Of a DNA stretch of 64,000 nt, positions 1 through 64,000 are shown piece after piece. The stretch covers positions 310,001 through 374,000 of the forward strand of contig NZ_FOYT01000002.1 in NCBI RefSeq assembly GCF_900112175.1, read 5' to 3'. This DNA is from Halogeometricum rufum (GTDB lineage: Archaea; Halobacteriota; Halobacteria; Halobacteriales; Haloferacaceae). The notes under the pieces were generated by a model. That model saw nothing but the letters and a program-made list of their open reading frames with translations. It did not search any database and had not been told where the DNA came from. How positions within the stretch are numbered: position 1 is the stretch's first letter; every line of letters starts with the position of its first letter. A program made the position numbers and the translations under genes.

Positions 1-14
1 GCGGCGGCGCTCAT
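1..14 (-). CDS. Start of the next gene of the molybdoenzyme operon (cut by window edge)
   Basis: An ATG on the minus strand at 14-12 overlaps the TGA stop of the molybdopterin oxidoreductase in an ATGA arrangement. Only Met-Ser-Ala-Ala is visible before the edge. The same overlap joins the NrfD and catalytic genes, so this is probably a fourth operon member. In such operons the next gene is often a TorD-type chaperone, but nothing in the visible codons shows that. Confidence 0.4.
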
Positions 15-3000
15 CGGCCCCCACCTCGCTTCGTCACCTCGACGAACGCGTCGTACTGCGCGTTGCTCCCCCCGACGAGGTCGCTCAGCCCCGTGTCGCC
101 GAGTTCCGCGTCGAGCGGTTGCAGGTGGTTGATGGCGAACCCGGCGTCGCGGCCCTTCGCGTAGCCGGCCTCCTCGCGCATCGGTTCGTCGAACCGGTAC
201 GGCGTGGTGCCGTCCCGTCCCGGCGGCGTGCGCGTCTCCCCGTCGACGGTCTCCTCGCTCGCGCCGTCGCCGTCGCGGCCCCAGCCCCACATCGCGCCGA
301 CGACGCCGGGGCGGATGCCGCCCGTGACCATCGCCACGCCCTCGACGGTGCGGCGGCCGGCGTCTATCTCGACCCGGTCGCCGTTCTCGATGCCCCGCTC
401 CTCGGCGTCCGCGGGGTTCAGCCACAGCGGGTTCTCCGGACGGGTCTCGCGGAGCCACGGGCTGTTCTGCGTCCGGTGCATCCCCTGCGTCCGGGGCTTC
501 CAGTTGATGAGTCGGAGCGGTCGCTCGGGGTCGTCGTCGGAGACGACGCCCGCCTGCACGGTGCCGTCGTAGTGGCGCACGTCCTCGACCCGGGGCAGGG
601 GGTCGAACCGCTCGCCGGTGTAGGCGTGCTTGCCCTTCGGGACGACTTCGCTGTAGAAGTTCGCCCGCGCGCCGAGTTTGTACCGCATGTGGTCGCCGTC
701 GTAGGCGTTCGAGCGGTCGCCGTAGCGACCGGCGTAGTCGTAGTCGACGCCGTGTTCGGCGAACGCCTCGGCGTAGTCCTCGACGGGTTCCTCGAACCGA
801 CCGCCGCGGTTGAGGACGGTGACGACCTTGCGCCACTCCTCGTCCCCGACGGCCGCCTTCCAGCGGTCGAGGTCGAAGTGTTCGCCGAGTCCCTTCTCGT
901 GCGCCCGCCGGAACGTCTCCAGTTCGTCGTCCGTCGCGTCGGCGACCGGGTCGCGGTCGTAGGCTATGTTCGCGACGAGTTTGAGGTAGAAGTCCTCCGC
1001 CTGGTGGAGGGGCCACAGGTTCCCGTCGGCGTCCGGGATGGCGTCCTCGCCGACGCCGGGCAGGTCCATCTCCTTCCAGAGGTCCACGAGCACGTCCTCG
1101 AACGGCCGGGCGTCGGGCACCACCTTCACCGTCGGCTGGCTCACCTTCTCGTCGGCGAGGCGCTTGTTCGGGTAGGTGCCGAAGTTCTCCCAGCGTTCGA
1201 GGTACGTCGGCTCCGGCAGGACGTAGTCGGCGTACTTGCTGGTCTCGCCGACGACGGTGTCGCTCGCGACCACCAGCGGGATGGCGTCGGTGTCCTTCAG
1301 TACCGGCGGTATCTCGTCGCCGCCGGCGACGGACATCACGTGGTTGTTCGAGTACGGCCGGATGAACAGGGCCTCGACGCCGTAGGGGTACTCGTCCTTC
1401 GCGCTGCCGTACAGTTCCTGCGCGGCGTACGGCGGCGCGACGGGGAACCACGGCCGCTTCGCCGGGTAGCCGTCGTCGCGTTCGAACAGCGACGTGTCCT
1501 CGTAGTTGACGCCGCCGCGGAGTAGCGGGATACCCCACGGGCTGTGGCCGTCGGGGACGTTCCCGAGTTGGTAACGACCGCTCATCGTGCTGTAGCCGGC
1601 GTACGGCGTCATCTGGCCGCCCTTCCAGTCGTAGTTGCCGACGAGGTGCTGGAGGGTGGCGATGGCGCGCTGGTTGTGGAAGCCGTTGCTGTGCTTGGCG
1701 GGCCCGCGATACGCCATGATGGCCGCCCGCTTGCCGTGGCTGGTGAACTCGTCGGCCACCTCGGCGACGGTGTCGGGGTCGACGCTCGCCATCTCGGCGT
1801 ACTCCTCGACGGTGTGCTCGAACACGCGCTCCCGGTACAGCGACCACGCGCTCCGGACGCGTTCGCCGTCGACGGTGAGGTCCACGTCGAGGACGGCCGC
1901 CTCCGCCTCGCTCGCCGGGACCGGTTCGCCCGTCTCCGCGTCCACGACGACGAACTCGTCGGCCGCGTCGGCGTCGACCAGTCCGAGGTCGGCCGCGCGC
2001 GCCTTCGGCCCGGCGTCGGCGTCCACGCGGACGAGGTGGGTGGCGTCGCTCCACGTCGGTTCGTCGTCGCCGGCGGCCGCCGCCTTCGACGGGTTCCGGA
2101 GGTAGTCGACGTCGTGCCGGTCGTGTTCGAGTATCCACCGAGCCATGCCCATCGCGAGGGCGCCGTCGGCACCGGGTTCGACCGGAATCCACGTGTCGGC
2201 CTTCTCGGCAGTCTTCGACAGGCGCGGGTCAACCACGTCCATCCGCATGCCGTCCTGGATGGCGTTCGTCAGCTTCGGCGCCAGCCACGTCGGCCCCTTG
2301 TTGGCCACCATCGGGTTGGTGCCCCAGACGAGCAGATACTCGCAGTTCTCCACGTCGGCGTACTGCCGCTTCTTCTTGCCCGCGAACGACCGGACGTTGC
2401 CCATCACGCTGGAGAACCCGCAGGTCCCCGCGTGGTGGACGCTGTTTATCGAGCCGAGGCCCTGCTTCCAGAGGCGCGCGCGGACGAAGTTACGCCTGAA
2501 GCCGCCGACGTCCACTATCTGGTTCGCCTTCGGGCCGAGGTCCGGGTGGTCGGTGTCGATGAGCGCGTCGTCCCACTTCTCGTCGAAGTCGGCCTTGGCC
2601 ATCTCGCCGTCCTGGACGGCCTCCCAGTCTGCCATCACCTCGTCTTTCGGCGCGTGCGCCCACATCTCCCGGAGGCCGGGGTGGCCGAGTTCGTCGTCGC
2701 CCTCGACGATTTCCGTGATGGCCTGCTCCCACGAGACGGTCTTCCACTCGCCGGAGCCTCGCGGGCCGACGCGCTTCATCGGCTTGCGGACGCGGTAGGC
2801 GTCGAACGCCGTCTGGATGCCCGCCTGCCCCTTCAGGCACATCCGGCCGCCCGACACCGACCAGCGGTCGGTGTCCACGTCGCCGGTGCCCGCCAGGTCG
2901 CCGGTGGCGACCGACTCGGGGTCGCTGTCGTAGGGAACCTGCGCGAACGGCTGGGTGTTGAGGAACGAGTACGGGTTGCCCGCGAGTTTGCGGACGAGCG

Positions 3001-3295
3001 AACTGTACTCGCCGGCGTCGCTGCCGTCGGCCAGCCGAACCTTGATGGGGCAGAACGTGTTGCACTGCCCGCAGGTCGTGTAGAGGACGTCCTCGGCGCC
3101 GTAGTCGCCGTCGTCGTCGCCGACGTAGTGCGCTTCGTCGTCGGTCCAGAGGTCGGTCGTGTCGAGGTTCACCGACGCCGTCGAACCGGCCGCGACGGCG
3201 CCGATGCCGGCGGCGACTTTCACGAAGTCGCGCCGCGAGAGCGATGCGTCCGGGTCGCTGTTCGGGTCTGTGTCCGGGTCGTCGGTGGAACTCAT
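11..3295 (-). CDS. Tat-exported molybdopterin oxidoreductase, catalytic subunit (TtrA/PsrA-like, DMSO reductase superfamily)
   Basis: Catalytic subunit of an exported respiratory oxidoreductase of 1094 residues. A Tat motif SRRDFVK (20-26) followed by a hydrophobic stretch sends it across the membrane. Cys75, Cys78, Cys82 and Cys153 form the N-terminal [4Fe-4S] site, and Cys292 in HHAGTCGFSS is the expected molybdenum ligand. The segment around 246-259 (IDTDHPDLGPKANQ) resembles tetrathionate-reductase TtrA proteins as I remember them. The C-terminal part carries a molydopterin-dinucleotide-binding barrel (NGDRVEIDAGRRTVEG). The gene overlaps the NrfD gene by four bases. The substrate (tetrathionate, polysulfide, thiosulfate, arsenate or another oxyanion) cannot be fixed from sequence alone. 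Confidence 0.93.
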   Translation of the reverse strand: MSSTDDPDTDPNSDPDASLSRRDFVKVAAGIGAVAAGSTASVNLDTTDLWTDDEAHYVGDDDGDYGAEDVLYTTCGQCNTFCPIKVRLADGSDAGEYSSLVRKLAGNPYSFLNTQPFAQVPYDSDPESVATGDLAGTGDVDTDRWSVSGGRMCLKGQAGIQTAFDAYRVRKPMKRVGPRGSGEWKTVSWEQAITEIVEGDDELGHPGLREMWAHAPKDEVMADWEAVQDGEMAKADFDEKWDDALIDTDHPDLGPKANQIVDVGGFRRNFVRARLWKQGLGSINSVHHAGTCGFSSVMGNVRSFAGKKKRQYADVENCEYLLVWGTNPMVANKGPTWLAPKLTNAIQDGMRMDVVDPRLSKTAEKADTWIPVEPGADGALAMGMARWILEHDRHDVDYLRNPSKAAAAGDDEPTWSDATHLVRVDADAGPKARAADLGLVDADAADEFVVVDAETGEPVPASEAEAAVLDVDLTVDGERVRSAWSLYRERVFEHTVEEYAEMASVDPDTVAEVADEFTSHGKRAAIMAYRGPAKHSNGFHNQRAIATLQHLVGNYDWKGGQMTPYAGYSTMSGRYQLGNVPDGHSPWGIPLLRGGVNYEDTSLFERDDGYPAKRPWFPVAPPYAAQELYGSAKDEYPYGVEALFIRPYSNNHVMSVAGGDEIPPVLKDTDAIPLVVASDTVVGETSKYADYVLPEPTYLERWENFGTYPNKRLADEKVSQPTVKVVPDARPFEDVLVDLWKEMDLPGVGEDAIPDADGNLWPLHQAEDFYLKLVANIAYDRDPVADATDDELETFRRAHEKGLGEHFDLDRWKAAVGDEEWRKVVTVLNRGGRFEEPVEDYAEAFAEHGVDYDYAGRYGDRSNAYDGDHMRYKLGARANFYSEVVPKGKHAYTGERFDPLPRVEDVRHYDGTVQAGVVSDDDPERPLRLINWKPRTQGMHRTQNSPWLRETRPENPLWLNPADAEERGIENGDRVEIDAGRRTVEGVAMVTGGIRPGVVGAMWGWGRDGDGASEETVDGETRTPPGRDGTTPYRFDEPMREEAGYAKGRDAGFAINHLQPLDAELGDTGLSDLVGGSNAQYDAFVEVTKRGGGR

Positions 3296-4620
3296 CGGTC
3301 GTCACCTCCGTGGTCGGAGACGCCGCCGTCGGTGGCGGCGCTCGGTCGGTCTGCGTGCGATTCGTCCCGCGCGTCCAGCGGTCGGAGCGGCAGCACCTCG
3401 GCGCCGAGCGAGTAGAGCAGCAGTCCGACGGCAATCATCCCCGCCGAGGTCAGCCACTCCACCGCGCTCGGGAAGTACTCGCCGTGCGGCAGGCCCTCCA
3501 TCACGGGCAGTATCTGCGGCGGGACGACGATGTTGAACCGCACCGCGACGATGCCGACGACGACGCTCAGGCCCGCCAGCGTCAGCGGCACCGCGGAGCG
3601 CCGCCAGGAGCGGTTGCTCAGCACGACCAGCGGGAGGACCCAGCCGAGGCCGACCATGAACACCCAGAACGACCACGACATCTCGCCGAACAGGACGACG
3701 AGCCACGTCTCCACCTCGTGGGGGTGCAGGCTGTTGAGCGCGATGAGCGCGTCGATGGTCGTGAACGCCGCGTCCGCGAGGACGAACGCGGCGAGCAACT
3801 GACCGAGGCGGTCCATCAGGTCGCGGTCCAGCGTCTCGCCCGTCAGGAGCTTCGACCGCAGGACGTACAGCGCGGCGACGAGCGCCGTCCCCGACACCAC
3901 CGCCGAGACGACGAAGATGACCGGGAACAGCCCGCTGTTCCAGTACGGCCGGGCCTTCGCGACGGCGAACAGTACGCCGGTACCGCCGTGGACCATGAAT
4001 ATGGCAAGGGGGATGCCGACCAGCCCGGCCCGCTTCAGCCAGCGCTCGTCCGTCTCCGCCGAGGCGGCGGACGTGTCGCGCCGACCGAGGGTGAGCAGGC
4101 CGCAGAGCCTCGCCCGCCAGCCCTCGGCGTGCGCGGCCACGCGGGCGAGGTCGACGCGCATCGAGAAGTACAGCTCCGTCACGAGGACGCCGATGTAGGC
4201 GACGTAGGCGTGGACCTCCCACGACAGCGCCGACGTGAGCTGTCGCCAGATGAACGGGTGGTACATCCGGTCCATCCGGCCGAGGTCGGTCCAGACGAAC
4301 AGTAGCGCCACGACCATGCTGACGATGGCCGCGAACAGGGCGTCGCGGTCTATCTTCTCTAAGCCCTCCACCTCGAAGACGTTCGCCAGCGTGCTGACGA
4401 GGAACGCCCCCGCCGAGAGGCCGACGAAGTAGATGTAGAAGGCGACCCACGCCCCCCACGGCGCGACGCTCGTGAGGTTGGTACTCGCCATCCCGAGGCT
4501 GATGCGACGCCACGTGGCCCACCCGCCCACCGCCAGCAAGACGGCCAGCAGGGCGTACCACGCGACGCGGAACCGTCCGTTCCGGAAGCCGGAGTCGTAG
4601 TCGAGTTCGGTCGTCGCCAT
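3292..4620 (-). CDS. NrfD/PsrC-family membrane subunit of the molybdoenzyme complex
   Basis: Integral membrane quinol-oxidising (or quinone-reducing) subunit, 442 residues with about nine to ten hydrophobic helices, the size expected for NrfD/PsrC/TtrC. It would pass electrons from the quinone pool to the ferredoxin-like subunit and then to the catalytic subunit. The region ASTNLTSVAPWGAWVAFYIY near residues 45-65 is typical of NrfD openings. It starts four bases after the ferredoxin gene stops, and its own stop overlaps the catalytic gene start, so the three are one transcription and translation unit. The tail is polar and acidic. Confidence 0.92.
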   Translation of the reverse strand: MATTELDYDSGFRNGRFRVAWYALLAVLLAVGGWATWRRISLGMASTNLTSVAPWGAWVAFYIYFVGLSAGAFLVSTLANVFEVEGLEKIDRDALFAAIVSMVVALLFVWTDLGRMDRMYHPFIWRQLTSALSWEVHAYVAYIGVLVTELYFSMRVDLARVAAHAEGWRARLCGLLTLGRRDTSAASAETDERWLKRAGLVGIPLAIFMVHGGTGVLFAVAKARPYWNSGLFPVIFVVSAVVSGTALVAALYVLRSKLLTGETLDRDLMDRLGQLLAAFVLADAAFTTIDALIALNSLHPHEVETWLVVLFGEMSWSFWVFMVGLGWVLPLVVLSNRSWRRSAVPLTLAGLSVVVGIVAVRFNIVVPPQILPVMEGLPHGEYFPSAVEWLTSAGMIAVGLLLYSLGAEVLPLRPLDARDESHADRPSAATDGGVSDHGGDDR

Positions 4621-4624
4621 GGTC

Positions 4625-5641
4625 CTATTTGAGGTAGTAGACGTTGGGGTCGGTCCCCTCGGACTCCTTGAGTTGGAACGACCGGGTGGAGTCGGCCATC
4701 TCCGACACGTCGCTGTCGGGGTCGTTCAGGTCGCCCGCGTTGCGGGCGTCGCCCACGCACGTCTCGACGCAGGCTGGTTCCTCGCCGCGGTTCAACCGGT
4801 GCATGCACATGCTGCACTTCCGGACGTTGCCGACCGGGGACTCGCCGCCCTCGCGGGGGCCGCGGTCCACGCCGTACTCCGGACTGGTCACCTCGCCGCT
4901 TCCCGTCACCTCGTCGTCGTAGTTCTCGCCGAAGTCGAAGTAGCGCGCGCCGTACGGGCAGGCGATCATGCAGTACCGACAGCCGATACAGCGGTCGTAG
5001 TCCACGTTGACGACGCCGTTGTCCATCTTGTACGTCGCCGACACCGGGCAAACCTGCACGCACGGCGGGTTCTCACACTGCATGCACGGGCGCGGAACGT
5101 TCGTCCGCGTGACGTTCGGGAACTCGCCGTGTTCCTCCTCCATCACGACGTTGTAGGAGACGCCCGGCGGCGTCCGGTTCTCGGCCTTGCACGCGACCGT
5201 ACAGGAGTCGCAGCCGACGCACTTCTGCAGGTCGATGACCATGCCCCACTTCTCGTCGCCGTCCGGGCCGTCCTCGCTCTCGACGGACGCCGCGACGGAG
5301 TCCATCGACCCGACGGCACAGCCCAGTCCCTCGGCCGTCTCCCGGGAGACGGTCTGGCCGTCGCCGTCGATGGCCGGGTTCGGCGTCTCGCGGTAGTCGT
5401 CCCCGAATTCGGCTTCCGCGGCCCGGTCGTACTTCTCCCAGTAGTCGTCGCCCGAGAGTTCCCCGCGGGCGACGCGTTTCGCGTCCTCGGCCATCGCGAC
5501 GCCGAGGTCGGTGCTGTACTCGGTCTTCGCGAGTTCCGCCTCGGGGTCGGCCGCCTCCGCGTCGACCATCCGGTCGAGCGTGGCCGTGTCCGGCACCGAG
5601 GGCGTGCGGGTCGGTTCGGCCGACTCGTCGACTCCGCTCAT
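4625..5641 (-). CDS. Four-cluster [4Fe-4S] ferredoxin subunit of the molybdoenzyme complex
   Basis: Electron-transfer subunit, 338 residues. Four cysteine groups are visible: CVGCDSCTVACKAEN, CMQCENPPCVQVCP, CIGCRYCMIACPYG and CSMC followed by ACVETC, giving 16 cysteines as in PsrB/DmsB/TtrB. An acidic extension of about 115 residues precedes the first cluster, which is unusual. There is no signal peptide of its own, so co-export with the Tat-bearing catalytic subunit is likely. A GGGAGGTGG ribosome binding sequence lies upstream of the ATG, inside a 17-codon mini-ORF that ends in an ATGA overlap with this start. Confidence 0.93.
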   Translation of the reverse strand: MSGVDESAEPTRTPSVPDTATLDRMVDAEAADPEAELAKTEYSTDLGVAMAEDAKRVARGELSGDDYWEKYDRAAEAEFGDDYRETPNPAIDGDGQTVSRETAEGLGCAVGSMDSVAASVESEDGPDGDEKWGMVIDLQKCVGCDSCTVACKAENRTPPGVSYNVVMEEEHGEFPNVTRTNVPRPCMQCENPPCVQVCPVSATYKMDNGVVNVDYDRCIGCRYCMIACPYGARYFDFGENYDDEVTGSGEVTSPEYGVDRGPREGGESPVGNVRKCSMCMHRLNRGEEPACVETCVGDARNAGDLNDPDSDVSEMADSTRSFQLKESEGTDPNVYYLK

Positions 5642-5691
5642 CGGCCGCCACCTCCCGGCGGGCGTTCGCGCCGCGTCTGGTTCGAGTTCAT
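5638..5691 (-). CDS. Possible 17-codon leader ORF of the molybdoenzyme operon
   Basis: A mini-ORF of 17 codons rich in Arg, Pro and Gly starts at ATG 5691 and stops in an ATGA overlap with the ferredoxin gene. The overlap style matches the rest of the operon, and the ferredoxin ribosome binding site lies within it. It may be chance in GC-rich DNA; no homologue is recognised. Confidence 0.15.
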   Translation of the reverse strand: MNSNQTRRERPPGGGGR

Positions 5692-5983
5692 CACGTGTAG
5701 ACGGAGACGCCCCAGGGGGCTGAGCGTACTACCGATACTGTTGGGTGCGTCGAGACGGGGCGAGACCCCCCACCTTCGGGTACCCATACTGTTTGGGCCG
5801 GGGGTGACCCGAATCAGCGGGAACGGCCTCCCCGAGAGAGCGTATCGGGCGTCGCGAGCGGCGAGACGGGTTCAGGAACCCGATTCCAACGGCGTGAAAA
5901 TCCCGTATCGGGTTTTAGCCGGTGGCGTCGCGACGCTACGGTATGCAGCGCACTCGCTCGACGCCGACGGGGAGGTGGACGCG
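5642..5983. promoter_or_regulatory. Divergent regulatory region between the molybdoenzyme operon and the Bat-like regulator
   Basis: A 342-bp intergenic region between divergent genes. It holds an imperfect direct repeat, ATACTGTTGGG at 5735-5745 and ATACTGTTTGGG at 5786-5797, about 51 bp apart, and an imperfect palindrome centred on CCCGTATCGGG flanked by A- and T-runs (5896-5918). These are plausible activator and operator sites; no protein is assigned to them by the sequence itself. Confidence 0.4.
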
Positions 5984-7882
5984 ATGGCCGTGAACCCGCT
6001 GCTGGCGGCCTCGATCGCACTCCGTCTCGGCGGCGTCGGCTACTCGCTCGCGCTCCTCTCTCGGAGCCGTGACCGCCGGTTCGCGTTCCTCACGTGCATG
6101 CTCGCGCTGATGGCGGCGCGGCAGGTCTGGACCGCGATGGCGACGACGGCCACCGGACTCGCGGAACTGCCGGGACTCCTGGTCAGCGTCCTCGCCGTCG
6201 CGACGGTCCACTACCTCTCGCGGTACGTCTCCGAGGAGGACCGCATCAAGGCGCGACTCCGAGAGACCAACGAGGAGCTTCGAAGCTTCCGGAAGGCGGT
6301 CGAACACGCCGGCCACGCCATCTTCCTCACCGACACCGACGGCACCATCGAGTACGCCAACCCCGCCGTCGAGACGGTGACCGGCTACGCCCCCGAGGGC
6401 GTCGTCGGCGAGGACCCCAGCCTCTGGAAGTCGGGCGAACACGACGACGACTTCTACGAGGACCTCTGGGCGACGATAACCGACGGGGAGGTCTGGGACG
6501 GCGAGATAATCAACGAGCGACGCGACGGGGAGTTCTGCTGGGTGGACATGACCGTCGCCCCCATCACCGACGACGCGGGCGAGGTGGACCGGTTCGTCGC
6601 CGTCGACACCGACGTGACCGAACGCAAGGAGCGCGAACTCCGCATCCGCGAGCAGAAAGAGCGACTCGAACACCTCAACGACACGAACGAGGTGCTCCGG
6701 GAGGTCAACCGCCGCCTCGTTCAGGCGGACGACCGAGACGACGTCGAGCGCGCGGCCTGCGAGCAGTTCGCCGCGACCGACCCCTACGACGCCGCGTGGG
6801 TCGCGACCCGGAACATGGTCAACGACGCCGTCCGGGAGCGCACGCACGCCGGCATCGACGCCGAGAGCCTCGACGCCGTCGTCGCGGCCCTGAACGACGC
6901 CGACGGGGAGACGCCCGTGGACCGAGCGCTGACCGAGGGCGTGACCGCCGTCGCTCGAACGGGCGACGGCGACGACGGGTTCGCCCCGGCGGGGTCGGCG
7001 GCGACGCTCGCCATCCCGCTCACCTATCGGGACGTCTCCTACGGCGCGCTCGTCGTCCACGCGGCCGACGCCGACGCCCTCGACGCCGTCGACCCGTCCG
7101 TCCTCGACGAACTCGGCGAGACCATCGGCTACGCCGTCGACGCGGCCGAGAGCAAGCAGTCGCTGGTCGCCGACCGGGTGACCGAACTCACGTTCAGACT
7201 CCCGCCCGACGCCGGTCCGCTGTTCGAACTCGCGGCCGGCCTCGACTGCGAACTCGAACTCGACCGGCTCTCGGTCGCCGCCGACGGCGCTCCCGTCGAG
7301 TACGTCACCGTCCGGGGCGCGGACGCAGACGCCGTCTGCGACGCCGCCGCCGCGGACCCGCGGTTCGAGTCCGCGCAGGTCCTGTCGGACGGCGACGAGG
7401 CCGCAGTCGTCCGATTCGCCGTCTCCGACGCGTCGGTCGTGACCACGCTGGCCGACCGCAACTGCGTGGTCGACTCGCTCTCGGCGGACGCCGCCGGCGG
7501 CCGCGTCACCGCCGAGATGCCGCAGAGCGCGTCCGTCGGCAGCGTCGTCGAGGCGGTGCGCGCCCGCCACCCCGACGCCGACCTGATCGCACAGCGCGAA
7601 CGCGAGCGCTCGACCGAGACCCGAGGCGAGTTCCGCGCCGCCCTCGAGGACCGACTCACGGAGCGGCAACTGGAAGCGCTCCAGACGGCCCACTTCGCGG
7701 GCTACTTCGACTGGCCGCGCGAGACCAGCGGCGAGGACGCCGCGGCCCTGATGGACATCTCCCAGTCGACGTTCCTGCAGCACCTCCGGGCCGCGGAGCG
7801 GAAACTCGGCGAACGGCTGTTCGACGAGGAGAGCGACGCGGGGACCCGTGCGACGGCCGGCCGCCTCGCGGCGAAACGCTGA
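5984..7882 (+). CDS. Bat-like membrane-anchored PAS/GAF/HTH_10 transcriptional regulator
   Basis: A 632-residue regulator of the haloarchaeal bacterio-opsin activator (Bat/DmsR) type. Residues 1-80 form about three hydrophobic helices; a short coiled coil leads to a PAS domain (about 101-222, FRKAVEHAGHAIFLTDTDG onward) that ends in DVTERKERE; a GAF-like domain covers about 235-395; a Bat-associated sensor segment runs to about 545; and HTH_10 occupies about 560-612 (ERQLEALQTAHFAGYF ... STFLQHLRAAERKL). The open frame extends much further upstream, but coding character begins at ATG 5984. Its position divergent to an anaerobic respiratory operon suggests it controls that operon, by analogy with DmsR beside the haloarchaeal DMSO reductase genes (inference). 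Confidence 0.88.
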   Translation: MAVNPLLAASIALRLGGVGYSLALLSRSRDRRFAFLTCMLALMAARQVWTAMATTATGLAELPGLLVSVLAVATVHYLSRYVSEEDRIKARLRETNEELRSFRKAVEHAGHAIFLTDTDGTIEYANPAVETVTGYAPEGVVGEDPSLWKSGEHDDDFYEDLWATITDGEVWDGEIINERRDGEFCWVDMTVAPITDDAGEVDRFVAVDTDVTERKERELRIREQKERLEHLNDTNEVLREVNRRLVQADDRDDVERAACEQFAATDPYDAAWVATRNMVNDAVRERTHAGIDAESLDAVVAALNDADGETPVDRALTEGVTAVARTGDGDDGFAPAGSAATLAIPLTYRDVSYGALVVHAADADALDAVDPSVLDELGETIGYAVDAAESKQSLVADRVTELTFRLPPDAGPLFELAAGLDCELELDRLSVAADGAPVEYVTVRGADADAVCDAAAADPRFESAQVLSDGDEAAVVRFAVSDASVVTTLADRNCVVDSLSADAAGGRVTAEMPQSASVGSVVEAVRARHPDADLIAQRERERSTETRGEFRAALEDRLTERQLEALQTAHFAGYFDWPRETSGEDAAALMDISQSTFLQHLRAAERKLGERLFDEESDAGTRATAGRLAAKR

Positions 7883-7985
7883 CAGACGCGTGGACCCGAG
7901 CCGTAGTCGAACGCCGTCGAACGTCGGCGAGCCGTCATCAACGCTTAACTCGGGGCCGCGTGAGACGCTACCAATATCAGATAAG

Positions 7986-10151
7986 ATGAACGAGACAGGC
8001 GAGACGATCCGCGTCCTCCACGTGGACGACGAACCGAACTTCGCGGACCTGGCAGCGACCTTCCTCGAACGCGAGAACGACCGGTTCAGCGTCGAGGCGG
8101 TGACCAGCGCGACCGAGGGGTTGGACCGACTCGCGGCCGAGGCGTTCGACTGCGTCGTCTCCGACTACGAGATGCCGGGTCAGAACGGCATCGAACTCCT
8201 CGAAGCGGTCCGAGAGGAGTACAGCGACCTCCCCTTCATCCTCTACACGGGGAAGGGAAGCGAGGAAGTCGCCAGCGAGGCCATCTCCGCGGGCGTCACC
8301 GACTACCTGCAGAAGGAGGGCGGCACCGGGCAGTACGCCGTCCTCGCGAACCGCATCGAGAACGCCGTCGAGCAGTACCGCTCCCGGTCCGCGCTCGAAG
8401 CCAGCCAGCGCCGTCTCTCGCTGTTCATCGAACAGTCCCCGCTCGGCGTCATCGAGTACGACGAGCACTTCGAAATCGTCCGCCTGAATCCCAAGGCAGA
8501 GGAGATTCTGGGCTACTCCGAGGAGGAGTTGCGGGGTCACTCCTGGGAGGAGATAGTGGCCGAAGAGAGCTACGAGAACGTCGACACGGTGACCGACGAA
8601 CTGGCGGCGGCCAGCGGCGGGTACCACAGCGTCGACGAGAACGTCCGGAAGGACGGCGAACGGATAATCTGCGAGTACCACAACCGCGTCGTCACCGACG
8701 AGGACGGCGCAGTCGTCGCCGTCTTCTCGCTGTTTCAGGACATCACCGAGCGCGAACGGCGCGAGAAACGGCTCCGAGAGACCACCGCCCGCCTCAAGGC
8801 CCTGTTCGAGGAGTCGCCCGACATGATAAACATCCACGACACCGAGGGGAACATCACCGACCCGAATCCCCACCTGTGCGCGGAGACGGGCTACGACGAG
8901 TCGGAACTCTCCGGGATGAAAGTCTGGGACCTCGATCAGACCATCGACCCCGAGGAGGCGCACTCGCTGTGGGAGGAGATGGAACGCGGCGAGCGCCGGA
9001 AGTTGGAAGGTGTCTACCGGCGGAAGGACGGGTCGACGTTCCCCGTCGAGGTACACGTCAGACGGCTCGACCTGTCCGGTTCCGTCCGGTTCGTGGTCAT
9101 CAGCCGAGACATCTCCGAACGGAAGCGGCGCGAGTCGGACCTCGAACGGACGAACGCGTTGCTGTCGACGCTCGTCGAGACCCTCCCCGTCGGCGTCATC
9201 GCGGAGGACGCCTCCCGACGCGTCCTCGCGGCCAACCAGCGCCTGTTCGAGTTGTTCGAGATGGACCGCTCGCCGGACGAAGTTCTCGGCGAAGACTGCG
9301 CGCGGGTCGCGGGAGACGTGAGCGACCTGTTCGCCGACGCGTCCCGGTTCACCGAGCGAATCGACGAGATAATCGCGGCGTGCGAACCGGTCCACGACGA
9401 GGAGTTGACGCTCGCGGACGGGCGGACGTACGCCCGGAGCTACGAGCCCATCGAACTCGCCGACGGGACGGGGCACCTGTGGACGTACCGGGACGTCTCC
9501 GAGCAGAAGGAGCGGGAGGAACAACTACAGCGACAGAACGAGCGGCTGAACGAGTTCGCGAGCGTGGTCTCACACGACCTCCGGAATCCGCTCAACGTGG
9601 TGCAGGGCCGCGTCGAACTGGCACGCGAGGAGTGTGACACGGAGCACCTCGACCCGGCCGCGAACGCGCTGGACCGGAGTCTCACCCTCATCGACGACCT
9701 GCTGACGCTCGCCCGCGAGGGCGACGCCGTCGGCGACCTGTCGTCGGTGGACCTCGCGGACCTCGCCGACCGCTGCTGGCAGAACGTCGACACGGCAGGC
9801 GCGACGCTCTCGGTCGAAGCGGCGCGGACGGTTCGCGCCGACCGGAGCCGCCTCCAGCAGTTGGTGGAGAACCTCGTCCGGAACGCGGTGGAACACGGCG
9901 GCGACGACGTGACCGTCACCGTCGGCGACCTCGACGACGGGTTCTACGTCGAGGACGACGGGGCGGGCATCCCGCCCGAGGACCGCGACTCGGTGTTCGA
10001 CGCCGGCTTCTCCACCTCCAGGGAGGGGACGGGCTTCGGACTGAGCATCGTTCAACAGGTCGCCGAGGCGCACGGGTGGCGCATCGCCGTGACCGAGAGC
10101 GCCGAGGGGGGCGCGCGGTTCGAGATCACCGGCGTCTCCGGGACACGGTGA
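7986..10151 (+). CDS. Hybrid receiver-PAS-PAS-PAS histidine kinase
   Basis: A soluble 721-residue kinase. An N-terminal receiver domain has Asp60 in VVSDYEMPG as the phosphoacceptor and a K in the FILYTGKGS loop. Three PAS domains follow (about 140-260, 265-390, 395-515), then HisKA with His530 in VVSHDLRNPLN, and an ATPase domain with N box NAVEHGG, DDGAGIP and GTGFGLSIV. Receiver-first kinases of this order are common in haloarchaea and have no membrane segment. It begins about 100 bases after the Bat-like gene in the same direction, so the two may share a signal path. The ligand of the PAS domains is unknown. Confidence 0.9.
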   Translation: MNETGETIRVLHVDDEPNFADLAATFLERENDRFSVEAVTSATEGLDRLAAEAFDCVVSDYEMPGQNGIELLEAVREEYSDLPFILYTGKGSEEVASEAISAGVTDYLQKEGGTGQYAVLANRIENAVEQYRSRSALEASQRRLSLFIEQSPLGVIEYDEHFEIVRLNPKAEEILGYSEEELRGHSWEEIVAEESYENVDTVTDELAAASGGYHSVDENVRKDGERIICEYHNRVVTDEDGAVVAVFSLFQDITERERREKRLRETTARLKALFEESPDMINIHDTEGNITDPNPHLCAETGYDESELSGMKVWDLDQTIDPEEAHSLWEEMERGERRKLEGVYRRKDGSTFPVEVHVRRLDLSGSVRFVVISRDISERKRRESDLERTNALLSTLVETLPVGVIAEDASRRVLAANQRLFELFEMDRSPDEVLGEDCARVAGDVSDLFADASRFTERIDEIIAACEPVHDEELTLADGRTYARSYEPIELADGTGHLWTYRDVSEQKEREEQLQRQNERLNEFASVVSHDLRNPLNVVQGRVELAREECDTEHLDPAANALDRSLTLIDDLLTLAREGDAVGDLSSVDLADLADRCWQNVDTAGATLSVEAARTVRADRSRLQQLVENLVRNAVEHGGDDVTVTVGDLDDGFYVEDDGAGIPPEDRDSVFDAGFSTSREGTGFGLSIVQQVAEAHGWRIAVTESAEGGARFEITGVSGTR

Positions 10152-10266
10152 GGTTCGGCCGCCCCCGAAAGCGCGCAGCGAGTTCGCCCGTCGAGAGCGC
10201 CGTTCTGGCCCGAATCAAAAGTACCATGCAACCACGCGACGCAGAGACCCGTATCAGGTGGACTAC

Positions 10267-11379
10267 GTGACCGAGAAACGCGAATACACGGACGACTACC
10301 CCGACAAGACGCTGTACATCCCGGGTCCGACTGAGGTGCGCGAGGACGTCGTCGAGGAGATGTGCCAACCGATGTTCGGACACCGGATGGACCGGATGAC
10401 GGACCTCTACACGACCATCGTCGAGGACACCAAGGAGTTCCTCGGCACCGACAACGACGTCGTCGTCCTGACGGCGTCGGGAACGGAGTTCTGGGAGGCG
10501 TCGACGCTCAACCTCGTCGACGAGAACATCCTCGTGGCGACCTGCGGGAGCTTCAGCGAGCGACACGCCAACGTGGCCGAGCGGTTGGGCAAAAACGTCG
10601 ACCGATTGGAGTACGACTGGGGGCAGGCCGTCAAGCCCGAGGACGTGCGCGACGCCCTCGAACGGAGCGACGGGGAGTACGACGTCGTCGCCTGCGTGAT
10701 GAACGAGAGTTCCACCGGCGTCCGGAACCCCATAGAGGAGATCGGCGACGTCGTCGCCGAGTACCCCGACACCTACTTCGTCGTCGACGCGGTGTCGTCG
10801 CTCGGCGGCGACTACGTCGACATCGACGAACACGGCATCGACGTCATCTTCGCGTCGACGCAGAAGGCGTTCGCGATGCCGCCGGGTCTCGCCGTCTGCG
10901 TCGTCAGCGACGACGCCTACGACCGCGAACTGGAGAAAGAGTCCGCGTCGTGGTACGGCGGCTTCCAGCGCTCGCTCGACTACTACGACCGGAAGGGCCA
11001 GACGCACTCCACGCCGGCCATCCCCATCATGCTCGCCTACCGCAAGCAGATGAAGCACATGCTGGAGGAGGGCCACGAGGGGCGCGACCGGCGGCACCGC
11101 GAGATGGCCGAGTACACCCGCGAGTGGGCCCGCGAACACTTCGCCATGTTCCCCGAGGAGGGGTACGAGTCCCAGACGGTGGCCTGCATCGAGAATACGC
11201 AGGGCATCGACGTCGCAGCGACCATCGAAGAGGTCTCCGAGCGGTACGACATGGCGTTCTCGAACGGCTACGGGTCGACGCTCGGCGAGAAGACGTTCCG
11301 CATCGGTCACATGGGCGAACACGACGTCGAGTCGATACGGCGGCTGACCGACGCCATCGAAGACGTCGCCGGACTGTAA
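10267..11379 (+). CDS. Class V pyridoxal-phosphate aminotransferase (serine/alanine-glyoxylate type)
   Basis: A PLP enzyme of about 370 residues in the alanine-glyoxylate/serine-pyruvate aminotransferase family. It opens with TLYIPGPTEV, the usual N-terminal signature. The schiff-base lysine is K200 in FASTQKAFAMPPGL, and VVDAVSSLGG holds the aspartate that contacts the pyridine ring. I chose GTG 10267 because GGTGG lies just upstream; GTG 10258 in the same frame would add three residues. It probably transfers an amino group from Ser or Ala to glyoxylate or another keto acid; the substrate is not shown by neighbours. Confidence 0.9.
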   Translation: MTEKREYTDDYPDKTLYIPGPTEVREDVVEEMCQPMFGHRMDRMTDLYTTIVEDTKEFLGTDNDVVVLTASGTEFWEASTLNLVDENILVATCGSFSERHANVAERLGKNVDRLEYDWGQAVKPEDVRDALERSDGEYDVVACVMNESSTGVRNPIEEIGDVVAEYPDTYFVVDAVSSLGGDYVDIDEHGIDVIFASTQKAFAMPPGLAVCVVSDDAYDRELEKESASWYGGFQRSLDYYDRKGQTHSTPAIPIMLAYRKQMKHMLEEGHEGRDRRHREMAEYTREWAREHFAMFPEEGYESQTVACIENTQGIDVAATIEEVSERYDMAFSNGYGSTLGEKTFRIGHMGEHDVESIRRLTDAIEDVAGL

Positions 11380-11431
11380 CACCGCCCCGCGACCACGTCG
11401 CTATATCTCTCCGGCCCCCCTACCACCCCGC

Positions 11432-11821
11432 ATGGCAGGGGACGCCGACGCGGGCGGGGACCTCCGCCGGCGGTTCACCGGACTCGTCGTCGAGAGCCTC
11501 GCCGTCGAGCAGGACTACGCGAGCGCCACCGTCGACTGCCGGCGCTGTCCCGAGACGACGCTTCGGTCGGGCGACCGGGTGACCGTGGGGCTGTCGTGTT
11601 ACGAGGACCACAGCTGGGAGATAACCGGCGTCTACTGCGCTGCCCACGGCGTCGAGTCCGTCGAGGCGGCGATGGCGGTTCGCGCCGAGCGACAGGCGGT
11701 GGTCGCCGCCGTGCTGGAGGCCTCGGGCTACCACCCGCCGAGCGGTGACTACCGCCCCGACGCGCTGACGCTGGGCGCGGTCGAACTCCTCGACTTCAGC
11801 CCGACCGCGGCGGGGTACTGA
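11432..11821 (+). CDS. Haloarchaeal protein of unknown function with a probable zinc site
   Basis: A 129-residue protein that I recognise only as a haloarchaeal type of unknown function. It has a CRRC pair (36, 39), Cys56, and CAAH (Cys69, His72), which together could bind zinc, within a small beta-rich core, and then an acidic helical C-terminus. No signal peptide or membrane helix. It follows the aminotransferase by 52 bases in the same direction. Confidence 0.75.
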   Translation: MAGDADAGGDLRRRFTGLVVESLAVEQDYASATVDCRRCPETTLRSGDRVTVGLSCYEDHSWEITGVYCAAHGVESVEAAMAVRAERQAVVAAVLEASGYHPPSGDYRPDALTLGAVELLDFSPTAAGY

Positions 11822-11964
11822 GTCCGTCGGCGTCGGCGACGGGTGCCCTCCGGTCGCGTCGGCCGGATACGGACGCCCCCGCGCGGCGTCGCCGGGCGAC
11901 CGACGCCGGGAGGTCCCCTCACTCCCCCGACAGTTATTAGCGGCTCTCCGACATCCGTGTTGAC

Positions 11965-12372
11965 ATGGAACAGAAACGAACTCCGGTCGCGCGGCTGATG
12001 ACGTCCGGCGTCCACACCGTCACGGCCGACGAGACGGTGGCGGACGCCGCAACGAGGCTGCTGGAGCAGGGCGTCGGCTCGCTCGTCGTCGTCGACGGGG
12101 ACGACCAACCGGTCGGGATGTTCACGACCACCGACCTCGCCGAGTTCGCGGCCGACACCGCGGCGGGCGACGACGTGACAGTCTCGAAGTACATGACCGA
12201 ACGGGTCGTCACCATCAGCGTTCGCGACTCGCTGTCGGACGCCGCCGCCCGGATGCTCGGCAACGGCATCCACCACCTCCCGGTCACCGACGACGACGGC
12301 GTCGTCGGGATGCTGTCGACGATGGACCTCACCGCCCACTTCTCGTACACGGGCGGGAGCGACATGGTCTGA
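11965..12372 (+). CDS. CBS domain pair protein
   Basis: A 135-residue stand-alone protein made of two CBS motifs (about 8-65 and 72-130: VARLMTSGVHTVTADETVAD and YMTERVVTISVRDSLSDAAA). Such pairs form a Bateman module that binds adenine nucleotides or S-adenosylmethionine and regulate a partner protein. The start ATG is preceded by the promoter-like sequence GTTATTAGCGG about 27 bases upstream (11932-11942), which suggests a leaderless message. No partner is obvious among the neighbours. Confidence 0.9.
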   Translation: MEQKRTPVARLMTSGVHTVTADETVADAATRLLEQGVGSLVVVDGDDQPVGMFTTTDLAEFAADTAAGDDVTVSKYMTERVVTISVRDSLSDAAARMLGNGIHHLPVTDDDGVVGMLSTMDLTAHFSYTGGSDMV

Positions 12373-12477
12373 GTCCGACGCGTGGGGGTCGGTCGCCGCC
12401 GGCCGTCCACCGGCCGGCGTCCCCTCGTTCGCCCGGACCGGACGAATGATGGTGCCGGGCCTCGAACGAGGGACGAC

Positions 12478-13128
12478 GTGATACTGGTACTGGACAACGC
12501 GGTCGAAGGCGGGTACATGGCCGGCGAAGTCGCCCGTCTGTTGCCCGGAGAGGACGTGGAGACGTACAACTATCCGAACGGCGAGGCCGACCCGTCGTTC
12601 GAGGGCGTCGACGGCGTGGTCGTCGGCGGAAGCGGGGCCGGCGTCTACGACGAACCCGACCAGCCGTGGATCACGCGCCAGAAGGCGTACGTCGAGCGCG
12701 CTCTCGACGAGGGGATTCCCCTGCTCGGAATCTGCTTCGGCCACCAACTGGTGAACGAGGTTCTCGGGGGTACCGTCGTCGACAGCGGAGAGTCCCGGGG
12801 CCGCCTCGTCGAAGCGTCGCTGGCGGACGTCCCCCTGTTCGAGGGCGTCGAGCCCGTCGTTCCGGTCCTCCACTCCGACGTCGTGACCGAACCGGGCGAG
12901 GGGATGGACGTCGTGGGGACCGCCGACTACAACGAGTACTTCGCGACGCGTCACCGCGAGCGCCCCGTCTGGACCGTCCAGTACCACCCCGAGTTCACGC
13001 CCGAAATCCGCCCGGAGTACAGCGACTACTGGACGGAGACCGAGCACTCGTTCGACGACTCCACGGCGACGCGGACGCTGGAGAACTTCGCGCGGTTCTG
13101 TCGGCGACCGGCGACGGCGAGCGACTGA
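12478..13128 (+). CDS. Class I glutamine amidotransferase
   Basis: A 216-residue stand-alone amidotransferase domain of the triad type. Cys86 in LLGICFGHQ is the nucleophile, and His170 and Glu172 in YHPEF complete the triad. The GTG at 12478 gives a protein starting directly with the first strand (ILVLDN); longer reading has no coding character. It resembles the GuaA/PabA glutaminase family but has no synthetase partner next to it, so the acceptor is unknown. Confidence 0.88.
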   Translation: MILVLDNAVEGGYMAGEVARLLPGEDVETYNYPNGEADPSFEGVDGVVVGGSGAGVYDEPDQPWITRQKAYVERALDEGIPLLGICFGHQLVNEVLGGTVVDSGESRGRLVEASLADVPLFEGVEPVVPVLHSDVVTEPGEGMDVVGTADYNEYFATRHRERPVWTVQYHPEFTPEIRPEYSDYWTETEHSFDDSTATRTLENFARFCRRPATASD

Positions 13129-13207
13129 GTCGAGCGACGGCCGAGGGGACCGGCGAGCGGAATCAGACGACTTATCTGGGGTCTCACGAACACACGCGGA
13201 CGCGACA

Positions 13208-14773
13208 GTGGCGACCGAGACACCCGAGGACGGAATCCCAGACGACGAACGCGAGGCGTTGCTGACTATCGGTCACGGCGCGGTCGTCACCTCCGGCGGC
13301 CAGTCCCTCCAACGAGCGGTGACGACGGCGACCGAGTACGTGCTCGCGCAGGGGTTCGGGCCGGTCGTCTACGGCGTCTACGCGTTCGCGTGGCGAATCA
13401 CGCAACTGCTGTTTCGGCTCGTGAACTTCGGGTCGGTCCAGACGCTCCAGCGGTACCTCTCGGCCGACGGCGAGGATTCGGACCGACGAGGGCGGGTGGT
13501 CGGACTGGCGTATCTGACGACGCTCGTCGTCGGCGTCGGACTCGCCGGCGGGTTGATTCTCGGTAGCGGGTGGCTCAACGACGCGACGGTCTCGCATCCG
13601 GACTTCCCGCCGACGGTCGGTCTGTTCGCGGTGCTGGTGGTCCTCGTCGGGGTGGTCAGGGTTCACGCCGGCGTCCTCAGGGCGGTGCGGTCGGCCCGCG
13701 GCGAGGTGCTGTTCAACCGCGTCCTCCGCCCGGCAGTCAGACTGGCGGGCGCCGCGGGCGCGGTGGTCGTCGGCTACTCGGTCGTCGGCGTCGCCGGCGC
13801 GTTCGTCGTCGGGATGGCCGCCCTCGCGCTCGCGGGGTTCCCGATAGTCGTCTCGGCGACCGGCATCCGACCCGCGCTGGGCGGCCTGCGCGCGGAGGCG
13901 CGGCGGTTCTACAACCACTCGGGACCCATCGCGCTGAGCAGCCTCGGCAAGGTGTTCCAGAACCGCGTGGACGTGATGCTGGTGGGGTTCCTGCTGACCG
14001 CGAGCGCGGCGGGCGTCTACAACGTCGTGCTCGTCTTGGTGTCGCTGGCGTGGATTCCGCTCCTCTCGTTCAACATGCTCCTGCCGCCGGTCGCGTCGAG
14101 GCTGTACGCCGACGACGAGATGGACACGCTCGACGCGGTGTACACGGCGGTGACGCGCCTCATCGTCACCTGCGTCGTCCCGATTCTCGCCGTGCTGGTC
14201 GTCTACGGGCGGGCGGTTCTGGCCGCGTTCGGCCCGAACTTCACGGCCGGGTACGTGCCGCTCGTGGTCTACCTCGGCGGCGTGCTGGTCGGGAGCGCCG
14301 TCGGTGCGACGGGCTGGCTGCTGATGATGACCGACCACCAGTACGCCCGGATGGCGCTGGACTGGCTGTTGGCCGTGCTGAACACGCTTCTCACGTTCGC
14401 GTTCGTCGAGGCGTTCGGCCTGCCGGGGGCGGCGCTCGGCACGGCCGTCGCCATCGCCGTCCAGAACGGCGTTCAGGTCGTCCTCCTGCGGCGCTTCGAG
14501 GGGCTGTGGCCGTTCGACGCGACGTTCCTCAAACCGCTCGGCGCCGGCGTCGCGGCGGGAGCGGTGATGCTCCTCCTCCGCGAGACGCTGCCCGGACACG
14601 CCGGCGTCGCCGTCGGACTCCTGCTGGGCGCCGCGACGTACGTCGGTACTCTCGTGTCGCTCGGCGTCAACGACCGCGACCGCCTCGTGGTGGGGACGCT
14701 GGCCGCCCGGTATCGGCGGGCGATAACCGCGACCGTCCGCGCCCGTCGCTCCCGGCGGTCCCGCGGGGACTAA
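13208..14773 (+). CDS. Polysaccharide/oligosaccharide flippase (Wzx/MATE-like)
   Basis: A 521-residue membrane protein with about fourteen hydrophobic helices. It belongs to the polysaccharide-transport family that flips lipid-linked glycans, in haloarchaea often for S-layer glycosylation. The basic end of the protein (RARRSRRSRGD) faces the cytoplasm if the positive-inside rule holds. The start is GTG 13208. No glycosyltransferase genes are adjacent, so the glycan is unknown. Confidence 0.87.
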   Translation: MATETPEDGIPDDEREALLTIGHGAVVTSGGQSLQRAVTTATEYVLAQGFGPVVYGVYAFAWRITQLLFRLVNFGSVQTLQRYLSADGEDSDRRGRVVGLAYLTTLVVGVGLAGGLILGSGWLNDATVSHPDFPPTVGLFAVLVVLVGVVRVHAGVLRAVRSARGEVLFNRVLRPAVRLAGAAGAVVVGYSVVGVAGAFVVGMAALALAGFPIVVSATGIRPALGGLRAEARRFYNHSGPIALSSLGKVFQNRVDVMLVGFLLTASAAGVYNVVLVLVSLAWIPLLSFNMLLPPVASRLYADDEMDTLDAVYTAVTRLIVTCVVPILAVLVVYGRAVLAAFGPNFTAGYVPLVVYLGGVLVGSAVGATGWLLMMTDHQYARMALDWLLAVLNTLLTFAFVEAFGLPGAALGTAVAIAVQNGVQVVLLRRFEGLWPFDATFLKPLGAGVAAGAVMLLLRETLPGHAGVAVGLLLGAATYVGTLVSLGVNDRDRLVVGTLAARYRRAITATVRARRSRRSRGD

Positions 14774-14792
14774 GCGCCGACGCCGGCCGCGC

Positions 14793-15092
14793 TTACGCGT
14801 CTCCCTCGGCGGCCGCGGTGACGTAGACGCCCGGCATCGCCGTCTCCTCGACGGCCAGCGTGACTTCCTCGCCCTCCTCGACGCGTTGGTCGGTCACGAC
14901 GGTCACCGCCTCGATGGGGTTGCGACGGAGGAACGCCCAGATGAGGTCCAGTATCGAGGGGTGACCGCCGCGCCGGAGCACGAGCACGTACCGGGACTCG
15001 GCCAACTCTCGGAGCCCCGGCTCCAAGTCCTGGTCGTCCAGTTCGTCCGGGGGGACGACGTGCAGCACGTCACCTCGAATCGTCTCGGTCAC
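14793..15092 (-). CDS. Conserved haloarchaeal protein of unknown function
   Basis: A 99-residue soluble protein starting at GTG 15092 (VTETIRGDVLHVVPPDEL). It alternates acidic segments with beta-strands, with a hydrophobic helix in the middle (ILDLIWAFLRR). No family is recognised. It converges with the flippase gene with 19 bases between them. Confidence 0.65.
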   Translation of the reverse strand: MTETIRGDVLHVVPPDELDDQDLEPGLRELAESRYVLVLRRGGHPSILDLIWAFLRRNPIEAVTVVTDQRVEEGEEVTLAVEETAMPGVYVTAAAEGDA

Positions 15093-15239
15093 ACTGCCGA
15101 GACGAGGGCCGAAAGGATGAATGGTGCGCTCTCGGGCGAGCAGTGGAAGCGAACGGGTCTGTCGTGACGAACGGGCTCCGCGTCGCAAGGGACCACTCTC
15201 TCAGAGCGATTCCGAACGGCATCTCCTCGGTCGTGCTCC

Positions 15240-15358
15240 GTACGACACTCGGATGAATATAATGAATCTCCGAATAAATATAACCAACCTTTAATACCTT
15301 AGATGACATATTAGTATGCGAGAACACGAGCGCTGATCGTACCTTCTCAGAACGTACT
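15240..15358 (+). promoter_or_regulatory. AT-rich promoter region of the DUF4242 gene
   Basis: An abrupt AT-rich block (about 15250-15320) in otherwise GC-rich DNA. It contains ACCTTTAATACC (15289-15300), a good archaeal TATA element, and two similar AATATAA-type stretches. A transcript from here would have a leader of about 35 to 50 bases before ATG 15359. Confidence 0.45.
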
Positions 15359-15676
15359 ATGACTAACTACGACGTGTTGCGCGAGTTCGAAGCGGGAATA
15401 ACGAGCGAGCAGTTGGAGCAGGCGGTTGACAGTTCGGGCGACGCTATCGAGCAACTGCGAACCGAGGGCGTCCCGATATCGTATCTCGGCTCTCAGACGT
15501 TCCTCAACGGGGACGGATTGATCGGCGCAACGATGTGCCGGTACGACGCAGACTCCGAAGCGACGCTTCGCACGCACAGTGAGCGGGCTGGACTTGCTGT
15601 GAGCGAGATCTTCGTGGTCGGCCCCCCGCACGACGGGATCGCCCCGAAGACCGGCGTCGCGCCGAAGGCGGCCTGA
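15359..15676 (+). CDS. DUF4242 (SCO4226-like nickel-binding) protein
   Basis: A 105-residue protein with the DUF4242 ferredoxin-like fold: YDVLREFEAGITSEQLEQAV at the start, a strand pair around YLGSQTFL and MCRYDADS, and the helix LRTHSERAGL. The family includes small nickel-binding proteins. The last 15 residues are a low-complexity Ala/Pro/Lys tail. It stands alone behind an AT-rich promoter. Confidence 0.85.
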   Translation: MTNYDVLREFEAGITSEQLEQAVDSSGDAIEQLRTEGVPISYLGSQTFLNGDGLIGATMCRYDADSEATLRTHSERAGLAVSEIFVVGPPHDGIAPKTGVAPKAA

Positions 15677-16151
15677 AGCGCCGTTCGCACGAGAGAGAAC
15701 GGAGCACTTTCTGACAGAGACAGGGCGAAAGACCCCTGTTCGGTACGCGACGATTCCTTGGTTGAGAGTGTGCGCGTCGGTGGATGCTGACCGCGTGCGC
15801 CGTATTCGGAACTGTTCCGAACCACCGTTCGGAAACGTCGTTTCTTCGGACGCATCGCTGGCGATATCGATACGATCGCAGACGCATCTCCGCGATGGAA
15901 GGAAGTGTCGCCCGAGACACTAACGGCCGGCGTCATCCCGAGGCGGCGTGCCGCGTCGGCCGGGAAACCCTCGTGTCAGGCGGTCCGTCTTTTCGGCGCG
16001 GACGTCCGTACTGTCGCACACCTGGGTTCTCCGCCTGTTCATCGCTCCCGTAGTGGGACAACTCGGGCGGGGACTAGTGGTGTGCGGTCGAAGATAGACG
16101 GCCGACGATAAAGGGGGTTCCGACTCGGCACCGTCTGCGGCGGACGGCCGG
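15677..16151. other. 475-bp non-coding region between convergent genes, with palindromes
   Basis: No convincing gene on either strand. The only structure is a set of alternating half-sites at 15805-15834, listed separately. The rest looks like ordinary spacer or decayed sequence. Confidence 0.5.
15805..15834. repeat. Triple alternating palindrome
   Basis: TTCGGAAC (15805-15812), GTTCCGAA (15814-15821) and GTTCGGAA (15827-15834) follow each other. The first two form a perfect 17-bp palindrome with a single central T. TTCCGAAC (15815-15822) and GTTCGGAA form a second perfect 8-bp hairpin with a CACC loop. The two hairpins are mutually exclusive. This could be an operator for a dimeric regulator or a switchable RNA terminator. 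Confidence 0.6.
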
Positions 16152-17537
16152 TCAGACCGTGTACTCGTCCGCGAACAACTGGACGTACCGGTCGCCGCGG
16201 AACTTGTACTTCGCCTTCTTGAACCGCGTCGCCAGTCGGCCCACAGACAGGCCCGCCCGGACGGTACCGACGTCGAGATTGAACAGTTTGTCCGACGAAC
16301 TCGCCTCCATCATCTTCCGCGCGGCGGCGAACGACCGGTCCCAGTCGTCGGGACCGTAGTCGCAGACGATGTCCGCGAACGCGACGTTGCGGCGCACCTC
16401 GTCGCCGATGGCCTCCTTCCAGCGGTCGTTGTACGCCGAGAGGTCGCCCGCGCCCGCCAGTTCGCCCGCGATGGCGCCCGTGCGGACGGCGGTGTGGTCG
16501 CCGCCCTCGTGGAACGCCGAGGTTGCGCCCATCGCGCCGCCGACCACGGCGATGCCCGCCGCAGTCGGCGAGTCGATGGGACGGGTCGAGGAGATGGCGT
16601 ACGTCTCCGTCCCCTTCGACTTCCCGCGGTCCTCGACGACGGGGAAGTCCGTCTCGACGTCGTACTCGTCGCCGTACTCCTGTTCGAGCAAGCGCCGGAC
16701 GTACTCTCTGCCCTGCGGGATTCGCTCGTCGGAGTCGCGGAGGAGTTTGTACTTCTCGCGGGCCTCCACCGCGGAGAGGTCCATCCCGATGGGCATCGTC
16801 AGGCCGATGCGGGCCACGTTGTCGTCGTTCGGGAATATCCACGGGTAGGCCGTGTGACCGGGCATGTACCCCCACCAGAACTTGATGGCGCCCTCCACCT
16901 CCCGGGCGACGTCCTCGGGGAGGCGACGGTGTTCCTGGTAGGCGATGTGGTTCACCTTCGTCGTCGCCAGTCGGTCCGTCACGTCGAACGAGAGGAACCG
17001 GTCGAGCACCTTGTTCGTAATCTGTCGCTGGGGGCCGTCGGCGAGGACGACGAAGTCGGCGGCGACGTCCTCCCCGTTCGCGAGGCGGACGGTGTGTCGC
17101 GGCGACCCCTCGATGTCCGTCACCACGTCGCGGACGGAGGCCTTCACGCGGTACTCCGCGCCAGCGGACTCCGCGCGGTCGCGGAGGAAGTCGTCGAACC
17201 GCGCGCGGTGCATGCAGAACCCGAAGTGGTCGTAGGAGGTGTCGAACCCGGTCTTGTGGAGGACCAGCGACTCGTTCGGGCCGATGAACTCCGCGCGGTC
17301 CAGCGTCGAGACGACCACGTCGTCCGGCATCTCGTCGGGGTGGATGCCCATGATGTCCACCCAGTAGTCGAGAATCCCCGCGGCGTCCGTCGAGTCGGGA
17401 CCGAGGCGGTCGGGGCGGTCCGCCCGCGGAACCCCCTTCTCCAACACCACTGCCGACGCGCCCGACTCCGCGGCGGCGTGTGCGGCGGCCGACCCGGCGG
17501 GGCCGCCGCCGACGACTGCAACGTCGAATCGCTCCAT
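16152..17537 (-). CDS. Geranylgeranyl reductase family FAD-dependent oxidoreductase
   Basis: A 461-residue flavoprotein. The Rossmann motif VVGGGPAGSAAAHAA (9-23) binds FAD, VLADGPQ is the second flavin contact, and the region IAVVGGAMGATSAFHEGG matches the GD-type motif of the family. Archaeal members saturate the double bonds of geranylgeranyl chains in membrane lipids or of menaquinone side chains. The genome may have several paralogues, and this one sits alone, so the substrate is not certain. Confidence 0.85.
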   Translation of the reverse strand: MERFDVAVVGGGPAGSAAAHAAAESGASAVVLEKGVPRADRPDRLGPDSTDAAGILDYWVDIMGIHPDEMPDDVVVSTLDRAEFIGPNESLVLHKTGFDTSYDHFGFCMHRARFDDFLRDRAESAGAEYRVKASVRDVVTDIEGSPRHTVRLANGEDVAADFVVLADGPQRQITNKVLDRFLSFDVTDRLATTKVNHIAYQEHRRLPEDVAREVEGAIKFWWGYMPGHTAYPWIFPNDDNVARIGLTMPIGMDLSAVEAREKYKLLRDSDERIPQGREYVRRLLEQEYGDEYDVETDFPVVEDRGKSKGTETYAISSTRPIDSPTAAGIAVVGGAMGATSAFHEGGDHTAVRTGAIAGELAGAGDLSAYNDRWKEAIGDEVRRNVAFADIVCDYGPDDWDRSFAAARKMMEASSSDKLFNLDVGTVRAGLSVGRLATRFKKAKYKFRGDRYVQLFADEYTV

Positions 17538-17597
17538 ATCGCTACTCGTTCGCCGGTTCGCTATTAAACCCCCTGAACTGGCATCGGGGCCGGACTG

Positions 17598-19412
17598 TCA
17601 CGGCCCCGTGGCCGAGGCGTCGTCGGGGTCGGATTCGTCGTCGGACGCGGACGCGTCGCCCGCGACGAACTCGGCGTTGCCGACCCCCTCGGCCGCGCCG
17701 GGTCCGCCGTCGCCCACCGTGTCGGGTACCGTGAGTGCGCCGTCGAAGACGAACCGCGCGCCGGCGTCGGCGTCGGCGATGGACACCGTCCACCCGTGCG
17801 ACTCGGCCATCGTCCTGACGACGGAGAGTCCCAGCCCGTTCCCGCGGCGAGAGGTCGTGTAGCCGTACTCGAACACCACGTCGCGTTCCTTGCTCGGGAT
17901 GCCGGGGCCGTCGTCGGCGACGCGAAACCCGCCGTCGGCCACCGCCACCTCGACGGTCACCCCCCGACCGGCGTGGAGGACGCTGTTGCCGAACAGGTTC
18001 TCGAAGATGCTGAGGAGGCGAGACCGGTCGGCGACCACGTCCCCGTCGCGAGCGACCGTGAGCGTCGCGTCGTCGGTCCGGACGGTGGCCCACGCCGCCT
18101 CGGCCACCTCGCCGAACCGGAGTCGCTCGGTCTCCTCGACCGACTTGCCCTTCCGCGCGAGCATCTGGAGGTCCTCGACTATCTCCTGCATCCGAGCGTG
18201 GGCGTTCGTGACCGCCCGAAATCGCTCCCTGACGGTCTCGCCGTCGGCCGCACCGCGCGCCTCGGCGGGCGCGACGTCGTCGGCGAGGAGTTCGAGGTAC
18301 CCCTGCGCGACGTTCAGGGGGTTCCGCAGGTCGTGCGTCACCGTCTGTGCGAACTGGTCGAGTTGCTCGTTCTGGCGCTCCAGTTCGCGCCGGTAGGTGA
18401 CGAGGTCGGTCACGTCGGTGAAGACGACGGTGGACCCGACGCCGGACCGCGGCGGGAGCGGCGTCCGCTGGACGGAGTAGTGGCGGCGTTCGTCCGCGAC
18501 CCGAACCGTGACCTCTCGGGGGCGTCCGTCTTCCAGCGCCGAGAGAGGGGCTACCGCGGCGAGGACCGGACAGGCGCGTTCGTAGCGTTCCCCCACCGCG
18601 CCGGCGGTCCCGAGTCGCTCGCAGAGCGCCTCCGCCTCGGCGTTGTGGTCGAGCACTCGGTCGCGTTCGTCCACGACGACGACCGGGTCGGTGAACTGCT
18701 CGAACAGGACGTCGCGGGCGACCGGGTCGATACTGAGGAAGCCGTCGCCGAACACGGCGGCGGCCGCGCCGGCCGTGAAGATGCCCACGCCGAGGGCGGT
18801 GTGGTCGAACGTCGGGACGGGCACCTGGCCCACCGCCGCCGCGGCCCGCGGGAGCGTCGCGGCGGCGGCGGTGGCGGCGAGGAGGAGGACCGCCGTCCCG
18901 GCGCGGTGTCGGGACCGGAGGAACACCGACCCGACGCGGCCGATGCCGGCGAGGATGCAGGCCGCGGAGAACAGCGTCCCCGCGACGGTGACCGGACCGC
19001 CCCGGCTCACGGCGTGCGCGAACGGCGCGTCCGTCGTCACCGACGGCGTCACCGTGGTGAGGACGAATCCGACCAGACCGAGGTAGCCGACGACGGCGAC
19101 GACGAACCACGGGTCCCGGCGCACGTCGCGCCGACCGCTGTAGACCGAGGCGAACCGGAACCAGACGACGACGGCGGTCAGAGAGAGGACCGTGCGGGCG
19201 ACGGCCGCGACGGAGACGACGGCGGCATCGGCCGAGACCACCTCGACGGCCGAAGCGAGGACCCACGCCACGTCCACACCCATCAGCGCGGCGAACGTCT
19301 TCGACCCCGTCACGTCGGCCCGCCGGAGGACCCACAGCCCGATAGCGGCGGCCACGGTCGCCGAGAGTACGTGTGCGAGCGCGTACGACGTCGGTACTGA
19401 GAGCGTTGGCAC
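17598..19412 (-). CDS. 7TM-PAS histidine kinase
   Basis: A 604-residue membrane kinase. The N-terminal 7TM sensor region covers about 1-225 with seven hydrophobic helices; a short PAS domain follows (about 235-340, FEQFTDPVVVVDERDRVLDHN); HisKA has His360 in VTHDLRNPLNVAQGY; and the ATPase domain shows GNSVLHAGRG, DDGPGIPSKE and GNGLGLSVVRTM. The C-terminus is acidic. No response regulator is adjacent, as is usual in haloarchaea. Confidence 0.9.
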   Translation of the reverse strand: MPTLSVPTSYALAHVLSATVAAAIGLWVLRRADVTGSKTFAALMGVDVAWVLASAVEVVSADAAVVSVAAVARTVLSLTAVVVWFRFASVYSGRRDVRRDPWFVVAVVGYLGLVGFVLTTVTPSVTTDAPFAHAVSRGGPVTVAGTLFSAACILAGIGRVGSVFLRSRHRAGTAVLLLAATAAAATLPRAAAAVGQVPVPTFDHTALGVGIFTAGAAAAVFGDGFLSIDPVARDVLFEQFTDPVVVVDERDRVLDHNAEAEALCERLGTAGAVGERYERACPVLAAVAPLSALEDGRPREVTVRVADERRHYSVQRTPLPPRSGVGSTVVFTDVTDLVTYRRELERQNEQLDQFAQTVTHDLRNPLNVAQGYLELLADDVAPAEARGAADGETVRERFRAVTNAHARMQEIVEDLQMLARKGKSVEETERLRFGEVAEAAWATVRTDDATLTVARDGDVVADRSRLLSIFENLFGNSVLHAGRGVTVEVAVADGGFRVADDGPGIPSKERDVVFEYGYTTSRRGNGLGLSVVRTMAESHGWTVSIADADAGARFVFDGALTVPDTVGDGGPGAAEGVGNAEFVAGDASASDDESDPDDASATGP

Positions 19413-19545
19413 GGCGCGTCACGGCTATCTCACCGTGACACCGCTTAACGTATTTGTTCGGCCCGAAGACACGTTCTCGGCCGGCGACGTGACTCGCCAC
19501 CGAAGCAGGAGGACATTTGTGTGCGGTTCCGAAACGGTGACACAG

Positions 19546-20517
19546 ATGAGCGCAGACGAGTCGCCGGACGTCGTGGTGCTTCGACAGAAGATACACGGAC
19601 TGCCGTCCGAGGGGTACGCGGAGACGCTCCGAGAACGGCTTCCCGACCGGAAGAACGTCGTCCGCGCACGCACACCCGTGGAGGAACGAGAACTGCTGCG
19701 GGAGGCGCCCGTCGCCACCGGGTTCTCCATCCCGGAACACGTCCTCGCGGACGCGGAGAACCTCGAACTGTTCGCCTGCGTGTTCGCCGGCACGGGTCAC
19801 CTCTCGATGGAGGCGTTCGAGGAGCAGGGCGTCGCCGTCACGAACGCCGCGGGCGTCCACGGACCGAACATCGCCGAACAGGTCGTCGGGAGTCTCATCG
19901 CGTTCGCCCGCCGGTTCCACGTCGCGTGGCGCCAGAAGGAACGCAACGAGTGGCGGTCGTATCAGACGACCGAACTGCAGGGGTCGACGGTGACCGTCGT
20001 CGGACTGGGCGCTCTCGGAGAGGCCATCGTGGACCGCCTCGACGCCTTCGGGGTGGAGACCGTCGGCGTCCGCTACACGCCCGAGAAGGGCGGGCCGACG
20101 GACGAGGTGGTCGGCTTCGACGACGAACAGGGCTTCCACGACGCCCTCGCGCGGTCGGAGTACGTCGTCGTCGCCTGCCCCCTGACGGAGACGACGCGGG
20201 GCCTCCTCGACGCGAACGCGTTCAAGACGATGGACCCCGACACCGTCCTCGTCAACGTCGGCCGCGGCCCCGTCGTCGACACCGAGGCACTCCTCGACGC
20301 CCTGCGCGGGAACGCCATCCGCGGCGCCGCCCTCGACGTGACCGACCCCGAACCGCTCCCGGAGGACCACGAACTGTGGGGCTTCGACAACGTCCTCATC
20401 ACGCCCCACAACGCGGGTCACACGCCGAAGTACTGGGAGCGTATGGCCGACATCGTCGCCGAGAACGTCGAGAAACTGGACGCGGGCGAAGACGACTTCA
20501 CGAATCGGGTGGTCTGA
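19546..20517 (+). CDS. D-2-hydroxyacid dehydrogenase, NAD(P)-dependent
   Basis: A 323-residue enzyme of the D-isomer-specific 2-hydroxyacid dehydrogenase family. The nucleotide-binding motif VVGLGALGEAIVDRL lies near residue 150, the catalytic Arg is in LVNVGRGPVVD, the Glu in DPEPLPEDHEL and the His in ITPHNAGHT. It interconverts a 2-keto acid and its D-2-hydroxy acid; the substrate is not shown. ATG 19546 follows the region shared with the divergent kinase gene. Confidence 0.92.
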   Translation: MSADESPDVVVLRQKIHGLPSEGYAETLRERLPDRKNVVRARTPVEERELLREAPVATGFSIPEHVLADAENLELFACVFAGTGHLSMEAFEEQGVAVTNAAGVHGPNIAEQVVGSLIAFARRFHVAWRQKERNEWRSYQTTELQGSTVTVVGLGALGEAIVDRLDAFGVETVGVRYTPEKGGPTDEVVGFDDEQGFHDALARSEYVVVACPLTETTRGLLDANAFKTMDPDTVLVNVGRGPVVDTEALLDALRGNAIRGAALDVTDPEPLPEDHELWGFDNVLITPHNAGHTPKYWERMADIVAENVEKLDAGEDDFTNRVV

Positions 20518-20581
20518 CGCGCCCCCGCGTCGGAACCGCTCGGGGCCCTCGCGAGTCGACTCCGACGCACCCGCTCGGTCC

Positions 20582-21337
20582 CTACTCCACGAACCGCTCG
20601 GTCCCGCGTTCGACGAGGGAGGGGAACCGCTTCGAGAGCCACAACCCCGCCTTCGTCTTCCAGTCGGCCGCGACGACCGGACCCGTCGACTCCACCTTCT
20701 CGGCGAGTTTGCGGCCGACCTCGGCGGGGTCGCTCAGGAACGCGTCGGGGTAGCCCAGCGTGGCCGCAGACCGCGTGTTCGTCAACGGCGGGTGCATCAC
20801 CGTACACCAGACGTTCTCGTTCCGCAGTTCCAACCTGAGCGACCGCGTGAGCGCCTCTACCGCCCCCTTCGTGGACGCATATCCGGAGAGCCCCGGGTGG
20901 CCGACGAGTCCCGCGCCGGAACTCACGTTGTGGATGCGCCCCTCCTCCTGGGCCCGCATATGGGGGAGGACCGCTCGTATCGTCCGAACGTAGCCGAAGT
21001 AGTTCACCTCGAACTCGCGGCGCGTGTCGTCGAGGGTCTGCGCCTCGAACGGCCCGAACGTGAACACCGCGGCGTTGTTGACGAGGACGTCGACGCGGCC
21101 CCACCGGTCGACCACCGCGTCCATCGCCGCGCGGACGTCGTCGTCCGCGGTCACGTCGCAGTCGCGGACGTCCACCCGGTCGGGACGGGCCTCCCGGAGC
21201 GATTCGAGTTCGTCGGTGGCGACGTCGAGGCCGGCGACCCGGTAGCCGTCGTCGAGCAACGACGCCAGCAGGTGGTACCCGATACCCTCGTTCGCTCCGG
21301 TGACGACGACGACGCGCCCGCTCTCGTCGGAACTCAT
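20582..21337 (-). CDS. Short-chain dehydrogenase/reductase
   Basis: A 251-residue SDR. It has the cofactor motif VVTGANEGIGYHL, the NNAA motif, catalytic Ser in NVSSGAG and the YASTK Tyr-Lys pair. The frame runs upstream of ATG 21337 but that part has no coding character. Substrate unknown. It converges with the hydroxyacid dehydrogenase. Confidence 0.9.
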   Translation of the reverse strand: MSSDESGRVVVVTGANEGIGYHLLASLLDDGYRVAGLDVATDELESLREARPDRVDVRDCDVTADDDVRAAMDAVVDRWGRVDVLVNNAAVFTFGPFEAQTLDDTRREFEVNYFGYVRTIRAVLPHMRAQEEGRIHNVSSGAGLVGHPGLSGYASTKGAVEALTRSLRLELRNENVWCTVMHPPLTNTRSAATLGYPDAFLSDPAEVGRKLAEKVESTGPVVAADWKTKAGLWLSKRFPSLVERGTERFVE

Positions 21338-21468
21338 ACCGGGAAGCGAAGGTGCCGTGCGGGTATCAGTCTGTGCCCGCGAGACGACTCGACGGCCGGG
21401 CCGGACGGGACCTACACGTCGGCCCGCGTCTCTCGCCACGCATCGTCTCGTTCCGTCCGGTGTCGGAC

Positions 21469-23259
21469 TTACTCGCGTTCCCCCGTGACGACTTCGTAGG
21501 GACGCATCATCTCCTGGTCCTCGTGTTCGAGGAGGTGGCAGTGCCAGACGTACCGGCCGGTGAAGTTCCCGAACCGGGTGATGATACGGACAGTCTCGCC
21601 GGCGTACACCTTGACGGTGTCCTTGTTCCCCTGTTCGGTCGGGTCCGGCGCGTCGGTCCCGTCTTGCCCCCTGCCGACGACTTGGAAGTCGACGAGGTGC
21701 AGGTGGATGGGGTGGGCGTCGCCGGTCCGGTTCTCCAGTTCCCAGATCTCGGTCGTACCGAGTTGGGGCCTGGTCAGGATGGGGTCGCCCCAGTGTTCGC
21801 CCGGGGCGGGTCGGCCGCCCTCCTCGTCGAGGAAGTGGGTGTCCAGTCCGTTCAGCGACCCCGTGTCCAGCCCCATCTGCCGGGTCTGCACCGTCGCGTT
21901 CTCCTCGAACCGCTCGGGACCGGGGAGGCGGAGCGACGTCGGGTCGACCGCGGGGTCCTGTGGGTCACCGGTGCGCACGTGGAACTGCGCCAGTTCGGGG
22001 AGACCCGCGCCGCCGGTGCCGGTCGACGCACCGGGGCTCCGGAACGGGAAGTCGGCGTCGTTCGTGACCGTCAGCGTCTCGCCGGCGAAGTCGGAGAAGT
22101 CGACGATGACGTCGGCGCGTTCGGCCGGTCCGAGGAGAAGCGACTTCGTGGTTTCGGCCGGCCCGATGGGCACCACGTCCCTGAGGAACCCGAGGTCGGT
22201 CCCAATCTGGTACATCGTCGGCGGGTCTCCGCCGTCCTCGGCCTCCAGTCGGATGTTGAAGAACCGCCCGTTCGACCCGTTGAGGAACCTAAACCGGTAC
22301 TGACCCGGGTCGACGTCGAATCTGGGCCACGCCTGCCCGTTGACCACTGAGACGTCGCCGGAGACTTCGGCTTGGAAGTTTGAGGGGTACTGGTACCTGT
22401 CGGGGGTCCCGTCGCCCGGTTCTCCTTCGAACGCCCGGTCCTGGAAGAGAATCGGGACCTCCTTGTCACCGCTGGGGAGGCCGAGTCGCTCCTCCTGCGG
22501 ACCTCGGAGGAGGAAGAAGCCGGCGAGTCCGGCGTAGACGTTGAGACGCGTCAGGCCGAGGGCGTGGTCGTGATACCACAGCGTCGCCGGGTCCTGTCGG
22601 CTCGTGTAATCGTAGACGTCCTTGACGAACTGCGGTCCCTCGATGCCGTCCGGCGACGTCCACTGCTCTGGGAGGCCGTCGCTCGCGGACTCCACGTGGA
22701 GGCCGTGGGCGTGCGTCACCGCCCGGACCTCCGGGAATTCGTCTGGGCCTGCAAACTGGTCGGCCCACTCCGGATATCGGTCGCTGTAGTCCGACAGTTT
22801 CGTCCCGTGGACTCCCGTGTCGACGTCGAAGAGGTGACTCTCGGGGAGTTCGTTGACGAACTCGACCTTCATCGGTTGGTTCACGCGGCCCTCGATGGTC
22901 TTCCCCGGGAACTGACCCTCCGAGTCGCTCGGTCCTTTGTACCCCCAGACGGGGGTCGGGTCCATGGCGGGGTGGTGCCGGTGCGTCCCCCGCCGCATCT
23001 CTATCCTGTAGTACGGTCCCCCCTGACGCCTCCCGGACGACTCCATGACGCCGGGTATCGCGTCCTCTATGTCGATATCCTGCCACCCGAGGTCGTTGAG
23101 TTTGAACCCGTCCGACTCCAGGTCGACGGCCGCCGTCGGCCTCGCAGCGAGAGGGAGCATCGCTGCGGCACCCAGTGCTGCACCCGTCTTCAGGACCGTT
23201 CGACGGTCGATACGCGGCCGGCCTGTCCCCCTGTCTGACGCTGAATTTTCGTCTGTCAT
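21469..23259 (-). CDS. Tat-exported CotA-like multicopper oxidase (laccase)
   Basis: A 596-residue exported oxidase. The Tat motif DRRTVLK (18-24) is followed by a hydrophobic alanine-rich stretch. Four copper motifs are visible: HAHGLH, WYHDHALG, HPIHLHLVDF (about 516) and HCHLLEHEDQEM (about 573), the last with the type-1 copper Cys, His and Met. The overall type matches bacterial spore-coat CotA and bilirubin oxidase more than plant laccases. It oxidises phenolic or metal substrates with reduction of oxygen to water outside the cell. An AT-rich promoter region lies upstream. Confidence 0.93.
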   Translation of the reverse strand: MTDENSASDRGTGRPRIDRRTVLKTGAALGAAAMLPLAARPTAAVDLESDGFKLNDLGWQDIDIEDAIPGVMESSGRRQGGPYYRIEMRRGTHRHHPAMDPTPVWGYKGPSDSEGQFPGKTIEGRVNQPMKVEFVNELPESHLFDVDTGVHGTKLSDYSDRYPEWADQFAGPDEFPEVRAVTHAHGLHVESASDGLPEQWTSPDGIEGPQFVKDVYDYTSRQDPATLWYHDHALGLTRLNVYAGLAGFFLLRGPQEERLGLPSGDKEVPILFQDRAFEGEPGDGTPDRYQYPSNFQAEVSGDVSVVNGQAWPRFDVDPGQYRFRFLNGSNGRFFNIRLEAEDGGDPPTMYQIGTDLGFLRDVVPIGPAETTKSLLLGPAERADVIVDFSDFAGETLTVTNDADFPFRSPGASTGTGGAGLPELAQFHVRTGDPQDPAVDPTSLRLPGPERFEENATVQTRQMGLDTGSLNGLDTHFLDEEGGRPAPGEHWGDPILTRPQLGTTEIWELENRTGDAHPIHLHLVDFQVVGRGQDGTDAPDPTEQGNKDTVKVYAGETVRIITRFGNFTGRYVWHCHLLEHEDQEMMRPYEVVTGERE

Positions 23260-23651
23260 AGGTTGTTGCGGGGTCCCCCCCCACTTCCTGACGGATGGTT
23301 GACCAATATATTGTTATAGTGTATGTGAAACTGTATTATCTTCCGACAAAAATTTTTAACCTGAAAGAGGGCGAGAGAGTGCCGAGACGACGAACGACGG
23401 CGGTTACGGATATTCTCACTCAGCCGATATTGCGGAGCGGTATCATAATCACGTCTCGGAGTTGGATCGGAGTATGGTAACCGCCTTCCCAACAGTCAGC
23501 GATTCGACATTCGCGACTACCTGTCCCTAATGGTATGATTACTCGCGTCTCCGCCACGCCTCCGACATCGCCACGCGGCTGACGGCGGGGGAGTCTCACC
23601 GCGGCGTTCGCTCTGCGACGCCGCGGGGTCCGACCGGAGGGCGTGGGACGC
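23260..23651. other. 392-bp AT-rich intergenic region upstream of the multicopper oxidase
   Basis: No gene seen. AATATATT (23305-23312) is the likely TATA element for the oxidase on the minus strand, and AAAAATTTTTAACC (23349-23362) is a second AT block. GGCGGTTAC (23399-23407) and GTAACCGCC (23477-23485) form a 9-bp inverted repeat 69 bases apart, of unknown meaning. Confidence 0.45.
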
Positions 23652-24686
23652 TCAGACCCAGCCTTCCTCGACCAGCAGTTCGCCGTTCAGGAGGGAGGCA
23701 CCGGCCGCGCCGCGGATGGTGTTGTGCGCGAGGCAGTTGTACTTGATACCCGCGGCCGTCTCCTGAACCCCGCCCGCCGACACCTGCATGCCGTCGCCGC
23801 GTTCGCGGTCCAGACGGGGCTGCGGCCGCGAGGGGTCGTCGAAGACGTGGATGAGTTGCTCCGGCGCGCTGTGGAGGTCCACGCCGGGGTACTCGCGCAT
23901 CGCCTCCTTGGCCTCCTCGGGCGTCACCTCCTCCGTCGTCTCGGCGAACACGTTCTCCAGGTGGCCGTCGAGCGTCGGGATGCGGTTGCAGGAGGCGGCG
24001 ACGTCCATCTCGTGGAGGCTCACGTCCACGCCGTCGAACTCGCCGAGGAGCTTCCTCGATTCGGTCTCCATCTTGTTCTCCTCCCCCCCGATGTGCGGGA
24101 TGGCGTTGTCGATTATCTCCATCGACGTGACGCCGGAGTAGCCAGCGCCGGAGACGGCCTGCAGGGTGGAGACGTGGACCTCTTCGAGGCCGAACTGGTC
24201 GAGGGCGGCCAGCGTCGGCACCATCGTGATGGTCGAGCAGTTCGGGTTCTTCACGAGTGCGCCGTCCCACCCGCGTTCGTCTCGCTGGACCTCGATGAGG
24301 TCCAGATGCTCGGGGTTCACCTCGGGGATGGTCAGCGGCACGTCGGGCGCCATCCGGTCGTTCGAGGAGTTCGAGGAGACGACGTAGCCCGCCTGGAGGA
24401 ACTCGGGTTCGACCTCCGTGGCGACGCCGGAGGGCAACGAAGAGAAGAGGAGGTCGACGTCGTCGGGGACGGCGTCCGGCGCCGTCGGGTCGACTTCCAT
24501 CTCGGCCACGTCCTCGGGGATGGGCGTGTTGACGCGCCACTTCGCCGCGTCGGCGTACGTCTTGCCCGCGCTGTCTTCGCTCGCGGTCAACGATGCGAGT
24601 TCGAAGGTGGGGTGCCCGTCGAGGAGTTGGATGAATCGCTGTCCGACCGCACCGGTCGCGCCGAGGATACCGACTCGTACTGCCAT
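23652..24686 (-). CDS. asd: Aspartate-semialdehyde dehydrogenase
   Basis: A 344-residue enzyme that reduces aspartyl phosphate to aspartate semialdehyde, in the pathway to threonine, methionine, isoleucine and lysine. The NADP motif VGILGATGAVGQRF is at the start, Cys150 in NPNCSTI is the nucleophile, and AVSGAGYSG and the DVAASCNRIP segment are family signatures. The archaeal/fungal type lacks the bacterial insert. It starts at ATG 24686; the longer frame adds an unlikely N-terminus. It is divergent to the biotin carboxylase gene. Confidence 0.95.
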   Translation of the reverse strand: MAVRVGILGATGAVGQRFIQLLDGHPTFELASLTASEDSAGKTYADAAKWRVNTPIPEDVAEMEVDPTAPDAVPDDVDLLFSSLPSGVATEVEPEFLQAGYVVSSNSSNDRMAPDVPLTIPEVNPEHLDLIEVQRDERGWDGALVKNPNCSTITMVPTLAALDQFGLEEVHVSTLQAVSGAGYSGVTSMEIIDNAIPHIGGEENKMETESRKLLGEFDGVDVSLHEMDVAASCNRIPTLDGHLENVFAETTEEVTPEEAKEAMREYPGVDLHSAPEQLIHVFDDPSRPQPRLDRERGDGMQVSAGGVQETAAGIKYNCLAHNTIRGAAGASLLNGELLVEEGWV

Positions 24687-24867
24687 TGCCGTGGTTGTCT
24701 GTGGCACACCCATAAGGCGGTTTGGATTCGAGACGTATTTCACGAACGTTCACCTCCGACCCCTCGATTCGCCCGTCGACGAGACGTTCGTCCACTCGGT
24801 CGCGTTCGGGGTTCGACGGCCGTCGATACCCGCGTCGTGCGGAACCGATAGAATGAGGTGGCGCGTT

Positions 24868-24881
24868 CGGGAATACTCCCG
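24868..24881. promoter_or_regulatory. Inverted repeat just upstream of the biotin carboxylase start
   Basis: CGGGA at 24868-24872 and TCCCG at 24877-24881 flank ATAC and end three bases before the ATG at 24885. This could be an operator or block the start of the message. Small and possibly chance. Confidence 0.3.
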
Positions 24882-24884
24882 TAA

Positions 24885-26693
24885 ATGTTCAGTAAGGTTC
24901 TCGTCGCCAACCGAGGAGAGATTGCCGTCCGCGTGATGCGGGCGTGCAAAGAGCTAGGCGTCCGGACCGTCGCCGTCTACAGCGACGCCGACAAGCACGC
25001 CGGGCACGTTCGCTACGCCGACGAGGCGTACAACGTCGGACCCGCGCGCGCGGCGGACTCCTATCTGGACCACGAGGCGGTCATCGAGGCCGGCGAGAAG
25101 GCCGGTGCCGACGCCGTCCACCCCGGCTACGGCTTCCTCGCGGAGAACGCCGAATTCGCCGCCAAGGTCGAGGCGTCGGAGATGACGTGGGTCGGTCCCT
25201 CCGCCGACGCGATGGAGCGTCTCGGCGAGAAGACGAAGGCCCGCGCCCTGATGCAGGACGCCGACGTGCCCGTCGTCCCCGGGACGACCGAACCCGTCGA
25301 GTCCGCCGCGGAGGTCAAGGAGATAGCCGACGAGTACGGCTACCCCGTCGCCATCAAGGCCGAGGGCGGCGGCGGCGGCCGCGGACTGAAGGTCGTCCAC
25401 GACGAGGCGGACGTCGAAGAGCAGTTGGAGACGGCGCAGCGAGAGGGCGAGGCGTACTTCGACAACGCCTCCGTCTACGTCGAGAAGTACCTCGAAGCGC
25501 CGCGCCACATCGAGGTGCAGATTCTCGCCGACCACCACGGCAACGTGCGCCACCTCGGTGAACGCGACTGTTCGCTCCAGCGCCGCCACCAGAAGGTCAT
25601 CGAGGAGGCTCCCTCGCCGGCGCTCTCGGACGACCTCCGCGAGCGAATCGGCGAGGCGGCCCGTCGCGGCGTCGATGCGGCCAACTACACCAACGCCGGG
25701 ACGGTGGAGTTCCTCGTCGAGGACGGGGAGTTCTACTTCATGGAGGTGAACACCCGGATTCAGGTCGAACACACCGTCACCGAGCAGGTGACGGGCATCG
25801 ACGTGGTGAAGTGGCAACTGCGCGTCGCCGCCGGCGAGGAACTCGACTTCGAGCAGGACGACGTGGAGATCGAGGGCCACTCGATGGAGTTCCGCATCAA
25901 CGCCGAGAACGCCGCGAACGGCTTCGCGCCCGCGCCGGGCGGAAACCTGGAGACGTACGACCCGCCGGGCGGCATCGGCGTCCGCATGGACGACGCCCTC
26001 CGACAGGGCGACGACCTGGTGACGGACTACGACTCGATGATAGCGAAGCTCATCGTCACCGCGTCGGACCGCACGGAGTGTCTGGCCCGTTCCGAACGCG
26101 CCCTCGCGGAGTTCGACGTCGAGGGGTTCCACACCATCATCCCGTTCCACCGGCTGATGCTCACCGACGAGACGTTCCGCGCCGGCGAGCACACGACGAA
26201 GTACCTCGACGAGGAACTCGACACCGCGCGCATCGAACGGGCCGTCGAGAAGTGGGGGCCGGCGGAGGCCGAGAGCGAGGGCGACGAGGACGAGGAGGTC
26301 ACCGAGCGCGACTTCACCGTCGAGGTGAACGGCAAGCGCTTCGAGGTCAGCCTCGAAGAGCGCGGCGCGCCCGCCATCCCGAACCCGTCCGGCGGAAGCG
26401 CGAGCGCTGGCGGCAACACCCGGTCGCGCCCCGCGGAAGCCGAGTCAGACGAGGAAAAAGAGGTCGTCATCGAGGGCGACGGCGAGCAGATAGCCGCGGA
26501 GATGCAGGGGACCATCCTCTCGGTTGACGTCGAGGAGGGCGACGAGGTGGCGTCCGGCGACGTGGTCTGCGTCCTCGAGGCGATGAAGATGGAGAACGAC
26601 GTGGTCGCCGAACGCGGCGGCACCGTCGCGCAAGTCCTCGTCGGCGAGGGCGAGAGCGTCGACATGGGCGACGTGCTGGTCGTCCTCGAATAG
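24885..26693 (+). CDS. pccA: Acyl-CoA carboxylase biotin carboxylase/biotin carrier subunit (PccA type)
   Basis: A 602-residue fused protein. Residues 1-450 are the ATP-grasp biotin carboxylase ([10 protein letters not shown] glycine loop, [28 protein letters not shown]). A charged linker follows, and the C-terminal biotin carrier domain holds Lys568 in EAMKMEND as the biotinylated residue, 35 residues from the end as usual. It carboxylates biotin for transfer to acetyl- or propionyl-CoA by the carboxyltransferase PccB, encoded at 40925-42469 with PccX. In haloarchaea this enzyme is reported as propionyl-CoA carboxylase. BirA, which loads the biotin, is 0.7 kb downstream. Confidence 0.93.
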
Positions 26694-26756
26694 TCTCCGG
26701 GTAGTCCTCGAACAGTCCGCGGATAGCCGGCCGCCGGTCCCGGTCGGCGCGACCGG

Positions 26757-27311
26757 CTACAGTTCTTTGACGACTTCGGCGGGGTTGCCCTGCACGAGGA
26801 CGTCGCTCGGCACGTCCCGCGTGACGACGGCGCCCGAGGCGACGACGCTGTCGTCGCCGATGGTGACGCCGGGGTTGACGATTGCGCCGCCGCCCAGCCA
26901 CACCCGGTCGCCGACGGTGACGGGTTTGCCGTACTCCTCGCCGGCGACGCGCTCTTCGGCGTCGAGCGGGTGCGTCGCGGTGTAGACGTGGACGCCGGGA
27001 GCGACCATGCAGTCGTCGCCGAACTCCACCCGGCAGACGTCGAGTATCACGCAGTCGAAGTTGGCGGCGAAGTCGTCGCCGACGTGGACGTTGTAGCCGT
27101 AGTCGCACCGGAACGGCGGTTCGACGTGCGGATTCTCCCCCACCGACCCGAACAGGTCCCGGAGGAGCGACTCCCGTCGGTCCGCCTCGTCGGCCGCCGT
27201 CGCGTTGAACTCCGCTGTCAGTCGCCGTGCGTCCCGGCGTTCCTCGACCAGCGTCGGGTCGTGGGGGTCGTACATCTCGCCGGCGAGCATCTTCTCCTTC
27301 TCGGAAGGCAT
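26757..27311 (-). CDS. Sugar O-acetyltransferase (maltose/galactoside type, left-handed beta helix)
   Basis: A 184-residue hexapeptide-repeat acetyltransferase. It starts with the MPSEKEKMLAGEMYDPHDP type N-terminus of the Maa/LacA family, and hexapeptide rungs run from about residue 70 to the end (VGDRVWLGGGAIVNPGVTIG). His113 in TATHPLD is the expected catalytic base region. It transfers acetyl from acetyl-CoA to a sugar hydroxyl; the natural sugar is unknown. Confidence 0.9.
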   Translation of the reverse strand: MPSEKEKMLAGEMYDPHDPTLVEERRDARRLTAEFNATAADEADRRESLLRDLFGSVGENPHVEPPFRCDYGYNVHVGDDFAANFDCVILDVCRVEFGDDCMVAPGVHVYTATHPLDAEERVAGEEYGKPVTVGDRVWLGGGAIVNPGVTIGDDSVVASGAVVTRDVPSDVLVQGNPAEVVKEL

Positions 27312-27391
27312 CGTCTCACCGTCGCAGCCGGTCGACTTCGTTCTTGCGCGAAGACCCCGCATTTCTTCTTCCTCAGCGACCCACCCCCGGT

Positions 27392-28384
27392 ATGAACGAG
27401 ACGCGACGCGCCCTCCTCGCCGCCCTCGCCGACGGCCCGACGACCGGCCCGGAACTCGCGGAGCGACTGGGCGTCTCCCGCGCCGCCGTCTGGAAACAGG
27501 TCGAGGCCCTCCGCGAGGCGGGGTTCGGTATCGAGAGCGGCGACGACGGCTACCGCGTCACCGACGTACCCGCGTACGGCGCGGCGGCCGTCGAGTTCGG
27601 CCTCGACGCCCCCTACGAGGTGGAGTTCCACGATGCGGTCGGGAGCACGAACGACCGGGGGCGCGAACTCGCGGCGGCGGGCGCGGCGGACGTCGTCGTC
27701 GTCGCCGACGAACAGACCGGGAGTCGCGGCCGGTTGAAACGCGAGTGGACCGCGCCCGCGGGCGGCGTCTGGGCGAGTCTCGTCCTCCGACCCGAGATAC
27801 CCCCCGCGCACGCGCCGCTCTACACGCTCGCCGCCGCCGTCGCCGTCACGCGGGCCGCGCGAGAGGCCGGCGTCGACGCGTCGATAAAGTGGCCGAACGA
27901 CGTCCTCGTGAGGGAACCGAACGAGGGGACGTCAACGGATGGTGACGGCGTCCTCGTGAGCGACGACCGAACCGACCGCGGCGGCCGGAAACTCGCGGGC
28001 GTCCTCACCGAGATGGAGGGCGAGGCCGACAGGGTGTCGTGGCTCGTCGTCGGCATCGGCGTGAACGCCAACGTCGACGGCGAGGCGCTCCCGCCGGGCG
28101 CGACGAGCATCAGGGACGAGGTGGGCGACGTGGACCGGCGGGTGTTCCTCCAGCGCGTGCTGGAGACGTTCGACGAGTTGACCGCCGACCCCGAGGCGAT
28201 TCTGTCGGCGTGGCGCGAGTGCGCCGCGACGCTCGGTCAACGCGTCCGCGTCGAGACGCCGAACGGCGTCGTCGAGGGCGAGGCGGTGGACGTGCGCGTC
28301 CCCGGTGCGCTGGTCGTCCGGACCGACGAGGGCGAACGCGTCGTCCACGCCGGCGACTGCGAACACCTGCGGCCGGCGCGCTGA
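27392..28384 (+). CDS. birA: Biotin-[acyl-CoA carboxylase] ligase with DNA-binding domain
   Basis: A 330-residue bifunctional BirA. Residues 1-60 form a winged helix (GPELAERLGVSRAAVWKQVEAL), followed by the ligase domain with GRLKREWTAP, the KWPNDVLV motif and KLAGVLTEMEG, and a C-terminal SH3-like cap. It loads biotin on Lys568 of the carboxylase encoded upstream. The N-terminal HTH means it may also repress biotin genes. A 25-residue insert after KWPNDV is acidic and looks like a haloarchaeal loop. Confidence 0.94.
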   Translation: MNETRRALLAALADGPTTGPELAERLGVSRAAVWKQVEALREAGFGIESGDDGYRVTDVPAYGAAAVEFGLDAPYEVEFHDAVGSTNDRGRELAAAGAADVVVVADEQTGSRGRLKREWTAPAGGVWASLVLRPEIPPAHAPLYTLAAAVAVTRAAREAGVDASIKWPNDVLVREPNEGTSTDGDGVLVSDDRTDRGGRKLAGVLTEMEGEADRVSWLVVGIGVNANVDGEALPPGATSIRDEVGDVDRRVFLQRVLETFDELTADPEAILSAWRECAATLGQRVRVETPNGVVEGEAVDVRVPGALVVRTDEGERVVHAGDCEHLRPAR

Positions 28385-28394
28385 AGACGAGCGG

Positions 28395-29273
28395 TCAGGA
28401 CGCGTCCGCCCCCGAATCGGTCCGGCGTCGCTCCAGCAGGGCGTACAGCGCGAGGAGTCCGAGCAGGTACAGCGCCATTCCGCCGACGACGCCCCACGTG
28501 AGCGGGTTCGTCTGGTCGAAGTTCCGCCAGACGCGCGCGGCGCCCGCCAGCACCAGCGCGAACCCCAGCACCTCGCTCTGGACCGGAATCCGCGCCGCGC
28601 TCCACCGCGGGTCGCGGACGACGGCGACGTTCACGACGCCGAACAGGGCGAACCACCCGGCCAGAATCCGCGCCGTGAAGGTGGAGACGGCCCACGGCCA
28701 CGCGCCGACCATCGGGCCGGGGTCGACGAACAGGACGACGGCGGTGGCCGTGACGACGACGCCGAGAGCGCCGCCGAAGAGTCGAACGACGCGGGGAAGG
28801 GACACCTCGTCGTCGCTCCGCGCGCCGGCGTCGGTGCGTCGGTTGAGCGCCCAGACGGCCGGGACGAGCACCGGCGTCAGGGCGTAGAGGAACACCCAGA
28901 GGTAGAACGTGTGGTGTCCGTGGTTGAAGTTCTCCCAGTGGAGGACGGTGGCGACGGCCATGAACCACGTGAACGTCGCGATGCCGAGGAACACCGGAGC
29001 GACGGTGTGCCACTCGTCGGCGGTGGCGACGCGATAGAAGAAGTAGACGCCCGCGCCGTAGCCGGCACCCATCACGACGGGCGTCATCTCCGGTCGAATC
29101 GTCCACGCGAAGAACGCCGTCGTCCGGTCGGGAACGCCGTAGAGGACGAGAAACGCGGCCGCCAGAAACGGGACGATGAACCACGCCACCCACCGCGTGA
29201 GGGGGAGGACGGCGTCGTCGCGGTCGGTCGCCTCGCCGGCCCGAACCACCGCGCTCCAGCGTCTGTGTGTCAT
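28395..29273 (-). CDS. Multi-pass membrane protein of unknown function
   Basis: A 292-residue protein with about eight hydrophobic helices. His-rich loop WENFNHGHHTF in the middle is notable and could bind a metal or heme. No family recognised with confidence. It converges with birA (10 bases between the stops) and lies just downstream of the UspA gene in the same direction, 42 bases apart. Confidence 0.75.
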   Translation of the reverse strand: MTHRRWSAVVRAGEATDRDDAVLPLTRWVAWFIVPFLAAAFLVLYGVPDRTTAFFAWTIRPEMTPVVMGAGYGAGVYFFYRVATADEWHTVAPVFLGIATFTWFMAVATVLHWENFNHGHHTFYLWVFLYALTPVLVPAVWALNRRTDAGARSDDEVSLPRVVRLFGGALGVVVTATAVVLFVDPGPMVGAWPWAVSTFTARILAGWFALFGVVNVAVVRDPRWSAARIPVQSEVLGFALVLAGAARVWRNFDQTNPLTWGVVGGMALYLLGLLALYALLERRRTDSGADAS

Positions 29274-29315
29274 CGTCTCCGGTCGTCGTTCGCGACCCGA
29301 CCCCGAGCGGACGCC

Positions 29316-29822
29316 TCAGTCCGCCTCGACGCCGGGTTCGGTCTCGCCCTCCGACTCCGCCTCCGTCCCTCGCTCCGTCTCGTCGCCGCCGTCGACGCGG
29401 ACCGTCAACACCGGCACCTCCGACGCCCGGACGACTTTCTCGGCGACGCTGCCGAGGAGGAGTCGGTCGATGCCGCCGCGGCCGTGGGTGCCCATGACGA
29501 CGAGGTCACAGCCCTCGCGTTCGGCGAAGCGGACGATTTCGCGACTCGGCGTCCCCTCCACGATGGCCGTCTCGACGGGGACGTCCGACTCGGCGGCGAT
29601 GGCGCACACCTCGTCCATCGCCGCCTCGGCGTCCGCGCGGAGCATGTCGTCTAACCCCTCCCACGACGTCTCCATCGGGAGGCCGGCGAAGCTTCCGCTG
29701 TTGATGACGTACAGCGCGTGGACGGTGGCGTCGTGGACCGACGCGAGTCCGATGGCGTGTTCGAGGACGCGCTCGGACCCGGCCGAGCCGTCGGTCGGGA
29801 CGAGGATACGCTGGTACATCAT
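29316..29822 (-). CDS. Universal stress protein UspA family
   Basis: A 168-residue UspA-type protein. It has the first strand YQRILVPTDGSAGSERVLEHA and the ATP-binding motif GTHGRGGIDRLLLGSVAEKV near 115-135, followed by the last strand VPVLTVRV. The C-terminal 25 residues are an acidic low-complexity tail. A strong promoter lies upstream (TTAATACTTTCC on the plus strand). Confidence 0.93.
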   Translation of the reverse strand: MMYQRILVPTDGSAGSERVLEHAIGLASVHDATVHALYVINSGSFAGLPMETSWEGLDDMLRADAEAAMDEVCAIAAESDVPVETAIVEGTPSREIVRFAEREGCDLVVMGTHGRGGIDRLLLGSVAEKVVRASEVPVLTVRVDGGDETERGTEAESEGETEPGVEAD

Positions 29823-29830
29823 TGTTAACT

Positions 29831-29868
29831 CACCTCACGGTAGCAGACTCACGCTCTTAATACTTTCC
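29831..29868 (-). promoter_or_regulatory. Promoter and ribosome binding site of the UspA gene
   Basis: On the minus strand, GGAAAGTATTAAG (29868-29856) is a clear BRE plus TATA pair. The sequence GTGAGGTGAG (29838-29829) about eight bases before the ATG is a Shine-Dalgarno match. Together they indicate a short-leader transcript. Confidence 0.55.
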
Positions 29869-29903
29869 ACCGGGAATATTACGAAACGAAACCCGCGGGC
29901 GGT

Positions 29904-30917
29904 TCAGTAGACGACGTCCGTCACGTCCGCCTCGCCGGCGCGGCGGACGACGGCCCGCACGAGGTCCTGCGCGCCGGCGAGGTTGTCCGAGTCGCCGTCG
30001 AGGACGAGCAGTCTCGCCTCGCGGCCGGGTTCGACGACGCCGCAGTTCAGCCCCGCTATCTCCGCGCCGTTCGCCGTCGCCATGCGGAGCACCTCCGTCG
30101 CCGTCGCGTCGGTCAGTTTCGAGGCGAACTCCATCTCGCGGAACATCGACGGCGAGTTCAGCATCACGTTGTCCGTCCCGAGGGCGACGGTGGTCCGGTC
30201 CAACAGGTCGCGAAGGGGCGGCACGCCGACGCCGGTGACGAGGTTCGACCGCGGGCAGACGACGACGGGCACCTCGTCGGCCTCGATGCGGTCGAGGTGG
30301 GACGGTTCGGGGTGGACCACGTGGACGACGAAGTCGGGGTCCAAGTCGAGTGCGGGGTCCACGTCGTGCGGGTCGCGTTCGCCCGCGTGGATGCCGAACA
30401 GTTTGCCCGCCTCGCGCGTCTCCGCCCGCAGGTCGTCGAACTCGGCGTCGCGCGCGCCGGACGCGCCGAACCCGTCGGACGCCCGCATCGCGTCGGCCGT
30501 CTCGCGTCCGAGGACGACGGGGTCTATCGCCAGTCCCGCGGCGGCCTCGCGGATGGCCTCGACGCCGTCGACGCCGCCCTCACGGAACTCGACGCAGGCG
30601 GCGGTACCGGTGGACGCCATCAGGCGGAGCGACCGCCGCATCGCCTCGACCTTCTCCTCGTGACTCGCCGCGCGGAGCAGACGGTGTTTCAGGCCGTCCG
30701 GCGGCGCGACCAACTCGTCCAGCGACAACCCCGCACCGGCCTCCTTGGCGATGGAGTCACCGATGTGCGTGTGCGCGTTGACGAACGCCGGGAGGACGAC
30801 GTTCTCCGACTCGACGGCCGCCTCCTCGACGGCCGCAATCTCCCCGTCCTCGACGACGACGCGACCCTCGACGGGTTCGAAGTCGCGGCCGGCGAGGATG
30901 GTTCCCTCGACGTGCAT
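29904..30917 (-). CDS. Amidohydrolase family metal-dependent hydrolase
   Basis: A 337-residue enzyme of the cytosine-deaminase/SsnA-like amidohydrolase branch. Metal-binding NAHTHIGDS appears near residue 50, GIHAGE in the middle, VHVVHPE after it, and the C-terminal metal Asp in LGTDNVMLNSP. The small N-terminal beta-sandwich and C-terminal strands are complete. It deaminates or hydrolyses a cyclic amide or guanidine compound; the substrate cannot be set from sequence. Start ATG 30917 was chosen over an upstream frame extension without coding character. Confidence 0.9.
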   Translation of the reverse strand: MHVEGTILAGRDFEPVEGRVVVEDGEIAAVEEAAVESENVVLPAFVNAHTHIGDSIAKEAGAGLSLDELVAPPDGLKHRLLRAASHEEKVEAMRRSLRLMASTGTAACVEFREGGVDGVEAIREAAAGLAIDPVVLGRETADAMRASDGFGASGARDAEFDDLRAETREAGKLFGIHAGERDPHDVDPALDLDPDFVVHVVHPEPSHLDRIEADEVPVVVCPRSNLVTGVGVPPLRDLLDRTTVALGTDNVMLNSPSMFREMEFASKLTDATATEVLRMATANGAEIAGLNCGVVEPGREARLLVLDGDSDNLAGAQDLVRAVVRRAGEADVTDVVY

Positions 30918-30996
30918 GGATGGTACTGACCGCGGCGAGCGCTTGAAACTCCCGAACCGCACACGGGCCCTCACCAGAGCGTGCGGGAGCCGTCCC

Positions 30997-31290
30997 CTAC
31001 GGGAGCCCCGCGATTATCTCCCGGTACTCGTCTTCGGGCCACGCTTTGAGCGTCTCCGTCTCAATGGCGCCCTCTCTCCCCAGCGTGAGGGCCACTTTCG
31101 CCATCGCGTCGTCGTCGAGTCCGTCCACGACGACGAGGAGGTCGTATCGGCCCATCGTGAGGTAGAAGTCGACGACTTCGCCCCCCATGGATTCGACGAG
31201 CGACTTGCCGTCGTCGAGCCTGTCCGGGCTGTCTTCGATGTTCGCCATCCCCTCTGCGGTGTAGTTCACCATCATAATATGTCGTGTCAT
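30997..31290 (-). CDS. GYD domain protein
   Basis: A 97-residue small protein of the GYD family: MTRHIMMVNYTAEGMANI at the start, FYLTMGRYDLLVVVDG in the middle. The fold is ferredoxin-like. The biological role of the family is unclear. TATA-like GGGTTATAGTTC lies a short way upstream (31301-31312). Confidence 0.88.
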   Translation of the reverse strand: MTRHIMMVNYTAEGMANIEDSPDRLDDGKSLVESMGGEVVDFYLTMGRYDLLVVVDGLDDDAMAKVALTLGREGAIETETLKAWPEDEYREIIAGLP

Positions 31291-31480
31291 ACCATAGAGA
31301 ACTATAACCCGTGTCGGGATAGTCGTATCGGACGCTCGACGAGAACGCGTATTCACGCAGACCCCTCGAAAGTTCGGGATTCTACGGGCAGGCGCCGAAC
31401 GGTTCGCCGTCACGGTCGGAAGCTAACACCTGACGTACCGTTCTGGCGCGCGGGGTCGGGGCGCTCGCGGTCCCCGTCGC

Positions 31481-32707
31481 TCACTCCGCGAACTCGTCCA
31501 GCGTCGTGGCGACGCCGGGTCGCACGTCCGAGACGAGAGCGCCGTCGATGTCGAGTCCCATCTCCTCGACGGCGGCGCGGCCGACGGCCGCCGTCTCGTC
31601 CGCGGGCGCGTAGACGCCGAGTCGCCACTGCTGGTTCTGCGCCGTCCGGAGGGCGGAGACGAGGGGCGACTGCTTGCCGAGGCGGCGGGCCTCCCCGCTG
31701 ACCATCACGCGCGTGGTCGACTCGGTCATCGACGGCCGGGGCGGCACGTCCACGATGACCGACTCGGGGTCGAGTCCGACCCGGTCTGCGATGCGCGACT
31801 CGAACGCCCGGTAGTCGTCGTGGTCGGCGTCGACGACGCCGTCGGGGACGGCGTCCATCTCCGCCCAGACGGCGCGCTTGAACAGGGTCCGACTGCCGAG
31901 TCGGTCGGCGAACGCGCGCGTCTCGGGCGTCATCCGCAGGGCGGCCAACAGGTCGTGGTCGTCCATCCGGCGGAGTTCGGCGGCCGAGAGGTCCGGTTGG
32001 TCGAGGAGGCGTTCGGTCGCCTGCCGGAGCATCGCCTTCGAGATGCGGGCGACGTGGTGCTGGTAGACGGTCGGATTCATCAGGGCGCGGGCGAGCAACA
32101 GCGACTCGGCCGTCTGGACGTTCCCCTCCGCGAGGACGAGTTCGCCGTCTGCGAACGTGAGTTCTCGAATCAGTCGCTCGTGGTCGATGGTGCCGTAGGG
32201 GACGCCCGTGTGGTGGGCGTCCCGCACGAGGTAGTCCATCCGGTCGACGTCCAACTCCCCGGAGACCAGTTGGCCGTACTTGCCCTCGCCCGCGACGAGG
32301 TCCGCGATTCGGGCGGGCTCTAAGTCGTTGTCGCGGAGGACGTCCCCCACCGCCCCCTCGGCGATGAGTTCGTGGACGTCGTCGTGGTACTTCCCGGTGT
32401 GGCGGTGCGTCACGCTCTCGACGTTGTGGCTGTACGGTCCGTGGCCGACGTCGTGGAGGAGGGACGCCGCTCGGATTCGTTCGGCCTGCAGGCCCTCGAT
32501 GCCGAGGTGGTCGAGGGCGCGGGAGGCGAGGTGGTAGACGCCGAGCGAGTGCTCGAACCGCGTGTGGTTCGCGGAGGGGTAGACGAGTTGGACCGTCCCC
32601 AACTGCTTGATGTGCCGGAGGCGTTGCACCTCCTCGGTGTCGAGGAGTGCCTCGGCGACGCCCTCGACCTCGATGTGGTCGTGGACGCTGTCCTTGATGG
32701 TCGTCAT
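31481..32707 (-). CDS. HD domain phosphohydrolase (dNTPase-like), copy A
   Basis: A 408-residue HD-superfamily protein. Motifs: NHTRFEHSLGVYHLA (about 45-60), the HD pair in LLHDVGHGPYSH, and the distal Asp in SGELDVDRMDYLVRDAHH. The architecture matches archaeal HD phosphohydrolases related to dGTPases. It is a close paralogue of the gene at 34660-35838; both lie on the minus strand with a secreted protein and a lipoprotein between them. Start ATG 32707 gives the family N-terminus MTTIKDSVHDHI. Confidence 0.92.
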   Translation of the reverse strand: MTTIKDSVHDHIEVEGVAEALLDTEEVQRLRHIKQLGTVQLVYPSANHTRFEHSLGVYHLASRALDHLGIEGLQAERIRAASLLHDVGHGPYSHNVESVTHRHTGKYHDDVHELIAEGAVGDVLRDNDLEPARIADLVAGEGKYGQLVSGELDVDRMDYLVRDAHHTGVPYGTIDHERLIRELTFADGELVLAEGNVQTAESLLLARALMNPTVYQHHVARISKAMLRQATERLLDQPDLSAAELRRMDDHDLLAALRMTPETRAFADRLGSRTLFKRAVWAEMDAVPDGVVDADHDDYRAFESRIADRVGLDPESVIVDVPPRPSMTESTTRVMVSGEARRLGKQSPLVSALRTAQNQQWRLGVYAPADETAAVGRAAVEEMGLDIDGALVSDVRPGVATTLDEFAE

Positions 32708-32986
32708 GCGAGAACGTGAGCCGGCTTCGGATAAAAACCGTCGGGCGCGTCGGCCGTCCTCGCCGCGCCCCCTCGCCCGCGTCCGGTCGGTCGTTCCCCC
32801 TAGCCGGACCCCTCTCGGGAACGTCCGACCTCCGGTCTCACCGACGCTCCCCGGCCGTCGGCGAGCGACGACGCGAGAGAGGGTACCGAAGGAACGAGTC
32901 TCGGGGGGCACGAAAACGCCTTTCGAGTCGGATACGGAGTAAAACGAACGACCGACGAAGTTCCGTCGGTAACGCAATCACTCGAA

Positions 32987-33214
32987 CTACTTCTTCAACT
33001 CGCACTGCGGACGCGGATATTTCGCGTTGTCGTTCACGCCCGTGTCTTTCTTCTCCGGATTTTGCGACGGGTTCGTATCGTCGGTACCGTCACAGTCGTT
33101 TCCGTGTCCGTTGTCCTCGTGACCCTTCAGGTGCTCGGCCGCCACCGCTCCAGTACCGCCAACGGTCAACGCGAGCAGTACTGCTAGTGCAATCGCTATT
33201 CGAACGTACTTCAT
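32987..33214 (-). CDS. Small secreted protein of unknown function
   Basis: A 75-residue protein with a Sec signal peptide (MKYVRIAIALAVLLALTVGG, then TGAVAA cleavage region). The mature part of about 45 residues is hydrophilic, rich in Asp, Asn, Gly and His, with two cysteines (HGNDCDG and PQCELKK). A disulfide between them is possible. No homologue recognised. It sits behind an AT-rich block unlike its neighbours. Confidence 0.65.
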   Translation of the reverse strand: MKYVRIAIALAVLLALTVGGTGAVAAEHLKGHEDNGHGNDCDGTDDTNPSQNPEKKDTGVNDNAKYPRPQCELKK

Positions 33215-33673
33215 GAGTTTTCTCTTGGCCCTCTCGGGGTGACACGACAATCGTCCGTGACTAACGTGCAACTCAATAGAGGCGACCATCTATATTAAAT
33301 TAACATTATGTATTTATATTACCATCTCTTGCGGCGGATACAATAGATTGCCGGCGGTTCAGACGTTGCCGTAACCGGAACGACGGATTCCCCTATCGAA
33401 CGAGAAGATGGACGAATGTCCGCCGGAAACGCCGTTTTCGAAGTCGTCCGACAGCGGTCGAGAAGAGGCCGAACGGAGCGAACGAGCGCAGGCGAGAGGT
33501 CGGAAACGCGCTCGCTCGGAAGTCGGACGGACGCAGTCGAGAGAGCCGTCTCCTCGGTTCACCCAGTTGGGAACGCTCTGCGATGCGAGGGACGAACGCG
33601 ATATCCACCGCTGCGATTTCGATACGAGTCCGACCGCCGCGAGGGGACGCCCGAGAACTGACGCTGGTCCGTC
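33215..33673. other. 459-bp intergenic region with AT-rich block
   Basis: No gene seen on either strand. AT-rich sequence (33290-33335, with TATATTAAATTAAC) is the likely promoter of the small secreted protein. The rest has no visible structure. Confidence 0.45.
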
Positions 33674-34618
33674 TCAGTCGTCCCGGTCCTCGTGTTCGTA
33701 CGCCTCGGCGTGTCTGAAACACAGCGACGGCCCCGGCACCAGCGAGTCGTCGTCCGTCTCGGGGAGCGCGACGGACGGCCGCCCGTCGTCGCCGACGAAG
33801 ACGGAGAGACCGGTCCACGAGGGCGCCTCCGGGTCGGCGAGCGTCCACGTCGTCACCGCGTCGTCGTCTGCCGTATCGGCCGCGGGCACGTCGACGGCGA
33901 CGCGGTATCGCCCCCTGCGGACCGCGAGGTTCGCGAGGACGAAGTCGTAGGCGGGGTCCGGCAGGTCCGACCCCGCCTCGACGGTGGTCGAGAAGACGCG
34001 GCGCGGCGGGCCGTCGTCGAGGTACTCCACCGTCACCTCGACGGCGTGGTCGCCGCCGTCGAACCGGAACAGGTGAATCTCCGCGCCCGCCCGTTCGTTG
34101 GGCGTGACGGCGTTCTCCGCGTCGTCTGCGGCGGCGTACGGGTCCTCGCGCGTGTCGCAGACGACGGCGGTCCACGGCGCGACGGCGTGGCTCCCGTCGC
34201 GGCCGACGAAGTGCGGTACCTCGTGCCGGTTGATGCCGAAGCCGCCCTCGTCGCCGTAGCGGGCCTCCGCGCGGCACGCGCCGAACAGGTAGAAGCCGTC
34301 CTCGCTCTCGACGACGAGCGTCGCCTTCGGCTCGCCGATTTCGGGGTCTCTCGCGGGGCCGTCGCCGCCGCGCCGGACGATGCGGTTCGTCGCCGCGACG
34401 CGTTCGTACGCGCGGACGAACGCGAGGGCGTCCTCGGCCGTCGGCGACGCCGGCGGGTCCGGGAGCGGCGTCGTCTCGGCGATGGGCGTCGCCGTGTCCG
34501 GCGGCGTGGCCGTCGGCGTCGGCGTCCGCGCGGGCGTCGTCGGGTCGGTGCGGCCGCCGCATCCGGCGACGGCGACGGGGAGGGTCGAGAGGGCGGCGAG
34601 CAGTCGTCTGCGTCGCAT
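33674..34618 (-). CDS. Secreted lipoprotein of unknown function
   Basis: A 314-residue lipoprotein. An N-terminal basic run (MRRRRLLAA) leads to a hydrophobic stretch and a lipobox AVAGC with Cys20 as the modified residue. A Thr/Pro-rich spacer of about 35 residues precedes a beta-rich domain with acidic surface. The R-R-R start allows Tat export. No catalytic motif is recognised. It lies between the two HD paralogues. Confidence 0.8.
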   Translation of the reverse strand: MRRRRLLAALSTLPVAVAGCGGRTDPTTPARTPTPTATPPDTATPIAETTPLPDPPASPTAEDALAFVRAYERVAATNRIVRRGGDGPARDPEIGEPKATLVVESEDGFYLFGACRAEARYGDEGGFGINRHEVPHFVGRDGSHAVAPWTAVVCDTREDPYAAADDAENAVTPNERAGAEIHLFRFDGGDHAVEVTVEYLDDGPPRRVFSTTVEAGSDLPDPAYDFVLANLAVRRGRYRVAVDVPAADTADDDAVTTWTLADPEAPSWTGLSVFVGDDGRPSVALPETDDDSLVPGPSLCFRHAEAYEHEDRDD

Positions 34619-34659
34619 CGCCGGCTAGTCGACCGCCGGACGGTAACGGTCTTTCCCTC

Positions 34660-35838
34660 TCACTCGCCGGTGCCGGAACGGGTCTCGGCGAGTCCGAGGA
34701 CCTCCGTCGCGGCGTCCCGCACGTTGTCCGTCGCCGCCGCGGGCGCGTAGACGCCGAGTCGCCACTGGGTCCGTTCGGCGGCGCGGAGCCCGGTCACGAG
34801 CTCCGACGCCTCCTCCAGTCGCCGGACGGCGCCGTCGACGACGACGCGCGTCCGCGACTCCGTGAAGCGCGGGCGGGCGGGGACGTCGACCAGCACGTCG
34901 TCCGGGTCGACGCCCGCCGCGTCCGCAATCTCCGCCGCCGCGGCGCGGGCCGCCTCGTAATCCATCTCGACCACGTCGGCGGGGACGCCGGCGAGCGGTT
35001 GCCACACCGCCCGCTTGTACAGGTCGCGGCGTTCGATGCGGCGGCCGAGGTCCGGGACGTGGTCGCGGAGGGCGACGAGCAGGTCGTGGTCGGCCATCCG
35101 CCGAAACTCGTCGACGCCGACCGCCCCCGCGTCGAGGAGGCGTTCGGAGGCGCGTTCGAGCATCGCCCCCGCGATGCGGGAGACGTGGTGGCGGTAGACG
35201 GTCCCGTTCATCAGGGCGCGGGCGAGCAGTAGCGACTCGGCCGTCTGGACGTTCCCCGCCGCGAGGACGAGTTCGCCGTCGCGGTAGCGGAGTTCGCGGA
35301 CGAGGCGGCCGGTGTCGATGGTGCCGTAGGGGACGCCCGTGTGGTGGGCGTCCCGCACGAGGTAGTCCATCCGGTCGACGTCCAACTCCCCGGAGACCAG
35401 TTGGCCGAGTTCGCCCTCCCCGCGGACGATGGCGGCGACGCGGTCCGGGTCGAGGCCGTGGGCGACGAGGGCCGCCGCCACCTCCGTCCCGTCGAGGAGG
35501 TGGCCTATCTCGTCGTGGTGCGCGCCGGTCCGACGGCGGATGACCTCCTCGGTCTGATGGCCGTACGGTCCGTGGCCGATGTCGTGGAGGAGGGCCGCCG
35601 CGCGGACGTGCCGCGCCCTGTCGCCGTCGATTTCGAGGTGGTCGAGGGCGCGGGCGGCGAGGTGGTAGACGCCCAGCGAGTGCTCGAACCGCGTGTGGTT
35701 CGCGGAGGGATAGACCAGCCGGACGGTCGAGAGCTGTTTGACGTGCCGGAGGCGTTGCATCTCCGGCGCGTCCACGAGGTCCTCGGCGAGGGCGTCGAGG
35801 CCGATGTAGTCGTGGACGCTGTCCTTTATCGCGTTCAT
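34660..35838 (-). CDS. HD domain phosphohydrolase (dNTPase-like), copy B
   Basis: A 392-residue paralogue of copy A. It conserves NHTRFEHSLGVYHLA, LLHDIGHGPYGH and SGELDVDRMDYLVRDAHH, so the metal site is intact. It diverges from copy A outside the core. A 94-nt segment (35314-35407) is identical in DNA to copy A. Start ATG 35838 gives MNAIKDSVHDYI, matching copy A. Confidence 0.92.
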   Translation of the reverse strand: MNAIKDSVHDYIGLDALAEDLVDAPEMQRLRHVKQLSTVRLVYPSANHTRFEHSLGVYHLAARALDHLEIDGDRARHVRAAALLHDIGHGPYGHQTEEVIRRRTGAHHDEIGHLLDGTEVAAALVAHGLDPDRVAAIVRGEGELGQLVSGELDVDRMDYLVRDAHHTGVPYGTIDTGRLVRELRYRDGELVLAAGNVQTAESLLLARALMNGTVYRHHVSRIAGAMLERASERLLDAGAVGVDEFRRMADHDLLVALRDHVPDLGRRIERRDLYKRAVWQPLAGVPADVVEMDYEAARAAAAEIADAAGVDPDDVLVDVPARPRFTESRTRVVVDGAVRRLEEASELVTGLRAAERTQWRLGVYAPAAATDNVRDAATEVLGLAETRSGTGE

Positions 35839-35923
35839 ACTCGGAGTCGTCGGTGCGCCGTCAAATAGCCTGACCTTCTCGTTCCCGTTCACGCTCGCCG
35901 CCCCTCTCGCCCGTGCGGGTGGT

Positions 35924-36553
35924 TCACCGCGTCCGCTCGCGTCGAATCTCCGCGACGACGCGCTGGGCCGTCTCCGCGGCGACGGCGTCGGCGAGGTGTC
36001 GCCGGTACGCCGGCCGCGAGACGACGCCGGTCGCCGAGTCTTCGAGGCGGTAGTCGCCCGACGCGACCAGGTCGGGGCCGTCCCGCGAGTCGAAGACGAC
36101 GACGTCGTCGGCCAGGGCGGCCTCGACGTGCCGTTCGTGGCCGTTCGCGTCGTAGACGGCGCGCCACTCGACGGTCGCACTCGGCGTCACGGGGTTCCAC
36201 CGGCCGTCCCACTCGTCCACGACGACCACGACGACCGGCGCGTCGCCGTCGGGAATCTCCGCGGCGACGGTCACGTCGAGGCCCTCGGCGGCGAACGCCT
36301 CCCGGACCTGCCGTTCGAGGCGCGGCCGCACCGACTCGGGCGCGCGCACGACCACCGTCACCGCCGACGGGGCCGGGACCGACGCGTTCCCCACCGTCGT
36401 CGACGACGCGGTGGTCGTGCCGGACACCTGCGTCTGAAAGCCCGCGGCGGAGACGTCGGCCACGAGGAGGACGCCGAGGACCGGTGCGGCGACGGTGGCG
36501 ACGACGAGGACGAGGGCGACTGCGAGACGGAGACGGGAGTCGAGTTCGGTCAT
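35924..36553 (-). CDS. Membrane-anchored protein of unknown function
   Basis: A 209-residue protein with one N-terminal transmembrane anchor ([20 protein letters not shown], about 8-27), a Ser/Thr-rich linker, and a soluble domain with alternating beta-strands ([19 protein letters not shown]). The rest would face outside. No family recognised. It is divergent to cofD. Confidence 0.75.
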
Positions 36554-36648
36554 CGCCGCGACTTCGACCCGCGGACGCAAGTGGTTTTCCGGTGGCCGCG
36601 AGTGCCGGTGAGGGAAGTTTCAAACCGCCCGTCCGCTTACCGCCGGGC

Positions 36649-37641
36649 ATGGTCACGTTTCTCGCCGGGGGGACGGGCACCCCGAAGTTGCTCGACGGTT
36701 CGGGCGAGGTGTTCGCCCCGTCGGAGACCACCGTCGTCGCCAACACGGGCGACGACGTGGAACTCGGCGGGCACCTCGTCTGCCCCGACGTGGACACCGT
36801 CCTGTTCCACGGCGGCGGCGTCCTCGACACCGACCGCTGGTGGGGCATCGCGGGCGACACGACGGCGACGGACGACGAACTACACCGCCTTGCCGAGGCG
36901 GCCGGCCTCGAACCCGGACCGCGCTACCTCCCCGCGGAGGCGCAGACCGCCGGACGCGACATCGCGCGCTGGCGGCGGTTCTCCGGGGTCGCCGAGTTCA
37001 TGGAGATAGGCGACCGGGACCGCGCGGTCCACCTCACGCGCACCTCCCTCCTCGACGAGGGCCACACGCTGACCGAGGCGACGCGAACGCTCGCGGACGC
37101 CTTCGACCTCGACGTCGAACTGCTGCCGATGTCGGACGACCCCGTCGCGTCCATCGTCCACACCGACGAGGGCGCGATGCACTTCCAGGAGTTCTGGGTC
37201 CACCGCCGCGCCGACCCCGAGGTCGAGGACGTGGAGTTCCGCGGGGCCGACGACGCCGAACCGACCGACGCCGTCCGCGACGCCCTGACGGACCCCGTCG
37301 TGGTCGGCCCCTCGAACCCCGTCACCAGTCTGGGCCCGATGCTGGCGATGGACGCCTTCCGCGACGCCCTCGACCGGACGCCCGTCGTCGCCGTCTCGCC
37401 GTTCGTCGAGGACCGGGTGTTCTCCGGGCCGGCGGCGGAACTGATGGCCGGCGTCGGCTACGACCCCTCCACCGCCGGCGTCGCCGACGCCTACCCGTTC
37501 GCCGACGCGTTCGTCCTCGACGACGACGACGGCACGTCGCTGGACCGGCCCGTCGTCCGCACCGACACGAGGATGGACGGCCCCGACGACGCCGCGCGCG
37601 TCGCCCGCGCCGTCGCCGACGCACTCGCGGAGGTGTCGTGA
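36649..37641 (+). CDS. cofD: 2-phospho-L-lactate transferase (coenzyme F420 biosynthesis)
   Basis: A 330-residue CofD. The first strand [14 protein letters not shown] and the [20 protein letters not shown] segment are the family core; [13 protein letters not shown] is the substrate-binding loop. It transfers the phospholactyl (or phosphoenolpyruvyl) unit from the guanylylated intermediate to the deazaflavin Fo. Haloarchaea contain F420, so the role is expected. The stop overlaps the start of the next gene by one base (TGATG). Confidence 0.95.
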
Positions 37642-38402
37642 TGTTCGAACCGCGCGTCGCCCTCGCGAGTCTCTCGGGCGAGGCGGACGCCGCGTGGGCG
37701 CGACGGGCCGCGCCGCACGTCGGGATGGCGTTCCTCGGCGGCGTCAGCCTCGACGAGGAGAGCAGGGCGGCGGCCCGCGAACTCGTCGCCCGCGACCGGA
37801 ACGAGTTCCTGCCGGACGACCCGTTCGCGTTCGTCGCCGAGCAACTCGACGCCCTCGCCGACGCCGACGTCGACGCCGCGGTGAACGTCCGGAGCGCGAC
37901 GCTGGACCCCGTCCGCCGCGCTGCGAGCGTCTGCGCCGACCGGGGCGCGGTGCTGGAGGTGAACGCCCACTGCCGACAGCCCGAACTGTGCGCCGTCGGG
38001 TGCGGCGAACGCCTCCTCCGCGACGCCGACCGCCTCTGCGAGTACGTCGCCGCCGCGGCGGACGAGGGGGCGACGGTGAGCGTGAAAGTCCGCGCCGAAG
38101 TCGCGGGCGTCGACCTCGGAGAGACGACGCGACGGGTCGCCGACGCCGGCGCGTCGATGGTCCACGTGGACGCGATGGACTCCGAACCCGCCGTCGCCGA
38201 CGTCGCGTCGGCGGTCGGCGACGACGACGCGGCCCCGTTCGTCGTCGCCAACAACGAGGTGCGCGACGCCGAGAGCGTCCGCGAGTACCTCGACTACGGC
38301 GCCGACGCCGTCAGCGTCGGGCGACCCAGCACCGACCCGCGCGTCCTGCGACGCGTCCGGGCGGCGGTGGACGACTGGTTCGCCGCGGAGGTGGACGCGT
38401 GA
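37641..38402 (+). CDS. Dus-like TIM-barrel protein (tRNA-dihydrouridine synthase family)
   Basis: A 253-residue protein similar to the archaeal branch of dihydrouridine synthase-like flavoproteins (MJ0144 type). EVNAHCRQPELCAVGCG resembles the Dus motif with a catalytic cysteine, VKVRAEV contains the Lys-Arg pair, and VVANNEVRDAESV plus AVSVGRP bind the phosphate of FMN. It is shorter than true Dus proteins and lacks the tRNA-binding tail, so it may modify another substrate. Coupled to cofD and the CitG-like gene by overlaps. Confidence 0.8.
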   Translation: MFEPRVALASLSGEADAAWARRAAPHVGMAFLGGVSLDEESRAAARELVARDRNEFLPDDPFAFVAEQLDALADADVDAAVNVRSATLDPVRRAASVCADRGAVLEVNAHCRQPELCAVGCGERLLRDADRLCEYVAAAADEGATVSVKVRAEVAGVDLGETTRRVADAGASMVHVDAMDSEPAVADVASAVGDDDAAPFVVANNEVRDAESVREYLDYGADAVSVGRPSTDPRVLRRVRAAVDDWFAAEVDA

Positions 38403-39340
38403 CCGACGACCCGACGGCCGACGATGCGGCGGCCGATGATACGGCGGCCGACCACTCGGCGACCGGCGATTCGGCTGGCGATGGCGCGGCGGAAGACGGC
38501 CGCGAGCGACCCCGAACGCCCGCCGAGAACGCCCAACTCGCGCTCCTGTTGGACGTCGCCGGGACGCCGAAACCCGGCAACGTCGACAGGGCGCGGGACC
38601 TCCCGGACCTCCGGTTCGAGCACTTCCTCGCCGGTGCCGTCGGGTCGGGCGAGGGACTCCGACGGGCCGAGTCGGGTGCCCCCGTCGGACTGGCGTTCGA
38701 ACGCGCCGTCGAGGGGATGCGCCACCAGTCGGGCGGCAACACACAGTTCGGCTGTCTGCTCCTCCTCGTCCCCCTCGTCCGCGCCGCGGCCGCCGGCGAA
38801 CTCTCGCCCGCCGGCGCGACGAGGGTGGTCGAGTCCACCACCGTCGCCGACGCCGCGGACTTCTACCGCGCCTTCGAACACGTGGACGTGGCCGTCGGCG
38901 ACCCGCCGGCGGACGCCGCGGCCCTCGACGTGCGCCGGGGGAGCGACGCGATTCCCGCCCTGCGCGAACGCGGGACGACGCTGTACGACGTGATGGCCGC
39001 GAGCGAGGGCGACGGCAACGCCGCGGAGTGGACGGACGGCTTCTCGCGGACGTTCCGGACCGCCGACGCCATCCTCGCCGACGACGGCCCCGTCCCGGAC
39101 CGCGTCGCCCGCGCGTTCGTCGGCCTCCTCGCCGACTGGGAGGACTCGCTGGTCCGGACGAACCACGGCCCCGAGGCGGCCGCCGAGGTGGGCCGCCGCG
39201 CCGCCGAGGCCCGCGGCGACCCCGAACGGGTGGCCGAACTCGCCGACGAGTTCGTCGCCGAGGGTGTCAACCCGGGAACGACGGCGGACGTCGTCTGCGC
39301 GGCGACGTTCGTCGCCCTCGAACGGGGGGTGGAGGTGTGA
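38399..39340 (+). CDS. CitG/MdcB-like triphosphoribosyl-dephospho-CoA synthase family protein
   Basis: A 313-residue protein. After an acidic Ala/Asp-rich N-terminus of about 38 residues the family core starts at AENAQLALLLDVAGTPKPGNVDRARD. GGNTQFGCLLLL and TNHGPEAA...VNPGTTADV are other CitG motifs. No citrate or malonate decarboxylase is here; archaeal homologues are instead found in cofactor-gene clusters, so the product is probably different from the bacterial prosthetic-group precursor (inference). It starts at GTG 38399, four bases inside the previous gene. Confidence 0.85.
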   Translation: MTDDPTADDAAADDTAADHSATGDSAGDGAAEDGRERPRTPAENAQLALLLDVAGTPKPGNVDRARDLPDLRFEHFLAGAVGSGEGLRRAESGAPVGLAFERAVEGMRHQSGGNTQFGCLLLLVPLVRAAAAGELSPAGATRVVESTTVADAADFYRAFEHVDVAVGDPPADAAALDVRRGSDAIPALRERGTTLYDVMAASEGDGNAAEWTDGFSRTFRTADAILADDGPVPDRVARAFVGLLADWEDSLVRTNHGPEAAAEVGRRAAEARGDPERVAELADEFVAEGVNPGTTADVVCAATFVALERGVEV

Positions 39341-39957
39341 GCGGAGACGAGGGGTTCCCCGACGGGTGGCCGGTCGGACTCCGGGGGGTCACCGAGTCCG
39401 TGGTGACCACGCGCGGACCGAACGACCTGTGGAACGTCGCCGCCCTCGGACTGCACGCGCCCGACGAGGCGGCGGACCCCGTGACGGCGACGACGTGGGG
39501 CAACACCCGGACGCGGCGGAACTTTCACCGCCGGGGCGGCGGGGTGGTCCAGTTCGTCTCTGACCCCCGCGAGTTCGTCTCGGCGGCGATGACCGTCCGC
39601 GAGGAACCCGACCCGGTCCTCGACGCGGCGCACGCGTGGGTCGACGTCGAGGTGACGCGCGTCGACGGCGGCGAACGCGGCGGGACGCGCTGGGAGGAGT
39701 GGGAACTGCACCCGCGCGAGAGCGCCGTCGTCGAGACGACGGTGCCGACCGTCAACCGGGGGTTCGCCGCGGTGATAGACGCCACGGTGGCCGCCTCGCG
39801 ACTCGACGTGGACGCCTACGACACCGACGAACTGCTCTCCCGACTGCGCTACTTCGCGGAGACGGTGGAGAAGTGCGGCGGCGACGCCGAGAAGGAGGCG
39901 TTCGCCACCGTCGAGAGGCTATCGGGGTGGCGGGAGCGACTCGAAGAGCGGTCCTGA
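39337..39957 (+). CDS. DUF447 family protein (probable flavin-binding)
   Basis: A 206-residue member of the DUF447 family. Structures of archaeal members show FMN bound to a split-barrel fold. The region LWNVAALGLH and TATTWGNTRTRRNF near the start is typical. It overlaps the CitG-like gene by four bases, and homologues accompany CitG-like proteins in methylotroph and methanogen cofactor clusters as I remember them. Role unproven. Confidence 0.85.
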   Translation: MSGDEGFPDGWPVGLRGVTESVVTTRGPNDLWNVAALGLHAPDEAADPVTATTWGNTRTRRNFHRRGGGVVQFVSDPREFVSAAMTVREEPDPVLDAAHAWVDVEVTRVDGGERGGTRWEEWELHPRESAVVETTVPTVNRGFAAVIDATVAASRLDVDAYDTDELLSRLRYFAETVEKCGGDAEKEAFATVERLSGWRERLEERS

Positions 39958-39985
39958 GCGTCGCGCCGCGACGGGGACGGAACGA

Positions 39986-39996
39986 ATCGTTTTAGT
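39986..39996 (+). promoter_or_regulatory. Promoter of rps17e
   Basis: ATCGTTTTAGT, centred about 29 bases before the ATG at 40020, is placed as a TATA element should be for a leaderless message, the most common type in haloarchaea. Confidence 0.45.
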
Positions 39997-40019
39997 GCGC
40001 TCTGTGGATACTCTCGCGC

Positions 40020-40217
40020 ATGGCTATCAAACCCAAGTACGTCAAGCAACTCGGGAAGCTCCTGCTGGAGAAGTACCCGCAGGCGTTCAACACGGACTTC
40101 GAGACGAACAAAGAGAGCGTGAGCAAGCTCACAAACGTCGAGTCGAAGGGTGTCCGAAACCGCATCGCGGGCTACATCACGCGAAAGAAGGGCGGCGCGC
40201 AGCAGCAGACGGCGTAG
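40020..40217 (+). CDS. rps17e: Ribosomal protein S17e
   Basis: A 65-residue small-subunit protein with the family sequence IKPKYVKQLGKLLLEKYP, the following FETNKESVSKLTNVESKGVR, and the GYITRKK end. Archaeal length. It follows the CofD/CitG run by 62 bases with its own promoter. Confidence 0.97.
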   Translation: MAIKPKYVKQLGKLLLEKYPQAFNTDFETNKESVSKLTNVESKGVRNRIAGYITRKKGGAQQQTA

Positions 40218-40295
40218 ACGGGCGAACCGATTCTCGACGTCCTCGGGCCGTGAGCGACGGCACCGGCCGCGCCCGTCGGCCGCCGCGGGCTGCCG

Positions 40296-40583
40296 TTACG
40301 AGATTTCCAGCGTGCTGTCGCCGTCGCCGCCCTCGCCCGCGCCCTCGTCCCACTCCAACTCGAACTCGACGCTGAGTTCGCCCGGCCCGCCGGCCGGTCC
40401 CTCGCGTTCGGCCTTCACCTCGAACGTCGGCCGCGACGGCGGTTCCATCGTCACCGACTGTCCGCCCGCCGAGAGCGTGAGCGACTCCCCGGCGTCGAGG
40501 TTGTCGGCGACTTTCCGCAGGTACGCGGCGATTTCGCTTCGGTCCATCGAACTCTCTGATTTGAACAGCGTCTCTTCGGGCAT
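40296..40583 (-). CDS. Amphi-Trp domain protein
   Basis: A 95-residue acidic protein of the amphi-Trp family: LFKSESSMDRSEIAAYLRKVADNLDAGESLTL, FEVKAEREG and the FELEWDEG end with its tryptophan. Small haloarchaeal and bacterial proteins of unclear function. Single-gene unit. Confidence 0.85.
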   Translation of the reverse strand: MPEETLFKSESSMDRSEIAAYLRKVADNLDAGESLTLSAGGQSVTMEPPSRPTFEVKAEREGPAGGPGELSVEFELEWDEGAGEGGDGDSTLEIS

Positions 40584-40658
40584 GTGGGCTGTAGTTGGCT
40601 ACGCGAACACATAAACGCGCCGTCAGCACGGGGGTGGCGAGCGGTCCCGGACGGCCGG

Positions 40659-40924
40659 TCAGAACCGGTCCGTCCGGCCGGCGGCCGCCCACCCGTCGCG
40701 CGGCGCGCCGTCGGGGACGCGCGCGGCGCGCCCGGTGACCGACGCCAACCGCCCGGCGAACCGCCAGCGCTCGCCGTCCCACGACTCCATCTCGCCCTCG
40801 GCGGCGGCCGCGGCGGCCGCGGCCTCCCTGTCGCGGAGGTGCGCGGCGACGGCGGCGGCGATGGCCGCCGCCTCGTCCTCGTCGGCCGTCTCCGGGATGG
40901 TGAGGCTCGCCTCCTCGACGCGGC

Positions 40925-40928
<4 letters not shown>
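40659..40928 (-). CDS. pccX: Small subunit of acyl-CoA carboxylase (PccX-like)
   Basis: An 89-residue protein whose ATG overlaps the pccB stop in ATGA. It resembles the small haloarchaeal subunit PccX and actinobacterial epsilon subunits: an N-terminal acidic helix rich in Glu and Ala ([20 protein letters not shown]) and a [12 protein letters not shown] segment typical of carboxylase epsilon subunits. It is reported as needed for propionyl-CoA carboxylase activity in Haloferax mediterranei. Shadowed by a long open frame, it is easily missed. Confidence 0.85.
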
Positions 40929-42469
<1,541 letters not shown>

Positions 42470-42653
42470 CGTCACGATAGACCACCTGCAGTCATTGTCA
42501 CGAACGTCCGTACGGGGTGCAAAAGTGTTTCCGCAATACGGCAAGACAGGGTTCGACGTTCGTCGTACGCACCGTCGGGGCCGGTGCGCCCCGTTCTCGC
42601 CGCCGCGAACGTCCGCCATCACGCTTAGGCGACGGCCGTCGGTAGCACCGGGC

Positions 42654-43400
42654 ATGGCTCCCGACGACGCCGACACCCGCGAGTCGGACGTGACCGACCG
42701 CTCGGAACACGGCGACGGCGACCTGACGAGTCACCCCGCGCCGAAGGACGACCCGACGGACGACGAGCGTCCCGACGCCGCGGGCGAAGGCGGCGAGGGC
42801 GGCGGCGAACTCCCGCCGGTCCTCAACGTGCGCGACTCGCTGGACCGCATCGAACGCGACGCGGACGCGGACGTGTCGGACGAACTCGAACGGACGCGAG
42901 CCCTCCTCGACCAGTACGAGGCGAGAGACGGCGAGACGTCGCGCGCGTCGCTGGTGGACGATTTGGACGGACTGGTCGTCGCGATGCGCGAACGCCTCTC
43001 GGGCGACGCCGACCGGTACGCGGAGGGCATCGAGAACCGCCTGCAGATGTACCGCGACTCGCGGGGCGACGCCTCCGAGACGCTCACCGTCTCCGGCCCC
43101 GAACTGCGCGACGACCACGGCGAACGCGTCGCCTCCGTCGGCCGGTACGACGCGGAGACGGCGACGCTCGACGCGACTCTCGTGAACGAGGGCGAACCGC
43201 GAGACGGCGTCGTCCGCCTCACGCTGTACGACGAGGACCACGACCCGCGGCGGCGCGTCCTCGTCCGCGAGTCCGACCTCGGGACGGACGAACACAGGCA
43301 GGTCAGCGCGCGCGTCGCGGTCCCCGACGAGGCGGAGTACTACGACGTCACGGCGCTCGACGCGGTGGAGACCGGCGGCGCGACGGGTGACGAGGCGTAA
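42654..43400 (+). CDS. Haloarchaeal protein of unknown function
   Basis: A 248-residue soluble acidic protein. Residues 1-50 are disordered and low complexity; 55-130 are helical ([20 protein letters not shown] ...); 140-245 form a beta-rich domain with a segment like a small jelly-roll ([18 protein letters not shown]). TATA-like CGCTTAGG lies about 28 bases before ATG 42654. No family named with confidence. Confidence 0.75.
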
Positions 43401-43434
43401 CCGTACCCTCTCGGCTACCTGATTCTGCGGGCGC

Positions 43435-44334
43435 TCACACCGTCACGAGCGCCGCCCCGACGACGACGAGGAGGGCACCCGCGACGATGCCGCGCGTCAC
43501 CCGTTCGAGGTCCGACAGCAGGAAGTACGAGAACACGGTGGTGAACAGCGGTGCCGTGGCGATGAGCGGGTCCACGAGGGCGACGCGCCCCGCGGGCATC
43601 GACAGCGCGGTGAACATGGCGAGCAGCGCGCCGGCGGTGAGGACGCCGCTGACGGCGAAGACGAGGTAGGTGCGCGGCGGCGCGGTGAACACGTCGCGAC
43701 GGCCGCGGGCCACGGCGTACGCGAGCAGTGCGACGAGCGCCGCGAACTCGTTCAGCGCGACGGCCTCCAGCGGCGTCGTCTCGCCGACACCGAGCCCGTA
43801 GCGCCGGAGGACGTTGCCGACGGCGAACGAGACGGCGGCGGCGAGGGGGACGAGCAAGTCGCGCGTCTCCCACCCGGCGAGGTCACCGCCCTTCGCCACC
43901 GAGAGGGCCGCGAGGCCGCAGACGAGGACGACGACGCCGACGGCGGTGGTGAGTCCGACGGGTTCGCCGAGGAAGCCGACGGCCAAGGCGGTGGCGAACA
44001 GGGGGCGGGCGCTGACGACGGCGCTGCTGACGCTGGCGCCGACGCGGGCGTTGCCCGCGAAGATGGCGATGCGACCGAGCGCGGTGCCGAAGACGCCCGC
44101 GGCGACGAACACGGCTAGCGTGCCGGCCGAGAGGTCGACGAACGGCACCTCCCCGCGGGCGAGGAGGGCGAGCACGTACAGCACCGTGTCCACGACGATG
44201 ACGGTCAGCGCCGCCTGGAGCGGTCGGCCGCCGTTCGAGAGCGCGCGCTTCTCGATGACGGGCGTGAACCCCCACGCCACCGCGGGACCGAGAGAGAGCG
44301 CGAAGATGACGGGCGGAACGGCGGGCGCGTCCAT
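43435..44334 (-). CDS. EamA/DMT-superfamily transporter
   Basis: A 299-residue protein with ten hydrophobic helices in two EamA repeats. It moves a small metabolite, often an amino acid or nucleotide-type compound, across the membrane. Substrate unknown. Confidence 0.88.
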   Translation of the reverse strand: MDAPAVPPVIFALSLGPAVAWGFTPVIEKRALSNGGRPLQAALTVIVVDTVLYVLALLARGEVPFVDLSAGTLAVFVAAGVFGTALGRIAIFAGNARVGASVSSAVVSARPLFATALAVGFLGEPVGLTTAVGVVVLVCGLAALSVAKGGDLAGWETRDLLVPLAAAVSFAVGNVLRRYGLGVGETTPLEAVALNEFAALVALLAYAVARGRRDVFTAPPRTYLVFAVSGVLTAGALLAMFTALSMPAGRVALVDPLIATAPLFTTVFSYFLLSDLERVTRGIVAGALLVVVGAALVTV

Positions 44335-44437
44335 ACCCTCCGGTCCGCCGGGCGCGACGAAAGCGTGCTGATTCCAGCAGTCGAGGTGGGGGACGGGGCG
44401 GAGAGGAGCGGAGCGAACGAAGCGGCGGGGGCCGCGC

Positions 44438-45856
44438 TCAGACCAGCGACCGCTCGCCGCGGAGGCCGGCGAACGCGGCGACGGCGACGGCGACGGCGGC
44501 GACGACGGTGGGCCAGAAGCCGATTTCGCCGTCGACGCCGAACGTCGTCAGGAGCGTGAACACGAGGAAGACGGGGAGGACGACGCCGACGCCGAACAGC
44601 CACGGCGTCGCGACGGCCCGGCCGACGGGGCCCGCGCCCTTCCGGAACTCGGTGAGGGCGTCGCGGCCCATCACCCAGCCGACGAAGACGAGACAGACGG
44701 TCAGACCGACGGTGAGCAGGATGTCAACGAGGGTGCCGGCGACGAAGCCGAACACGCTCGGTTCGAGCGCGCAGACGGAGCCGGTGACGGCGACGAGTCC
44801 GCCGACGACGGCGGCGGCGCGGCGGCGCGGCAGTCCGTGTTCGTCGACGAGGAACGAGACGGAGATTTCGAGGATGCTGATGGCCGAGGAGAGCGCCGCG
44901 AGGGCGACGACGGCGAAGAAGGCGGTGGCGACGAACGTGCCGGCCGGTAGTTGGGAGAACGCGCCCGCGAGGCCGACGAACAGCGCACCCGCGCCGGTGC
45001 CCGTCTCGCCGGGTTCGATGCCGAGCGTGAACAGCAGGGGGAAGACGACGAGTCCGGCGAGGACGCCGACGACGGTGTTCAGCACGGCGACGCTCGCGCC
45101 GTCGAACGGCAGCGAGCGGTCCTCGTCGAGGTAGGAGGCGTACGTTATCATCGTCCCGACGCCGAGCGAGAGGGTGAACAGGGCCTGTCCGGCGGCCGGG
45201 CCGAGGAGGCCGAAGAAGTTCTCTCGCAGGACGCTGGTGTCGAAGCGGAGGTAGAACGCGTACGCCTCCGACGCGCCCGCCTGCGTGGACGCCCAGACGC
45301 CGAGGCCGACGAGCAGGGCGAAGATGGCGGGCATCATCCACTTCGTGGCGAGTTCGATGCCGCCGCGGATGCCCGCGACGATGATGAGGGCGGTGAGTGC
45401 GAGGAAGACGAGGTGGAAGGCGACGGCGTCGAGGCCGGCGGAGGCCGCGCCGAACGACGCGCCGGGGTTCGCGAAGTACGGGACGGTGCCGGTGACGAGT
45501 CCGAGGACGCTCTCGCCGAAGTAGCGGAGAATCCACCCGCCGACGACGCTGTAGAAGGAGATGAGGACGAGCGAACTGAAGACGAGGAAGCCGCCCGCGA
45601 GCCCCCAGCGGTCGGACCCCGACAGGGACCGGAGCGCGCCCACCGGGTTTCGTTTCGCCCGGCGGCCGACGACGAACATCCCCAGCAGGCCGGGGACGCC
45701 GACGAGGAGGACGATGCCCAGATAGACGGCCAAGAACGCGCTACCGCCGTTCTCGGCGGTTATCCACGGGAACCGCCAGATGTTACCGAGCCCCACCGCG
45801 CTCCCGACGGCGGCGAGGATGAATCCCATTCGAGTCGCCCACGTCTCTCGTGTCAT
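44438..45856 (-). CDS. Sodium-dependent transporter, neurotransmitter:sodium symporter family (copy 1)
   Basis: A 472-residue protein of the NSS/SNF family with about twelve helices. The first helix GFILAAVGSAVGLGNIWRFP carries the sodium and substrate site signature. It probably imports an amino acid with sodium. TATA-like GCTTTTAGCG lies about 30 bases upstream of ATG 45856 on the minus strand. Similar to the copy encoded immediately upstream. Confidence 0.93.
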   Translation of the reverse strand: MTRETWATRMGFILAAVGSAVGLGNIWRFPWITAENGGSAFLAVYLGIVLLVGVPGLLGMFVVGRRAKRNPVGALRSLSGSDRWGLAGGFLVFSSLVLISFYSVVGGWILRYFGESVLGLVTGTVPYFANPGASFGAASAGLDAVAFHLVFLALTALIIVAGIRGGIELATKWMMPAIFALLVGLGVWASTQAGASEAYAFYLRFDTSVLRENFFGLLGPAAGQALFTLSLGVGTMITYASYLDEDRSLPFDGASVAVLNTVVGVLAGLVVFPLLFTLGIEPGETGTGAGALFVGLAGAFSQLPAGTFVATAFFAVVALAALSSAISILEISVSFLVDEHGLPRRRAAAVVGGLVAVTGSVCALEPSVFGFVAGTLVDILLTVGLTVCLVFVGWVMGRDALTEFRKGAGPVGRAVATPWLFGVGVVLPVFLVFTLLTTFGVDGEIGFWPTVVAAVAVAVAAFAGLRGERSLV

Positions 45857-45957
45857 TGACTCGCAGTCCCAGTCTCGCGCTAAAAGCACTTTCGGACCGA
45901 GGATACATCAAACGGCAAATATGACGGCGATAGCTGCATCTAACCGTCAATATTCGC

Positions 45958-45989
45958 CGACGAACGAGAGCGAAATATCACGTTCGTCG
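45958..45989. terminator. Inverted repeat between the two NSS transporter genes
   Basis: CGACGAACG (45958-45966) and CGTTCGTCG (45981-45989) form a perfect 9-bp stem with a 14-nt loop. On the minus strand it lies after the stop of the upstream transporter and before the promoter of the downstream one, so it may end the first message or act as an operator. Confidence 0.4.
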
Positions 45990-46092
45990 AAGAATCGTAG
46001 GCAGCGGATTCCACGGTTCGGACCGGCCGACGGCCGACAGTCGCCGCCGCGAGGCGAGGACCGACTACCGCCCCGCCCGTCCGTCCCGCGCT

Positions 46093-47475
46093 TCAGAGCG
46101 GCGGGACGATGGCGGGGTCGGCCCCGCCGAACAGCGTCAGCAGGCCGAGGGCGAGGGTGAGGACGACGCCGAGGAAGACGACGGTGCGGACCAACCAGAG
46201 CCACAGCGACCCGACGCCGTCACCGAAGCCGGTGCCGCGGAGCAGTTCCTCGACGCCCGGCCGGCCGAACACCCAGCCGACGAAGACGAGGATGCCCAGC
46301 ACCGACGCGGGGAGCAGGAGTTGGTACGCGAGCGTGTCGAACCACGTCAGCCACGCGGTATCCCACGCCGAGGGGAGGCCGAGGGTGAAGATGGCCGAAC
46401 CGAGGCCGACGGCCACCTGCGGCCGGGAGACGGGGTAGTTGTCGATGGCGTAGGAGACGACGACTTCCAGCAGGCTGATGGCCGACGACAGCGCCGCCAC
46501 GAGGACGACGAGGAAGAAGACGACGCCGACGACGCGGCCGAACGGGATGTCGGCGAACGCGCTGGCGACGCTGATGAACAGCGCGCCCGCGCCGCCGCTT
46601 CCGGGTTCGACGCCCTGCGCGAACAGCAGGGGGATGACGACCAGTCCGGCGAGGATGCCGATGGCCGTGTTGAACACGACGATGGTGGCGCTGTCGCCGA
46701 ACAGGCTCTCGTCGCCGTCGATGTAGGAGGCGTACGTTATCATCGCGCCCATCCCGAGCGACAGCGAGAAGAACGCCTGACTGACCGCGAAGGGGATGAT
46801 GGCGGCGAGGGGGCCGCCGAACGTCAGCCACGGGAACGACGGCGTGGTGTCGACGGTGAGTCGGAGTTGGCTCAGGTCGGGCGAGAGGAAGTACGCGTAG
46901 CCCGGCGTCGCCCCGGGGAGCGTGAACGCCCAGACGGCGAGGGCGACGAGGATTGCGAGGATGCTCGGCACCATCAGCTTCGTCGCCTTCTCGATGCCGT
47001 CCTGGATGCCGAACGCGACGATGCCGACGACGAGAGCCATGAAGACGGCGTGGAGCGCTATCGCCTCGGGGCCGGCCGAGATGGCGCCGAAGTAGCCCTG
47101 CGCGTCACCGAAGTACGCGCCGGTGAGGCTCCCGCCGACGTAGCGCAGCACCCAGCCGCCGACGACGCTGTAGTACGACAGAATCCAGAACCCGGTCAGG
47201 AGTCCGAGGACGCCGACGAACCGCCAGTTCCGGTAGCCGATGCGTTCGAACGCGCCGATTGTGTTGAGGTTGCTCTTGCGGCCGACGACGAACTCCGCGA
47301 GCATCGCCGGGAGACCGATTCCGAACACCGCCACGAGGTAGACGACGAGGAACGTCGCTCCGCCGAACTCGGCCGTCTTGAACGGGAACTGCCAGATGTT
47401 CCCGAGTCCGACGGCGCTCCCGACGGCGGCGAGGATGAACCCCGCCCGCGTCGCCCACGTCTCTCGTTCGCTCAT
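46093..47475 (-). CDS. Sodium-dependent transporter, neurotransmitter:sodium symporter family (copy 2)
   Basis: A 460-residue NSS-family transporter, paralogous to copy 1. The first helix GFILAAVGSAVGLGNIWQFP and the TYASYIDGDES segment are conserved. Tryptophan/leucine-type substrates are common in this family. An AT-rich region (47500-47575) upstream holds likely promoters. Confidence 0.93.
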   Translation of the reverse strand: MSERETWATRAGFILAAVGSAVGLGNIWQFPFKTAEFGGATFLVVYLVAVFGIGLPAMLAEFVVGRKSNLNTIGAFERIGYRNWRFVGVLGLLTGFWILSYYSVVGGWVLRYVGGSLTGAYFGDAQGYFGAISAGPEAIALHAVFMALVVGIVAFGIQDGIEKATKLMVPSILAILVALAVWAFTLPGATPGYAYFLSPDLSQLRLTVDTTPSFPWLTFGGPLAAIIPFAVSQAFFSLSLGMGAMITYASYIDGDESLFGDSATIVVFNTAIGILAGLVVIPLLFAQGVEPGSGGAGALFISVASAFADIPFGRVVGVVFFLVVLVAALSSAISLLEVVVSYAIDNYPVSRPQVAVGLGSAIFTLGLPSAWDTAWLTWFDTLAYQLLLPASVLGILVFVGWVFGRPGVEELLRGTGFGDGVGSLWLWLVRTVVFLGVVLTLALGLLTLFGGADPAIVPPL

Positions 47476-47770
47476 GTCTGTCTCCCTCTACCAGACGAGA
47501 ACGTGATAAACAGCACGATAATCGGGCGAAACTCCGAGAGAAATTAGATATCTTATCGTGATATACATATAGCCGTGAAACGTTCGTAGTTTTCTATCGG
47601 TGCGCCGAAATGTGCGTGAGTGTCTCTCTCTGCCCCTCGGAACGAATCACCGGCCCGGATGGGGTTCGGGGGCGGGCGTCGGACGGTTCCGCCGGTAGCG
47701 TCCGTATCGACGCCAGAAGTCGGTCGGGTGCGCCGGCAGAGACGGGCGGGGTTCCGTCGGTGCCGGCCGG

Positions 47771-48481
47771 TCAGGCCTCGCCGTAGACGGGGACGGCCGC
47801 GCCGGAGGTGACGCCCGTCGCGTCCGAGCAGAGGACCACCACGGTCCGCGCTATCTCCGCGGGGTCGACCCACGCGTCGTGGTCGGCGTCGGGCATCATC
47901 TCGCGGTTCATCGGCGTGTCGATGACGCTGGGCATCACCGCGTTCGCGCGGACGGTGCCGAGGTTCTCCTCGGCGATGGTCTCGGTGAGGAGGCGGACGC
48001 CCGCCTTCGACGCCCGGTAGGGCCCGTCGCCCTCGCCGCCTTCCAGCGAGGACCGCGCGGAGACGCTGACGATTGCGCCCTCGGCCTCCCGCAGGTGCGG
48101 GAGGGCGTGTTTCGAGGCCAGAAACATCGTCTTCAGGTTCACGTCGAACAGGAAGTCGAACGTGTCGGCGTCCGTCTCGTGTATCGGGTCGCCGCCGCGC
48201 CACGTCCCCGCGACGTTCGCGAGGAAGTCGACGCCGCCGTGGTCCTCGACGACGGACTCCACGACGCGCGAGACGTCCTCCTCGTCGGTGAAGTCGCCGT
48301 GGTAGAACTCGACGCCGTCGCCCGCGTCGAGCAGTGAGTCCTCGTCGTCCGGTTCCACCACGTCCGCCGCGGCCACCGTCGCCCCGGCGTCGCGGAACGC
48401 CGTCACGACGGCGCTTCCGAGGGCACCGCAGGCTCCGGTCACGAGGGCGACGCGTCCGTCGAAGTCGAACTCGACATCCAT
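47771..48481 (-). CDS. Short-chain dehydrogenase/reductase
   Basis: A 236-residue SDR. Cofactor motif VALVTGACGALGSAV, catalytic Ser in VSVSARSS, and YRASK as the Tyr-Lys motif. The end (TGVTSGAAVPVYGEA) is typical of 3-oxoacyl-ACP reductase-like members. Substrate unknown. It is 69 bases downstream of the quinone reductase on the same strand. Confidence 0.9.
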   Translation of the reverse strand: MDVEFDFDGRVALVTGACGALGSAVVTAFRDAGATVAAADVVEPDDEDSLLDAGDGVEFYHGDFTDEEDVSRVVESVVEDHGGVDFLANVAGTWRGGDPIHETDADTFDFLFDVNLKTMFLASKHALPHLREAEGAIVSVSARSSLEGGEGDGPYRASKAGVRLLTETIAEENLGTVRANAVMPSVIDTPMNREMMPDADHDAWVDPAEIARTVVVLCSDATGVTSGAAVPVYGEA

Positions 48482-48550
48482 GTGTGTCAGTTGGTGTCGA
48501 GGAACATAATCGCCCCGGCGGGCGGTCGGGTCGTCGCGTCCGGTGGGGTC

Positions 48551-49507
48551 TCAGGGAGAGAGGACCAACTTCCCGACGAAACTATCGTGGAGGACGGAGC
48601 GCTGGGCCTCGTCCGCGTTTTCGAGGCTGTACGTCTCGTGGAGGACGGGGGCGACGTCGCCGCGGAGCAACAGGTCGGCGAGGCGCGCGAGGACGGCGCT
48701 CTGGTCGCGGGTGTTGAACATCGACATGAACTGGTAGCGCAGTTCCTTGCTCTTGGTGACGCCGATGTCGTCGAAGCCCCCTTCGGCGGTGTCGTTGCCG
48801 ACGCCGACGATGCGGGCGCCGTCGGCCGCGACGTTCGCGTTCAACTGCAGGTATCGGTCCATGTGGGTGTCGAGAATCACGTCCGGCGCGCCCGCCTCCG
48901 AGAGGACGCGTTCGAGGTCGTCGCGGCGGTAGTCGAAGACGGCGTCCGCGCCGAGTTCTTCGAGTGTCTCGTGGTGGTCGGGCGACGCCGTGGCGACGAC
49001 GCGCGCGCCCATCGTCTCCGCGAGTTGAATCGCGACGTGACCGACGCCGCCGCTTCCGCCGTGAATCAGGACCGTCTCGCCGGGTTCGACGTCCGCGTGG
49101 TGGACGAGCGCCTGCCACGCCGTCGTGCCGACGAGTGCGAGGGCCGCCGCGTCGGCCAGCGCCACGTCCTCGGGGAGGTGCGCGAGCATCTCGACGGGCG
49201 CGACCACCTGTTCGGCGTACGTCCCCGACCGACCGTTGCCGAGGCCGGTGCCGAACACCCGGTCGCCGAACGCGAACTCCTCGACGCCCTCGCCGACGCT
49301 GACGACGGTGCCGGCGAAGTCCGACCCCGGTACGAAGGGGAGGTCGGGCACGGGGTACGCGCCCTCGCGGAAGTACGTGTCCACCGGGTTGACGCCGACG
49401 GCACCCGCCTCGACCACCACCTCGCCGTGCCCCGGTTCCGGTTCCTCGATGTCCTCGACTGTCAGTACGTCCGGTCCACCGTGTTCGTGAAACCTGACTG
49501 CGCGCAT
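48551..49507 (-). CDS. NADPH:quinone reductase (zinc-free MDR family)
   Basis: A 318-residue medium-chain oxidoreductase without zinc ligands. Start RAVRFHEHGGPDVLTVEDI, the GVNPVDTYFREG segment, and the nucleotide motif IHGGSGGVGHVAIQLA are those of quinone reductase/zeta-crystallin. It reduces quinones or enones with NADPH. Probably one transcript with the SDR that follows. Confidence 0.92.
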   Translation of the reverse strand: MRAVRFHEHGGPDVLTVEDIEEPEPGHGEVVVEAGAVGVNPVDTYFREGAYPVPDLPFVPGSDFAGTVVSVGEGVEEFAFGDRVFGTGLGNGRSGTYAEQVVAPVEMLAHLPEDVALADAAALALVGTTAWQALVHHADVEPGETVLIHGGSGGVGHVAIQLAETMGARVVATASPDHHETLEELGADAVFDYRRDDLERVLSEAGAPDVILDTHMDRYLQLNANVAADGARIVGVGNDTAEGGFDDIGVTKSKELRYQFMSMFNTRDQSAVLARLADLLLRGDVAPVLHETYSLENADEAQRSVLHDSFVGKLVLSP

Positions 49508-49559
49508 GGCCGGCGGTTCGACGCGGAGATTGATAAAGGAGGGCGAGGCAGACTCACCC

Positions 49560-49748
49560 GTGTCCGACCGACTCTGCCCCGACTGCGAGGTGGCGATGGC
49601 CGAAGCGACCCACGAGACGACGAGCGACGCCGCGAAACTCCGGGTGGACGCCGCCGGCCGGTCGCGCCTCCACGGTCGGTCCGGTTCGAAGGTGCAGGCG
49701 TACGTCTGCCCCGAGTGCAGTCTGGTCCGACTGTACGCGGCGAGTTAG
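49560..49748 (+). CDS. Small zinc-ribbon protein
   Basis: A 62-residue protein starting at GTG 49560. CPDC (6-9) and CPEC (50-53) form a two-knuckle zinc site. The middle is hydrophilic. Role unknown. It sits between the divergent quinone reductase and the convergent SDR, and its stop overlaps the SDR stop by four bases on the other strand. Confidence 0.75.
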   Translation: MSDRLCPDCEVAMAEATHETTSDAAKLRVDAAGRSRLHGRSGSKVQAYVCPECSLVRLYAAS

Positions 49749-50524
49749 CGGACCGTGTACCCGCCGTCGACGACGACGGACGCGCCGGTGACGTACCGAG
49801 CGGCGTCGCTGGCGAGGTAGACGACGGTGGGCGCGACGTCTTCCGGCGGCGCGATGTCGTCCATCAGCATCTCCGACGTCCACACCTCGTCGATGTCCGG
49901 GTCCACGGCGTCGGCCTGGTCGGTGTTGTCGGTGCGGACGTACCCCGGGGCGACGGTGTTCACGCGCACGTCGTGTTCGGCCCACTCGGAGGCCAACTGC
50001 CGGGTGAACGACTCGACGCCGCCCTTCGAGGCGTTGTACGAGACCTGTCGCTGGGGGTAGTTGGCGACGTACGCGGACATCGAGGAGACGCTGACGATGG
50101 CCCCGCCGTCGCCGGCGACCATCGGCGCGCCCGCGTACTTCGAGCAGAGGAACACGCCCGTGAGGTTCGTCGCTATCACCGAGTTCCACTCCGCCAGCGT
50201 CATCTCCTCGATGCCCTCGTGGACGACGATGCCCGCGTTGTTCACGAGGACGTCCACGTCGCCGAACTTCGCCAGCGTCGCGTCCACCATCGCCTCCACG
50301 GACGCCTCGTCGGCCACGTCCACCGCGACGGCCAGCGTCTCCGCGCCCGTCGACTCGGCTATCTCGGCGGCGGCGACGCGTCCCGACTCCTCGTCCCGGT
50401 TGGCGACGACCACGTCCGCGCCCGCCTCCGCGAGTGCCTGCGCGATGGCCCGGCCGATGCCGCGGTTGCCGCCGGTCACGATCGCCGTCTCGCCGTCGAG
50501 TCTGAACCTGTCGAGAACTCCCAT
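49745..50524 (-). CDS. Short-chain dehydrogenase (glucose/3-oxoacyl type)
   Basis: A 259-residue SDR. AIVTGGNRGIGRAIAQA, NNAGIV, VSSMSAY and YNASKGG motifs are complete; the C-terminus ITGASVVVDGGYTV type is seen as VTGASVVVDGGYTV. Probably acts on a sugar or hydroxyacyl substrate. An inverted repeat (50528-50545) lies directly before its start. Confidence 0.93.
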   Translation of the reverse strand: MGVLDRFRLDGETAIVTGGNRGIGRAIAQALAEAGADVVVANRDEESGRVAAAEIAESTGAETLAVAVDVADEASVEAMVDATLAKFGDVDVLVNNAGIVVHEGIEEMTLAEWNSVIATNLTGVFLCSKYAGAPMVAGDGGAIVSVSSMSAYVANYPQRQVSYNASKGGVESFTRQLASEWAEHDVRVNTVAPGYVRTDNTDQADAVDPDIDEVWTSEMLMDDIAPPEDVAPTVVYLASDAARYVTGASVVVDGGYTVR

Positions 50525-50527
50525 GTG

Positions 50528-50545
50528 GGGAGTTCGCAGACTCCC
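50528..50545 (-). promoter_or_regulatory. Inverted repeat at the SDR translation start
   Basis: GGGAGT (50528-50533) and ACTCCC (50540-50545) flank six bases, ending three bases from the ATG at 50524. In the message the hairpin would cover the ribosome binding site. Confidence 0.3.
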
Positions 50546-50717
50546 GTCATAAGTCGTCGTGCGACCCGTCCGTTCCCCAACCTTCGTCGCCCGACTCCCG
50601 CGATTGCCCCCTCGCCGACCGCCGACACCCGGTCGGGCCTGATAAAAATGACCGCCCGATTTTCGAGTCGGCGACTGGACCTCCGTCGATACGTGTTCGG
50701 GCGGACTCGTCCCGGAC

Positions 50718-51722
50718 GTGTCCCCGAAACCACCGACGGAACGAACGGTACTGCGGACGCTCCGATGGCTCGGACGCGGCCTCGTGTGGCCGGTCTGGAA
50801 TCGCGACGCCGGTCGATTTCGCGCGCCGGTGCGAGCGTTTCTGCCACTCGTCCTGACGTTTCTCGCCCTCGCGGTCGTGCAGACTGCAATCAGAGCACGG
50901 TTCGAGCATCCGGCCCGCGAACCGCTCGAACTGCTGGGACTGTCGGCTATCCTCGTCGCCGGCGTCCTCGTCAGTGCGCGACTGGTCGACCGGCGACCGG
51001 TCTCGGAGTACGGCCTCTCGCTCGGACGTCGGTGGTGGAAGTCGTTCGCCGTCGCCGGGGGAGTCGGAACGGCCGTCAACGCCGGAGCGCTCGCCGTCTC
51101 GGTCGGCGCCGGCTGGGCGTCCGTCACCGGGTACGTGCAGTCGCCGGGCGTCCTCTCGTTTCTCCCGGCGACGGCGGTGACGTTCGCCCTCGTCGCCGTC
51201 GCCGCGAGTTGGGAGGAGTTCGTCTTCCGGGCCGCGATGCTGAAGAACGTCGCGGAGGGGGCGGAGAGCACCCTCGGCCGGGTGCCGGCCGTGGTCGTCG
51301 GCGTCCTCCTCAGTTCGCTCGTGTTCGCCGCCCTCCACGGCGGAAAAGTCGACGACCCGGCGCAGTACGGCTACTACCTGGAAGCCGGACTGCTGTTCGG
51401 TACCGTGTACGCCCTCACGGGCGACCTCTCGTTACCGGTCGGATTCCACGTGTTCTACAACTACACGCAGGGGCTGTTCGGCCTCGGCGTCTCGCAGGCG
51501 ACGCCCGAACTCGTCGCCCTCGAACTCGTCGGGCCGGCCGCGTGGGTCGGTGAGGAGGGACTCGTCCACGTCGTCTTCGCCGCCGTCGGCGGCGCACTCC
51601 TCGTGGCGTACGTCCGTTGGCGAGATGGCCCCCTCCGGGTACGTGACCGTCTGACCCGATGGACTCCGACTACCGCACGCGGAGGGAACCCCGACGACCG
51701 CCGAGAACCGTCGGCGGAGTGA
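50718..51722 (+). CDS. CPBP family intramembrane metalloprotease
   Basis: A 334-residue membrane protein with about eight helices. SWEEFVFRA (Glu-Glu and Arg), AALHGG and GFHVFYNYTQG are the three CPBP motifs of the glutamic-type intramembrane protease. The target is unknown. Start GTG 50718; C-terminus is basic and polar. It precedes the repeat protein by 165 bases with two hairpins between. Confidence 0.88.
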   Translation: MSPKPPTERTVLRTLRWLGRGLVWPVWNRDAGRFRAPVRAFLPLVLTFLALAVVQTAIRARFEHPAREPLELLGLSAILVAGVLVSARLVDRRPVSEYGLSLGRRWWKSFAVAGGVGTAVNAGALAVSVGAGWASVTGYVQSPGVLSFLPATAVTFALVAVAASWEEFVFRAAMLKNVAEGAESTLGRVPAVVVGVLLSSLVFAALHGGKVDDPAQYGYYLEAGLLFGTVYALTGDLSLPVGFHVFYNYTQGLFGLGVSQATPELVALELVGPAAWVGEEGLVHVVFAAVGGALLVAYVRWRDGPLRVRDRLTRWTPTTARGGNPDDRREPSAE

Positions 51723-51770
51723 CCCCGAAACCGGTGTCCTCCGACCGGTTCGGACGCTCGCGTCCAATCG

Positions 51771-51792
51771 AGGTAGCTTTGCCAAGCTACTT
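51771..51792 (+). repeat. Hairpin in the leader of the valine-tetrad gene
   Basis: GTAGCTT (51773-51779) and AAGCTAC (51784-51790) make a perfect 7-bp stem with loop TGCC; a G-U and an A-U pair extend it to nine. It is the first of two hairpins in the leader. Confidence 0.5.
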
Positions 51793-51807
51793 GCGTGAGC
51801 GGAGCGT

Positions 51808-51827
51808 AACACCTGTATGTGTTTTTT
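51808..51827 (+). terminator. Second hairpin followed by a T-run
   Basis: AACAC (51808-51812) and GTGTT (51819-51823) pair with a CTGTAT loop, then four more T residues follow. It ends 60 bases before the GTG of the repeat protein. It may be the terminator of the CPBP gene or a conditional one for the repeat gene. Confidence 0.4.
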
Positions 51828-51887
51828 CACACCTATCGAGTTCCGGTTCGTTCTCTCCGGACAGGAAGCCGTCCGCCCGGGTGAGCC

Positions 51888-52799
51888 GTGAACCCGAGTC
51901 GCGTCGACTCCATCGTCGACCTGACCTACGGGCTGTTGATCGCGATTTCGGTCGGACTCATCGTCGTCGCCGGAAACGTCGTCGGATTGGCGTTCGGGTT
52001 CGGGGTGCTGGTCTCCTACGTCCTCCACGTCGTCTGGAAGATGGCTCGTTTCGACCCGAACTGGATGACGACGGCGGTCAAGGAGACGGTGGAGGAGACT
52101 GTCAACGAGACGGTGGAGGAGACTGTCAACGAGACGGTGGAGGAGACTGTCAACGAGACGGTGGAGAAGACAGTCGGCGAAACCGTCGAGAAGACAGTCG
52201 GCGAAACCGTCGAGAAGACCGTCGACGAAAAAGTGGGCGAGACGGTGGAGAAGACGGTCGGTGAAACGGTCGAAGAGACGGTCGAAGAGACGGTCGGCGA
52301 GACAGTCGAAGAGAAAGTGGGCGAAACCGTGGAGAAGACTGTCGGCGAGACAGTCGAAGAGAAAGTGGGCGAAACCGTGGAGAAGACTGTCGAGGAGACT
52401 GTCAACGAGACGGTCGGCGAGACGGTGGAGAAGACGGTCGACGAGACGGTCGAAGAGAAGGTCGGTGAGACGGTCGAGAAGACTGTCGGCGAGACGGTGG
52501 AGAAGACGGTCGAGAAGACTGTCGGCGAGACGGTGGAGAAGACGGTCGAAGAGAAGGTCGGTGAGACGGTCGAGAAGACTGTCGACGAAACAGTCGAAAA
52601 GACCGTCGACGAGACGGTGGAGAAGACGGTCGAAGCGAAGGTCGGCGAGAAGGTAGAGGAGACTCTGGAAGAACAGGCGGCGGCCGAGAACGCTGACGGA
52701 GAGGCGGACGAGGCCGCCGACTCCGACGAGGACAACGAGGCCGCCGACTCCGACGAGGACAACGAGGCCGCCGACTCCGACGAGGCCGAGACGTCGTGA
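51888..52799 (+). CDS. Membrane protein with a long valine-tetrad repeat and acidic tail (function unknown)
   Basis: A 303-residue protein starting at GTG 51888. Two hydrophobic helices (about 10-28 and 31-50) anchor it. From 64 to 260 every fourth residue is valine (49 times; Leu at 260), with no phase break; the other positions are mostly Glu, Lys, Thr, Asn, Asp and Gly, so the repeat is of the type ETVEKTVG. The tail (about 265-303) is acidic with copies of EAADSDEDN. Four-residue spacing differs from heptad coiled coils: as an alpha helix the valines would make a slowly turning right-handed stripe. The codons vary between units while the residues do not. The stop overlaps the PiT gene by four bases, so it probably works with the transporter. 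No homologue recognised. Confidence 0.8.
   Translation: MNPSRVDSIVDLTYGLLIAISVGLIVVAGNVVGLAFGFGVLVSYVLHVVWKMARFDPNWMTTAVKETVEETVNETVEETVNETVEETVNETVEKTVGETVEKTVGETVEKTVDEKVGETVEKTVGETVEETVEETVGETVEEKVGETVEKTVGETVEEKVGETVEKTVEETVNETVGETVEKTVDETVEEKVGETVEKTVGETVEKTVEKTVGETVEKTVEEKVGETVEKTVDETVEKTVDETVEKTVEAKVGEKVEETLEEQAAAENADGEADEAADSDEDNEAADSDEDNEAADSDEAETS
52060..52670 (+). repeat. Imperfect 12/24-bp tandem repeats encoding the valine tetrads
   Basis: The DNA alternates GAG-ACG-GTG-type units with synonymous changes at Glu, Thr and Val codons (for example GTC and GTG). Long units such as GTCGGCGAGACGGTGGAGAA recur several times, so the block is prone to slippage and gene conversion. Confidence 0.8.
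52710..52784 (+). repeat. 27-bp direct repeats encoding the acidic tail
   Basis: Two identical 27-bp units (52710-52736, 52737-52763) and a 21-base partial third (52764-52784) encode EAADSDEDN. Identity at all codon positions indicates recent duplication. Confidence 0.85.
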
Positions 52800-53974
52800 T
52801 AAGCGTACTCCTCGTCGCTGGCGTGCTCGTGGCGATGTTCGTCGCCTACAACATCGGTGGGTCGACCACGGGGCCGGCGTTCGGTCCGGCGGTCGGAGCC
52901 GACGCCATCTCCAAGCCCGTCGCCGCGGCACTGATGGGCGTGTTCTTCTTCCTCGGCGCCTGGACGCTCGGTCGGAACGTCGTGACGAAACTCGGAAGCG
53001 AACTGGTCGTCGACACCGGTATCTTCACGCTCGAATCCTCTATCGCGGTGCTCTTCTTCATCGGCGTCGCACTCTTGGTCGGGAACGTCTACGGCGTGCC
53101 GGCCTCGACGTCGATGACCGCCGTGGGTGCCATCGCCGGTCTCGGACTGGCCGGTGGCGTGTTGGACCTCGCCGTGATGGGGGAGATAGTCGTCTGGTGG
53201 GTCGTCTCGCCCATCGTCGGGTTCTGGGTCTCGCTGATCATCGGCCGATACTTCTACGCACGGCTGAACGGGTTGGTCGCGATGGACCGCAGTACGGGAC
53301 CGCTGTTCGACGTCGACCGGTCCGGCCTCGTCCCCGTCCCGCGCGTTCACCGGACGACCAACCGCCGGGAACTCGCCGGGACGTTCACCGTCGTCGCCAT
53401 CGGCTGTCTGATGGCGTTCTCCTCGGGCACCTCGAACATCGCCAACGCCGTCGCACCGCTGGTCGGCAGCGGCGAGTTGGCGATGAACCCTGCCATCGTC
53501 TTCGGCGGCGTCGCCGTCACCGTCGGGGCGTTCACCATCGCCCGACGGACGCTGGAGACGATGGGCAGCGACATCACGGAGCTACCGCTGACCGCGGCCA
53601 TCGTCGTCGCGTCGGTCTCCTCGACGCTGGTCGTCTTCCTCTCGGCGCTCGGCATCCCCGCGAGCTTCGTCATCATCGCGACGATGTCCATCGTCGGACT
53701 GGGCTGGGGGCGAGCGACTCGACCGATGACCGCTCCCGAGGTGGTCACCGGCGACGGCGGGTCGCCGGTCACGGTCGACGCGCTAGCGGCCGACGAGGAG
53801 GGCGAGACGCTTCCGCCCATCGGCGCGGAGGACGCCGAGGACATCCCCAGCCCGGGGGCGCTGTTCAACCCGGTGACGACCGCTCGGGTCGTCATGATGC
53901 AGAACGTCGTGCCGGCCATCGCGACGGCCGGTGCCTACCTCACGTTCCGGTTCGTCCCGATATTCGGGTTCTGA
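52796..53974 (+). CDS. PiT-type inorganic phosphate transporter
   Basis: A 392-residue permease with about ten to eleven helices in two repeats. The second repeat keeps SSGTSNIANAVAPLVG (about 208-222). In the first repeat the usual GANDxANA is AYNIGGSTTGPAFGPAVGA (about 17-35), without the Asn-Asp pair, as in some haloarchaeal PiT proteins. It starts at GTG 52796, four bases inside the tetrad-repeat gene. A partner of the PhoU/DUF47 type, common beside PiT genes, is not present; the repeat protein occupies that place. Confidence 0.88.
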   Translation: MISVLLVAGVLVAMFVAYNIGGSTTGPAFGPAVGADAISKPVAAALMGVFFFLGAWTLGRNVVTKLGSELVVDTGIFTLESSIAVLFFIGVALLVGNVYGVPASTSMTAVGAIAGLGLAGGVLDLAVMGEIVVWWVVSPIVGFWVSLIIGRYFYARLNGLVAMDRSTGPLFDVDRSGLVPVPRVHRTTNRRELAGTFTVVAIGCLMAFSSGTSNIANAVAPLVGSGELAMNPAIVFGGVAVTVGAFTIARRTLETMGSDITELPLTAAIVVASVSSTLVVFLSALGIPASFVIIATMSIVGLGWGRATRPMTAPEVVTGDGGSPVTVDALAADEEGETLPPIGAEDAEDIPSPGALFNPVTTARVVMMQNVVPAIATAGAYLTFRFVPIFGF

Positions 53975-54400
53975 GCCGCCGCGGGCGCGCCCCGTGGTCG
54001 GCACTCGAGCGACGAGGGCGACGCCGACGCCCGCGAGCGGGAGTCCCGCGACTCTCGTCGCGGTGATTTCGTCGCCGAGCGCGGCCATCCCGATGAACGC
54101 TGCGACGGCGAAGTACGTGGCACCGAGCGTCGAGACGACCGTCGTCGAGCCACGTGAGGGGCCGAGGGACATCGAGACGAAGCCGATTCCCGCGAACGGG
54201 CCGGCCACGGCGGCGAGCATCCCGCCTCGCGGCGTGACGGTCAGCGAGGCCCCCGACGAGAAGACGAACCCGACTGCGAGGGCGGTCGCGACGAGATACG
54301 AGAGCGCGGCGGCCGTCTCCGGGTCCGTAGAATCGGAGGCGGCGTTCCCCACGACGGTCCAGACGCCCCACGAGGCCATCGTCAACGATTCGAACGCCAC
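53783..54400 (-). CDS. Half-size EamA transporter with run-on C-terminus
   Basis: A small EamA-like membrane protein with a GTG start at 54400 (VAFESLTMASWGVWTVVGNA). Five hydrophobic helices of one EamA repeat end near VAGLPLAGVGVALVARVP, and a normal stop would follow. Instead the frame stays open for about 60 Arg- and Asp-rich residues antisense to the PiT gene, to 53783. The true stop may have been lost, or a frameshift may have occurred. Start and end are uncertain. Confidence 0.55.
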   Translation of the reverse strand: MAFESLTMASWGVWTVVGNAASDSTDPETAAALSYLVATALAVGFVFSSGASLTVTPRGGMLAAVAGPFAGIGFVSMSLGPSRGSTTVVSTLGATYFAVAAFIGMAALGDEITATRVAGLPLAGVGVALVARVPTTGRARGGSEPEYRDEPEREVGTGRRDGRHDVLHHDDPSGRHRVEQRPRAGDVLGVLRADGRKRLALLVGR

Positions 54401-54717
54401 GGCCGAGTGGGAGGGCCATCTGAGCGCACGTTCCCCCCGTGACGCTAAACGGCTCCGTTCGTCGCAGTTCTGAACGAGGCGGAAGCGGCGACCGTCGGCG
54501 GCCGACTCGCGCGCCGTATTCCGCACGACTGTGGCCGACCCGGTGACTGGCACACTCCGCGTGCTGGCTATCGAGGGCGCGCCTTTCCCGGACGGGTCGC
54601 TCGTTCGCCACCTCGGTGCCGAACGGACCGCGAAACGGTGCGTGCGAACTCGTGAAGTGTCGTGGTACCCCGACCCTCGGAAGGGTTATCCCTCGGCCGG
54701 CTCTACGTTTGTTTGTA
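54401..54717. other. 317-bp spacer containing the cspA promoter
   Basis: No gene recognised. The last 60 bases hold AAGGGTTATCCCT (54677-54689) and the short T-rich sequence before ATG 54718, the likely promoter of cspA. Confidence 0.4.
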
Positions 54718-54924
54718 ATGGCAAACGGTACGGTTGAATTCTTCAACGACACGGGCGGCTACGGTTTCATTTCGACTGACGACGGCGACCTCGACGACGA
54801 CGAAGACGTCTTCTTCCACATGGAAGACGTCGGCGGCGAAGACCTCACCGAGGGGACCGAGGTGGAGTTCGACATCGAGTCCTCGCCGAAGGGGCCCCGC
54901 GCGGCGAACGTCGTCCGGACGTAA
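54718..54924 (+). CDS. cspA: Cold-shock protein
   Basis: A 68-residue CspA. The RNA-binding motifs GGYGFISTDD and EDVFFHMEDV are present, and the end PKGPRAANVVRT is typical. Haloarchaeal form with an acidic insert (DGDLDDDED). It binds single-stranded RNA and eases translation in the cold. A T-rich stretch (54973-54977) after the stop may terminate it. Confidence 0.95.
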   Translation: MANGTVEFFNDTGGYGFISTDDGDLDDDEDVFFHMEDVGGEDLTEGTEVEFDIESSPKGPRAANVVRT

Positions 54925-55241
54925 CACCGAGACAGGCTCGTCGCTCACGGCGACGACCGACGACTTCGATTTTTCAGACTGGTACGCCTCCGAGCGGACG
55001 CTATCTGCATCCGCCGTCCGTCCGATTCGCGAGCGCTCCGCTGGCCGATACGCGCCGTGTCTTCGGCACGACCAGCGAGACACGCTCGGTCTCGGTCAGC
55101 GGTCGCGTGCGGCGGACGACACGCGTCTGCGGCGGTTCGGACCGTTCGAGAGATACTCCCCGACCGACGACTGTCCCGGTTCTTTGCCGTCGGGAAGCGT
55201 CCTCGCGAGTTACGCCGCGGCACGGCGTGTACTAGACTACT
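54925..55241. other. 317-bp intergenic region
   Basis: No gene or strong structure. TTTTT at 54973 may be part of the cspA terminator. The part from about 55200 would be the promoter of the next gene, without a clear TATA element. Confidence 0.4.
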
Positions 55242-56129
55242 ATGTCTGCATTGAATCCGAGAGTAGACGCGAAGCAGAGAGCGAACGATACGTCGGGCGT
55301 CGCCGGACGCGCGTGGATGTATCTGGCCGTCGCGATAGCGGGGACCTGGGCGTTCTGGCTCCCGGCCATCGCGCTCGGCGTGCGGTTCGACAGCGCCCTG
55401 GGACTCGCGTTGCTCCTCGTCGGACTTACCGTGCCCGGCGTCGCTGGTATCGCCTTCGTCTATCTGAACTACGACGAGCGCGGCCGAGCCGACTTCTGGA
55501 ACCGCGTCACGCAACCGCGACGCTTCGGACTCCGCTGGCTCGCCGTGATTCTGCTGGTGCCCCTCGCCGTGAGCGTTCTCGCCGGCGTCGTGGACCTGCT
55601 CCTCGGCGGAACCGGGGCGACGTGGGGCGAGGGCGTGACCGAGTTCGGAGTCACCCCGCTCGCGATACTGCCAGCGCTGTTCTTCGCGACGCTGCCCCCG
55701 ATTCTCGAAGAGTTGGGGTGGCGCGGCTACGCGTTGGACCGACTGCAACTCAACTGGTCGGCGTTCGGCGCGAGCGCTATCCTGGGCGTCGTCTGGGCGC
55801 TCTGGCACCTCCCGCTGTTCTTCGTCGAGGGGTCGTACCAGCACGACGCGGTGGGGTTCGCGACCACCGGGTTCTGGCTGTTCATGGCCGGCATCGTCGC
55901 GCTCTCGTTCGCGTTCACGTGGGTCTACAACAACACCGAACGCAGCATCCTCGGAATCGTCGTCTTACACGGCTGGGTGAACTTCACGGCCGAGGTCATC
56001 GTCGTCCCCGATCCGGCGTACTACGGCCTCTGGTTCGTGCTCGCGGCGGTAATCGTCGCAGTGTGGGGCCGACGCACCATGACCGGTGCCGACGAGGTTC
56101 CGCACCCGCCCCTCCCGTCCGTCCAGTAG
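55242..56129 (+). CDS. CPBP family intramembrane metalloprotease
   Basis: A 295-residue membrane protein with about eight helices. ILEELGWRGYALDRL is the first motif, ALWHLPLFF the second, and GIVVLHGWVNF the third. It belongs to a different branch from the CPBP gene at 50718 (the EELGWRGY type). Target unknown. Confidence 0.9.
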   Translation: MSALNPRVDAKQRANDTSGVAGRAWMYLAVAIAGTWAFWLPAIALGVRFDSALGLALLLVGLTVPGVAGIAFVYLNYDERGRADFWNRVTQPRRFGLRWLAVILLVPLAVSVLAGVVDLLLGGTGATWGEGVTEFGVTPLAILPALFFATLPPILEELGWRGYALDRLQLNWSAFGASAILGVVWALWHLPLFFVEGSYQHDAVGFATTGFWLFMAGIVALSFAFTWVYNNTERSILGIVVLHGWVNFTAEVIVVPDPAYYGLWFVLAAVIVAVWGRRTMTGADEVPHPPLPSVQ

Positions 56130-56221
56130 GGTCGTGACCTCGAGTTCCGGCGGGTCCGTCCGGTCAGGCCGACCGGTTCGCTACTGCGACGGTATTTGTA
56201 CCGGCCCGCCCGAGAAGCGGT

Positions 56222-56758
56222 ATGGGTCACGTGACACTCTACATCGCGACGAGCGTCGACGGGTACCTCGCCGACGAGGACGGGGGCGTCGACTGGCTCG
56301 ACCAGTTCGGGTCGGAGTCGGAGGGAAGCGAAGCGACGGGCGGATTCTCGGAGTTCCTCGAGAGCGTCGACTGTCTCGTCATGGGCGCGACAACGTACCA
56401 GCAGGTTCTCGGGTTCGGCGAGTGGCCCTACGGCGAGACGCCGACGTACGTGTTCACGCACAGAGAGCTCTCGCCCGCGACCGAGGCGGTCGAGTTCGTC
56501 GACCGAGACGTGGCCGCGGTCGCCGGAGAACTCGAACGGAAGCACGACCACGTCTGGCTGGTCGGCGGTGCGCAACTGGCGCAGTCGTTCCTCCGGGCGG
56601 GGGAAATCGACCACTTGCGGCTGTTTCTCGCCCCGATACTCCTCGGCGACGGGATTCGACTCTTCGACGGCGACTACGACCGACAGCGTCTTCGGTTACT
56701 CGACACGGCGTCCGACGACAGCGGCATCGTCGAACAGCGCTACGAGTTCCTCGACTGA
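56222..56758 (+). CDS. Dihydrofolate reductase-like (RibD C-terminal) protein
   Basis: A 178-residue protein of the RibD_C/DHFR-like family (YyaP type). HVTLYIATSVDGYLADEDG at the start, LVMGATTYQQVLG in the first half, and VWLVGGAQLAQSFL plus ILLGDGIRLF in the second. Proteins of this group bind NADPH; the substrate is usually unknown. Single-gene unit. Confidence 0.9.
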   Translation: MGHVTLYIATSVDGYLADEDGGVDWLDQFGSESEGSEATGGFSEFLESVDCLVMGATTYQQVLGFGEWPYGETPTYVFTHRELSPATEAVEFVDRDVAAVAGELERKHDHVWLVGGAQLAQSFLRAGEIDHLRLFLAPILLGDGIRLFDGDYDRQRLRLLDTASDDSGIVEQRYEFLD

Positions 56759-56803
56759 ACGCTCGGCCGTCGGCGTCGCCGGGATGCGTGTCTCACCCGC
56801 GCG

Positions 56804-57826
56804 CTACGCCGTCTCGTTCGTGACGACGAGTTTCCCGACGCTCTCTCTGTCCCGCATCGTCCGGAACGCCGCGCCGGTCGAGTCCAACGGGAACGTCTCG
56901 TCAATCTCGGGGTCCAGTCTCCCGTCGGCGACGAGTCCGACCAGTCGTTCGAGGTCCGCCTGCGTCCCCATCGTACTGCCGACGACCGACTTGTGTCTCA
57001 GGAACAGGTCGGGGATGTCTATCTCGGAGTACCGACCGGCGGTCCGACCGCAGACGACCATCCGCCCGCCGCGGCGGAGGGCGTCCAGTCCGAGTTGGGT
57101 GTACGCGCCGCCGAGGTGATTCAGGACGGCGTCGGCGGGGCCGACGTCCGCGACGGCCGGGCGTATCTCGTCGGGGTCCGTGCCCTCGACAGCGTGGTCC
57201 AGTCCCAACTCGGTCAACCGGTCGAGTTTCGACGCCGACGAGGAGGTGCCGACGGTGCGAGCGCCGAGGACTGCCGCGAGTTGGACGCCCGCGACGCCGA
57301 CGCCGCCCGTCGCGCCGGGGACGAACACGAGGTCGTTCGGTCCCACCTCGGCCCGCCGGAGCATGTGGAAGGCGGTCAGGTACGCCGTCGGGAGGGCGGC
57401 GGCCGTCGTCGCGTCGACGGAATCGGGGAGCGAGACGAGACGGTCGGCCGCCACGAGTGCCCGTTCGGCGAGGCCGCCGTGGTACAGCGAGAAGTTCTCG
57501 CAGAGGTTCTCGGGTCCCTCGCGGCAGAAGCGACAGGTGCCGCACGTCTCGTTCGGGCAGAGGACGACCCGGTCGCCGGGTTCGACGCCGGTCACGCCGT
57601 CGCCGACGGCGCGCACCGTCCCGGCCACGTCGAGTCCGCTGACGAACGGCAGGTCCGACGCGTCCACCATCGCGGAGTCGCCCTGCAGAATCCACAGGTC
57701 GTGGCGATTGATGGAACAGGCCTCGACGTTCACGACTGCTTCGCCGGCGTCTGGGTCGGGGTCCGGTCGTTCGAGTAACTCCACGCCGTCGGGTCCGGTC
57801 AACTCGGCGAACGCTGCGGTGCGCAT
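56804..57826 (-). CDS. Zinc-binding alcohol dehydrogenase (MDR family)
   Basis: A 340-residue zinc enzyme. The structural zinc site is CPNETCGTCRFCREGPENLC (about residues 90-110). The catalytic zinc Cys is in ACSINRHDLW, and the Rossmann motif is VPGATGGVGVAGVQLA. It oxidises an alcohol or reduces an aldehyde with NAD(P); substrate unknown. Start ATG 57826 (MRTAAFAELTG) was chosen because the much longer frame upstream is antisense to sucC. Confidence 0.9.
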   Translation of the reverse strand: MRTAAFAELTGPDGVELLERPDPDPDAGEAVVNVEACSINRHDLWILQGDSAMVDASDLPFVSGLDVAGTVRAVGDGVTGVEPGDRVVLCPNETCGTCRFCREGPENLCENFSLYHGGLAERALVAADRLVSLPDSVDATTAAALPTAYLTAFHMLRRAEVGPNDLVFVPGATGGVGVAGVQLAAVLGARTVGTSSSASKLDRLTELGLDHAVEGTDPDEIRPAVADVGPADAVLNHLGGAYTQLGLDALRRGGRMVVCGRTAGRYSEIDIPDLFLRHKSVVGSTMGTQADLERLVGLVADGRLDPEIDETFPLDSTGAAFRTMRDRESVGKLVVTNETA

Positions 57827-58033
57827 CGTCCCGCCGTTGGGCCGCCGGGTCGATAACGGTGGTGACGGCGTGCGGGCGACGACGGTGCCGACGCGTGGAC
57901 GATGGCGGTGCCGACGCGCGAACGACGGCGGTGAACGAGGCAGAACGAACCACTCGTAGCCGAGTGAATCGCCGGGCGTCGCCGGCCGTCGGGGGTCCCG
58001 TCCGACCGCGTCTCTCGGTACCGGATGAACGGG

Positions 58034-58040
58034 ATTTAAG
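58034..58040 (+). promoter_or_regulatory. Promoter of sucCD
   Basis: ATTTAAG, preceded by GGG, lies about 30 bases before ATG 58067. This is the spacing expected for a leaderless haloarchaeal transcript. Confidence 0.45.
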
Positions 58041-58066
58041 CGCGCGTCGTTCGCAGTCACGGACGC

Positions 58067-59212
58067 ATGAAACTCCACGAGTATCAGGCGAAGGACGTCT
58101 TCGCCGAGGCCGGGATTCCGGTGCCCGAGTCCCGCCTCGCGACGTCGGTCGACGAAGTGATGGAGGCGGTCGCGGACATCGGTTACCCGGCCGCCATCAA
58201 GGCGCAGGTCCACGTCGGCGGGCGTGGCAAAGCGGGCGGCATCAAGATAGCGACGGACGAGGACGAGGCGCGCGAGGCCGCAGAGGACATCCTCGGGATG
58301 GACCTCAAGGGCTACACCGTCGAGAAAGTGCTCGTCGAGGCCGGCGTCGACTTCGAGAACGAACTGTACGTGGGAATCACGATGGACCGCGGCGAGGGCG
58401 AACCCGTCGCGATGGTCTCCACCGAGGGCGGCGTCGACATCGAGTCCGTCGCCGAGGAGACGCCCGAGGCCATCGCCCGCGAGCACATCGACCCCGCGTT
58501 CGGTCTGCACCCCTACCAGGCCCGGAAGGTCGTCTACGAGGCGGGCATCCCCCGCGACGTGGCGGGCGACGTGGCGTCCATCCTCTCGACGCTGTACGAC
58601 CTCTACGAGTCGAAGGACGCCTCGGACATCGAGATAAACCCGGTCATGATAACGTCGGACCGCGAGGTAGTCGCGGCCGACGCCGTCATGAACATCGACG
58701 AGGACGCCCTGTTCCGGCACCCGGACCTCGCGGAGATGGAGGACGAGGCGGCCGAGGACGACCTCGAACGGAAGGCCAACGAGTACGGCTTCGACTACGT
58801 CCGCCTGTCGGGTAACGTCGGCATCATCGGCAACGGGGCCGGCCTCGTCATGACGACGCTGGACCTCGTGGACCACTACGGCGGCGAACCCGCCAACTTC
58901 CTCGACATCGGCGGCGGCGCGAAGGCCGAACGCGTGGCCAACGCCCTCGACATGGTGTTCGCGGACGAGAACGTCGACGCCGTCGTGTTCAACATCTTCG
59001 GCGGCATCACCCGCGGCGACGAAGTCGCCAAGGGCATCAACGAGGCGCTGGAGTCCTTCGACGAGATTCCGAAGAAGGTGGTCGTCCGACTGGCGGGCAC
59101 CAACGCCGAGGAGGGGATGGAGATTCTCAACACGGACCTCGTGGAGGTCGAAAAGACGCTCGAAGACGCGGTCCAACGGGCCGTCGAGAACGCACAGGAG
59201 GCAAGCCAATGA
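58067..59212 (+). CDS. sucC: Succinyl-CoA synthetase beta subunit
   Basis: A 381-residue ADP-forming subunit. The start [20 protein letters not shown] and the ATP-grasp motif [16 protein letters not shown] are typical, and the C-terminal half holds [12 protein letters not shown] and [10 protein letters not shown]. It makes succinate and ATP in the citric acid cycle with SucD. Overlaps sucD by ATGA. Confidence 0.97.
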
Positions 59213-60078
59213 GCATTCTGGTGGACGACGACACGCGCGTAGTGGTACAGGGAATCACGGGTGGCGAAGGGAAGTTCCACACCCAGCAGATGGTCGACTA
59301 CGGCACGAACGTCGTCGCGGGCGCGGTGCCCGGCAAGGGCGGCGAGAAGGTCGACGGCATCCCCGTCTACGACACGGTCAACCAGGCCGTCGAGGAGGAG
59401 GACGCCGACGCCTCCGTCGTGTTCGTCCCGCCCGCGTTCGCGGGCGACGCCATCTTCGAGGCACTCGACACCGACCTCGACCTCGTGGTGGCCATCACCG
59501 AAGGCATCCCGACGCAGGACATGGCGAAGGTGAACAAGCGACTCTCCGAGGTCGACACCCGCCTCGTCGGTCCGAACTGCCCCGGTCTCATCACCCCCGG
59601 CGAGGCCAAACTCGGCATCCTGCCCGGCAACATCTTCGAGTCCGGCAACGTCGGGCTGGTCTCCCGGTCCGGGACGCTCACCTACCAGGTCGTCTCGAAC
59701 CTCACCGACCGCGGCATCGGCCAGACGACGGCCATCGGTATCGGCGGCGACCCCATCATCGGCACGTCGTTCATCGACGCCCTCGAACTGTTCGAGGCCG
59801 ACACCGACACCGACGCCGTCGTGATGTGCGGCGAAATCGGCGGCGAGGACGAAGAGCAGGCCGCGAAGTACATCGCCGAGAACATGGACACGCCCGTCGC
59901 CGGCTTCATCGCGGGCCGCACGGCACCGCCGGGCAAGCGCATGGGCCACGCGGGCGCCATCGTCTCCGGGTCCGGAACCGGGACGGCGGAGTCGAAGATT
60001 TCGGCGCTCAACGACGCGGGCGTCCCCGTCGGCGACACGCCGAACGAAGTCGCCGAGTACGTCGAAGACTTCCTCTAA
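59209..60078 (+). CDS. sucD: Succinyl-CoA synthetase alpha subunit
   Basis: A 289-residue subunit. The CoA-binding Rossmann opening [35 protein letters not shown], and the phosphohistidine His247 in [13 protein letters not shown] are complete. Works with SucC. A T-rich sequence follows the stop. Confidence 0.97.
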
Positions 60079-60101
60079 CGGCGCGGACGCGCCCGACCCG
60101 A

Positions 60102-60116
60102 CCGTCTCTTTCTTTG
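60102..60116 (+). terminator. T-rich terminator of sucCD
   Basis: CCGTCTCTTTCTTTG about 24 bases after the sucD stop matches the T-rich archaeal termination signal, in a gap between convergent genes. Confidence 0.35.
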
Positions 60117-60122
60117 CGGAGT

Positions 60123-60467
60123 TCAGTTCGACAGCCGCGCCAGACAGTCGTCGCAGAACGTCGCGTACGGCGGGTTCGGCGCGCTACAGCGCGAACACAC
60201 GCCGTCGGGCGTCCGGTAGGACTCGCCGCCCCGGTCCGCCGGCGACTCCGGCGGGCGCGACGACGGGTGGGACCCGACCGACCGATGGGTGCCGCGTGGC
60301 CCGCGCCGCCCGGACTCGAACTCCTCGTCCATCTGGAGCAGCACTCGCTCGACGAACGGGTCGTCGCGGAGTCGTTCGAGCGCGCGAACCAAGCCGACGT
60401 ACAGTAACGTGGGCGCGACGATGCAGAACCCCGTCAGGAGGAGTCGGAACGTGACCTCCCAGTCCAT
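60123..60467 (-). CDS. Membrane protein with C-terminal zinc ribbon
   Basis: A 114-residue protein. One transmembrane helix (about 7-27, LLLTGFCIVAPTLLYVGLVR) is followed by a charged linker and a zinc ribbon with CSRC and CDDC (GVCSRCSAPN ... FCDDCLARL). It probably faces the cytoplasm. This type is common in haloarchaea and has no known role. Start ATG 60467. Confidence 0.8.
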   Translation of the reverse strand: MDWEVTFRLLLTGFCIVAPTLLYVGLVRALERLRDDPFVERVLLQMDEEFESGRRGPRGTHRSVGSHPSSRPPESPADRGGESYRTPDGVCSRCSAPNPPYATFCDDCLARLSN

Positions 60468-60681
60468 GCGGTATGCAACCGTTAGGCATACTTGTCTCTG
60501 TCGCCGTCGGACGGCGGCGTTCGACGGCTGGAGTCCCTCACTCGCAGATTCCGAAGCGGTGGACGCGAGGAGCCGGCGAGCGGCGAGTCGCCGCAATCGC
60601 CGGACGATACCCATCCCGTGCGAACGTTTCCCGTGCGGGCCACCGCCCGACCGCGCGCCGATATAGTAGTCAGCTTACACG

Positions 60682-60715
60682 AAATTCTCAGCCGTTGCGA
60701 ACGAGTGGAGAATTT
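60682..60715 (+). promoter_or_regulatory. Inverted repeat covering the ribosome binding site of the HalOD1 gene
   Basis: AAATTCTC (60682-60689) and GAGAATTT (60708-60715) form a perfect 8-bp repeat with 18 bases between. The second arm includes part of the GTGGAG Shine-Dalgarno sequence and touches the ATG at 60716. In RNA it would close the start site; in DNA it would be an operator near the promoter element GATATAGTAG (60659-60668). Confidence 0.45.
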
Positions 60716-61027
60716 ATGACCGGAACTATCCTGCCTCCAGATATGAGGGATGAACATACGACGCCAGCCACTCCCGAGATGCTGCCGGAATCCATCGTCT
60801 CGCTGGTCGCAGAGCTAGAGGGCGTCGGCGTCACAGACATTCCACCGCTCGCGTCCGTCGTCGACCCGGACGCACTCGTCGCACTCTTCGACGGACCCGA
60901 GAGTGCCAGTTCGAGCGTCGTCGAGTTCGACTACGCCGGCTACCGAATCGTCGTCCGCGGAGACGGCAACGTCCGTGCGCTCGAAGCGACGCCGGCCACC
61001 GGCACCGGTCTCTGCAACGCCGACTGA
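60716..61027 (+). CDS. HalOD1 output domain protein
   Basis: A 103-residue stand-alone HalOD1 domain: SIVSLVAELEGVGVTDIPPL, the VVDPDALVALFDG segment and FDYAGYRIVVRGDGNVRAL. HalOD1 is a predicted output domain of haloarchaeal signalling proteins, often attached to receiver domains or found alone. Translation begins at ATG 60716; an internal ATG 60742 would remove eight residues plus. Confidence 0.85.
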   Translation: MTGTILPPDMRDEHTTPATPEMLPESIVSLVAELEGVGVTDIPPLASVVDPDALVALFDGPESASSSVVEFDYAGYRIVVRGDGNVRALEATPATGTGLCNAD

Positions 61028-61127
61028 ATCCGTTCTCACGCCGCTACGTCACGTCGTCTCACCCTTCCAGTCGTCGGTGCCGCCGTTTTTGCAACTGTTC
61101 CGATTGTAACGGTACCAACGTGTCAAT

Positions 61128-61153
61128 ACGGAGTATCCGCGGGGCACTCCGTA
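61128..61153. repeat. 8-bp inverted repeat
   Basis: TACGGAGT (61128-61135) and ACTCCGTA (61146-61153) flank ten bases. It is directly followed by a larger inverted repeat. Confidence 0.55.
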
Positions 61154-61157
61154 CGAT

Positions 61158-61208
61158 TGCACACGTCCGTGCCACCCGGTCCCCCTCCCGGCCGGACGGA
61201 CGTGTGCA
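61158..61208. repeat. Perfect 13-bp inverted repeat
   Basis: TGCACACGTCCGT (61158-61170) and ACGGACGTGTGCA (61196-61208) match over 13 bases with a 25-nt loop. Much longer than expected by chance in a region this size. A hairpin, a structured RNA or a mobile-element relic are possible. Confidence 0.65.
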
Positions 61209-61315
61209 GGTGCCTCCCCGGCACCGCACCGTCGCCCCCTCCCCGACGGTTCGCCCTCCGCCCCGACCGCCCGGGCCGCCGGTCCGGGTCGGTCCCCACG
61301 CCGGAGCGTCGGTTC

Positions 61316-61545
61316 CCCCGCCGACACGCCGGCCTCCCCCCTCGCTGACGCGACCGGCCCTCCACAATCCGTCGGCGACTCCGCCGACACGTCGCCTCCG
61401 CCGACGCGCCAGACTCTCCGTCGGCGCGCCGGTCCACCCCCGCTGATGCGGTTCCCCCTCCATCGACGCGCCAGCGACTCCCCTCGCTGACGCGATTCCC
61501 CCGCCGACTCGCTCGGCGACTCCTCCCCTCTCGCCGCCGACGCAT
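61316..61545. repeat. Degenerate pyrimidine-rich tandem motif
   Basis: The motif CC-C-(C/T)-GAC-(A/G)-CG occurs about nine times, 15 to 40 bases apart. CCCCTCGCTGACGCGA is present twice exactly (61338-61353 and 61480-61495). Spacing is irregular, so it is not a CRISPR array. Confidence 0.5.
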
Positions 61546-61661
61546 CGTCCCGCTACCGTCGGTCCGCGCCCGAACTGGTCGCGCCGCTACCGCCGCGGAA
61601 CCCCGTCGTCGTCCCGCAATCCGTTCCGAAGATTCATGTAGCAGTTCGAGCCATTCCGACT

Positions 61662-62495
61662 ATGGTTAGCGGACTTCCCTCCGGCCGGCGCGTGCACATC
61701 GCACCGCTCGGTTACGAACGCGACCGCGTCGTCGAACCCGTCCGCACGGAGGTCGCCGACGTGGTCTACCTCCTCGTCGACGACCCCGACCGGACCGACG
61801 ACGACCACGGGGACGTGGACACCGACGCTGACTGGTCCTCGCCGGACGCGGAGGACGTGACGTGGCCGGCGGCGACGGCGTACCAGCGCGCGGTCCGAGA
61901 GGAACTCGACGACTTCTGCGACGCGCGCGGCGTCCCCGTGGACATCCACAACGTCTACGACGTGATGGGCGTCACCACCACCATCGCGGCGACCCACGGC
62001 GACGACCAGGTGTTCGTCAACATCTCCACGGGGACGAACGTCGCCGCCGTCGGCGCGGCCATCGCCTGCATGACCACCGCCGCCCTCCCCTACAGCGTCG
62101 AACCCGAGTCGTACGCGCACGACGTGGACGACGGCCCCCGTTCCAGCGGCGTCGCCAGCATCGACCGCGTCCCCGACTACCCCATCGAGGCGCCGACCCG
62201 CGAACAGGTCCACATCATGGGCTACATCTACGAACAGACGGTCGAGAACCCCTACAGCCTCAACAAGCGGAGCCTCATCCAGCGCGCGAACGACTACGGC
62301 CTGCCGTTCCTCGCCAACTACTCGACCGAGAGCAGACAGTCGGAGTACCGCCGCCTCGACGCGGCCATCGTCGACCCACTCGTCGAGAAGGGCTACCTCC
62401 GCCTCGAACCCGCGGGCAAGCAGAAGAACGTCGCGCTGACCGAGACGGGCATCAGCGTCTACCGCGCGTTCCAGCACAAGGTCGGCGTCGAGTAG
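61662..62495 (+). CDS. CARF-like/winged-helix transcriptional regulator (HFX_2341 family)
   Basis: A 277-residue protein. The N-terminal half is a Rossmann-like domain resembling CARF (NISTGTNVAAVGAAIACM is the nucleotide-binding loop and helix). The C-terminal half (about 180-277) is a winged helix with RLDAAIVDPLVEKGYLRLEP and GKQKNVALTETG. Such proteins bind small (cyclic oligo)nucleotides and DNA, as Csa3 does in CRISPR systems. No CRISPR or cas gene is in this window. Start ATG 61662. Confidence 0.82.
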   Translation: MVSGLPSGRRVHIAPLGYERDRVVEPVRTEVADVVYLLVDDPDRTDDDHGDVDTDADWSSPDAEDVTWPAATAYQRAVREELDDFCDARGVPVDIHNVYDVMGVTTTIAATHGDDQVFVNISTGTNVAAVGAAIACMTTAALPYSVEPESYAHDVDDGPRSSGVASIDRVPDYPIEAPTREQVHIMGYIYEQTVENPYSLNKRSLIQRANDYGLPFLANYSTESRQSEYRRLDAAIVDPLVEKGYLRLEPAGKQKNVALTETGISVYRAFQHKVGVE

Positions 62496-62614
62496 GGTCG
62501 ACCCGCCGGGCGTCGACTCCGCCTCGAAACGCGCGGTCGGTTCGCAAGCGTCATTCCCGTCGGTCCACTAGCCCGTGACACTCACGCTCGCCCGCCCGCG
62601 GGCGAGGCGCTCAC

Positions 62615-63691
62615 ATGGCTCCGGACATCACTCGTCGCCGACTGCTCGGAACGCTCGGAACCGGCGCGCTCGTCGGGAGCGCCGGCTGTCTCGGCGCGCT
62701 CGGATTCGAGGAGCAGTCGGCGTGGCGCGACCCGCCACTCGTCGAGGACCGCCCGAACGCCGTCTACGTCCCCGCCATCACCGAGGGGATGGGGATGTAC
62801 GGCAAGACGACGGCCGGCCCGTACGGCGTCGCGCTGACGTACTCCTACCCCCACCGCTTCTGGACGCTGACGGGGTCGGACCTGTCGAAGACCGTCGTCG
62901 AGTCCGACGACTCCGTCCACCTGATGGCGTCGCTGTGGGACGCCGAGACCGGGACCGCACTCCCGTTGGACTCCGGCGTCACCATCGAGGTGACGCGGGG
63001 CGACGAACTCGTCACCGAGGAGGTGGCCTACCCGATGCTCTCCCAGCAGATGGGACTGCACTACGGGTCGAACTACGCGCTGGACGGCGAGGGAGAGTAC
63101 GAGGTGCGCGTCCGCGTCGGCGGCGTCTCCCTGCGCCGAACGGGCGGCTTCGAGGGGCGCTTCGAGGCGGCCGAGACGGCGACGTTCGCCGTCGAGTTCG
63201 ACACCGACGAGTTGTACGACGTCCCCATCGAGCGACCGGAGAACCCCGGCGAACGCGGGGCGATTCCGCCGATGGAGATGGCGGGCGTCCCCGTCGGGCG
63301 CGCGTCCGAACCCGACGCCCTCCCCGGCCGCCACCTCGGACGGGCGACGAGCGGTGACGCCGTCTTCCACGCGTTCGCCGTCGACGAGGGGCGGTTCGGC
63401 GACGGCACGTACCTGTACGTCTCGCCGCGGACGCCGTACAACCGTATCGTCCTGCCGATGATGGGCCTCGACGCGACGCTGGCGCGCGGCGGCGACGCCG
63501 TCGCGGAGACGGGCCTGCGCAGGACGCTCGACCCGGAACTCGGCTACCACTACGGAGCGTCGGTGTCGTCGGTCGAACCGGGCGACGAACTGCGCGTCGC
63601 CGTCGCCGTCCCGCCGCAGGTGGCGCGCCACGACGGCTACGAGACGGCGTTCCTCGACATGGACCCGGTCACGTTCACCGTCCCCGAGTGA
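62615..63691 (+). CDS. Tat lipoprotein, P19-like iron/copper-binding family
   Basis: A 358-residue exported lipoprotein. Twin-arginine signal TRRRLLGTLGTG leads to lipobox GSAGCL with Cys25. The mature part has repeats of the Tp34/P19 type: GMGMYGKTTAGPYG, LSQQMGLHYGSNYAL and PELGYHYGASVSSVEPGD, with Met, His and Tyr around a metal site. Haloarchaeal members are annotated as iron transporters. A zinc-finger membrane gene follows by 65 bases in the same direction. Confidence 0.82.
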   Translation: MAPDITRRRLLGTLGTGALVGSAGCLGALGFEEQSAWRDPPLVEDRPNAVYVPAITEGMGMYGKTTAGPYGVALTYSYPHRFWTLTGSDLSKTVVESDDSVHLMASLWDAETGTALPLDSGVTIEVTRGDELVTEEVAYPMLSQQMGLHYGSNYALDGEGEYEVRVRVGGVSLRRTGGFEGRFEAAETATFAVEFDTDELYDVPIERPENPGERGAIPPMEMAGVPVGRASEPDALPGRHLGRATSGDAVFHAFAVDEGRFGDGTYLYVSPRTPYNRIVLPMMGLDATLARGGDAVAETGLRRTLDPELGYHYGASVSSVEPGDELRVAVAVPPQVARHDGYETAFLDMDPVTFTVPE

Positions 63692-63755
63692 GCGTCGACG
63701 CCGGCGCGAACGGAAAGTCTCACGCGGACGCGGCCCCAACCCGAAGTGAACTCAC

Positions 63756-64000
63756 ATGACGGAGACGACGCACGCGACGACAGACCGCGAGACGGGCGCG
63801 ACGGACGCGACGGACGCGCACACCTGCCGGGTCTGCGGCCGCGCGTTCCCCGAGTCGCACCTGCTCGTCCTCCACCGCGGCGTGCGCCACCCGAACCGCC
63901 TCACCGAGACGGAGCGGGACGAGTACCGCGAGGCCTACCGGACGGAGGAGCGCGAGATTCGCTCGTTCCGACTCCGGGCCCTCGCCGTCCTCGTCGTCCT
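63756..64000 (+). CDS. C2H2 zinc-finger membrane protein (partial, cut by window edge)
   Basis: The first 81 residues only. After an acidic Thr/Asp/Ala-rich N-terminus comes a zinc finger with CRVC (about 25-28) and HRGVRH (His41, His46). A basic helix leads to a hydrophobic segment (LRALAVLVVL) at the edge, so it is probably anchored in the membrane. Often found beside the P19-like lipoprotein in haloarchaea as I remember it. Confidence 0.7.
   Translation, partial: MTETTHATTDRETGATDATDAHTCRVCGRAFPESHLLVLHRGVRHPNRLTETERDEYREAYRTEEREIRSFRLRALAVLVV

Follow-up and report, generated by a model that had tools for sequence, protein, structure and literature searches.

The window, by which we mean the whole 64,000-nucleotide stretch of DNA that was analyzed, contains a gene whose product joins a putative membrane head to a long tail with valine at every fourth residue and to an acidic C-terminus. 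Directly after this tetrad gene comes the gene for a PiT-family permease, whose start codon is overlapped by the tetrad-gene stop over 4 bp (Table 1). The best NCBIfam model for the permease is a sulfate permease, with a score far below the cut-off. Homologues of the tetrad protein start at the same residue as the 303-residue protein itself, and the head is conserved, with R5, D7, D11, G15, G33, A35, G37, G39, H47, W50, K51, M52, R54, D56, P57, W59, and M60 invariant among 53 relatives. The units of the tetrad segment are mostly V-[EGDN]-[EK]-[TK], and its net charge is approximately -43. The sequence-only reading had counted 49 valines and one leucine in steps of four from residue 64 to 260, with no insertion or deletion, and we recovered all 50 of these 50 positions; the single leucine is the last (260) and is encoded by CTG. 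Two CAAX-type membrane proteases flank the locus.

Table 1. Features of the tetrad locus and of related loci. Rows with an L number refer to that locus; all others refer to the window.
Feature	Position	Strand	Details
Tetrad gene (membrane head, V-tetrad tail, acidic C-terminus)	51888..52799	+	303 aa, GTG start
Head, residues 1-62	51888..52073	+	predicted helical hairpin, helices 3-28 and 30-54
Tetrad segment, residues 64-260	52077..52667	+	49 V and 1 L, step 4
Acidic C-terminal stretch, residues 264-303	52677..52796	+	about three identical 27-bp units at 52708-52785
PiT-family permease gene	52796..53974	+	PF01384, 137.6 bits, E 6.3e-40
CAAX-type membrane protease	50718-51722		Rce1-like, PF02517
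CAAX-type membrane protease	55242-56129		Rce1-like, PF02517
Second-family member, L146	6677-7525		
Second-family member, L147	6089-6490		
Second-family member, L148	3739-4578		
Second-family member, L149	~3950-4500		
Second-family member, L150	4645-5280		
Second-family member, L151	3981-4961	-	
Second-family member, L152	3707-4417	-	
Family gene between two PiT clades			L063, L068, L071, L072, L074, L075, L081, L083, L088, L094, L101, L106, L108
Membrane protein of ~280 residues, PiT-less loci L084, L100, L104	near 9020-9960	-	
Membrane protein of ~280 residues, PiT-less locus L087	near 8940-9770	-	
Membrane protein of ~280 residues, PiT-less loci L064, L066	near 7260-8130	-	
PiT piece, L109	5511-5915	-	139 residues

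Searches of Pfam, NCBIfam, and the PDB returned no family that describes the tetrad protein. The head had only subthreshold matches in Pfam (VirB3 and the like), PF01865 was absent from the Pfam scan of the protein, and a PDB sequence search with the head profile and the whole protein gave no match. NCBIfam matches to serine-rich and GvpQ models were far below their cut-offs and were set aside. A match to CdrL_M / CdrL-like (PF24252), at 27 bits just at the cut-off and spanning 29 residues, was rejected as compositional; the genome's own CdrL, encoded elsewhere, scores 95 bits and has an architecture unlike that of the tetrad protein. Residues 64-93 matched phrog_36210 (54 positions, unknown function; E 2.9e-12). 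This match is probably to the repeat itself and may point to a viral protein that carries repeats of this sort; a search of phage genomes gave no match, and its low-complexity filter may mask one. In the literature, we found no account of a four-residue valine spacing or of tetrad coiled coils.

The protein is nevertheless not an isolated oddity. Its head was present in 35 of 60 related genomes and at 203 loci of a species-wide collection, where the best 80 of the 203 were all haloarchaeal. In a phylum-wide sample of 295 genomes, each of the 41 carriers came from the window's order. The combination of head and tail occurs at approximately 200 loci and, as far as seen, is limited to one haloarchaeal order. 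The earlier statement that no such archaeal family had been described therefore stands with respect to Pfam, NCBIfam, and the PDB, but it needs amending: the protein belongs to a widespread haloarchaeal family that is undescribed where we searched. Copies on plasmids carry no annotation beyond that of a hypothetical protein. A 999-residue open frame in one genome (G017) is explained by an upstream frame that stays open, with no recognizable fusion.

The four-residue phase is kept across this family, which is the outcome that the sequence-only reading had named as a check of its proposal. Among the tails of 80 named relatives, the gap between successive V/I/L residues was 4 in 2148 cases, 3 in 92, and some other value in 31, and in 34 of these tails every gap was 4. 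Tail length ranges from approximately 55 to approximately 285 residues. Short members have a few tetrads, followed by a 3-4-3-4 segment that ends in RIDRRPREDEIEELLE and resembles an ordinary coiled coil; such ends suggest that the tail may be helical along its whole length, the pure tetrad being an extreme case. In addition, two weak matches led to a second, distant family, with head identity to the first of approximately 24-36% (TTFYIDLIYGVLF...AAFAGGIVLGYFLHVWEKM) and tails that are again valine rich. Of its seven tails, some have nearly all V/I/L gaps at 4 and others mix 3 and 4. At one first-family locus (L029, G021:C1), the repeat runs on in a shifted frame (KLSKIPSKGPSTTPSK...) in the C-terminal part of the tail, which therefore contains a frameshift or sequencing error within the array. 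At other loci (L010/L078 and L043), runs of N inside the array, presumably assembly gaps, make tail lengths unreliable. A scan of the 60 genomes for GT at every 12 bp retrieved mostly unrelated valine-rich DNA or low-complexity DNA in the wrong frame, and its output was left unused.

The regularity of the tail raises the question of how it arose. When we shuffled the tail's own residues 10,000 times, the longest step-4 chain of V/I/L was 10 (mean, 3.5). At the DNA level, the tetrads form a 12/24/48-bp tandem array of 589 bp (Tandem Repeats Finder scores, 387-476), and an argument can be made that the tail is a low-complexity product of slippage on a 12-bp unit, mechanically in phase and structurally meaningless, so that the head alone matters. 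Gains and losses of whole 12-bp units would preserve the phase automatically, and congeners do differ in length (303, 275, 266, and 227 residues). Yet the valine codon in the window's array is nearly invariant at its first two bases, whereas wobble bases vary freely, with an entropy of up to 1.75 bits. Between units, pN/pS was 0.044 at valine versus 0.57, 0.22, and 0.26 at the three other residues, ratios from pairwise counts that are descriptive and carry no test because unit pairs are not independent. The array is old, with 28 distinct 12-mers among its 50 units, and these data show that valine was retained while silent changes built up. Furthermore, the residues between the valines depend on lineage (ETVE, VTEE, VSDTVSKE, VGDSVEKT, and VEKSVEESVGEQ), and lineages with units as unlike as the last three of these and VTEEVTEE all keep valine at intervals of four, a spacing that the second family has as well. 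The tetrad array is more than recent slippage, and we consider it improbable that the tail is meaningless. Rather, selection probably keeps the valines at their four-residue spacing, and the length would change freely as 12-bp units come and go.

The conserved neighborhood of the family is a second line of evidence. A PiT gene lies within 1 kb of the family gene in 61 of the 80 relatives; the nearest one is downstream and codirectional at 39 of these loci, divergent at 20, and convergent at 2, and many relatives have an overlap of 1-4 bp with a downstream PiT gene. Once further PiT genes are counted, a convergent downstream PiT gene is found at 15 loci. At 13 of them there is a divergent PiT gene too, so that PiT genes from two different clades enclose the family gene; all 13 are from Natrialbaceae. 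In a quick PiT tree with many weak forks, neighbors of the family gene came from three deep clades, the deepest split being strongly supported. A PiT gene also adjoins the second-family gene at three of seven loci. In the same PiT subfamily, many genes lack the family gene as a neighbor, and no head relatives were found in the regions examined around PiT genes lacking a family-1 gene. Among the 60 related genomes, PiT occurs in 58 and PhoU_div (PF01865), PiT's usual partner, in 5, being missing from the other 55.

At 17 of the 80 loci, in Halorubrum, Halobellus, Halohasta, some Natrinema, and others, there is no PiT gene within the examined flanks (1.5-6 kb on each side). Such exceptions would be expected if the protein were a membrane-anchored structural rod or spacer, for instance a cytoskeletal tether or something like an ATPase stalk, with no specific tie to PiT and a neighborhood that reflects a shared stress or membrane regulon. 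The variation in tail length is also what one would expect of a spacer, and the heptad-like ends of short members (VDAVQERIETVDQRIDRRPR) resemble ordinary coiled coil. Against this, adjacency recurs with different PiT clades, in different orientations, and in the second family, a pattern not easily accounted for unless PiT is involved; we therefore judge a plain rod unlikely. Two further observations concern these regions. The PiT-less loci L064, L066, L084, L087, L100, and L104 share a conserved membrane protein of approximately 280 residues a short distance downstream of the family gene, and L109 carries a short PiT piece just upstream of it, perhaps a truncated or decayed permease.

What structure the tail adopts can be approached by prediction. 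AlphaFold2 placed helices at residues 3-28, 30-54, 61-158, and 164-270 of the tetrad protein, with no strand and at low confidence (tail pLDDT, 54-70; pTM, 0.28), and a 127-residue relative was likewise modeled as helices without strand, again at low confidence. Single-chain prediction tends to render charged repeats helical, and valine and threonine are poor helix formers. According to these models, the tail is probably helical. Thr-Val pairs had been taken in the sequence-only reading as leaving room for beta structure, and few strong helix formers besides E and K occur in the segment. A fibrous or beta-solenoid tetrad segment is nonetheless highly improbable given that neither low-confidence model contains a strand and that the tails of relatives are interspersed with 3-4 spacing of the heptad type, which is characteristic of helices.

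For a straight alpha helix, the geometry first proposed is right: the valine stripe would turn by approximately 40 degrees per repeat and return every 36 residues. The spacing is neither heptad nor hendecad, as had been claimed, but exactly 4.00 over 50 positions. The hydrophobic moment of the tail is 0.251 at 90 degrees per residue and drops to 0.018 at 98.2 degrees and 0.015 at 100 degrees, so an undistorted helix would lack a constant hydrophobic face. This speaks against a lipid-binding amphipathic helix of the perilipin or synuclein kind (11-residue periodicity), lying flat on the membrane, since there is no constant alpha or 3-11 face to lie on. The tail does begin close to the membrane and has the T/V-rich composition of low hydrophobicity that would suit such a helix. 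With its strongly negative charge presumably opposing binding to acidic archaeal lipids, we regard this reading as very unlikely.

The accessible range for coiled coils is held to run from approximately 3.33 residues per turn to an upper bound estimated at about 3.9; this range excludes 4.0, and its known extreme is YadA at 3.8 (Hartmann et al. 2016, PMC4786415). The tetrad segment, at 4.00, falls outside this canonical range, and a continuous coiled coil at 4.0 would therefore be unprecedented. Taken together with the moment result, this limit implies that the tail is beyond the known range, mixes helix types, changes partners from one end to the other, or is loosely ordered. A bolder version, to which we give tentative and minority credence, is that the tail folds into a regular and stable assembly whose hydrophobic period is truly 4.0 residues; molar salt would stabilize it, and it would form the cytoplasmic portion of a PiT partner of a new class. 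Such an assembly could, for example, consist of helices with a strong right-handed twist, the candidate favored in the sequence-only reading, of mixed alpha/pi helices, or of bundles whose stripe visits successive neighbors. In any case, tetrad tails provide a natural, selected set of sequences for testing how far helical-repeat periodicity can extend, the accepted limit lying below 4.0.

Because the spacing is conserved and a PiT-type permease is the usual neighbor, the tetrad protein is probably a transporter partner. We put a probability of roughly 55% on its being an uncharacterized haloarchaeal accessory of PiT permeases, regulatory or scaffolding, with a long cytoplasmic and probably helical tail. 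The link to PiT is drawn from gene neighborhood, which in itself proves no interaction. As we envisage it, the helical hairpin of the head would anchor the protein in the membrane beside the permease encoded next door. Both ends would most likely be inside, judging from charges only (K51 and R54 after helix 2), and the long, very acidic tail would reach into the cytoplasm in the form of a helical rod or bundle. There it may regulate, cluster, or tether the PiT (phosphate/sulfate) transporter, and the protein may stand in for the PhoU-like PitR, with which PiT is paired in other prokaryotes and which most of these genomes lack. The tetrad protein is thus a likely missing PiT partner in haloarchaea, where the PhoU-like partner is mostly absent. 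Both this question and that of periodicity can be tested in genetically tractable species.

Several known systems resemble parts of the tetrad protein. Right-handed coiled coils (residues per turn: hendecad, 3.67; pentadecad, 3.75; YadA, 3.8) share with the tail a hydrophobic spacing wider than that of an undistorted helix and a right-handed drift, whereas the tail holds 4.00 over approximately 200 residues, outside the range deemed accessible (PMC4786415). Alpha/beta coiled coils, which form beta-layers at hexads and nonads, are likewise built from repeats that break the alpha-helical periodicity limit (PMC4786415). Unlike them, the tetrad tail has no predicted strands, and no hexad or nonad insertions mark the gap distribution given above. 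Nor does it have the constant 11/3 face of the perilipin and synuclein repeat, as the moment at 98.2 degrees indicates. In the b-type stalk subunits of rotary ATPases, a membrane anchor leads into a long, charged helix of right-handed character; the tetrad protein differs in its two-helix anchor, its strict tetrads, and the lack of adjoining ATPase genes.

The closest parallels are found among PiT accessories. PitR / PhoU_div (DUF47, PF01865) is, like the tetrad protein, encoded beside a PiT permease and mainly helical, and its established or proposed site of action is cytoplasmic, as we propose here for the tetrad protein. In bacteria, PitR, whose clade is sister to that of PhoU, nearly always has its gene next to pitA and works together with PitA (PMC13170248). 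The two proteins have no sequence match, PitR being a PhoU bundle and the tetrad protein a membrane hairpin with a repetitive tail. SCO1846, a small, unrelated membrane protein, adjoins pitA in 45 genomes, often where PitR is lacking, and by its description it is one third the size of PhoU, with no tail mentioned (PMC13170248). The tetrad protein likewise combines a predicted membrane hairpin with PiT adjacency. By analogy with PitR and SCO1846, a haloarchaeal PiT accessory of yet another origin would fit the pattern.

Follow-up and report, generated by a model that had tools for sequence, protein, structure and literature searches.

A tetrad-repeat membrane protein as a probable dedicated partner of a CysP-like PHO4-family permease clade in haloarchaea

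The gene directly upstream of a PHO4-family permease gene in Halogeometricum rufum probably encodes a dedicated membrane partner, acting as a subunit or a regulator, of one CysP-like clade of these permeases in haloarchaea. We favor this reading because the upstream protein, which carries a long tetrad repeat, adjoins members of one permease clade and appears and disappears with that clade from genome to genome. Both genes lie in the window, the 64,000-nucleotide stretch analyzed here (contig NZ_FOYT01000002.1, positions 310,001 to 374,000), and their features are collected in Table 1. The earlier note had described the repeat protein as overlapping the GTG of a PiT gene by four bases; both open reading frames are as described there, with the GTGA common to the two.

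Table 1. Features of the partner and permease genes, in window coordinates
Feature	Position	Strand	Details
Partner gene	51888..52799	+	GTG start, 303 aa; two-helix membrane module, tetrad repeat, acidic tail
PHO4-family permease gene, CysP-like	52796..53974	+	GTG start, 392 aa
GTGA, partner stop over permease start	52796..52799	+	Partner TGA at 52797-52799
First predicted membrane helix, aa 3-28	51894..51971	+	AF2 helix, low overall confidence; hydrophobic sequence
Second predicted membrane helix, aa 30-54	51975..52049	+	AF2; G33, G37 and G39 are invariant alignment columns
WKMARFDPNWMT, near-invariant segment ending the membrane module, aa 50-61	52035..52070	+	Module alignment
Tetrad repeat, 50 hydrophobic residues spaced exactly 4, about aa 64-260	52077..52667	+	
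Acidic tail without K or R	52671..52796	+	
First permease signature, GGSTTGPA replacing GANDVANA, aa 21-28	52856..52879	+	
Second permease signature, GTSNIANA replacing GANDVANA, aa 211-218	53426..53449	+	
TTTGCCAAGCTACTTG (TTTGCCAA..TACTTG), ~100 bases 5' of the partner gene	51778..51793	+	Upstream alignment
TGTGTTTTTTCACA, imperfectly conserved inverted repeat	51818..51831	.	Upstream alignment (25 regions)

The repeat protein and its upstream region

The N-terminal membrane module is the conserved part of the partner. Alignment of the first 66 residues of 33 sequences revealed 18 invariant columns out of 66, including most of a WKMARFDPxWMT segment. The AF2 model of the partner has a whole-model pLDDT of 59, rising to about 70-88 across the two-helix part. 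Between residues 64 and 262 all 50 V/I/L residues are exactly four apart (49 of 49 spacings) in the pattern V-[EGND]-[EK]-[TK], and the acidic tail that follows contains 21 D/E and zero K/R. Strict tetrad periodicity is foreign to canonical coiled coils. The alternating 3/4 hydrophobic spacing of a heptad coiled coil is absent from the window partner, and as judged from its spacing the repeat does not fit such a structure; two short homologues (L060 and L065) do have both 3 and 4 spacings. AF2 draws the repeat as a helix, at low confidence in two models (pLDDT 59 and 66). A strict tetrad repeat is an unusual protein sequence and merits a structure.

Total partner length differs among relatives, for example from 155 to 347 aa within the close orthologous loci (L036-L059). 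A separate subfamily (14 sequences aligned; L060-L069, L073, L074, L098, L113, and L114) ends in a conserved RxDRRPRxDE motif, which the window's clade lacks; the region before this motif mixes spacings of 3 and 4, and tetrads are few in the shortest subfamily members. Across codons 1-66 the differences between the partner and its relatives are mostly synonymous (15 synonymous versus 3 nonsynonymous in the comparison with L036). Because of this bias, and because the gene overlaps the permease start in all 24 close loci, the partner is not a chance or non-coding repeat.

Database searches gave no convincing Pfam or NCBIfam model for the partner, and the membrane module alone returned nothing below an E-value of 0.05. 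CdrL_M (27.0 bits, cut-off 27) and Nexin_C (22.5 bits, cut-off 22.3) were rejected, as no single stretch passes and fewer than 30 residues of the repeat are covered. GerPC, DUF445, GvpQ, and the other Pfam and NCBIfam matches to the repeat protein fall under their cut-offs, and DUF7269 matches one homologue weakly (20.5 versus 29.1 bits). PF01865 is absent from the partner's Pfam matches, a PDB sequence search returned no match at E-values up to 0.1, and we found no paper on the family in the titles and abstracts of the open literature searched. In a sample of the phylum the module occurs in 41 of 294 genomes, all 41 within the window's own order.

Upstream of the gene, the TTTGCCAAGCTACTTG element is kept in nearly all of 25 aligned regions at a position of about -100 and is probably the core promoter of the partner gene. 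The imperfectly conserved inverted repeat TGTGTTTTTTCACA is a weak candidate for an operator. Inspection by eye of unlinked and divergent loci revealed no evident operator common to partner and permease beyond likely core promoters. Elsewhere in the window, two adjacent minus-strand open reading frames at 45001-47475 have similar starts (ETWATRxGFILAAVGSAVGLGNIW), which we take to resemble the sodium:neurotransmitter symporter family.

The permease and its likely ligand

The permease scores 137.6 bits against the PF01384 (PHO4) model, whose cut-off is 33.7, which places it in the PiT/PHO4 family; the genome carries five PHO4 genes. The strict PiT phosphate signature, GANDVANA with an aspartate in both halves of the protein, is absent. 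The corresponding motifs read GGSTTGPA and GTSNIANA, with threonine in place of aspartate in the first and asparagine in the second. Both aspartates are replaced throughout the permease clade, and among 15 members T24 is nearly invariant and N214 invariant. According to the available text of PMC5840216, the GANDVANA aspartates are essential for phosphate transport, and glycine and asparagine occupy these positions in CysP.

Among NCBIfam models the permease fits CysP best (NF053884, 157.7 bits), with a score under the equivalog cut-off of 400, and we therefore call the protein CysP-like rather than CysP. The other four PHO4 genes of the genome score 171.1, 164.1, 62.1, and 44.5 bits against the same model, all below the cut-off. 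With both aspartates replaced and CysP as the closest, sub-threshold, NCBIfam model, the earlier designation of the gene as a PiT phosphate transporter does not hold up. From its motifs the permease is unlikely to carry phosphate and probably carries a different anion. Sulfate uptake for assimilation was considered and is weakened by gene content: ATP sulfurylase (PF01747) was found in only 6 of the 242 genomes of the class and CysD (TIGR02039) exceeded its cut-off in none, which makes this an unlikely use. These results speak against calling the members of this large haloarchaeal permease clade phosphate transporters, and raise the testable question of what a CysP-like permease carries in organisms that mostly have no ATP sulfurylase.

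Like CysP of Bacillus subtilis, the window permease has both motif aspartates replaced, but with threonine in the first motif where the available text of PMC5840216 gives glycine for CysP. TmPiT (PDB 6l85) belongs to the same family by sequence (E-value 4.5e-13 over both halves), but has GANDVAN in both halves, where the window permease has it in neither.

Linkage and co-occurrence of partner and permease

Among 24 close orthologous loci (L036-L059), the partner and permease genes overlap by 1-8 bases in every one, and by 4 in the window. A wider linkage count started from 125 partner places, one per genome, of which seven had no listed permease place; in the resulting 118 haloarchaeal genomes, which all carry both genes by construction, the partner adjoins the permease in 87, a count that omits second copies and most genomes without a listed permease place. 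The two genes lie on the same strand with the partner upstream in 57 genomes (21 genera), are divergent in 30 (17 genera), and are unlinked in 31 (12 genera). The presence of two linked arrangements across many genera indicates that the neighborhood has been kept or re-made. The partner is also the commonest conserved neighbor of the permease (40 of 80 loci), and its unlinked copies have varied neighbors. UspA-like genes occur near 15 of 115 loci and are not a general feature; at one locus (L157, 6044-7086) an unlinked partner gene and a UspA-like gene share four bases. At L014 and L063 the stretch upstream of the permease, where the partner is expected, reads N; L063 does have a partner gene, ~4 kb downstream from where the permease starts.

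The association holds where the genes are apart. In 13 of 60 relatives the partner gene always lies apart from the clade gene (G005, G012, G016, G017, G019, G025, G027, G032, G042, G044, G047, G056, and G057, compared by hand; the G047 contig is short), and the permease tree places a clade member in all 13. The G012 partner has a 47% paralogue nearby instead of the clade gene. By comparison, the tree shows the clade in only 3 of the 25 partner-less genomes among these relatives. The hand count over all 60 gives 34 genomes with both genes, 3 with the permease only, 1 with the partner only (a weak match), and 22 with neither, where eight genomes without a permease in the tree were scored as lacking the clade.

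Across the 242 genomes of the class, the partner is present in 167; 157 genomes have both genes, 10 the permease only, 10 the partner only, and 65 neither. The permease clade was delimited here by a best E-value of at most about 1e-172, a threshold picked after seeing the data; thresholds of 1e-175 and 1e-180 give 156/10/11/65 and 153/10/14/65, respectively. In seven of the 10 partner-only genomes the permease gene is split over frames or pieces, and adding these yields 164/10/3/65 (Fisher p 4e-44), a table that leans toward our claim because split genes were re-examined only among partner-only genomes. Ten genera vary in both the partner and the permease clade, and when partner status was shuffled within genera the observed count was reached in 0 of 20000 permutations.

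The partner occurs without the permease clade in G065, G113, and G250, and in G058 as a weak match. A relaxed search for the partner (E-value up to 10) in 12 permease-only genomes, namely the 10 defined by threshold together with G010 and G048, clade members according to the tree, gave nothing convincing (best 17.7 bits). In this tree of 82 rows G048 falls inside the clade though under the threshold, and G054, G040, and G053 are near relatives outside it. Three genera (g46, g33, and g58) were judged from their scores to be of the near-relative kind, and would join the permease-only group if they were included.

Duplicated loci provide a further comparison. L061, L062, L064, L067, L068, L069, and L073 each contain two or three CysP-like permease paralogues. 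At L068 and L069 there are two clade permeases, each with its own partner, one pair on the same strand and the other divergent, and the paralogue of 45-46% identity between the two pairs has no partner. At L061, L062, L064, and L067 a single partner accompanies two clade copies. The partner and permease copies sort into the same two types, with four loci of each type: partner identity is 88-92% within type 1, 64-83% within type 2, and 61-68% between types, and permease identity is 85-92%, 83-89%, and 63-68%, respectively. A small mirror-tree test was weak, with Pearson coefficients of 0.49 for 8 linked and 0.25 for 8 unlinked pairs.

Possible roles of the partner and related systems

A dedicated partner could act as follows. 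The pair of short membrane helices would pack onto the permease, with binding through the glycine-rich second helix (G33, G37, and G39), and the WKMARFDPxWMT segment would lie on the inner side of the membrane. From there the long acidic repeat, as a helix, would extend into the cytoplasm, a placement that we infer from the positively charged K51 and R54 after the second helix. There it may stabilize, oligomerize, or regulate the permease, perhaps responding to the ionic environment, and in the window's clade the stop-to-start overlap would yield matched amounts of the two proteins. The sequences directly show conservation, the pairing and overlap of the genes, their co-occurrence and paired duplication, and the loss of both phosphate aspartates; binding, topology, regulation, and matched amounts are inferences. 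"Regulator or scaffold", as the earlier note had suggested, stays the best reading because the repeat protein is conserved and accompanies the clade near-obligatorily. A more specific version, which we put forward only tentatively, is that these proteins are haloarchaea-specific subunits of a CysP-like permease for an anion that is neither phosphate nor assimilatory sulfate, and that their cytoplasmic part, an acidic rod with as many as 50 strict tetrads, might act as a tunable sensor for ionic strength or for the anion being carried.

An assembly or stability factor, a membrane chaperone outside the working transporter, is an unlikely alternative for which some of the data speak: the small two-helix module is extremely conserved, the partner is translated first, and the length of the repeat varies freely. 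Such a factor would have no evident need of a long acidic repeat, however, and the sequence data fit a subunit or regulator equally.

It is also rather improbable that the two proteins work in a common pathway or condition without contact and are co-inherited through shared usefulness in a niche. The 31 unlinked genomes, the weak mirror-tree result, and the existence of permease-only and partner-only genomes fit such a relationship. Linkage in two orientations across many genera, the overlap of stop and start in all 24 close relatives, and the paired duplication in L068 and L069 favor a closer tie.

We consider it very doubtful that the repeat protein stands in for the DUF47 regulator of a phosphate transporter, the form in which the earlier note had cast its role. 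In favor of that proposal are the PF01384 match of the permease and the partner genes known for PiT permeases in bacteria, and it was right that a PhoU/DUF47 partner is missing, as there is no PF01865 (DUF47/PhoU_div) gene anywhere in the genome. The permease, however, has both phosphate aspartates replaced, and PF01865 exceeds its cut-off in just 26 of 145 haloarchaeal genomes. A tblastn search with four permeases, covering about 4 kb each side of 20 DUF47 loci (L212-L231) where the contig allowed, identified no PHO4-like gene within about 4 kb. Since PF01865 is rare and no PHO4-like gene lies near the DUF47 genes, there is no sign of a DUF47 pairing that has been replaced. The earlier note had named relatives with a DUF47 gene before the permease gene and the repeat gene elsewhere as the arrangement that would speak against it; the repeat gene does lie elsewhere in the unlinked genomes, and no PHO4-DUF47 pair was seen.

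Operon hitchhiking, with the neighborhood an accident of genome history and the repeat a product of low-complexity drift, would suit the fast change in repeat number and the diverse neighbors of unlinked copies, but is scarcely credible given a conserved module with synonymous-biased differences and an association that holds within genera and in two linked arrangements.

A dedicated partner, the reading we prefer, has bacterial counterparts. According to the available text of PMC13170248, PitA has PitR as its partner, and in genomes without PitR a small membrane protein, SCO1846, adjoins pitA; pap lies upstream of pitH1 and is co-transcribed with it, and such genes track the permease across genomes (PMC13170248, PMC7866108, as far as their available text goes). 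Accessory regulators of PiT-family permeases are now recognized in bacteria, PitR and the uncharacterized SCO1846 among them. The haloarchaeal repeat protein shares with PitR, Pap, and DUF47 proteins a gene beside that of a PiT-family permease and a distribution that tracks the permease. We take PitR and Pap to be members of PF01865. Unlike them, the repeat protein has two predicted membrane helices and no PF01865 match, and unlike PitA-type phosphate permeases its neighbor has neither phosphate aspartate. SCO1846, compared by description only, resembles it as a small membrane protein adjoining a PiT-family permease, but the available text of PMC13170248 treats that neighbor as a phosphate importer and describes no repeat tail.

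A partner for a PiT-family permease is hence a known kind of protein, and the haloarchaeal one differs in lineage, in its protein family, and in the clade and likely ligand of its permease. Two properties expected of an accessory partner, genomic linkage to a single permease clade and co-occurrence with it, are found for the repeat protein. They make a strong archaeal comparative case, in which a family without a Pfam or NCBIfam model tracks a permease clade whether the two genes are linked, divergent, or unlinked.
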